DNA of 33,049 nt from the NCBI GenBank assembly GCA_022562615.1, contig JADFOW010000008.1:1-33049 (forward strand), read 5' to 3'. Numbering within the stretch: position 1 is the stretch's first letter; each line of letters begins with the position of its first letter. The translations under genes and the position numbers were made by a program. The notes under the pieces were generated by a model. The model saw only the letters and a list, made by a program, of their open reading frames with translations, was not told where the DNA came from and did no database searches. Of the stretch, positions 1 to 33,049 are shown in pieces. The stretch comes from Nitrososphaerota archaeon (lineage in GTDB: Archaea; Thermoproteota; Nitrososphaeria; Nitrososphaerales; Nitrosopumilaceae).

Positions 1-2
1 GT

Positions 3-170
3 AAAGAAGAGCTTGAACTTACAGCTACTATTGATTTTGTAAAGACTAGTGTTTCAAGAATCGGAAAAGATGATCTACTTGCTAAAGTGGGGATAATAAA
101 AGATAATTTCCGTCCTGCAACTATTGCAGCTGCTTATGATCGATGGATTGAGCTAAAAAGATATCTCTAA
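3..170 (+). CDS. C-terminal fragment of a CDS truncated by the window edge; product unknown
   Basis: Open frame from base 3 to TAA at 168-170: KEELELTATIDFVKTSVSRIGKDDLLAKVGIIKDNFRPATIAAAYDRWIELKRYL*. Confidence 0.6.
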   Translation, partial: KEELELTATIDFVKTSVSRIGKDDLLAKVGIIKDNFRPATIAAAYDRWIELKRYL

Positions 171-271
171 CATCTAATACTTCATATAACAAACTGACAA
201 ACTAATTACTTACTTTAGGATCAATCTGGTTAATCAGTATCTGATTTATGCAATAATGATCAATACAATAC

Positions 272-625
272 ATGGTTCGCGGAAAGAACAAAGCAGATCA
301 AAGAAGGGCGATCAAAACAAAATCAAAGAGAGTCTCATATAGTCCTGCAGGTGTATCGAAACTTCCAAGAGGGCTTGGAGTATATACCATTAATGATAAT
401 GGAAAAAAGTACATTGGAAGTACCAGCAATTTGAGAAGGAGAAATCAAGAACATTTACGCAACGGAAAATCAGGAGCGTCTGTTAGCTATACAAGAACTG
501 TTACCAGACAGCAGGCATATGCAATTGAAAGAAACAAAATTAGACGATCATGTCCCTCACGAAACAAGACCAAGCCTGATAGCTGTAAGGGTTTTTGGGA
601 AAAGAACTTTGGATTTAGTTTGTAA
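272..625 (+). CDS. GIY-YIG nuclease domain-like small basic protein
   Basis: Motif GVYTINDNGKKYIGSTSNLRRRNQEHL matches the GIY-YIG pattern (GVY...YIG...R), with a later Glu in YAIERNKIRR; the N-terminus is basic. Confidence 0.7.
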   Translation: MVRGKNKADQRRAIKTKSKRVSYSPAGVSKLPRGLGVYTINDNGKKYIGSTSNLRRRNQEHLRNGKSGASVSYTRTVTRQQAYAIERNKIRRSCPSRNKTKPDSCKGFWEKNFGFSL

Positions 626-630
626 TCTAA

Positions 631-1401
631 TTATAAATTAGGATTTTGTGCCTTTTTTTGTTCTAAACTACTGTTGCACCATTTATAATAATTTTCAAAT
701 GTTATCTTCCCAAGCTCAGGATCTCTAATACCCTGTGGTTGATATTGTATATCATAAGGTATGTCAATTTCCTCTAGGTCGTTTTTGAGTATTTTTGAAA
801 CATTTACACCTATGACGATAATCTTTTCCGGATGAGAATCGGTAATCACTTTTGAAATATACTGCTTCCATGAAATCTTAAGAATCTCATCCTTTATTTT
901 TGGAGACAGTTTGGACGTTTCATTAATTGCTACTATGCTTGCATCAACTAACCAAATTCCCTTCTCCTTCATTTTTTCCAAAAGAGATATTTTGTTTTGC
1001 AGTCTTTGATTTTGATTTTTTGTCTTCGTCACAAGAATTTTTTTGAACTCGGAATGAAAATTTTGATGTATGCAAGATGTAAATATTTTCCAAAATTGCG
1101 ATGTGCATGAATTTTCTTGTACATTAACAAGAGATTTTTCACCATATCCTAGGCAATAAACTAATTTTACATAATTGGATGGGCATCCTTCAAGACCTTC
1201 AAATCCTTCATATGTCATCGAATTATTGTATTCATCCATCAATGTATGTACGTGAGACTCTGCTAACAAAACAACTCTGACATTTTTTGGTTTCCAAAAA
1301 TTCCTGTGATCATCTACTGCTTTAACTATACAAAATGGCTCTAAATTTAAACTCCTCCCAAATTTTTCTTTGATACTAAGATACGTATTTTCTAAAGACA
1401 T
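631..1401 (-). CDS. Hypothetical protein, possibly distant uracil-DNA-glycosylase-like fold
   Basis: 256-aa ORF; alternating hydrophobic strands such as VRVVLLAESHVHT, GIWLVDASIVAI and EKIIVIGVNVSKIL resemble the UDG-superfamily layout, but no catalytic motif is certain. Confidence 0.55.
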   Translation of the reverse strand: MSLENTYLSIKEKFGRSLNLEPFCIVKAVDDHRNFWKPKNVRVVLLAESHVHTLMDEYNNSMTYEGFEGLEGCPSNYVKLVYCLGYGEKSLVNVQENSCTSQFWKIFTSCIHQNFHSEFKKILVTKTKNQNQRLQNKISLLEKMKEKGIWLVDASIVAINETSKLSPKIKDEILKISWKQYISKVITDSHPEKIIVIGVNVSKILKNDLEEIDIPYDIQYQPQGIRDPELGKITFENYYKWCNSSLEQKKAQNPNL

Positions 1402-1504
1402 TCTTATTTGCTGTGTTTGTGATTAGATAAATAATTCCTTGATTCGAGCCTAAATTCCTTGTTTATGTAGAAATTAAAAAATATTATAATCACATTCTCA
1501 AAAC

Positions 1505-2197
1505 ATGGCCATCATCTATGGAATGGCAGATAGTGAGAAGAATCTTCTAAAGAAATTACCTGGAGAAGTCAGAAATTATGAAGATATGGACAGAGTCAAA
1601 AGAGATTTTGAAAATAAGATAAAACAGGTAGATGATGGATTTTTTGCAGGTCTTAAAAAATGGAACTACAAGAGACAGGTTAAGAAGTTTGACAGGGCCA
1701 GAGAGAACCCACTTCATGCAGGAACCAGAGGAGAAAACAAAGTCATTGAAGAACTGCTAAAACTTGATGAGCATTACCATATTTTGTGTGGTGTACGAAT
1801 TGAATTACCATACTATGTTTGGTATAACGGGCAAAAGAATCTAAAATCAGCTCAAATGGATTTGGTAGTTGTATGTCCAAAAGGTGTTTTCATGATTGAA
1901 GTCAAAAACTGGAGTAATGATTATGCCAAAAATTATGATGGACTAAATCCATACGAGCAAACAGATAGAGCTGGTCGAGTCTTGTGGATTGCCCTACAGG
2001 ATATAATCAAAAACATTAGAGTCACAAATGTCCTACTATCAATACAAGGAAACATATCATACAATGAAAGATATCGTGCAGTTTTTGTTTCAAGTCTGAA
2101 TAGGATTAATCAATTTTTAGAAAAAAGACAAGATGCTTTGAGTCCAAGAGAAGTCAAGATAATTGTTGATGAATTGAAATATTATGTAACAAGATAG
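1505..2197 (+). CDS. NERD (nuclease-related) domain protein
   Basis: AGTRGENKVIEELLKL...HYHILCGVRIELP...QMDLVVVCPKGVFMIEVKNWS matches NERD: G.xGE..V, D...V, G.F.IEVK.W. Confidence 0.8.
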   Translation: MAIIYGMADSEKNLLKKLPGEVRNYEDMDRVKRDFENKIKQVDDGFFAGLKKWNYKRQVKKFDRARENPLHAGTRGENKVIEELLKLDEHYHILCGVRIELPYYVWYNGQKNLKSAQMDLVVVCPKGVFMIEVKNWSNDYAKNYDGLNPYEQTDRAGRVLWIALQDIIKNIRVTNVLLSIQGNISYNERYRAVFVSSLNRINQFLEKRQDALSPREVKIIVDELKYYVTR

Positions 2198-2283
2198 AAA
2201 TGGTTCAAAATTTTTACGCCTAAATGTTTTGTAAAATGTACAAACAAGGTACAAAACGTATCTCAAGTGTATGAATATAATGG

Positions 2284-2430
2284 TTAAATGACAAAACTAT
2301 CTGGACATTCAACATGTTCGTAATAATGTTCTGTGAATTTTTCTTGAACTACATAAATTATAATTTTATGTAATTCTTTTTCTTTGATTTCTTTACTACA
2401 TTTGAGACATCTTTTAGTTGATTTTGTCAT
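2284..2430 (-). CDS. 48-aa small putative zinc-binding protein (below the ORF-track cutoff)
   Basis: Read from the minus strand: MTKSTKRCLKCSKEIKEKELHKIIIYVVQEKFTEHYYEHVECPDSFVI*; CxxC plus HxEC could form one zinc knuckle. Confidence 0.5.
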   Translation of the reverse strand: MTKSTKRCLKCSKEIKEKELHKIIIYVVQEKFTEHYYEHVECPDSFVI

Positions 2431-2568
2431 GGTGTATCAGGGATCCAAACCACTAATCTATAAGGATCTGCGATCAGCTCAATTTGAGCAAAACTGACTC
2501 AAATTACACTTTTTAGTATATCAAACGCATAAAGCAAGGCAAAAATATGGTAAAAAGAGTATCAAGGT

Positions 2569-2931
2569 ATGGATGATTTTGTATTTAGCCAGTTAAAGGA
2601 CCTTTATGGATTAAATTCTGATATTCCTCATCGAGCATTACTATTCCCAAGGTTACCCCCAGGTATAACACTCCCTATGTTCAAAATCTTTGAGAACCCA
2701 ATGAAAGACAAATTTATGCAAAATATCTCTTTAGGTAACAAAAAATTAGATGGGTTTCAAAAAATGTATCAGCAACACGCATCCGGATTGATGACGATGA
2801 ATTCCTCCAGAATAATACCTCCAGGGCATCCACTGTTTTCTGAAAAAAATTCAGTTGAAATTCTCAAAACAGAGAATGACAAATTATTCAAACAAAATAT
2901 AGAACTAAAGAAAAAATTAGACAAAAAATAA
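2569..2931 (+). CDS. Hypothetical protein with C-terminal coiled coil
   Basis: 120-aa ORF; Lys/Glu-rich C-terminal helix ENDKLFKQNIELKKKLDKK. Confidence 0.5.
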   Translation: MDDFVFSQLKDLYGLNSDIPHRALLFPRLPPGITLPMFKIFENPMKDKFMQNISLGNKKLDGFQKMYQQHASGLMTMNSSRIIPPGHPLFSEKNSVEILKTENDKLFKQNIELKKKLDKK

Positions 2932-3020
2932 TTTAAGCATTAAATGGTTTCACTTTTTAGTTATTTTTTAATTTCTAACTATAGTAAGAATCCTTATTAA
3001 TTTCTAATCTAATCTTCTGT

Positions 3021-3407
3021 ATGGTAAAGACTCCTGCAGAAAAATGGAAGGACAACATAATAAATTATCGAAAAAAATGCCAAAAAATTATCAAAGTCTC
3101 AAAAAATGTTCGATATTCCGGAGTGATTAACGCATATGGCAGGACATTAACAGGAATCGTTAGACCAGATGTAATACCATTATTAAAAACCGAACAGGTC
3201 AAAAATGAATTTTTTATACTTTCTACTGTGATGAATTTGAGAAAGGATGTTACAAATGCAATAGGGAAACTAAACTACGTTTTATTGGAGCATCAAAAAG
3301 TATCTATAGTTGTTTTTCAAAAAAATGATATGACCTTTTATGTTTCAATAGATGCTAAGTCAAAGGACGTAAAGTCAATTATTTCAAAAATTAAAAAATT
3401 AATTTAA
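3021..3407 (+). CDS. Conserved-looking hypothetical protein
   Basis: 128-aa ORF with mixed alpha/beta character; no recognised domain. Confidence 0.6.
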   Translation: MVKTPAEKWKDNIINYRKKCQKIIKVSKNVRYSGVINAYGRTLTGIVRPDVIPLLKTEQVKNEFFILSTVMNLRKDVTNAIGKLNYVLLEHQKVSIVVFQKNDMTFYVSIDAKSKDVKSIISKIKKLI

Positions 3408-3817
3408 GCTGGGGTAAACCCTTGATATCCGCTAGTTTGCTGGGCTTGATCTCTAAATATAGGTTCAAACAAAGATATGAGATATCCGTCAGGATCCAAA
3501 ACTACTGCATTCTTTCCAGCCTCTCGCTCTACAATTTCGCGGTGTACTTTAACACCTTTCTCTCTTAATTCCTCTAAAGCTGATTTTACATCCCCTACTA
3601 GGAATCCAATAGTAATTCCGCTATCCAAAGAACCTCCAATATGTTCAGCTGTAAGAGAAGCAGGATGTAAACTTAACAAGCCACCTGTAGTTCCTAAATC
3701 CACCCACGTTCTTCTTTGTTTTTTAATGGGAAGTCCTATAAACTCATGATAAAAAGCAATAGATTTGTCAAGGTCTCTTACTGCCAAAATGACATTTCCT
3801 ACCTTTTTGATATTCAC
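3404..3817 (-). CDS. Glyoxalase/bleomycin-resistance (VOC) superfamily protein
   Basis: NVILAVRDLDKSIAFYHEFIGLPIKKQ...VVLDPDGYLISLFEP is a typical VOC pattern. Confidence 0.88.
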   Translation of the reverse strand: MNIKKVGNVILAVRDLDKSIAFYHEFIGLPIKKQRRTWVDLGTTGGLLSLHPASLTAEHIGGSLDSGITIGFLVGDVKSALEELREKGVKVHREIVEREAGKNAVVLDPDGYLISLFEPIFRDQAQQTSGYQGFTPA

Positions 3818-3967
3818 ATAAACCCTTCCGTTTTCGTATGTTAAAATCTTTGTTATTTATGAAAATAGGAATGATTTCCATAAGGATTTTTATGGATATT
3901 CCAGAAGCTTTTTTGAGTTTAGTATTCAACAGAGCTTGAGATTCCCAGGTTAGAAATCAAATACAAA

Positions 3968-4426
3968 TTATTCATCAAAATAATCGTCTAGTTTTTTGTC
4001 CACTTGTTCTTGTTTTTCTTTGAATCTTTGATATTTTTTATCCCATTTGGAAATAGATAGCCATTGTTTAATCCCTATCCCTAACCAAACCAAGGATATG
4101 GCAAAAATAAGTAACTGAGGAGGTTGTAAAAGAACTTGCGGTCTATTTCTGTCTATGAGTTTGTTTTTTATATTGTTACATTCATCTCGGGTAACATCAT
4201 TTTGCCTACATCGTTCATTAATACGCTCTTCAAGTCTTTGATTAAGTCTGTCATTAAATGGTGAATCAAAAGCACTCGTCATTACCAACAAAGCTACTGG
4301 AGGAATGATCAGAGTGGTCAAAATCATAATCATGAATATCTTTTTTGTTTTACCTAGCTGAAACATCATTCCATCCATGATCTCAAAGAAACTTTCATGT
4401 TTCTTGTTCTTGTTTGATTTACTCAC
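3968..4426 (-). CDS. Small membrane protein with two predicted TM segments and a 2TM-like layout
   Basis: Hydrophobic stretches IFMIMILTTLIIPPVALLVMTSA and LLIFAISLVWLGIGIKQWLSI. Confidence 0.6.
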   Translation of the reverse strand: MSKSNKNKKHESFFEIMDGMMFQLGKTKKIFMIMILTTLIIPPVALLVMTSAFDSPFNDRLNQRLEERINERCRQNDVTRDECNNIKNKLIDRNRPQVLLQPPQLLIFAISLVWLGIGIKQWLSISKWDKKYQRFKEKQEQVDKKLDDYFDE

Positions 4427-4472
4427 AGTATAAAACCCCCAATTTTTATCTTAAAACCTTTAGATAACATTG

Positions 4473-4718
4473 TTACTCATCTCCATCCACTCTTGGAAAC
4501 ATCTCTTCGTATGGCTCTAGAATTAATTTAAAGAATTCATGTCCTTTGGGGCTTACCTTGTATTTTATAATTGACTTTTTACCCCATGGCTCTACCTTTC
4601 TTTCTATAAGCCCTTTTTTTTCCATGCTATCTAGAATTTGTTTGTGTTTTACAATATTCAACCCACAATAACTCAATAATTTTGTCTGATTTAGTTCCCC
4701 ATATTCAGACAAAATCAA
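4473..4718 (-). CDS. Winged-helix/HTH transcriptional regulator (true start probably upstream, up to about 4766)
   Basis: ILSEYGELNQTKLLSYCGLNIVKHKQILDSMEKKGLIERKVEPWGKKSIIKYKVSPKGHEFF is a winged-helix pattern; open frame extends N-terminally. Confidence 0.75.
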   Translation of the reverse strand: MILSEYGELNQTKLLSYCGLNIVKHKQILDSMEKKGLIERKVEPWGKKSIIKYKVSPKGHEFFKLILEPYEEMFPRVDGDE

Positions 4719-4896
4719 AATAATGTCTTTTCTAATATAGGTACGATCCCTGTATTTATGAATCAGCGTGTATCATTCCTTCAATAATTTTGTGCTATTT
4801 TATGTTAATTTTAACAATTGCCAATAAAACTAAGGTAACTTTGTTAGCTAACAATGCTTAACAATGCCTTTTATTCAAAATATCTTTTACTCCGCA

Positions 4897-5568
4897 ATGA
4901 CTACAAAAACACAATACTTGCTTCCAGCATTCGTTGCAATATTTGCACTAATGTTTGTGGTTGCAACTCCAAATGTTGCTGCAGATGAGGATGATAAACG
5001 ATTTGCACAACAAAATGGAAAAAAACGCATGCCAATCCAAGTTGAGGGATTTGAGGGAAGTATCCAAATCACTGAAGATTCTGACAGACAGAAAATCAAA
5101 AGTCAGATAACAGTTTCATTAAGTGATGCAGCTGACGGATTAGACGTATACAAAGCCCATCTTGGTGTTGTGGTTAATGAAAACGATGACAAGTTCTTAG
5201 TATGGATACTTGACAACGTTGAGATAGATGCAGGATCTGAAACTGCAGTTACTACACTTTATGTAGTTGATGCAGGAGATCCTTCTAACACTGCAATCAT
5301 AACAAGAGAGATTGATCCTTCCGAAAAAACTCGTGATGGAGAACGTACTCGTGGCGGAGATAGAATGGCAGACAAAATTGAGAAACTAAAGCAAAAATTC
5401 TCAGAGCCCACAGGTAATGAAGAATTAGATGACCTACAGACTCAATTTCTTGAAAAAATTCAAGGACTAAAAGAAGCCCATAAAGAGGGAGATTCTGACA
5501 AAGTTCAAGAATTACGTAAAGAACTAGGAGATCTTAGAGAACAACTCATAGACTTGAGGATTTCCTAA
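4897..5568 (+). CDS. Secreted hypothetical protein with acidic domain and C-terminal coiled coil
   Basis: Start at internal Met (4897) gives signal peptide MTTKTQYLLPAFVAIFALMFVVATPNVAADEDD; the ORF track starts at 4864. Confidence 0.65.
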   Translation: MTTKTQYLLPAFVAIFALMFVVATPNVAADEDDKRFAQQNGKKRMPIQVEGFEGSIQITEDSDRQKIKSQITVSLSDAADGLDVYKAHLGVVVNENDDKFLVWILDNVEIDAGSETAVTTLYVVDAGDPSNTAIITREIDPSEKTRDGERTRGGDRMADKIEKLKQKFSEPTGNEELDDLQTQFLEKIQGLKEAHKEGDSDKVQELRKELGDLREQLIDLRIS

Positions 5569-5636
5569 GATCCCTATCTTTTTTTTTGAAATCCTTATTT
5601 CCAAAAATACCAAATTTTAGTTTTATTATTTCTTTT

Positions 5637-5855
5637 TTAGCTGACTTCTACCATTGTTTCTGTTCTTTCTACCCCGCTAATTTTTTGAATTTGAGTGGCA
5701 ACATCCTTGATTTGTACTAATTCCTTGACCTCAATAATTGCTACGGCGTCAAATTGACCACTGGTTGGAAAAGAATCACTTACATGTATTATTTTGCGCA
5801 GTCTTGCGGCAATTAATTTTTTAGGTGATTTTACTAAAATAATTGCTCTTACCAA
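5637..5855 (-). CDS. Stand-alone Lrp/AsnC ligand-binding (RAM-like) domain protein
   Basis: 72 aa: MVRAIILVKSPKKLIAARLRKIIHVSDSFPTSGQFDAVAIIEVKELVQIKDVATQIQKISGVERTETMVEV; no HTH. Confidence 0.8.
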   Translation of the reverse strand: MVRAIILVKSPKKLIAARLRKIIHVSDSFPTSGQFDAVAIIEVKELVQIKDVATQIQKISGVERTETMVEVS

Positions 5856-6088
5856 CCTAAATCCACCTCAACTTCGATTAATGTTTCAGTTGTTACTATT
5901 TCTCTGATTTTTTTAAAATCAATAACCATTTGATTAATTTCATCTATCGTTCCCCTCATAATGGCACTTATGTCAGCCCTGCCTGTTACCACCATGACAT
6001 CTTTGACTATCTTTCTTTTTTTCTTTAACACCAGGACTACCGCGTCAACTTTTCCAGGTTTAACTGAAATTAGACATAATGCTCTCAT
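5849..6088 (-). CDS. Stand-alone Lrp/AsnC ligand-binding (RAM-like) domain protein
   Basis: 79 aa: RALCLISVKPGKVDAVVLVLKKKRKIVKDVMVVTGRADISAIMRGTIDEINQMVIDFKKIREIVTTETLIEV; 7-bp overlap with next gene. Confidence 0.8.
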   Translation of the reverse strand: MRALCLISVKPGKVDAVVLVLKKKRKIVKDVMVVTGRADISAIMRGTIDEINQMVIDFKKIREIVTTETLIEVEVDLGW

Positions 6089-6123
6089 GTTTTTTATGTG
6101 TATTAGGATCGAATAAAGATTGC

Positions 6124-6342
6124 TTAATCATTTGCTTCTTGAGATCTTGCTTCTTCAAGATATGCTCTTCTTTCTTCGTTGATTTTTTCTTGATCAACAA
6201 AAGGTTCATCGTCGATAATTGCTATGCCATCTGGATAATCTTCTTGTTGTCCTTTTTTACTCTTAGTTTTTATCTTTGGCTTTGCTCTAGATTTGATTGT
6301 TTTAGCTTTTGTTTTTTTCTTTGCAGTCTTTTTTTCTACCAT
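6124..6342 (-). CDS. Small lysine-rich hypothetical protein
   Basis: 72-aa ORF with basic N-terminus (MVEKKTAKKKTKAKTIKSRAKPKIKTKSKK) and acidic C-terminus. Confidence 0.5.
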   Translation of the reverse strand: MVEKKTAKKKTKAKTIKSRAKPKIKTKSKKGQQEDYPDGIAIIDDEPFVDQEKINEERRAYLEEARSQEAND

Positions 6343-6411
6343 TAATGTCGAAAATCAAGAGGTGGCCTTGTTTATAAAAATTATGAAGAATAATTTTTTG
6401 AATAGAGGAAG

Positions 6412-6485
6412 TGCCAGGGGCGAGATTTGAACTCGCGACAGCCCGGTCTTCAGCCGAGTGCTCTCCCAGGCTGAGCTACCCTGGC
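6412..6485 (-). tRNA. tRNA-Phe (anticodon GAA)
   Basis: Minus strand: GCCAGGG-TA-GCTC-AGCCTGGGA-GAGC-A-CTCGG-CTGAAGA-CCGGG-CTGTC-GCGAG-TTCAAAT-CTCGC-CCCTGGC-A; cloverleaf folds, no intron, no encoded CCA. Confidence 0.96.
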
Positions 6486-6512
6486 ACATCAAAAATTCTT
6501 TTAGATACGAAA

Positions 6513-7076
6513 TTAAAGTTTGTCTTTTTGGGCTTTCCAGATAGTTTCATTTTTACCTTTCCTCTTGTTAATTACTCTCCCGAGAACAAACATTAGATCG
6601 GATAAGCGATTTAGGTATTTTATGCAATTTTCATTGATTTTTTCCTGTTCTTTTAAAAAAACAAGACAAGTCTCGGCTCTCCTCACAATTGTTCTAGTAA
6701 AATGTACTTGTGATGCTGCAATATCCCCACTTGGCAAGATAAAATTAGTTAATGGAGATAATTCATTTTCAAAATTATCAATCGCTTTTTCGAGTCTAGT
6801 TATCATTGATAATGTAATTCTATTTTCACTTTGACTCAAATTAGGGTTAGAAAGGTCGGCGCCTACTAAAAATAATTCATTTTGAATGTTCGTTAAAATT
6901 TGGGTAATGTCTAAATCTAATTTGTTAGCCAAGACAATCCCTAAAGATGCATTTGCTTCATCAATCGTGCCATACGCAATAATCCTCGGATGAGATTTGG
7001 CTAGTCGTAAATTCCCTTGTAATCCTGTAGTTCCATCATCCCCAGTTTTGGTATATATTTTCAATACTTTCTTCAT
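6513..7076 (-). CDS. PduO-type ATP:cob(I)alamin adenosyltransferase
   Basis: KIYTKTGDDGTTGLQGNLRLAKSHPRIIAYGTIDEANASLG and FILPSGDIAASQVHFTRTIVRRAE. Confidence 0.92.
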   Translation of the reverse strand: MKKVLKIYTKTGDDGTTGLQGNLRLAKSHPRIIAYGTIDEANASLGIVLANKLDLDITQILTNIQNELFLVGADLSNPNLSQSENRITLSMITRLEKAIDNFENELSPLTNFILPSGDIAASQVHFTRTIVRRAETCLVFLKEQEKINENCIKYLNRLSDLMFVLGRVINKRKGKNETIWKAQKDKL

Positions 7077-7102
7077 TGTAGGTTTGCTATTATGTCGTTC
7101 TA

Positions 7103-7693
7103 ATGGTAGAACTAGAAAAATTGATTAATCATACTATTGAGAATATAACAATCTTGATTTTAGATTTTTTATACATAGCAGCAAATCTAAAAACTGTTCC
7201 AAGACAAGGCTGGATTGACAAACTTTCAATAAAGTATCCAGAATCAGTTGCAGATCACACTTACTCTATGGCAATTATTGGTATGGTTTTATCTGATTCT
7301 CAAAAACACAACACTGAAAAGATTTTAAAAATGATTCTTTTACATGATTTGGCAGAATCTGTCACTGGAGATTTTACACCTGAACAAAAATCTAAACAAG
7401 AAAAAAAACTTTTAGAAGATAAGACTATTAAAAATATTTTAACACATTTACCAGAAAATCTTCAAAAACAATATCTTCGTCTTTGGAATGATTATCAGAC
7501 CAATGACTCAGACGAGGCAAAATTTGTTCATCAAATTGATAAATTAGAAATGGCAATACAAGCAAAAATTTATTCGAAACAAAAAAATTCAGTCAAAAAT
7601 TTATTATCTTTTTTTGATTCTGCCAAAAAAGAGATTAGTGATCCAAATCTTTTAAAATTGTTTGAACAATTATATGATAAATACGATAAATAA
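7103..7693 (+). CDS. HD-domain phosphohydrolase (YfbR/HDDC2-like 5'-nucleotidase family)
   Basis: VADHTYSMAIIGMVL...LLHDLAESVTGDFTPE...FVHQIDKLEMAIQA is the HD signature. Confidence 0.88.
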   Translation: MVELEKLINHTIENITILILDFLYIAANLKTVPRQGWIDKLSIKYPESVADHTYSMAIIGMVLSDSQKHNTEKILKMILLHDLAESVTGDFTPEQKSKQEKKLLEDKTIKNILTHLPENLQKQYLRLWNDYQTNDSDEAKFVHQIDKLEMAIQAKIYSKQKNSVKNLLSFFDSAKKEISDPNLLKLFEQLYDKYDK

Positions 7694-7703
7694 GATAGCC
7701 AAC

Positions 7704-7937
7704 ATGTCGGAAACTTCCAAAAATGAATTAATCGAAGCTCAAAAACAAGTTATTGGAATACTATTTGAAGTAATTAAAAGATTGCAAGCAAATAATGACT
7801 TGGATGAGGAGTATTTCCAAATAGTCTCTAATGATAAAAAAACAAAACAAAATGAGGAAAGACTTGAAAATATTCTAAAAGAAAAGAATGAGAATGCTAA
7901 AATTGTTGGAAGGTTATTGAAAAAATTTGATGATTAA
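7704..7937 (+). CDS. Small hypothetical helical protein
   Basis: Frame MSETSKNELIEAQKQVIGILFEVIKRLQANNDLDEEYFQIVSNDKK...; Met at 7704 chosen because the track start (7662) lies inside the upstream HD gene. Confidence 0.5.
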   Translation: MSETSKNELIEAQKQVIGILFEVIKRLQANNDLDEEYFQIVSNDKKTKQNEERLENILKEKNENAKIVGRLLKKFDD

Positions 7938-7939
7938 CC

Positions 7940-8233
7940 TCAGCAATCACAATCATCATCAGAAATAATTTTCAGTTTTAGTGTTTGTTGGGATTTATTT
8001 TGAATATAATGAGCCAAGTTTGTAACTCTAATTTTAGTGGCTTTATTTTTCCAACTCCCTTCATTTTCAAACCACGACTCAATATCATCTAAATCATATC
8101 TTTCACCATCTTTAATGATCGTGTTAAAAATTGTTTTGATCTCCTCAATTTCAGATTCCTTCAAATTATTTTTATCTTCTACAATTGTAGTTATTTCATT
8201 TAATTTTATTATGACGTTGTTTGTTAAGGGCAT
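7940..8233 (-). CDS. Hypothetical protein with C-terminal Asp/Cys cluster (DDDCDC)
   Basis: 97-aa ORF ending KLKIISDDDCDC; DDIESWFENEGSWKNKATKIRVTNLAHYIQNKS. Confidence 0.5.
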   Translation of the reverse strand: MPLTNNVIIKLNEITTIVEDKNNLKESEIEEIKTIFNTIIKDGERYDLDDIESWFENEGSWKNKATKIRVTNLAHYIQNKSQQTLKLKIISDDDCDC

Positions 8234-8581
8234 TTTTTTCTCACGTCTAAAGGAAACTGTGATTTATCTAAACTTATTCATTACAATGACAAAATGTGTT
8301 CTAAAAATCAAATTGTAGATATTTTTCATGGCACTTGCTTGAAACACCAGTTTAAAAAATAAAAAAATAATAATTTAGAATACATATAATCAAAGAAAGA
8401 TTATTCAGAATCCAATTTTTCAAGCTCAAGATAAAAGGACTATTAAGTATAAATTGGAACAAAAATTGTCTATCTAGTTTTTGACTAAAAATTTTGTAAT
8501 GTTTTTTTATTGGTAGCCCCTATCAAAATTTTTAATGAAACATAGTGATCCTTTTTATATTATTTTAAATTTCATGGTTTT

Positions 8582-8929
8582 ATGCAATATTTTCAAGCTT
8601 TGAAACTTGGACAAAAAAGAGTTGCAGATTCAAGAGAATATCTAAACAAAATTACTGATGGAAAGGCTATGCCTGCACTAGCCTTAAGAGATAACAAAAC
8701 TAATGTCTGGGAGCCTGTAGGGGAGGAAAATTTATACGCGTTTGTTGATGAATCTGCTGGATTTGTTTTGACTGATAAAAGTGGGTACATTCTAGCTTTA
8801 GTTGATAAAAATGGCATCTCAAAATCAATTGTACAGGGAATTACCAAAGAACAAAAAGAAAACTTGGAATTGATGTTCCAATCCGATAATATTGTAGAAT
8901 ATAAGGGCAAAGTAATTCTGCCTGTATAG
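8582..8929 (+). CDS. Hypothetical protein
   Basis: 115-aa ORF; no recognised domain. Confidence 0.55.
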   Translation: MQYFQALKLGQKRVADSREYLNKITDGKAMPALALRDNKTNVWEPVGEENLYAFVDESAGFVLTDKSGYILALVDKNGISKSIVQGITKEQKENLELMFQSDNIVEYKGKVILPV

Positions 8930-8996
8930 ATTAATTAACAAATTTTGTGTTTAAATTTATCCCCAAACCTTTTTGAGGGAAAGTCTATGAAGTTAC

Positions 8997-10223
8997 TTGA
9001 TGAAAAAATATTGTCAAGAAGTTGAGGTTAGTGGCCATTTAATTGACTCTATGATTTTGACAAAAATATTTGATAAAATTATGAACCGTGGAGGAGAATT
9101 TGAGATTTTAGAATTAACTGTAGGTAAAAAGAAAAAAGATTCTAGTTTTGCCAAACTTCTAGTTACTGGAAAAAATGAAAAGCATCTTAAAGAAATTACA
9201 GACGATATTCATAGAGATGGAGCTATACCTCACAATGAAAAACAAGTCAAATTAAAAAAAGCATCAAAAGATATGGTATTGCCTGATAATTTTTACAGTA
9301 CAACAAATAATGATACCTCAATATTTCATAACAACTTATGGATTCAAGTTGAGAATCAGATGATGGACAAGTGTATTGTTGTAAAAAAGAATAGGGCATT
9401 TTGTGTTCCTATCAGAGAGGTAAAAAAAGGCAATCTTGTAGTGATACATGAAATAGGTGTCAAAGTAACACCACCTCAAAGACCAAGAGACACGGCGAAC
9501 ATCTTTGCATTTATGGGAAGCAGTAGTTCTAGCGAAAGACCGACGCAGCATATAGCAAAAAAAGTTGCAGAAGATATAGTTCAAGCAAAGAAAAAAGGTG
9601 GAAAAATTATCCTTGTGGGGGGTCCTGCAATTGTTCACACTGGAGCCGCAAATTCAATGGCAGAATTAATCAGAGGCGGGTATATTTCCGGAGTACTAGC
9701 AGGTAATGCCTTAGCAGTTCATGATATTGAATATGCTACCTTAGGTACGTCGTTAGGGATGTATGTTCATGATGCAACGTTGGCCAAAAGAGGGTATAGA
9801 AACCATATGGACGCTATTAATGCTGTCTTCAAGGCGGGTTCGATTCCTAAAATGGTTCAACAAAAAAAACTCAGAAGTGGTATTTTTTACGAGTGTGTGA
9901 AAAATAAAGTTCCCTTTGTTTTGGCAAGTTCCATTAGAGATGATGGGCCTTTGCCGGATGTAATTACAGATGTTGGCGAAGCTCAAAGAGAGTACAAAAA
10001 AATTCTAAAAGATGCAACTATAGTTATAATGATTTCAACCATGCTTCACTCTATTGCAACAGGAAACATGCTTCCCTCTAATGTCAAAGTAATCGTTATT
10101 GACATTAGCCAACCCACAGTGACAAAATTGATGGATAGAGGAACATGGCAAGCTTTGGGTATAGTGACGGATGTAGGTGCCTTCCTACCCTTAGTATGCC
10201 AAGAGATCAAGAAATTAAAATAA
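8997..10223 (+). CDS. LOR/SDH bifunctional-enzyme-domain protein (TIGR00300-like; archaeal ornithine cyclodeaminase candidate)
   Basis: EVEVSGHLIDSMILTKIFDKIMNRGGEFEILELTVGKKKKDSSFAKLLVTG and VGGPAIVHTGAANSMAELIRGGYISGVLAGNALAVHDIE match the family as I know it. Confidence 0.85.
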   Translation: MMKKYCQEVEVSGHLIDSMILTKIFDKIMNRGGEFEILELTVGKKKKDSSFAKLLVTGKNEKHLKEITDDIHRDGAIPHNEKQVKLKKASKDMVLPDNFYSTTNNDTSIFHNNLWIQVENQMMDKCIVVKKNRAFCVPIREVKKGNLVVIHEIGVKVTPPQRPRDTANIFAFMGSSSSSERPTQHIAKKVAEDIVQAKKKGGKIILVGGPAIVHTGAANSMAELIRGGYISGVLAGNALAVHDIEYATLGTSLGMYVHDATLAKRGYRNHMDAINAVFKAGSIPKMVQQKKLRSGIFYECVKNKVPFVLASSIRDDGPLPDVITDVGEAQREYKKILKDATIVIMISTMLHSIATGNMLPSNVKVIVIDISQPTVTKLMDRGTWQALGIVTDVGAFLPLVCQEIKKLK

Positions 10224-11021
10224 TTAGCCTATTGTTTGTAATCTAGGATGTAATACCTGATACCCATTTTCATTGAATCGTATTGGATATGTTTGTTCGC
10301 TGTGTTTTGTTCCTCTCATTTTAATGACTTGGATGGATCTTTCCATAGTATTGGTTCTTTGAACATGATTTAAAATCACTATTCCTGATGCAGCGTACCA
10401 TTCTGGAGGTGTTCTAGAATCTAAAGTCTCTGAGATAAAAATCGAGGTACATTTTTTTTCATCTAAAGCATGAATCATCTTTTGAATACCTTGGCGGGTA
10501 TTGAATTGATTAGCATATTGCATGCTTAAAACAGAAAGTGAATCTACAACAAGACGTTTTGCGTGAATTTTTTTTATGCCTCGCAAAATCAATTGAGTTA
10601 GATGTGTAAAAGGAAAAGGCTCTGAATTATACAAAAGACCTCCGGAATCAGATACATCATCGTTCATTTTGAATGGTCTAGCATCAATAATCATAATTTT
10701 TTCTTTCTCAATTAATTTTTCAATATCCCACCCGTAACCTCTAAAATCACTGATTAATTCTTGTGGACTTTGTGTTAGGGTTACAAATAATCCCGGCTCT
10801 TCAAAGTCAGATGCACCATTATAAAGAAATTGCATCCCAAATGTGGATTTTCCACTTCCAGACTCTCCTGATAAGACGATTGTTTTTCCTTCTTTCAACC
10901 CTCCATCCACAATCAAATCAAATCCAGGAATTCCTGTTCGTATCTTTAATTCTGAATTATTCACAATAAAAAGCAGATAATTTTCTATATAAAGAGGTGT
11001 GAGTTTATCTGATATACACAT
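10224..11021 (-). CDS. Single-domain KaiC-like RecA-superfamily ATPase
   Basis: RTGIPGFDLIVDGGLKEGKTIVLSGESGSGKSTFGMQFLYNGA (Walker A); LVVDSLSVLSM (Walker B); a GTG start at 10964 (VNNSELKIRTGIPGFD) may be the true start. Confidence 0.88.
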   Translation of the reverse strand: MCISDKLTPLYIENYLLFIVNNSELKIRTGIPGFDLIVDGGLKEGKTIVLSGESGSGKSTFGMQFLYNGASDFEEPGLFVTLTQSPQELISDFRGYGWDIEKLIEKEKIMIIDARPFKMNDDVSDSGGLLYNSEPFPFTHLTQLILRGIKKIHAKRLVVDSLSVLSMQYANQFNTRQGIQKMIHALDEKKCTSIFISETLDSRTPPEWYAASGIVILNHVQRTNTMERSIQVIKMRGTKHSEQTYPIRFNENGYQVLHPRLQTIG

Positions 11022-11044
11022 ACAGGAATGTTACTAAATTATAA

Positions 11045-11899
11045 CTAAAGTGGAATTGATTTTGACTTTGACCACAATAAATCAAATAATAATTTCTTGG
11101 AATAAATCATTGCACTTGAATTTGTCCACATTGCAGTAATGTTTTCTTTTCCAGATTCAGAATTTTTCATAAAGAATAAAATCTCTTCGTTGTCTTTTAT
11201 TACAAAACAAATATCACCATTTGTATTTGCAGGAATTTTTTTGACCTTAGTTCTATCTATATCATCAAAGACATAAAGTGTTCTTGTTGAGGAATTTGTT
11301 AGAATCTTTAATTCAAGGTCCGATTTGTCTAGGGGTTCTAGAAAGTTTGCATGATAAAACTTGAGGAAGTCTTTTTCATTTCCAATTAGCTGGAATTCAT
11401 TTTTGGTGTTTATTATCATGTCATTGATTTTACCATAAATTTGATTCTCACCTTGCAACATTTGAAATTTATCCTCTTTTGCCACATCAGGTTCATTGTG
11501 ATAATTTGGAATTGAATTCCAAAGTTTAGTTAACTCTTCTTCTTGTTTTTCTAATTTTTTAATTCGTTCTTTTTCCGTATTAACCATTGATTTTATCGCT
11601 TTGGATAATGGTAAAGCTGAAAATTTAATTGGGTGCTGAAACGTGGCAGATGCAATACCCTTGTTTTGAAGAGTTGTGAGAAGATGATAAGTTTCAGTTC
11701 TTGGTAGTTTTAATGCTCTACAAACCTCAGGTGCAGTCTTGGAACCATATTTTCCTAAAAATATGTATACCTTACATTGATTTGCGGTCAAACCAAATTT
11801 TGAAAATTGCTCTTGCAATTGATCAATGGATTGCTTATGTTCATAGGTTCGTGAATCCGGATCATTTTCAAATATTGTTGTTTGATTAGTCTCAGCCAA
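11045..11899 (-). CDS. TrmB-family transcriptional regulator (full length)
   Basis: FGLTANQCKVYIFLGKYGSKTAPEVCRALKLPRTETYHLLTTLQNKGIASATFQHPIKFSAL is a TrmB winged helix followed by a C-terminal domain. Confidence 0.88.
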   Translation of the reverse strand: MAETNQTTIFENDPDSRTYEHKQSIDQLQEQFSKFGLTANQCKVYIFLGKYGSKTAPEVCRALKLPRTETYHLLTTLQNKGIASATFQHPIKFSALPLSKAIKSMVNTEKERIKKLEKQEEELTKLWNSIPNYHNEPDVAKEDKFQMLQGENQIYGKINDMIINTKNEFQLIGNEKDFLKFYHANFLEPLDKSDLELKILTNSSTRTLYVFDDIDRTKVKKIPANTNGDICFVIKDNEEILFFMKNSESGKENITAMWTNSSAMIYSKKLLFDLLWSKSKSIPL

Positions 11900-12070
11900 T
11901 TTTTTTACTCCTAGGGCAGTCCAACAAAATTGGTTGTTTTAGACGGATCAGGTCAATTAGCTTTGATTGTTCTGATCGCATTGTTAATCTTTGTTTTAAA
12001 ATTGAGTTAAATTTTAAGCCTAGAATAATCAAATTAGAAATGGTTATGCTCTTTTTTGTAATTTTTTGCA

Positions 12071-12625
12071 TTATTCACACCCCACAGTTAAGATCGATTT
12101 GAAGGAAAATTTTTCGTGTTTTAATTGGGTTTTAATGAAGGCTAACTCATATGGCCCCTCATGCTGCTCATAACCTATGCCCGCCAATTCCTTTTTAATT
12201 CCTGATTTCATTAATTGTTCAAGACTGTCCCTTGTTTTCTTTAATCTTTCAGATTCGACCTTCATCTCCTCTAATGATTTAAAATACAGTTCCAGTTCAC
12301 CACGAGTTCCTACTCCGTTGTAAAGATGTAAATTTTCATAATCTATCCAGTTTTCTAATTGTCCTTTTTTTGATTTTTTCTTTTTATTTGTAGTTTTTTT
12401 GTTTTTAGAATTTTTATTTTCTGTTTTTTTATCTTTAGAATTTTCTGGATTTAATTTATTTTTTAAATCAGATAGTTCCTCAGAATTATTTTTTTCACCT
12501 TCTCGTATTTTGTCTCCTATTAATTTTGATTGTAGGTCAATTTTGTTGGTTAGTTCCTTAGCTTGCTTATCAATTGATTCTTGTAATTCTTGAATTGAAT
12601 TAAAACGAAAAATTTTTTGATACAA
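12071..12625 (-). CDS. Lysine-rich coiled-coil hypothetical protein
   Basis: 184-aa ORF with low-complexity KKTENKNSKNKKTTNKKKKSKK; 2 bp from the upstream ORF. Confidence 0.55.
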   Translation of the reverse strand: MYQKIFRFNSIQELQESIDKQAKELTNKIDLQSKLIGDKIREGEKNNSEELSDLKNKLNPENSKDKKTENKNSKNKKTTNKKKKSKKGQLENWIDYENLHLYNGVGTRGELELYFKSLEEMKVESERLKKTRDSLEQLMKSGIKKELAGIGYEQHEGPYELAFIKTQLKHEKFSFKSILTVGCE

Positions 12626-12627
12626 AT

Positions 12628-13188
12628 CTATGAAGTCTCTTTTGTCTTTGGAGTTTCTAAAGCATTTTGTTTTTCCATGTTTTGATTTAAATTATTTGAA
12701 GAGTCTTGGTTAGAAGAATCAAGTGAAAGTTCTGATTTCGTACTTTCTGAATTTATTTTTTCGATTTTTTCTAATTTTTTAGTTACAGCCTTTAAGAATG
12801 TTATATTTTGATTTTGAATAACCTTTTCTTTTTTACATAATTCAATTATTGGCATAATTGAATTTTTTAGAATTTTAGATATTTGCTTAGTTGAAAATTC
12901 ATCTAATCTTTTTTGCTCAATTTTTCCGTTGGCTCTTTTAATTACAATGTCCAACGAAGGTGTTAAAGTGATTTTTGCATCATCTTGTTCGTTGAATATG
13001 TTCACTGGTAAATCTACTGAAAATCCTAGAAATTCGGTGATTACCTTCAAAGAATTGTACAGTTCGTCAATTACATTTCCCTTTTCACTTTCTAACTCGT
13101 AAATTTGTACAGATTCGTCCACCAGTAAATCGGTGGTTTTTAACACCTCATCAAATTCCTTAATATCAACCTCAGGGCTGGGTTCCAT
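12628..13188 (-). CDS. Hypothetical protein with acidic/Ser-Asn-rich tail
   Basis: 186-aa ORF; C-terminus SELSLDSSNQDSSNNLNQNMEKQNALETPKTKETS. Confidence 0.55.
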   Translation of the reverse strand: MEPSPEVDIKEFDEVLKTTDLLVDESVQIYELESEKGNVIDELYNSLKVITEFLGFSVDLPVNIFNEQDDAKITLTPSLDIVIKRANGKIEQKRLDEFSTKQISKILKNSIMPIIELCKKEKVIQNQNITFLKAVTKKLEKIEKINSESTKSELSLDSSNQDSSNNLNQNMEKQNALETPKTKETS

Positions 13189-13251
13189 TGCAATAAAAAA
13201 TCATTATTTGATAATGAGGATGGGTGTGTAAGTTTATGTTACAAACATCTC

Positions 13252-15699
13252 TTAAATGACTCTAACGATACCAACCAGACTAGTCTGAAGGAAAATTTGG
13301 CCCGCTGAATCATAACCGTCTAGGAATACGTACATTCGATATCTTCCTTCAGGAATTAGGTCACTAGAGGTATTTCCTGGCTGCGATCGAGGTTTTTCAA
13401 ATTCAAATGTACCCGTAGTTCCTGAAGGGATAACTGGACTATCTTGATTAGGTCCAAGAGATGCTGAACCAGAACCAATTATGAATGAAGCATAAGGTGT
13501 ACCCGTTAATTCATCTTCAAAAACGACCCGGCTCTGATATTTAATCCAATTATCTCTGGGACTGGGATTAAAAATACTAATTTCTCCTTTGGCTGAATTA
13601 TCATATGTCGCATAACCTGAAAATGCTCTGTCTGGATTAGGGGTTTGAAGGAAACTACTACCCAGACCAGAGACAACAGATACATCATCTATTATCATTT
13701 TCATATTCAAATTACCTACACTTTTAGGAACATACGTCATGTTTATCATCAATCTTTCTCCCAACCCAACAACTCTTTCCTCAGTTGTAATTGCCGTAAA
13801 ATTAAACTGTCCCCAAATATCGGCAACCGGTGCAGAATATTCTCCAAAATCACTTGCATAGGGAATAGGAAAACTCAAAGTTTGTGAGATAGTTTTGTTT
13901 GAAAGCCCCAGATCAGTTCCAAACTCATCAACAATTCTTAAATCAAAATCCAAAAGATGACTGCTAGTTCCATAATTAGTATTGAAAAGATCAGTTACTT
14001 CTTGTTCTGCACTTTCAATTAATCCATAATCATCCCAATGAATTATATCATCAATTAATCCATTAAATCCATCTGTTCCACTTGCATCGCTTGCCCCAAT
14101 GAAAATACTTCCTTGAAGTGCAATGGCACTATTTCCACCATTTGTGTCTGAATCTCTCAGTAATCCATCAACGTACAAATCACAATCATTGTCACCCGGC
14201 ATTATTGCGACAAAATGATGCCATGAATCATCCTTATAGTTTACAGTACTAGTGCAAGTAGCAATAGTTGAACCTGTATCTAGCTGAAAGACCAAATGTC
14301 CGTTTTGATTTAAAAATATTTGATATGATTTTTGCCCATTGTTAGTATCACCAAAATATATCATCTGGTTACTTGCAGGACCAGAGCTATATGCGTAAAA
14401 CCATCCAGAGGTTGAAGCCGGACTATCGTCAAGATCATTATAGTTGTTAGTCAGTATCGATGCAAATTGATTTCCTGAAAATTCATATGCTCCTGCTCCG
14501 TGATGAGCTGTGCCATTCCATTGAGGTCTATTTGGACTTGTTCCCAAAGTCATAATTGTATTTCCAGTAGAATCTAAAGGTGAATCAAGGTCGCTTTCAA
14601 AGTGATATGACATAGTTTCACTGTTCGAACCAGTATGCATCAAACTTTCAGGCATTGGGCTGCTGATATATCTAAGAGTGGCATTCCAGCTCCCAGCCGG
14701 AATATTGATTGTTACATTACTGTCGGTATTTGTATAAAATACTGCATTTGTTAAGCTAAAATCAATTATTTCTCCTGAATCATTTTCCGGAGAAGAAGCC
14801 CACATTTGCCGCTCCCCTATAGCATCAATGGTTTCTTTATGGAATAATAAAACATTTTGGGATATCAATCCTGAGGTTAATATGCCGCTTGACAAGGAAG
14901 TGGTGCTTTGTTCTGCAGTTTCAATTTTTTGAACCTCCACATTTTTTGTTACAGTATTTCCTGGAACTCCATTTAGAATACTTGCCTCAAACCTAACTTT
15001 GTCTCCATCATCTCCAGATATTCTGTATGTCCATTCAAAAATAACAGTATTACCTTTTTCTAACACCGCATGTGGTTCTGGTGTTGTGCCTTCAAATTCT
15101 GCTAGCGCTCCAAAAGAAATTACGTTCAGTACTGGCTGAATATTTGTATAAATCGTGCTTTGTGTAGAATTGTTTGTTACAGATAGCAGAATTGTAGATA
15201 TAAAATTGGTTGGAACCTCCTCAGGCAATGCAAATAATTGTAAATGTAGTGGCTCAGTTGAGGCATTTACGGAAAATTCTTTTGTGGTTCCTCTATCTGT
15301 AACCAATTTCAGTTTGTACGATTGTGTTTCTAAAGCAATAAAAGGCACATCTTTGAGAATATCCTCAATAGTATTTCCTGTAGTGACAGTATTGTTTAAA
15401 TCAAATTTATAGACTTGATCTACACCAGTTACATTTTCTACCCATAATCTTGCAAAAGTTACTGGGATATCTCCAGAGTTATATATGTCTAAATTAATCT
15501 TGTTGTTTTCTATTGTTAATTTTGATATATCAAAAGATTCTTTTTTTCTGTTTTCTCTTTCTTGGGCAACCGCAAAAACATTTTCTGAAAAATTTTCAAA
15601 TAAATTCATGGTATATGTCAGATAACTAGCAGCAGTAATGATAACAATAAGGAAAAAAACTCCACCAACAATAGTAGTTAGCGCTCTTCTTTGTTTCAT
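13252..15699 (-). CDS. Pilin-like/adhesin protein: class III signal peptide plus LamG-like (ConA-like) domain
   Basis: N-terminus MKQRRALTTIVGGVFFLIVIITAASYLTYTM; central HHGAGAYEFSGNQFASIL...SGWFYA...WHHFVAIMPGDNDCDLYVDGLL...FNGLIDDIIHWD is LamG-like. Confidence 0.8.
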   Translation of the reverse strand: MKQRRALTTIVGGVFFLIVIITAASYLTYTMNLFENFSENVFAVAQERENRKKESFDISKLTIENNKINLDIYNSGDIPVTFARLWVENVTGVDQVYKFDLNNTVTTGNTIEDILKDVPFIALETQSYKLKLVTDRGTTKEFSVNASTEPLHLQLFALPEEVPTNFISTILLSVTNNSTQSTIYTNIQPVLNVISFGALAEFEGTTPEPHAVLEKGNTVIFEWTYRISGDDGDKVRFEASILNGVPGNTVTKNVEVQKIETAEQSTTSLSSGILTSGLISQNVLLFHKETIDAIGERQMWASSPENDSGEIIDFSLTNAVFYTNTDSNVTINIPAGSWNATLRYISSPMPESLMHTGSNSETMSYHFESDLDSPLDSTGNTIMTLGTSPNRPQWNGTAHHGAGAYEFSGNQFASILTNNYNDLDDSPASTSGWFYAYSSGPASNQMIYFGDTNNGQKSYQIFLNQNGHLVFQLDTGSTIATCTSTVNYKDDSWHHFVAIMPGDNDCDLYVDGLLRDSDTNGGNSAIALQGSIFIGASDASGTDGFNGLIDDIIHWDDYGLIESAEQEVTDLFNTNYGTSSHLLDFDLRIVDEFGTDLGLSNKTISQTLSFPIPYASDFGEYSAPVADIWGQFNFTAITTEERVVGLGERLMINMTYVPKSVGNLNMKMIIDDVSVVSGLGSSFLQTPNPDRAFSGYATYDNSAKGEISIFNPSPRDNWIKYQSRVVFEDELTGTPYASFIIGSGSASLGPNQDSPVIPSGTTGTFEFEKPRSQPGNTSSDLIPEGRYRMYVFLDGYDSAGQIFLQTSLVGIVRVI

Positions 15700-16148
15700 G
15701 GCCCCATAACATAATCTTGATAGAGCACACCTTTTTCAGTAGTGATTGTAATCTTGATAGGATCGGTAGTTGTCCAATTATATGTGATTTCAGTTGAGAA
15801 ATCATCGTTGCGTGCCATTCCACCATCGGTAATAAGCAAGTCAGTTTTATCGACAGAGTTGTCTAGAGTTATTTTTGTTACATTTAAGCCAACATTTCCA
15901 ACATTACTCAATGTCACATTAATGAATCTGCTTGACGTTTCGTTGCCAAACCAAACGTGTTCAATCACTAAAAATTCATTTAACTTGTTTACTCCTTCTG
16001 AATAAACTGCAGTAATTTCATTTTGTTCAGCCGCAAATATGCTGTTAGACCAAGCAACCAACACACTTCCCATAATAGCTACTGCAGAAAGTAAAATTCC
16101 AGTTGACACTACAGTAGCTAACGCTCTTCTTTTGGCATGCTTAACCAT
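15696..16148 (-). CDS. Minor pilin/archaellin-like protein
   Basis: MVKHAKRRALATVVSTGILLSAVAIMGSVLVAWSNSIFAAEQNEI class III signal; 4-bp ATGA overlap with the adhesin gene. Confidence 0.82.
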   Translation of the reverse strand: MVKHAKRRALATVVSTGILLSAVAIMGSVLVAWSNSIFAAEQNEITAVYSEGVNKLNEFLVIEHVWFGNETSSRFINVTLSNVGNVGLNVTKITLDNSVDKTDLLITDGGMARNDDFSTEITYNWTTTDPIKITITTEKGVLYQDYVMGP

Positions 16149-16223
16149 ATAAAAAAAACAAAAAATTCAATATTATCAATCGAGGTGTATTTTCAAAAAC
16201 TAACATTACACCAAATAATACGC

Positions 16224-17060
16224 TCAATTATGCCCGAAACAGTCTTTGCCGCAAGCTGGGCATAAATTATTGTCTGATTTTTCGCTAAACAATCCTATTT
16301 GGTTTGAGATTCCAAATGCAAAGATTGCATATGTCCATAGGAATAGAACTTCTGCAAGATGTCCAGGGTAGTAAATATTTTGAAGGGACAAAAATAGAAT
16401 ACTATTATCCCCTATTATTTGGGTAATTATTCCTAAACATAGAAGAGATATCATAAAATTTACCCCGCCTTTAAAAAACAAAATAACACCAATCAGGGCA
16501 GGAATTAAAATAATTGAATCTAAAATTGGATAAGCAAGTAGTATTAGTAAATTGCCTGTCATCAAATCTGCTTCAGAATCCATAATCATCATTACAGATG
16601 GAATTAAAAGAGAAATTGAGATTATAGATATTAAAATTACTAGTTTTTTTGGAATTAGTCTGGTAAATGGTTTTATATAAAAAACAAGAGATGCAAAGAA
16701 TAATTGATATCCAGTAATATAGAAAAAATCATCAGCGTATTCCCATACCTCAGCACCTAACACAACACTGTATAATACATCTACAGTTTCGGCACAAAAC
16801 CAATATGCCGAAAACAACATAAACAAAATCCAGGCCTTTCCATGATTACCCTTTAGCCCATATTTTGAAACCATGAAAACTGAAAAAAACATTAAAACCC
16901 CAGAAAGAATAATTGAAACCCAATTTGTAACATGAGCGGCAATATCTTGCCCTGCAAAATTCGCCAGTAGAACAAGCGAAGTTATTCCCAATAAAGTAAA
17001 AAGAAGATAGTCTTGTACCTTGAATCTTTGATAGAATAATTGCAACTGCTTACCTCGCAA
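16224..17060 (-). CDS. Polytopic membrane protein with C-terminal CPxCGxxC
   Basis: About seven hydrophobic segments; C-terminus SEKSDNNLCPACGKDCFGHN; 11-bp overlap with the MoxR-like gene. Confidence 0.7.
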   Translation of the reverse strand: MRGKQLQLFYQRFKVQDYLLFTLLGITSLVLLANFAGQDIAAHVTNWVSIILSGVLMFFSVFMVSKYGLKGNHGKAWILFMLFSAYWFCAETVDVLYSVVLGAEVWEYADDFFYITGYQLFFASLVFYIKPFTRLIPKKLVILISIISISLLIPSVMMIMDSEADLMTGNLLILLAYPILDSIILIPALIGVILFFKGGVNFMISLLCLGIITQIIGDNSILFLSLQNIYYPGHLAEVLFLWTYAIFAFGISNQIGLFSEKSDNNLCPACGKDCFGHN

Positions 17061-18336
17061 TTAGGTCAAGAAATTCTTTTACAGGTATGGATGCAGACAT
17101 GTTATCAAGATTTTTCTTAATAGCATCTACAATAGTAACATGTGCTTTTCCATAGATGTCTTTTAGAATTCTACTTAAGAATTCTGGTTCCTCATAACAA
17201 TCAGCAAGAGTTCGATTATAATCTTCCATCAATCTTTGTTTTACTTTATTTAAATCAGGCTTTCCAATTTCCAGCAATGATTTCTCAATTGCCGCAATGA
17301 TCAAAACCTTTGGGTCATCACTTGTTTGAGTTATTCCCCAGTCAACTGATTTTATAATTTTTCTTACGTCTTCTTGAACTTCAAAATCATCACTTGTCAT
17401 TGCCACAAGAGTTTCATTTGCAGAGTCTATTGGAGATGCACCATCAGCAATTATTCGTGCCCAATTTGCCAAATCGCCCACAGACGGACCATATGGCAAG
17501 TCTCCGTTTTTGTATTCTTGGCGCAATTTAGCTGCCACTTCTACAATATTTGCTGCAGTTTCACGTGGAATTTCCGCTCTTTCCATAAGTAAATTTATTT
17601 CTTTTTCATCAATGTGGTTATCCACACTCATATAATCAAAATTTAGCCAAACACTCATTCTTCTTCTAAATGCAGCATTAAGAGGTTTAGTGCCAGTAAA
17701 TTCTGCTGAAAAAGGGTTCATACTAATAATCATGTATGCATCTTTGTGTCGATCGATAAGCTCATTATCTTTTTCATTTAATACCATGTGGCCCCTTGCA
17801 TCCAAAATAGGATTTAGTTTTGTTGCTACATCTTGCTTCATCATGTTTGCTTCATCAAGATAGAGTATTCCTCCGTATCTACACCAGGAAGTAATTATTC
17901 CATCAATCCAGTTTTCTTTTCCCAATCCAATATATCGTCCAAACAGGTCGTATGCAGATGTTTGTAAACCACAGTTGATTTCCCATAATGGAAGTTGTGT
18001 TAATTCTGCTACCAAATAGATAATATGGGTTTTACCAGTACCACTAGGTCCAATTAATGCACATTGTTTGAAGTACCCAAGTGCTCTTACAATTCGTTCT
18101 ACATAGTTTTCCCCCTTGTCATAGTAAGGTGGGGTATCAGTAGGAATCAACTCTTGCATGTCAGTTGGGAAATTAAAATTATCTGGATTAATGTATTTTT
18201 TTATATCATATTGGTGTAATTTTGATGAATCTGTTTTCTTATTTTTTGAAAAATTGATTTTTAAACTAAAGGACTCACTTTCAATTCTAGATGTTTGAAG
18301 ATTCTTTACATTACCCTCAGATGAACCTGAAACCAT
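17050..18336 (-). CDS. MoxR/CbbQ-type (AAA_5-like) AAA+ ATPase with C-terminal extension
   Basis: Walker A GPSGTGKTHI; Walker B GGILYLDEANMM; sensor region YMIISMNPF; AFRRRM arginine motif. Confidence 0.9.
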   Translation of the reverse strand: MVSGSSEGNVKNLQTSRIESESFSLKINFSKNKKTDSSKLHQYDIKKYINPDNFNFPTDMQELIPTDTPPYYDKGENYVERIVRALGYFKQCALIGPSGTGKTHIIYLVAELTQLPLWEINCGLQTSAYDLFGRYIGLGKENWIDGIITSWCRYGGILYLDEANMMKQDVATKLNPILDARGHMVLNEKDNELIDRHKDAYMIISMNPFSAEFTGTKPLNAAFRRRMSVWLNFDYMSVDNHIDEKEINLLMERAEIPRETAANIVEVAAKLRQEYKNGDLPYGPSVGDLANWARIIADGASPIDSANETLVAMTSDDFEVQEDVRKIIKSVDWGITQTSDDPKVLIIAAIEKSLLEIGKPDLNKVKQRLMEDYNRTLADCYEEPEFLSRILKDIYGKAHVTIVDAIKKNLDNMSASIPVKEFLDLIAR

Positions 18337-18427
18337 AAAATGTAGTGATTCTAAATGTGTTAAACAAAAGAGATGTAATGTTGTACTACAGACAGGCTGT
18401 TAATTATCAACAATTTAGATATTATTC

Positions 18428-18976
18428 ATGATTCATGAGGTGGAAGTATCCAATTTAATGTTCAACAAGATTTCTAATGAACAAAAAAATTTTAATAAAT
18501 ACAACATTAACGTCGAGCTCGAAGAAGAATCAAGTGATGATGAAAAAACAATTCTTAAATATTCTCTCGATTTAACCTCAAATCCTAAAAATGCTGTCAT
18601 TAACATTAGTGGAAATACTACATTAAGTGGAGATCCTTCAGAAATTGAAAAATTCCTAAAACAAGAGGATGAAAAAACTCCAGAGGTCGTATCTTTAATC
18701 TACCAAGAACTATTTCCTTTAATGTATATTATTTCCAAAACTATGAAAATCCCTTCACCATCTCATACGCTATCTCAAAACATAATTGGAGAGCCAGAAG
18801 ATCATAGTGAGAAATCTGAGACAACTAATGAAGAATCATCAGAGACACCAAATGAAAGTAATGACGAGAAGATGGATGAGTCCAGTAAGCCAATGAAAGA
18901 GTCACAAGAAGCTGAGATTAAAAAAGATGAGGAACCAGATGTGTCAGAGAAACAAAATAGCGAAAATGAATCGTAA
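18428..18976 (+). CDS. Hypothetical protein: beta-rich N-terminal domain (possibly SecB-like) plus acidic disordered tail
   Basis: VELEEESSDDEKTILKYSLDLTSNPKNAVINISGNTTLSGD...; tail from about aa 120 is E/S/K-rich. Confidence 0.6.
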   Translation: MIHEVEVSNLMFNKISNEQKNFNKYNINVELEEESSDDEKTILKYSLDLTSNPKNAVINISGNTTLSGDPSEIEKFLKQEDEKTPEVVSLIYQELFPLMYIISKTMKIPSPSHTLSQNIIGEPEDHSEKSETTNEESSETPNESNDEKMDESSKPMKESQEAEIKKDEEPDVSEKQNSENES

Positions 18977-18985
18977 TGATTAGAA

Positions 18986-20545
18986 TTGCAACAAACATTT
19001 CTTGATATAATTTATAAAATTTTTTATGATACTTCACAAAGAGATATCACTGATGTTCGGTTACTTTTATCTGAAAAATTTTCTTTTCCTTCAATAGAGT
19101 TTGAACCAAAAATAGAAGTAAAAATTCCAATCCCAAAAAAAACAGATAATGGGATTACGTATTCAGGTTATTATTTTAATGATTCACCACAAGAACAAAT
19201 TGTAGTGTGGGGTCTTTTCCTAGCAACAGTGTATCATCTTGCTGCCCATGTTGCTGTTTCAGATTACTCCTTGTATAGCAATTGGGTTAGAAACAAAACT
19301 CCAAGAATTTTTTGGAAAGTCATTGATTTTATCGAAGATGATGCCGTAAAACGATATCTTTCGTCAACCAATCCAGATGTCTGGGAAAACATTTCGGAAA
19401 TTAGTCACAAACAACCAAAATACAATAAATTTAATAAAATGGAATCCAGGTACGCACTAAAGGTAGGCTCCAAAACAATAGATGGTATCAAACAAGAAAT
19501 GAATAAAGAGCCTCTTCTATGTTTTGATAAAAAGCACCAAAATAATTTGCTTGGTTGGGCCTCAGAATTATACAAAAATCAACAAATGTTGTATGAAGTT
19601 GCTCCCGACTATTACGAACAACGTAATCTCAATCAATTATTAGTCTTTAAAAAAAATAATATTGAATTTTCACCTTCGGGAAAATTTCAAACCACTATTA
19701 AAAAATTAAATTTCTTATATTATGAAGAAAAAGAAAGGCTTAGAAATATTTTACATAAAATTCGTAAGGATGTATTTGGATTAAATTTTGAAGAAATAAT
19801 TCTACCGACTGAGGACATTTATGAATATTTTAAACTTAAAGAAAAAAATAAAAAAATGATAAAAAAGATCAGAGAACAAATTAGAAGTGTTTATAACAAC
19901 TCAGAAGATCCTCAAACAAATTTTTATGGTGAAATAGACATGGAACTAGCAATTCAAGCTATTGCAAGTAATAGTGAAAAATATGCAGAAGTCTTTAACA
20001 AAACAGAAGAGCAAAGAATTGAAGAGACATGGAGTATATTGATTGATAACAGTGCGAGTTTAAGGTTACGATTTAAACAAGTCAAGGATTTTATGCTTTG
20101 TCTTGCCGAAGCCTCTGAAGAATTAACAGGACCCTCGGGCTCATGGGGTCTTTATAGTTATGATCAAAAATTTTCTATTTTAAAAGACCATAAAGGAAAA
20201 TACAATCAAGATGTAAAAGCAAGGATCGGGGGTTTGTATAGTGGAGGACTATCATACACTCCTGATGCCATTTTACTAGCTGGAAGAATGCTTGCAAGAA
20301 CTCCAGCAGATATAAAACATCTTTTTGTGTTTACTGATGATTATCCAACTGGAGTGTGGAATTATGATAAAAAAGTCTACCTTGCAATCAAGGAAACAGA
20401 AAGAACTGGAATAGAGGTAATAGGGATTGGTCTATCGTCAAACATTACAAAATATTTTACAGAGTCATGTTGGGGGACAGATATTAGAGATTTGGTAGAC
20501 AAATTTGTTAAAATATATCGCAGAAACTCTTCAAAATTCGTGTGA
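18986..20545 (+). CDS. vWA-domain protein (CobT/NorD/CbbO-like MoxR partner)
   Basis: MIDAS-like DNSAS, GGLSYTPDA and FTDDYPTG; N-terminal HLAAH and FIEDDAVKRYL resemble the CobT/NorD-type layout; frame start at 18986 is non-ATG in the track. Confidence 0.8.
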   Translation: MQQTFLDIIYKIFYDTSQRDITDVRLLLSEKFSFPSIEFEPKIEVKIPIPKKTDNGITYSGYYFNDSPQEQIVVWGLFLATVYHLAAHVAVSDYSLYSNWVRNKTPRIFWKVIDFIEDDAVKRYLSSTNPDVWENISEISHKQPKYNKFNKMESRYALKVGSKTIDGIKQEMNKEPLLCFDKKHQNNLLGWASELYKNQQMLYEVAPDYYEQRNLNQLLVFKKNNIEFSPSGKFQTTIKKLNFLYYEEKERLRNILHKIRKDVFGLNFEEIILPTEDIYEYFKLKEKNKKMIKKIREQIRSVYNNSEDPQTNFYGEIDMELAIQAIASNSEKYAEVFNKTEEQRIEETWSILIDNSASLRLRFKQVKDFMLCLAEASEELTGPSGSWGLYSYDQKFSILKDHKGKYNQDVKARIGGLYSGGLSYTPDAILLAGRMLARTPADIKHLFVFTDDYPTGVWNYDKKVYLAIKETERTGIEVIGIGLSSNITKYFTESCWGTDIRDLVDKFVKIYRRNSSKFV

Positions 20546-20713
20546 TTTTATTCCTTTATTTTTATAAATTTAAAAAGGATTTATTGATTTTTCATTAATA
20601 TAGTAAAATTTTACTAGAAATTTCAAAAAGCCTTTAGGCACAGTATGATATTGTCTGTCCAAAAATGTTACACATCAGATCCTATAACCTCGCTAGGTGT
20701 TTTTTTGTTAATA

Positions 20714-21361
20714 ATGAAAAACCACGTTTTCACAAAGAGAAAAGGTCTCAGTACAGTACTTACGACTGTAATTATCCTGGTGGCTTCCGTAGTTCTCGGA
20801 TCTGGTGTTGTATTGTATGGAACAAGTATGTTCCAAACAGTAGCCCAACAAGAGAGTATCGAGGTGCAGGGAATTCAGATCTGGGTAAATGCTACTGATC
20901 CATTAGGTGATGCGTGGGGAGCAGCAGGTGTTAGAAACAACGGTGATAAGATCTTATCTGTCGATACCATTCGAATCAAAGGTGTAACTGTGCCTTTTTC
21001 AAGTTGGTATATTGATGTTGATCAAACTAGAGTAACTGTAGAAAACTACCAAAGTACTTTCGTTCATGAAGGTACTGGTGGTGTAGGAACTATAATGAAC
21101 GACTCTCCAGTTGTAACAACTGCATGTACAACCGCAGGAACAACCTTGACCATTGATTTGGATGCATCAGGCACATTGCCCACTCTCTGTTTAGTACAGG
21201 GTTCAGGCCCAGTTGGACTTAACCCAGGTGAGAGAGTGATTATTTACTTCCAAATACCACAAGAGAAAATAACAACTCTTGATGCAGGTGCTTCAACAAC
21301 GTTGAACATATTTGCAGGAGAGGCAGGCGCTCCCCTTAGCGTAATCATCGCAAACCCATAG
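20714..21361 (+). CDS. Major pilin/archaellin-like protein
   Basis: From Met at 20714: MKNHVFTKRKGLSTVLTTVIILVASVVLGSGVVLYGTSMFQTVAQQESI; Gly/Thr-rich extracellular domain. Confidence 0.85.
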   Translation: MKNHVFTKRKGLSTVLTTVIILVASVVLGSGVVLYGTSMFQTVAQQESIEVQGIQIWVNATDPLGDAWGAAGVRNNGDKILSVDTIRIKGVTVPFSSWYIDVDQTRVTVENYQSTFVHEGTGGVGTIMNDSPVVTTACTTAGTTLTIDLDASGTLPTLCLVQGSGPVGLNPGERVIIYFQIPQEKITTLDAGASTTLNIFAGEAGAPLSVIIANP

Positions 21362-21368
21362 GGAGAGT

Positions 21369-21408
21369 GTTTTTTTTATATCTCTCTTTATTTTTCTTTT
21401 TTATTTTG
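21369..21408 (+). terminator. T-rich tract, candidate archaeal terminator/attenuator between pilin and ATPase genes
   Basis: gtttttttt atatctctctttatttttcttttttatttt directly after the pilin stop. Confidence 0.45.
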
Positions 21409-21419
21409 GAGAATAAAAA

Positions 21420-22970
21420 ATGAAATCAGTAAACGAGAATCAAATAGAATTAGGAGATATTCTTAGCAAAGAACTTTTAGATGAAAGTACCATCAATGAG
21501 ATTTCAAATCAATTTCAAGTAGTAAAAGAATATCCGCTAAATGCACCTTTTAGTTATGCTAAAATTCTATATGATGAAAAAAATTCATATTTTCAGTATT
21601 TTGTAGATGAAATAAAGTTAAATTTGGACGAAGAGCGAATTTACAAAGATCTCTATACATTTGTTGAACAAAGTTTAGATTCACTAGAGCCTACAAAAGA
21701 AAAACAATTTGACGCTCACTTAAATGATGTAATAAAAAAAAATGAAGGATTTTTTATTTCTAATCCCGTAGCAAGCATGGAGAAAGTCAAATATTTTCTA
21801 AAAAAAGATATTATGGGTTATGGGGAAATTGATGCTTTAATGCATGACCCAAACATCGAAGATATTAGTTGTAGTGGTCCTAATATTCCATTATATGTTT
21901 GGCATAGAAATTATGATAGTATATCTTCAAATATTTCATTTGAATCACATCAAAAATTAAATTCGTTTGTTACAAGAATTGTTTTCAAATCTGGAAAACA
22001 TGTGAGTATAGCGCATCCTATTTCTGACCTTGCTCTAACTGGAAATCACAGAATTTCAGTTTTGTACCAAAAAGAGATTACTCCTAGAGGAACTAGTTTC
22101 ACCATACGAAAATTCAAACAAGATCCTTACACAATTATAGATCTTATAGGGTTTGGTACATTCGATCTTGAAACAGCAGCATATCTTTGGATGATGATTG
22201 AAGCAAAAATGTCAATAATGATAATTGGTTCCACAGGTAGCGGAAAAACAACCATACTTAATGCAATTGCCGGTCTAGTAAGTGAAAATGATAAAATATT
22301 TTCCGTGGAAGATGTTGCGGAAATCAATCTTCCTCACGATAACTGGTTTTCATTAATTTCAAGGTCTGGATATGGACCAAACGATGAGGGAGAAATAGGG
22401 TTGTACGAATTAATCAAATCAGGAGTCAGACATAGGCCAGATTATTTCATTGTTGGTGAGATCAGAGGCTCAGAGGCGTATGTCATGTTCCAAGCAATGG
22501 CTACAGGTCATGGTGGTCTATCAACCATGCACGCCGATAGTTTTGAGTCTGCAAGTAAAAGATTACAGCAAAAACCAATGAACATACCACCAGCTTATCT
22601 CTCTTTGATGAATTGTGCCCTTGTCATAAAGAGGGTAAAAGACAAAGCAACAGGTAAAAGTATGAGACGCGCAATATCTATTGAAGAAATTTCAAGCAGC
22701 TCCCCCCCATATTCAGTTATAAAGTGGGATCCCAAATCAGATTATTTTGAGCATTCGTTCGAAGCAAGTAAAAACCTTAAAAAAATTTCTGAACAAACAG
22801 GTGACGAATTTAACGAGGTGATAAAAGAACACCTTAGAAGAACAAAAATTTTCAAATGGATGTCATCGAACAATATTCGCGAACATAGAGCAGTAACAGA
22901 AATGATCAGAAAATACTACAATGATCCCAAATCAGTTCTAAAAAAAGTCAATTATGGTGATGAATTATAA
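21420..22970 (+). CDS. Type II/IV secretion-type ATPase (ArlI/FlaI/TadA-like)
   Basis: Walker A IIGSTGSGKTTILNAIAGL; VGEIRGSEAYVMFQAMATGHGGLSTMHAD; RBS-like GGAG upstream. Confidence 0.93.
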   Translation: MKSVNENQIELGDILSKELLDESTINEISNQFQVVKEYPLNAPFSYAKILYDEKNSYFQYFVDEIKLNLDEERIYKDLYTFVEQSLDSLEPTKEKQFDAHLNDVIKKNEGFFISNPVASMEKVKYFLKKDIMGYGEIDALMHDPNIEDISCSGPNIPLYVWHRNYDSISSNISFESHQKLNSFVTRIVFKSGKHVSIAHPISDLALTGNHRISVLYQKEITPRGTSFTIRKFKQDPYTIIDLIGFGTFDLETAAYLWMMIEAKMSIMIIGSTGSGKTTILNAIAGLVSENDKIFSVEDVAEINLPHDNWFSLISRSGYGPNDEGEIGLYELIKSGVRHRPDYFIVGEIRGSEAYVMFQAMATGHGGLSTMHADSFESASKRLQQKPMNIPPAYLSLMNCALVIKRVKDKATGKSMRRAISIEEISSSSPPYSVIKWDPKSDYFEHSFEASKNLKKISEQTGDEFNEVIKEHLRRTKIFKWMSSNNIREHRAVTEMIRKYYNDPKSVLKKVNYGDEL

Positions 22971-24409
22971 TGTTATCGATTAGCCAGATTAAAGAAAAAG
23001 GATTTGAGCGCAAGCAAGGAAAAAAAATAAACAAAGAATTACCTTACTTTATCACACTAGTAACCCTGCTTAGCAGTGCAGGAATTGGACCGTATTTTAT
23101 GCTGCAACGAATAAAATCCATGGAATTGATTCCTACAATAAAAAATGAAACTCATAAAATGCTAAACCGTATTGATCTGTTAGGGGTCGATCCTTTAGAG
23201 GTAATGCGTAAAGTAAGAACACATTCTAGTTCAAAGGCATTGGGTGAATTTTTTGATGGTTATGTATCAACTGTAGAAAGTGGTGGAAATATAGTAAATT
23301 ATCTTAAAAGTAAAATGAAAACCATTTTTGATAGACATGCTGAATCACAAAAACAAGAAGTTGTCAAGTTAGGTGCCCTTGTAGAGGCATACATGACCAT
23401 TCAAGTTGTTTTGTTGGCAGTGTATATTATCGGTGCAGCTGTTATTTCAGACCCATTTGCAGCCTCTACATCCGGAATTAGTACTGAAGTGATATTTCTG
23501 GTTCTAACACCTGTAATAGCTGTTATATTTCTTTTCGCTGCCAATAACAACTCTCTCGTAAAGAGTCCTGAAGTGGACATGAAAAAAATCATCATGTTTG
23601 CAGCCCCCGGATTGATAATAAGTGGGATTGTAATTGGATTAAATTTGCTGCCTGATCCTTCAATGGACCCTTATCTGTTAGGTGGTGCTCTCATAGCATC
23701 TTCAATTCTTCCCACAATTTATTTCAAAAAATCCTATGCAAAAAATATAGCCGCAGAAGATTCCACCCCAAAAATACTTCGAACTATTTCAGAAGCTCGT
23801 AAGACCGGGATGAGTCCTGAAAGGAGTGTCATACATGCATGCAAAAGAAAAGAATATGGCTTGTTTAATTCAGTGGCAAATGGAATTGCAAATAAAATCG
23901 AATGGGGTGTTGATTTTAAAACAATTTTCCAGTATTTACAAAAAGAGGTTCAAGCTTTTAATGTCTTGATTAGTTTCAATATATTATTTGAGTTAATTTC
24001 AGCAGGTGGGGGAAACCCAGAGACACTTGATTCACTGACGGAGACTAGTGAAAGAATGCACGAAATTCAAAAGGAAAAACGAGATCTGTTAATGCCCTAC
24101 TTGTTCGTTGGTTTTATTTTAATGGGAACTACTGGATTTACTACTTTGCTGGTCATTGATTCATTTGGGGATGTTGCCCAACAAAGTCAGAATATATCAA
24201 ATATTGAAGTAGAGATTACAGGATCCACATTAGGTTTATTCCCCCTTATTGTGCTCATTCAATCTTGGACCGCTGGATTATTCTTAGGACGAGTGATAAA
24301 GGGTGCGTTCTCAGGTGGATTTTTCTACTCCATACTTCTAGTAATAATGACTTTGATTGGAATTACATTAGTTCAATTTTCAATAATCGATGTAAATTCA
24401 CTATTCTAG
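22970..24409 (+). CDS. Type II secretion F-domain membrane protein (ArlJ/FlaJ/TadC-like)
   Basis: Multiple TM segments and T2SSF-like repeats; 1-bp overlap (TAATG) with the ATPase gene. Confidence 0.88.
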   Translation: MLSISQIKEKGFERKQGKKINKELPYFITLVTLLSSAGIGPYFMLQRIKSMELIPTIKNETHKMLNRIDLLGVDPLEVMRKVRTHSSSKALGEFFDGYVSTVESGGNIVNYLKSKMKTIFDRHAESQKQEVVKLGALVEAYMTIQVVLLAVYIIGAAVISDPFAASTSGISTEVIFLVLTPVIAVIFLFAANNNSLVKSPEVDMKKIIMFAAPGLIISGIVIGLNLLPDPSMDPYLLGGALIASSILPTIYFKKSYAKNIAAEDSTPKILRTISEARKTGMSPERSVIHACKRKEYGLFNSVANGIANKIEWGVDFKTIFQYLQKEVQAFNVLISFNILFELISAGGGNPETLDSLTETSERMHEIQKEKRDLLMPYLFVGFILMGTTGFTTLLVIDSFGDVAQQSQNISNIEVEITGSTLGLFPLIVLIQSWTAGLFLGRVIKGAFSGGFFYSILLVIMTLIGITLVQFSIIDVNSLF

Positions 24410-24477
24410 TCACGGCTAGATGTATCATTAAATGTCATACAGCGTCTTATATCGATTCTTAAGTAATTTTTCATGTA

Positions 24478-26934
24478 TTGAAAACTGTATTACTCTTACT
24501 GTTGATTGTAGCTACTATAGTTACACCTAACGCGTATGGACAAGAACCTAAAAATTTTGGATATAAACTTTTACCAGAAAAACTTGTTGAAGGAACAGAA
24601 GGCATTTTACAAATATATGGACTACAAAAAAATATTCCCATCCCAAATGCCATTGAGAATTTGATAGTAACTTCTTCAGATCAAAGCATTGTTAAAATTT
24701 TAGAATTGTCCATAGATAAAGATACTTCAATTATCTCAGTAAGAATTCAAGCAAATGATTCAGGTAATGCAGATATTGCAATAGCTGCTCCTGGTTTTAA
24801 ATCCGAAGAATTTTCCACAATTGTATATGATATTAAACAAGGAGAACAGCAATTACTTGTAAAAACCGTTCCTGATACTTTTACAATAAATGGTCCCACA
24901 AAAGGTTATTTCTCAGTGGAGTTGGCAGATATAGATTCTAATCCAACCTTCGCAAAAAAAGATACAATTATTTCTATCACTGCTTCTAATTCTGAAATTG
25001 TTACACTCTATCAAAAAGAAATTACCATAAATCAAGGAGAGTATTTTGCGATAGGTGAATTTAAGGTAAACAAACCAGGGGAAGTGACCATTTATGCTGA
25101 AAATCCAAATACTGATTCTGGTAGCAGTAAAATCACAGTTATTGGAGCAACGGCAGAGGGTGAAGAAAATTATAAAATTCAGCTATATGTAATACCAGAA
25201 AAAATTAGTAACTTTGCAACATCTAGTACCTTTGTCATCGTTCAATTGCAAGGAGCAGATGGTTCCCCAATAAAGGCCACACATCTTATCCCTGTTTCTT
25301 TGAAAGTAGATTATGCTAAGGCCATATTTAACGACAGACGAACAACAGAAATAAGCACTATTGATTCCTTAGTAATTCCCCCTGGGTCTTCAGTTGGATA
25401 TGCCAAACTATCAGTCATTGCAGGATTAGAAGAAACATACAAGGTAAGTATTTCTGCTGAAGACTATCTCGTTTCAGATTCAGAAGAATTTAAGACTGTT
25501 TTAACGCCTGATTTAAACAATCCATTGACAAAATTCAAAACAATTCCATTGTTAGCTTCAGGTACAGAGCAGTTAATCGGAGTTTTATATCCTGCAGATA
25601 AGAATGGAGTTTCTCTAATAAACTTGAAAACAGTTGAAACAGAAATTAATTCTTCGGACAGGGAGGCTTTGGCAATATCCGATGATAGAATGGAGACAGG
25701 TTCGGGTGCAAAATTAATTTTCGGAAAGCTAGGTCAAACAAAACTAGACAGATTAGAAATTACCGTAATAGGTGAAGAAAAAGAGACAGTTTTTCCAATA
25801 GTATATGGTCCGAAAAGAGTAGAGCTCGGATTGGTGTCTGAACCATTAATTTCCAAGGTAATGCCTGGAACTGATTTTCCAATGATGGTTTATTTGACTG
25901 ATAGTGATGATGCAAGCTGGTATTTTCCAGACACATCAAATGTGGTTATGGGTCCAAATGAGTTTGTAAAAACATTTGTGCAAACTATTAGTGAAGGTCA
26001 ATCAATAGTTATGTTGAATTCACATTCAATTAAAGAGGGAAAAACAATTCTTGACTTTGAAGTAAATGAATTTACAACTACGTTGGATTTGGATACAGGA
26101 ATTTCTAAACCCTCAATGGTGGAATTGGCATATCCAGATCACTTGTTATCCGGGATGAAAAACATTTTATCATTACAAATACTAGATGATGAGGGAAACC
26201 CAATTTTTGCAAATAAAGATATAGAATTTAGAATAGCTGCAAGTGATGACACAATTGAAATGCCCCAAACAGTAATAATTAAAAAAGCAACGTATAGTTC
26301 ATTTTTTGATATAATTCCCAGACAAACAATTGAGACAGAAATCTCAGTGCTTGCAAGCGATTTTCCACTAACAAAATTTAAACTTTTCACTGTTGAAACA
26401 AAACCATCGTTAATCATCTCAACTGTGAATTCCATTTCTCCAGGAGAATCGTTTGATTTAGTATTAGATGTCAAAATTTTAGATGTCCCTCTTAGCGACA
26501 TAAAAGTAAATTGGGATATTCAAGGTGCGCAAATTCAAGAAATATCCGAAACTACAGACAATAGTGGAAAAATTAAACTCACTTTAATTGCAGATGATGC
26601 TGACAGGATTAAAGTAAAGGCGATTACCTCTGATTTTAATCAAATAACAGCCTCAAAAGAGATCCAAATAACTAAACCTGGTGAAACATCTTCTGAAATT
26701 TCTGGAAGTGGTGGGAATTTACTTGAAAATAACCTGGGATTTATTCTAATTCCCGTAGTAATAATTGGAATTGCTGTGTTGATTAGAAAAAAGAATTTAC
26801 TTGAGCCCATATCTGATAGATTCCCTGTAGTTGAAAGTGTTCTTAACCGGTTTGGTGAGATATTTGAACGGCTAGGAATTTTGGAAAGGCTTGAAACAAT
26901 CAAAGAAAAAATCCCTGTTATTAAAAACAGATAA
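24478..26934 (+). CDS. Large secreted, membrane-anchored protein with Ig-like/beta-sandwich repeats
   Basis: N-terminal LLLLLIVATIVTPNAYGQ signal; repeated beta-rich segments; C-terminal TM GFILIPVVIIGIAVLIRKK; TTG start in the track. Confidence 0.75.
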   Translation: MKTVLLLLLIVATIVTPNAYGQEPKNFGYKLLPEKLVEGTEGILQIYGLQKNIPIPNAIENLIVTSSDQSIVKILELSIDKDTSIISVRIQANDSGNADIAIAAPGFKSEEFSTIVYDIKQGEQQLLVKTVPDTFTINGPTKGYFSVELADIDSNPTFAKKDTIISITASNSEIVTLYQKEITINQGEYFAIGEFKVNKPGEVTIYAENPNTDSGSSKITVIGATAEGEENYKIQLYVIPEKISNFATSSTFVIVQLQGADGSPIKATHLIPVSLKVDYAKAIFNDRRTTEISTIDSLVIPPGSSVGYAKLSVIAGLEETYKVSISAEDYLVSDSEEFKTVLTPDLNNPLTKFKTIPLLASGTEQLIGVLYPADKNGVSLINLKTVETEINSSDREALAISDDRMETGSGAKLIFGKLGQTKLDRLEITVIGEEKETVFPIVYGPKRVELGLVSEPLISKVMPGTDFPMMVYLTDSDDASWYFPDTSNVVMGPNEFVKTFVQTISEGQSIVMLNSHSIKEGKTILDFEVNEFTTTLDLDTGISKPSMVELAYPDHLLSGMKNILSLQILDDEGNPIFANKDIEFRIAASDDTIEMPQTVIIKKATYSSFFDIIPRQTIETEISVLASDFPLTKFKLFTVETKPSLIISTVNSISPGESFDLVLDVKILDVPLSDIKVNWDIQGAQIQEISETTDNSGKIKLTLIADDADRIKVKAITSDFNQITASKEIQITKPGETSSEISGSGGNLLENNLGFILIPVVIIGIAVLIRKKNLLEPISDRFPVVESVLNRFGEIFERLGILERLETIKEKIPVIKNR

Positions 26935-26953
26935 GTTTTCTGATTAATAAAAA

Positions 26954-27620
26954 TCAGTTACTTAAGACATCAAGGAAATCATCCGTTGATCTATGCGAAG
27001 AAATATTTTTGATATTTTCCTGTAAGGAATTCAATATATTGTCATATGATTCACCCAACAAATCTTTTAAAACTTGTTTTAAAAATTCAGGATTGTCATA
27101 ACAGTCCTCTAGGGTGCTGTTGTAATCTTTTTACAACATTAAAACAATTTTATCAAATTCTTCTAATCCCAGCTCCAAGAATGTATTCTTGATTGCCAAA
27201 GTGGCCATGGTTTTTTTCATCTGTTCTAGAGAGTCTTCTGAAGGCATACACAGCTCAGGGGTTTTTCTTAAAATGTCATCAACATCTATTGGTTCTCTAA
27301 TAACAGTTGATGGTGTTAATCTGTTTAATTCAATTTCTTTTCCAATGCTTAATTTTTCATAAATTACTATTACATTTGTCTCGATATAATATCACGTATT
27401 TTTTTCAAAGCAAAAAGTCCATCATATGTTGGCATCAACATATCTAAAAACAATACATATGGTTTTAATTTTTGAAATAAAAATACCGCCCTTGACCACT
27501 GTATCCTTTTCCTACTACTTGGATTCCATTATTAGTTAACAATTCACTGAATAATTGAATAGTTTCTTTATCGCCATCTATGATTACAGCACGAATTAAC
27601 AGTCTTTTTTTATGCGTATT
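26954..27620 (-). pseudogene. Decayed response regulator: CheY-like receiver plus C-terminal domain shared with the MoxR-like ATPase
   Basis: Minus-strand pieces LIRAVIIDGDKETIQLFSELLTNNGIQVVGKGYSGQ / AVFLFQKLKPYVLFLDMLMPTYDGLFALKKIRDII / ETNVIVIYEKLSIGKEIELNRLTPSTVIREPIDVDDILRKTPE...KIVLML*KDYNSTLEDCYDNPEFLKQVLKDLLGESYDNI...DDFLDVLSN*; two frame changes and one in-frame TAA (27131-27133). Confidence 0.82.
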
Positions 27621-27709
27621 TTATAAAAAGTGTCATAGTTTAGCCTAAAATTGTGTGTCATATTTAGTTACATATTCTTCCTTATGTTACATTTAAAATA
27701 TTACAATTT

Positions 27710-28189
27710 ATGGAAGTAGAGGAAGCAATTGCAAGAAGTGAAAGTAATCAAGAGGCACTTGTTCTAGCGTTGCAGGAAAGATTACGAGATTTTGGTTTGA
27801 CGAAAAATGAATCTAAAATATATGTATTTTTGAGTAAAAGTGGACCAAGAAAAGCAATCGAAATTTCTAGCAAAGAAAAAATTCCCAGAACCGAAACCTA
27901 TCATTTACTATCAAACCTTGAAACCAAAGGTATTGTAGAACCATCTGTAGAGAAACCAACAAGATTTTCCGCGGTTACAATTGAGAAGGCGATTGAATCA
28001 ATAATTCATAATCAGGAAAAAAAAATTGGGGAATTAAAAATTCTAAAAACTGACATGGTAGAATTATGGAATTCTTTTCAAAGAATAAGAAAAAGCAGAA
28101 AATCAGACGTGTCGAAATTTGAGTCTGCCATGAGAAAATATGCCAAATCAGACAGATTAACGAAAAATTTTCAACGAAGTTTAAAATAA
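27710..28189 (+). CDS. Short TrmB-like regulator (winged helix and coiled coil only)
   Basis: FGLTKNESKIYVFLSKSGPRKAIEISSKEKIPRTETYHLLSNLETKGIVEPSVEKPTRFSAV; lacks the C-terminal effector domain seen in 11045..11899. Confidence 0.85.
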   Translation: MEVEEAIARSESNQEALVLALQERLRDFGLTKNESKIYVFLSKSGPRKAIEISSKEKIPRTETYHLLSNLETKGIVEPSVEKPTRFSAVTIEKAIESIIHNQEKKIGELKILKTDMVELWNSFQRIRKSRKSDVSKFESAMRKYAKSDRLTKNFQRSLK

Positions 28190-28251
28190 ATGAAACAAAA
28201 ATCAGCTAAGTTAGATAATTAAATAGAAAAATAATCAGATCAAAAATAATC

Positions 28252-28941
28252 ATGATAGAATTAGATATCTCTCAAATTAGAATTTTGTTTGCTTTAGTAA
28301 TGTTAGGTTCTGCAACAATAATTGACATTCGTAAACGTGAGATAAGTGATTTATTGTGGATTATTTTTGGGGTAATTTCAGTAATTCTTTTATTCTTTGA
28401 ACCAAATCTAATCGAAGCGTTATTTGGTGTTGGATTTTCATTAATTGTAGCTCCCCTAGTGCTAGTACTTTGGAGATTTGGGTTGTTTGGAGGAGCTGAC
28501 GCTTTGGGATTGATTGTTCTATCAGCTTTGGCACCTATGGCCACACTATCAGATTCAATAGTAAGTCCATTTTCAATTGTGGTCAACAGTGCATTATTGT
28601 CAGTAACTCCGATGATAGTATATTTTATACGTAATTCTGTGCTAATTTTGAGAAAAGACAATATCTTCCAAGACTTTGATGAGACAAAATCAAAGAAAGT
28701 TTTTGCGATGTTTCTAGGTTACAAGTCAAAAAACCCGAAATTCAGTTTTTCGTTGGAAAAACAAGTAGGAAATAAAAAAAGACTTAACATTACCTTACAT
28801 CATTCAGATACAGCTGAATATTGTACCACACCAAATACTTGGGTTACTCCGGGTTTGCCTTTCATGATTTTCATATTAGGAGGATTCATACTGCAGTTGT
28901 TATTTGGAGATGTGATCCTAGGATTAATTGGAATAGTATAA
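28252..28941 (+). CDS. A24-family prepilin/preflagellin peptidase (ArlK/FlaK/PibD-like)
   Basis: DIRKREISDLLW and FGLFGGADALGL (GxGD-type second Asp motif) in a polytopic protein. Confidence 0.88.
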   Translation: MIELDISQIRILFALVMLGSATIIDIRKREISDLLWIIFGVISVILLFFEPNLIEALFGVGFSLIVAPLVLVLWRFGLFGGADALGLIVLSALAPMATLSDSIVSPFSIVVNSALLSVTPMIVYFIRNSVLILRKDNIFQDFDETKSKKVFAMFLGYKSKNPKFSFSLEKQVGNKKRLNITLHHSDTAEYCTTPNTWVTPGLPFMIFILGGFILQLLFGDVILGLIGIV

Positions 28942-28971
28942 ATTTTTTCGTCAATTACAAATTCAAATCCG

Positions 28972-29064
28972 ATGGGAATTATCCAAACAAGATTGGCAAA
29001 AGGAGAAATTACAATTAGAGAGTATGGAAAATTAAAACAAAAACTTGATAAAAGTTCTAAATAG
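28972..29064 (+). other. SHOCT-like short peptide in the same frame as, and just after, the A24 peptidase stop
   Basis: MGIIQTRLAKGEITIREYGKLKQKLDKSSK*; frame (28972-28252) is divisible by 3. Confidence 0.5.
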
Positions 29065-30415
29065 TTACATGCATGAGAGTTTCTTGAGTTTCTATCTTAA
29101 TTCCTGCATTTCTTTTTAAATTGTCAAAGAATGTGCCAATCATCTTTATTCCTGAAACCACTCTTGGGGCATTGGTTTTTACAAACTCTAATTTTTCAGA
29201 ATGAGTTTTTGGTTTTTGGTTTTGATAATTACGGTAGACTTCTGCACCGTCGTAATCAATAAAAGCAATTCTCGCACGATAATCATTTCTCTCTAATACA
29301 AGACTGTCCCCGCCTACTATTGCTGTATGATAGGGATGAACCATTAGAGATTCTGAGAGTTTTTGGGATGTGGAAATTTTTGATCTTTGTAATTCGGTTG
29401 CAAAGGTGTTAAAATCAGCAAGTAGGTAAAATGTTGCCTCTGGCTTTGTTGCTTTAATTCCTTCTATTTCGCTTAACGCGTGATAAGTGTAATCGCCAAT
29501 TAGATGATGAATGTTTCTAGTAGTTTCGAAATACTCATCTATTTCAGGACTTATTTCAAAACCAGCTACTGCTGCATGTTGAATGGGTGTGGACACTGCA
29601 GTATATTCTGTTGCTAATATTTTTTTAAATTGTCTTCTGACATCTACTGCATGTTGGGGGAAAATAACATATCCTAGTCTGTAACCTCCTGCGGCATGTG
29701 ACTTTGATAAACCGTTTGTAACAAAAGTACCTTCAGGATAAATCTTACCCATGCTTACAAATTGTGAAAAGTCATAGGTAGTTTGTGCATAAATTTCATC
29801 GGAAATTATGATTATTCCTTGTTCTCTGCAGACATCTGCAATTTCTTCAAGCTCCAGTCTGTCATAAACAAGCCCAGTCGGGTTGTGGGGATTGTTTAAA
29901 ATTAAAATTTTCTGTCTGTCGTGTAATCTTAGAGCTAATTTTCTAAGGTCATGTGAAGAAAATTTTCCATTTGCACGAGAAGGAAGCATGTGATAATTTT
30001 TTTTCAGAAATCTAATTTGTGGAAGATAGCCCAGCCAAGCAGGAGTAGGCAAAATTACAGTGCCATGTAAAATTTCTAACAAATTAAAAATTAATTCCTT
30101 TGTCCCAGGTCCAACATAGATTCTTTGGGGGTCAGCATCGATTCGAAAATAGTATTTGTTATACTCCGAAATGGCATCTCTTAGTTCCGGGATTCCTGGA
30201 ACAGGTGCATAAGATCCTTTATGGACATTCTTGATTAATGCTTCCTGAATAGAATTTGGTACTGGAAAAGGAGATTGTCCAAAGGCAAAACCGTAAAACC
30301 CAAACCCGCATTGAGGATGAGAGCAATCAGAATGAAATTCCTTCAAAAATGTGTTTAATTTTAGATTTTCAGGAAGCTCAATATCCTCTACCTGCTGATC
30401 CACCACGAATTTCAT
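29057..30415 (-). CDS. Class I/II PLP-dependent aminotransferase
   Basis: NNPHNPTGLVYDRLELEEIADVCREQGIIIISDEIYAQ and TNGLSKSHAAGGYRLGYV. Confidence 0.92.
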   Translation of the reverse strand: MKFVVDQQVEDIELPENLKLNTFLKEFHSDCSHPQCGFGFYGFAFGQSPFPVPNSIQEALIKNVHKGSYAPVPGIPELRDAISEYNKYYFRIDADPQRIYVGPGTKELIFNLLEILHGTVILPTPAWLGYLPQIRFLKKNYHMLPSRANGKFSSHDLRKLALRLHDRQKILILNNPHNPTGLVYDRLELEEIADVCREQGIIIISDEIYAQTTYDFSQFVSMGKIYPEGTFVTNGLSKSHAAGGYRLGYVIFPQHAVDVRRQFKKILATEYTAVSTPIQHAAVAGFEISPEIDEYFETTRNIHHLIGDYTYHALSEIEGIKATKPEATFYLLADFNTFATELQRSKISTSQKLSESLMVHPYHTAIVGGDSLVLERNDYRARIAFIDYDGAEVYRNYQNQKPKTHSEKLEFVKTNAPRVVSGIKMIGTFFDNLKRNAGIKIETQETLMHVTI

Positions 30416-30484
30416 TAATTTACATGTAATTTTTCAATAAAGCAGAGAGTTGTTAATTAGAAAATATCAAGTAGGTAGATTTTA

Positions 30485-32410
30485 TCAACCCAATTTCTGA
30501 ATTTCATCTAAAACTTGTGGGTTTTCAAGTGAGGACATGTCCCCTAATTCCAATCCTAATAATTTTGCTTTTAGAAGTCTTCTCATAATTTTTCCTGTCC
30601 GTGTTTTAGGTAAATCAGATAAAACATAAACCATCTTTGGTTTGGCAATTTTACCAATTTTTGCAGAAATATGATTAGAGATTTCATCACCTAAATTTGG
30701 CTCTAGTTTTCCTTCTGGTACAACAAATAAAATAATTGCTTCACCTGTAATTTCGTCTGGAATTGCAATTGAAGCTGCATCGGATATCTTTTCATGACTA
30801 ATTGCAACGTGCTCAATTTCTGCTGTTCCCATACGATGACCAGCCACATTTATGACGTCATCTGTTCTACCTTTCATATACCAAAGTCCATCGTTATCCA
30901 CAAAAACATAATCCCCATGAAACCAAATATTTTCAAAACGAGACCAATAAGTTTGCAAATATCTTTGATCATCATGCAATAGACCATTAGTCATTGCTGG
31001 CCATGGAGATTTTATTACAAGATATCCATCTTTTCCTCTTACCGAATTTCCATTATCGTCATAAACATCTAAATTAATTCCAGGACATGGAATTCCAACG
31101 GTAGATTGTTTTAGTTTCATTCCTGGAAAAACAGATAATACTGCCCCCCCAATTTCTGTGCCTCCCGATAAATTCATGATAGGGATTTTTTTATTTCCAA
31201 CTTTTTCAAAAAGCCATTTCCAAGATTCTGCATCTAAAGGCTCACCTGTAGTTGGAATGTTTTTGATTTTATCTAAAGAATGAAGTTTTAGCGGTTGAAC
31301 ATTATTTTTTTTAAACAATCTGACTGCAGTTGGTGAGATTCCAAAGATTGTCACATTGTATTTGTTCAACATATCCCAAATTCTATTGAAATTAGGGAAA
31401 TCCAAAGCACCGTCATAAATTATTGCACTTGCACCTTGAATTAATAGACCATAAACATTCCAGACCAGTCCTGTAATCCAACCAATATCTGCAGGCCATA
31501 AAATCACATCATTTACAGTAGTATCAATCAAAAAAGCTGCCTGGTAACCAACAAAAACTGAGAATCCGCCATGAACATGGACCACACCTTTGGGCCTACC
31601 CGTAGTTCCTGAGGTATACAAGATGAATAATGGATCTTCCGAACTTGTAATTTCTGTGAGACCCGATTCAGAATGTGGTGACACCAGATCATTATAACAT
31701 ATAGTATTTTCAGATTTTTCATAGACATCAATTCCCATGTAGGGCACAACAATAATTTTTTCAATGTTTGTATTATGAGTTGCAACTTCAACAGCATTTT
31801 TTTGTGAAATTGGTTTTCCTTTTCTTTTAAATCCATCACAAACAAAAAGGATTTTGGCATTACTATCTTGCAGCCTAAATTGTAATGATTCGGAGCTATA
31901 CCCTGAAAAAATTACTGTCTGTATTGCTCCAATTTTTGCTGATGCAAGAATTGCTAAGATAGATTCCTCAATCATAGGAAGGTAAATTGCCACAACGTCT
32001 CCCTTTTTAACACCTAGAGATTTCAAAGAATTTGCAAGTTTGCATACTTTTTTATCTAATTCCAAGTAAGTAATTTGAGAAGTTTTTCCATCTTCAGAAA
32101 TAAAAGTATATGCAACTTTATTTGGGGAAATTTTGGAAAATTTTTCAACAGATGATTTGTAGATGTTCGTCTTTCCCTCAACAAACCATCTTGTCCACGG
32201 TAGGCCATGAGAAATATCCAAGACCTTCTGGTATGGTTTATCCCAAATTATTCCAATATATTTTTCAACTTCTCTCCAAAACCATTCTAAATCATCATTT
32301 GCTTGTTCAGATAACTGTTCTAATGTAGAAACATTATGTTTTTTCATAAATTTGTAAATGTTTGAATTTTCCCTTTGATCTTTTGTTGGAATAAATTCAA
32401 AATCAGACAA
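30485..32410 (-). CDS. AMP-forming acetyl-CoA/acyl-CoA synthetase
   Basis: LYTSGTTGRPKGVVHVHGG, WPADIGWITG, YMKGRTDDVINVAGHRMGTAEIEH, PKTRTGKIMRR. Confidence 0.92.
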   Translation of the reverse strand: MSDFEFIPTKDQRENSNIYKFMKKHNVSTLEQLSEQANDDLEWFWREVEKYIGIIWDKPYQKVLDISHGLPWTRWFVEGKTNIYKSSVEKFSKISPNKVAYTFISEDGKTSQITYLELDKKVCKLANSLKSLGVKKGDVVAIYLPMIEESILAILASAKIGAIQTVIFSGYSSESLQFRLQDSNAKILFVCDGFKRKGKPISQKNAVEVATHNTNIEKIIVVPYMGIDVYEKSENTICYNDLVSPHSESGLTEITSSEDPLFILYTSGTTGRPKGVVHVHGGFSVFVGYQAAFLIDTTVNDVILWPADIGWITGLVWNVYGLLIQGASAIIYDGALDFPNFNRIWDMLNKYNVTIFGISPTAVRLFKKNNVQPLKLHSLDKIKNIPTTGEPLDAESWKWLFEKVGNKKIPIMNLSGGTEIGGAVLSVFPGMKLKQSTVGIPCPGINLDVYDDNGNSVRGKDGYLVIKSPWPAMTNGLLHDDQRYLQTYWSRFENIWFHGDYVFVDNDGLWYMKGRTDDVINVAGHRMGTAEIEHVAISHEKISDAASIAIPDEITGEAIILFVVPEGKLEPNLGDEISNHISAKIGKIAKPKMVYVLSDLPKTRTGKIMRRLLKAKLLGLELGDMSSLENPQVLDEIQKLG

Positions 32411-32450
32411 TTATTTATTTAAAATATCCAAAGGTAAAAAATTTTTAATT

Positions 32451-32714
32451 TCAGTAAATCTCAAGTCCTAGTCTTCTAGCGCATGCAATAGCTGCTTTGC
32501 CATCATCTTCTGAAATACCAGCGTTTTCAAATTTTTCAATCCAGCCTGTTGGTTTGCCAATGGTATTTTCTTTGTAATATTCTCGCAATATTATGCCTAT
32601 TTGAGAGTGAAAACGATCTTTTGTGGCAGTATCCATGCTTTTTTGCAAAATTGAAGAGTCAGAATTTGCAAGTATTTTGATAAATTCTATATTCTCTAAA
32701 GAAAGATCGATCAT
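32451..32714 (-). CDS. Small hypothetical protein
   Basis: 87-aa ORF directly after the GatB stop (gap of 1 bp), probably cotranscribed. Confidence 0.6.
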   Translation of the reverse strand: MIDLSLENIEFIKILANSDSSILQKSMDTATKDRFHSQIGIILREYYKENTIGKPTGWIEKFENAGISEDDGKAAIACARRLGLEIY

Positions 32715-32715
32715 A

Positions 32716-33049
32716 TCAGCTAATTTTCTTTTTTAATAGATTCAAAGTTAATTGTGGATCTGCCTTTCCTTTTGTTTTCTGCATTACTTTGCCTACAAGA
32801 AAATTGATTGTTTGAGGATTTGATTTTGCCTGTGCCAATGCCTGTGGTTCTTCAGAAATCACCTGTTCGACAATCATCAATAATTCATCTTCATTTGATA
32901 CATTTCCTAAATCTAATTCAGCAATTATTTGTGATAGTTCTTTTCCACTTTTTACAATTTCATAAAGTGCATTTTTTGCGGAGTTTCTAGTTAATTTTCC
33001 TGATTGTATGGCATCAGCAATGTCTCGCAGATGTGATGATTGTAATTTT
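32716..33049 (-). CDS. gatB: C-terminus of Asp-tRNA(Asn)/Glu-tRNA(Gln) amidotransferase subunit B (truncated by window edge)
   Basis: LQSSHLRDIADAIQSGKLTRNSAKNALYEIVKSGKELSQIIAELDLGNVSNEDELLMIVEQVISEEPQALAQAKSNPQTINFLVGKVMQKTKGKADPQLTLNLLKKKIS* matches the GatB/YqeY tail. Confidence 0.9.
   Translation of the reverse strand, partial: KLQSSHLRDIADAIQSGKLTRNSAKNALYEIVKSGKELSQIIAELDLGNVSNEDELLMIVEQVISEEPQALAQAKSNPQTINFLVGKVMQKTKGKADPQLTLNLLKKKIS

Follow-up and report, generated by a model that had tools for sequence, protein, structure and literature searches.

To our knowledge, very few clients of MoxR-vWA machines are known. A MoxR-vWA gene pair that lies within a pilus locus of an archaeon of the family Nitrosopumilaceae raises the question of what such a pair does there. 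The question extends to how archaea, which lack SecA (PMC4361572), keep pilins competent and assemble them. Here we analyse the window, a stretch of 33,049 nucleotides (contig JADFOW010000008.1), and the relatives of its genes. The results suggest that MoxR and vWA, together with a SecB-like protein and two coiled proteins, form a dedicated, signal-controlled helper for building or switching one pilus type. The module provides a concrete, testable client for MoxR-vWA that spans Nitrososphaeria and Bathyarchaeota with one pilus type, and a possible route for signal control of pili in archaea that rank among the most abundant of ocean and soil. The window contains the following features.

12071-12625, minus strand: p184, conserved module protein beside p186, no known family
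12628-13188, minus strand: p186, conserved module protein, no known family, predicted helical hairpin with a small beta head
13252-15699, minus strand: pilin-like N-terminus with a LamG domain, likely an adhesin
15696-16148, minus strand: pilin-like or stator-like minor subunit, weakly similar to UpsA/ArlF, adjoining the module in relatives too
16224-17060, minus strand: multi-TM (7-TM) sensor-like protein, overlapping the MoxR stop by 11 bp
17050-17334, minus strand: genus-specific C-terminal extension of MoxR, residues 335-428, NitrOD5-related (sub-threshold)
17335-18336, minus strand: MoxR/CbbQ/NorQ-type AAA+ ATPase core, residues 1-334
18428-18790, plus strand: predicted SecB-like chaperone fold, divergent partner of MoxR, residues 1-121 (AlphaFold, Foldseek, alignment)
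18791-18976, plus strand: disordered acidic tail of the SecB-like protein, 34% D/E
18986-20545, plus strand: vWA protein made of an N-terminal domain and a C-terminal vWA domain, MIDAS intact (D354xSxS, D451), nearest solved relative NorD
20645-21361, plus strand: major pilin-like protein (UpsA-like)
21420-22970, plus strand: pilus assembly ATPase, PilB/ArlI-like (T2SSE)
22970-24409, plus strand: platform protein PilC/TadC, BasF/UpsF-like (T2SSF)
24478-26934, plus strand: large secreted Ig-like protein (Big_1 sub-threshold)
26957-27602, minus strand: broken REC-NitrOD5-like response regulator gene, with two frame changes and an in-frame TAA
28252-28941, plus strand: prepilin (A24) peptidase

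The initial annotation had called a MoxR-type AAA+ and vWA gene pair, and both calls hold: each gene is intact, open and full length at the coordinates given, and its product scores above the cut-off of its family profiles. The MoxR gene (17050-18336, minus strand) encodes 428 aa that score 75.7 bits with Pfam AAA_5 and 51.9 bits with CbbQ_C, and its best per-domain match is CbbQ/NorQ. The features of this type are kept, namely Walker A GPSGTGKT (found in 104/104 homologues), Walker B LDEAN, the sensor-1 Asn207 and Arg226. Midasin was rejected as the closest relative: several AAA domains add up to its high total score, and the best of them alone reaches 52.8 bits versus 88.9 for CbbQ. The sensor-2 Arg, a common catalytic feature of MoxR-type ATPases that does not define the family, is Gly in this clade (GPS[VIL]GDL versus LSTRLL in CbbQ and SPSLRE in the other MoxR of the genome), which may make the ATPase slow or atypical.

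The vWA gene product, of 519 aa, exceeds the cut-off of Pfam VWA_2, and NorD is its best match among solved structures. As in partners of the NorD/CbbO type, its vWA domain is C-terminal and carries a MIDAS of the form DxSxS-T-D, with Ser or Thr at the Thr position; across 22 homologues, D354xS356xS358 and D451 do not vary. An initial regular expression for the MIDAS failed to match 19 of 97 vWA homologues. Inspection of six of these revealed the motif residues in a variant loop, and some of the others are truncated.

The placement of both genes inside a pilus locus is borne out by the pilins, the T2SSE ATPase, the T2SSF platform, the Ig-like protein, the prepilin peptidase and the LamG adhesin. 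The locus thereby has the PilB-type ATPase, platform protein, class III pilins and prepilin peptidase that together characterise an archaeal type IV pilus. The description of MoxR and vWA as a divergent pair stands only in part: the divergence is real and lies between MoxR and the SecB-like gene, 91 bp apart, whereas direct adjacency of MoxR and vWA is lost, vWA following the SecB-like gene. This divergent gene order is a derived state, since in nearly all other genera vWA comes after MoxR on the same strand, 0-60 bp away; the MoxR/SecB-like segment is inverted in the genus of the window.

The AlphaFold model of the product of 18428-18976 has the SecB-chaperone fold, a four-stranded sheet with two helices, which is typical of holdases. 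In a Foldseek search against the PDB, ranks 1-23 are all SecB or SecB-like (E 3.3e-4, probability 1.00), an identity drawn from one predicted structure (TM-scores 0.25-0.55). The same fold is found in Escherichia coli SecB, Mycobacterium tuberculosis Rv1957 and Methanocaldococcus jannaschii MJ0357. Searches with the sequence against the Pfam SecB family and against PDB sequences gave no match, so an assignment to SecB by sequence was dropped and we name the protein SecB-like. It differs from these chaperones also in adjoining a MoxR-vWA pair and, in Nitrosopumilaceae, in its acidic tail. The tail is missing in several lineages, and its role as a universal MIDAS ligand was rejected; at most such a role would be lineage-specific. 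A link of one SecB-like member to Trypco1, a single weak match, was also dropped.

Comparison across genomes defines a conserved module of five genes, MoxR, vWA, SecB-like, p186 and p184, in ammonia-oxidising archaea (Nitrososphaeria) and Bathyarchaeota relatives. In all 36 well-covered named loci, MoxR has vWA within 3 kb and p186 within 10 kb; p184 is within 10 kb in 33 of them, and 26 have the SecB-like gene within 3.5 kb. Both PilB and PilC are found within 10 kb in 23/36. The remaining 13 have no PilB within 10 kb, though in most of these a PilB of the same clade is present elsewhere. The pattern that would have spoken against the pilus link, with the pair mostly away from pilus genes and next to another enzyme, is thus not what the neighbourhoods show. 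The predicted structure of p186 resembles prefoldin in architecture, but Foldseek gave no significant match (prefoldin E 1.2-2.3) and the candidate was rejected. Paralogy of p186, p184 and the SecB-like protein was likewise discarded, profile-profile comparison lending no support to a kinship of p186 with p184 or with the SecB-like protein.

The association is also seen beyond gene neighbourhood. Of 398 genomes of the phylum, 53 have both MoxR and the SecB-like gene, 2 only MoxR, 3 only the SecB-like gene and 340 neither; within the Nitrosopumilaceae, 18 have a PilB orthologue and MoxR, none PilB only, 53 neither and 2, both fragmentary assemblies, MoxR only (the Fisher tests of co-occurrence ignore shared ancestry). 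In 19 of the 53 genomes with both, the two genes are separated by more than 5 kb or lie on different contigs. The pilus ATPases of module genomes group in a clade that is nearly confined to genomes with MoxR: it comprises 40 rows of the PilB tree (support 100/100), one of them from a genome without the MoxR module. The complete genome G081 retains the SecB-like gene, p186, p184 and the pilus while MoxR and vWA are missing; because it has pilus and partners without the pair, the MoxR/vWA motor is not indispensable everywhere.

The initial annotation regarded a role of the pair in maturing, assembling or remodelling the pilus as new. The pilus link had already been reported for thaumarchaea, with a regulator proposed: Makarova et al. 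2016 (PMC4858521) describe, in thaumarchaeal T4P subclade 4A, a vWA/GvpN-like ATPase pair (arCOG02900/arCOG00441). Equated with these arCOGs by family description, the pair of the window is almost certainly the same, in the same pilus type. The passages of that paper on the pair make no mention of a SecB-like partner, a five-gene module, a genus-specific fusion or genome-wide co-occurrence beyond synteny. Having been a predicted regulator, the pair becomes open to specific experiments through its SecB-like partner and the gene fusion.

Among characterised systems, NorQ/NorD and CbbQ/CbbO likewise combine an AAA_5 plus CbbQ_C ATPase with a partner that has an N-terminal domain and a C-terminal vWA with MIDAS, and NorD is remodelled by NorQ (PMC13036017). 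The window pair differs in its sensor-2 Gly and in its ties to the pilus and the SecB-like protein; no metalloenzyme target adjoins it in the window, and no conserved one is found across lineages. In Acidianus two-tailed virus, the MoxR protein p618 and its vWA partner p892 have been implicated in tail development (PMC4124505), and so in building an extracellular filamentous structure. This likeness is one of description, and the viral genes have another context.

Together, the conserved neighbourhood, near-perfect co-occurrence with one PilB clade and the SecB-like partner give good support to a functional link to the pilus, as the proposed role in maturing, assembling or remodelling implied; a chaperone mechanism is what we infer. 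We judge it somewhat more probable than an even chance that one archaeal pilus type has a dedicated chaperone module under signal control, with the pair as its motor. Built on the observed gene content, conservation, co-occurrence, predicted fold and motifs, the model would have MoxR assemble into an AAA+ ring and exert a pull or twist on the vWA protein, much as NorQ acts on NorD. The vWA MIDAS would grip an acidic site of the presumed client, a pilus component. The SecB-like protein would hold precursors (pilins or adhesins) or serve as a handle, p186 and p184 would be cytosolic scaffolds, and the outcome of this chaperone action would be ATP-driven pilus maturation, assembly or switching. 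In the genus of the window, sensory input would come in, if signalling runs in this direction, via the extra C-terminal domain of MoxR and the 7-TM gene. More tentatively, and at rather less than even chances, the system may be a chaperone relay specific to the pilus, in which a SecB-like holdase feeds a NorQ/NorD-like AAA+/vWA remodeller; in the lineage of the window, the fusion of the ATPase to a response-regulator output domain, beside a 7-TM sensor gene, would have tied the relay straight to sensory signalling.

The published alternative is that the pair regulates pilus expression or activity in the manner of ArnA/ArnB, through transcription or phospho-signalling and not as a chaperone (Makarova et al. 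2016, PMC4858521). TrmB regulators and a KaiC-like ATPase on the flanks of the locus, together with signalling domains on MoxR and on the response regulator of the locus, would suit this reading. The additional signalling domain is, however, limited to the genus of the window, an almost constant partner of SecB-like fold suits client handling better, and the NorD-type architecture, intact MIDAS and full Walker motifs suit remodelling; we therefore hold a purely regulatory role to be unlikely, if worth serious consideration. ArlCDE couples chemotaxis to the archaellum, and the module could similarly link sensory signals to the pilus motor as a cytosolic ring or switch complex, with SecB-like, p186 and p184 as structural parts and not chaperones. 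The predicted long helical hairpin of p186 and the chemotaxis genes of two genomes (within the G327 pilus locus, and next to the module in G291) speak for such a switch. Foldseek matched p186 to no known switch protein, chemotaxis genes are absent from the window, and the SecB fold points to holdases, which makes it improbable.

Homology to NorQ/NorD and CbbQ would also fit a metal-cofactor insertion pair of that kind, beside pilus genes by chance, and Fe-S assembly genes (SufS/NifS, NifU-like) do adjoin the module in some Bathyarchaeota loci, as identified in L105. We give this little credence, given that no metalloenzyme neighbour is conserved across lineages and that what correlates constantly with the pair, genome-wide, is the PilB clade together with the SecB-like protein. 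Finally, MoxR-vWA ternary conflict systems with death-like domains exist (PMC7159879) and one might have been recruited to the locus for defence. VMAP, inactive STAND, (double) FtsH and a variable effector were not found in the window, in searches using no dedicated models for them, and conserved partners with pilus linkage, not effector turnover, mark the module, so that a defensive origin appears extremely improbable.

The signal control included in the chaperone module reading draws on the MoxR extension, which is present only in the genus of the window and is the same domain as stand-alone proteins of about 95 aa and the C-terminus of a REC response regulator. It resembles NitrOD5 (PF11537), a thaumarchaeal signalling output domain, which also occurs C-terminally on REC proteins and in multicopy stand-alone form; unlike NitrOD5, it is fused to a MoxR ATPase as well. 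Three homologues score 13.4-14.1 bits with PF11537, below the cut-off of 27, and the PF11537 search gave no match for the window MoxR itself or for several further stand-alone copies. The response regulator gene that is broken in the window has intact copies at the same place in sister genomes. Some Bathyarchaeota have a chemotaxis cluster within the locus. In a Bathyarchaeota-like genome, chemotaxis genes lie between PilB/PilC and MoxR/vWA, and the pilus locus of G327 holds a full set. Homologues of the 7-TM protein are found as the N-terminus of histidine kinases or beside stand-alone NitrOD5-like genes, which immediately precede the 7-TM gene in at least 8 genomes.

The initial annotation placed a divergent MoxR/vWA gene pair within a type IV pilus locus. 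Both genes are complete, and around them lie genes for a UpsA-like pilin, a PilB-type ATPase, a platform protein, an Ig-like protein, a prepilin peptidase, a small pilin-like protein and a LamG protein whose N-terminus resembles a pilin. The two genes do occupy opposite strands, but they are separated by a third gene that is itself divergent from MoxR. A KaiC-like ATPase and a TrmB regulator adjoin the locus (10224-11899, minus strand), a pair frequently found near these genes in relatives too. The genes considered here are:

12071-12625, minus strand: p184
12628-13188, minus strand: p186
17050-18336, minus strand: MoxR, intact
18428-18976, plus strand: SecB-like gene between MoxR and vWA, with a 91 bp divergent gap to MoxR
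18986-20545, plus strand: vWA, intact
26957-27602, minus strand: response regulator gene, disrupted here by two frame changes and a stop but intact in sister MAGs

No sequence family was found for gene 18428. An AlphaFold model built from 22 homologues is confident over the first 120 residues (four strands and two helices), followed by an acidic, disordered tail. Foldseek matches to the PDB are all SecB or SecB-like from rank 1 to 23 (probability 0.97-1.00, best E 3.3e-4), with the first others, thioesterases, starting at 1.4e-2. The modeled structure gives the third partner a SecB fold; we name it SecB-like because it matches no SecB sequence family. Its profile also finds, at E 1e-13 to 1e-6, proteins of about 140-150 aa that form a second family, distantly related and without a Pfam entry. 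They are encoded by single-copy genes (such as L252-L261) in dozens of other genomes across the phylum, many lacking the MoxR module, and may represent a SecB-like protein general to archaea.

Two further conserved proteins, p186 and p184, accompany the trio, and the five genes form a module. Among 36 named loci in which MoxR is flanked on each side by 5 kb or more, vWA lies within 3 kb of MoxR and p186 within 10 kb in all 36; p184 is within 10 kb in 33, the SecB-like gene within 3.5 kb in 26, and PilB and PilC within 10 kb in 23 each. The predicted p186 structure, in which a small beta head caps a long helical hairpin, gave no significant Foldseek match. Loci L112 and L115 each carry two p186 paralogues, one in the position divergent from MoxR.

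The window, contig 41, comes from an assembly of 1.54 Mb that is 95% complete. Close relatives, with 84-90% MoxR identity, are Nitrosopumilaceae MAGs; among the carriers farther away are Nitrosarchaeum, Ca. Nitrosotalea devanaterra, Nitrososphaera sp. and many Bathyarchaeota. Across 398 genomes of the phylum, kinship ignored, 53 have both MoxR and the SecB-like gene, five only one and 340 neither; in 19 of the 53 the two lie over 5 kb from each other or on separate contigs. The complete genome G081 is an informative exception, retaining SecB-like, p186, p184 and pilus genes with no MoxR/vWA near them and no MoxR match genome-wide. Within the window's family (73 genomes, kinship ignored), the PilB orthologue and MoxR occur together in 18, MoxR without PilB in two, both fragmentary, and PilB without MoxR in none. 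A tree of 55 PilB sequences contains one fully supported clade of 40, of which 39 (kinship ignored) come from MoxR-bearing genomes or from the G212 locus, which has SecB-like, p186 and p184 and whose contig is cut where expected. A second clade, with fewer members, is mixed.

By sequence, the MoxR/vWA pair is NorQ/NorD-like. MoxR has AAA_5 and CbbQ_C domains and, scored per domain, CbbQ and NorQ as best solved relatives, while the vWA profile has NorD as top match and MIDAS residues that do not vary among the homologues aligned. In contrast to CbbQ and to the window genome's other MoxR, this clade has Gly in place of the sensor-2 Arg. A distant MoxR-vWA pair (L064 in G113, about 30% identity) with a normal sensor-2 Arg lies beside corrinoid/methyltransferase-like genes, without pilus genes.

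NorQ opens NorD's target by twisting NorD (PMC13036017), NorD is thought to bind that target through its MIDAS (PMC9976466), and in an archaeal virus a MoxR and its vWA partner are implicated in the growth of tails (PMC4124505). Because of the analogy with these systems, we infer that MoxR/vWA could be an ATP-driven remodeller acting on a pilus component, which the SecB-like protein would hold meanwhile. The analysis itself establishes the module, its conservation, its co-occurrence and the predicted fold, while clients and action rest on the analogy. The link between the pair and pili dates from a 2016 paper that took the pair for a likely regulator (PMC4858521); in a limited literature search, neither the SecB-like partner nor the five-gene module nor the MoxR fusion described below turned up.

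Only in the window's genus does MoxR carry an extra C-terminus of 94 residues. This domain, which scores weakly as NitrOD5 in three homologues, also ends a REC response regulator in sister-genome pilus loci (L034, L035, L040) and occurs in many genomes as stand-alone proteins of about 95 residues. In thaumarchaeal signalling, NitrOD5 acts as a death-like output domain (PMC5847659). The broken state of the window's copy of this regulator gene (26957-27602) may be an assembly error; contig 40 carries another REC-NitrOD5-like gene, which is intact (L070:646-1293). MoxR is followed by a gene for a multi-TM (7-TM) protein, homologues of which form the N-terminus of histidine kinases and also lie directly downstream of stand-alone extension-domain genes (G014, G016, G017, G026, G029, G036, G042, G068). 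It therefore seems that in the window's genus a pre-existing domain/7-TM gene pair was fused to MoxR, with the MoxR/SecB-like segment inverted.

In the Bathyarchaeota-like genome G327 (L117), the interval from PilB/PilC to p186, around MoxR/vWA, contains CheA, CheR, CheC, CheD, CheY, CheW, CheB and an MCP. Complete or near-complete chemotaxis clusters adjoin the module there, within about 12 kb of PilB/PilC, and in G291 (L114), making these loci candidates for a pilus with its own chemosensory system. Other Bathyarchaeota loci instead have Fe-S assembly genes next to the module, identified in L105 as cysteine desulfurases and a NifU-like scaffold; size-matched genes adjoin it in the related loci L104, L105, L108 and L112.
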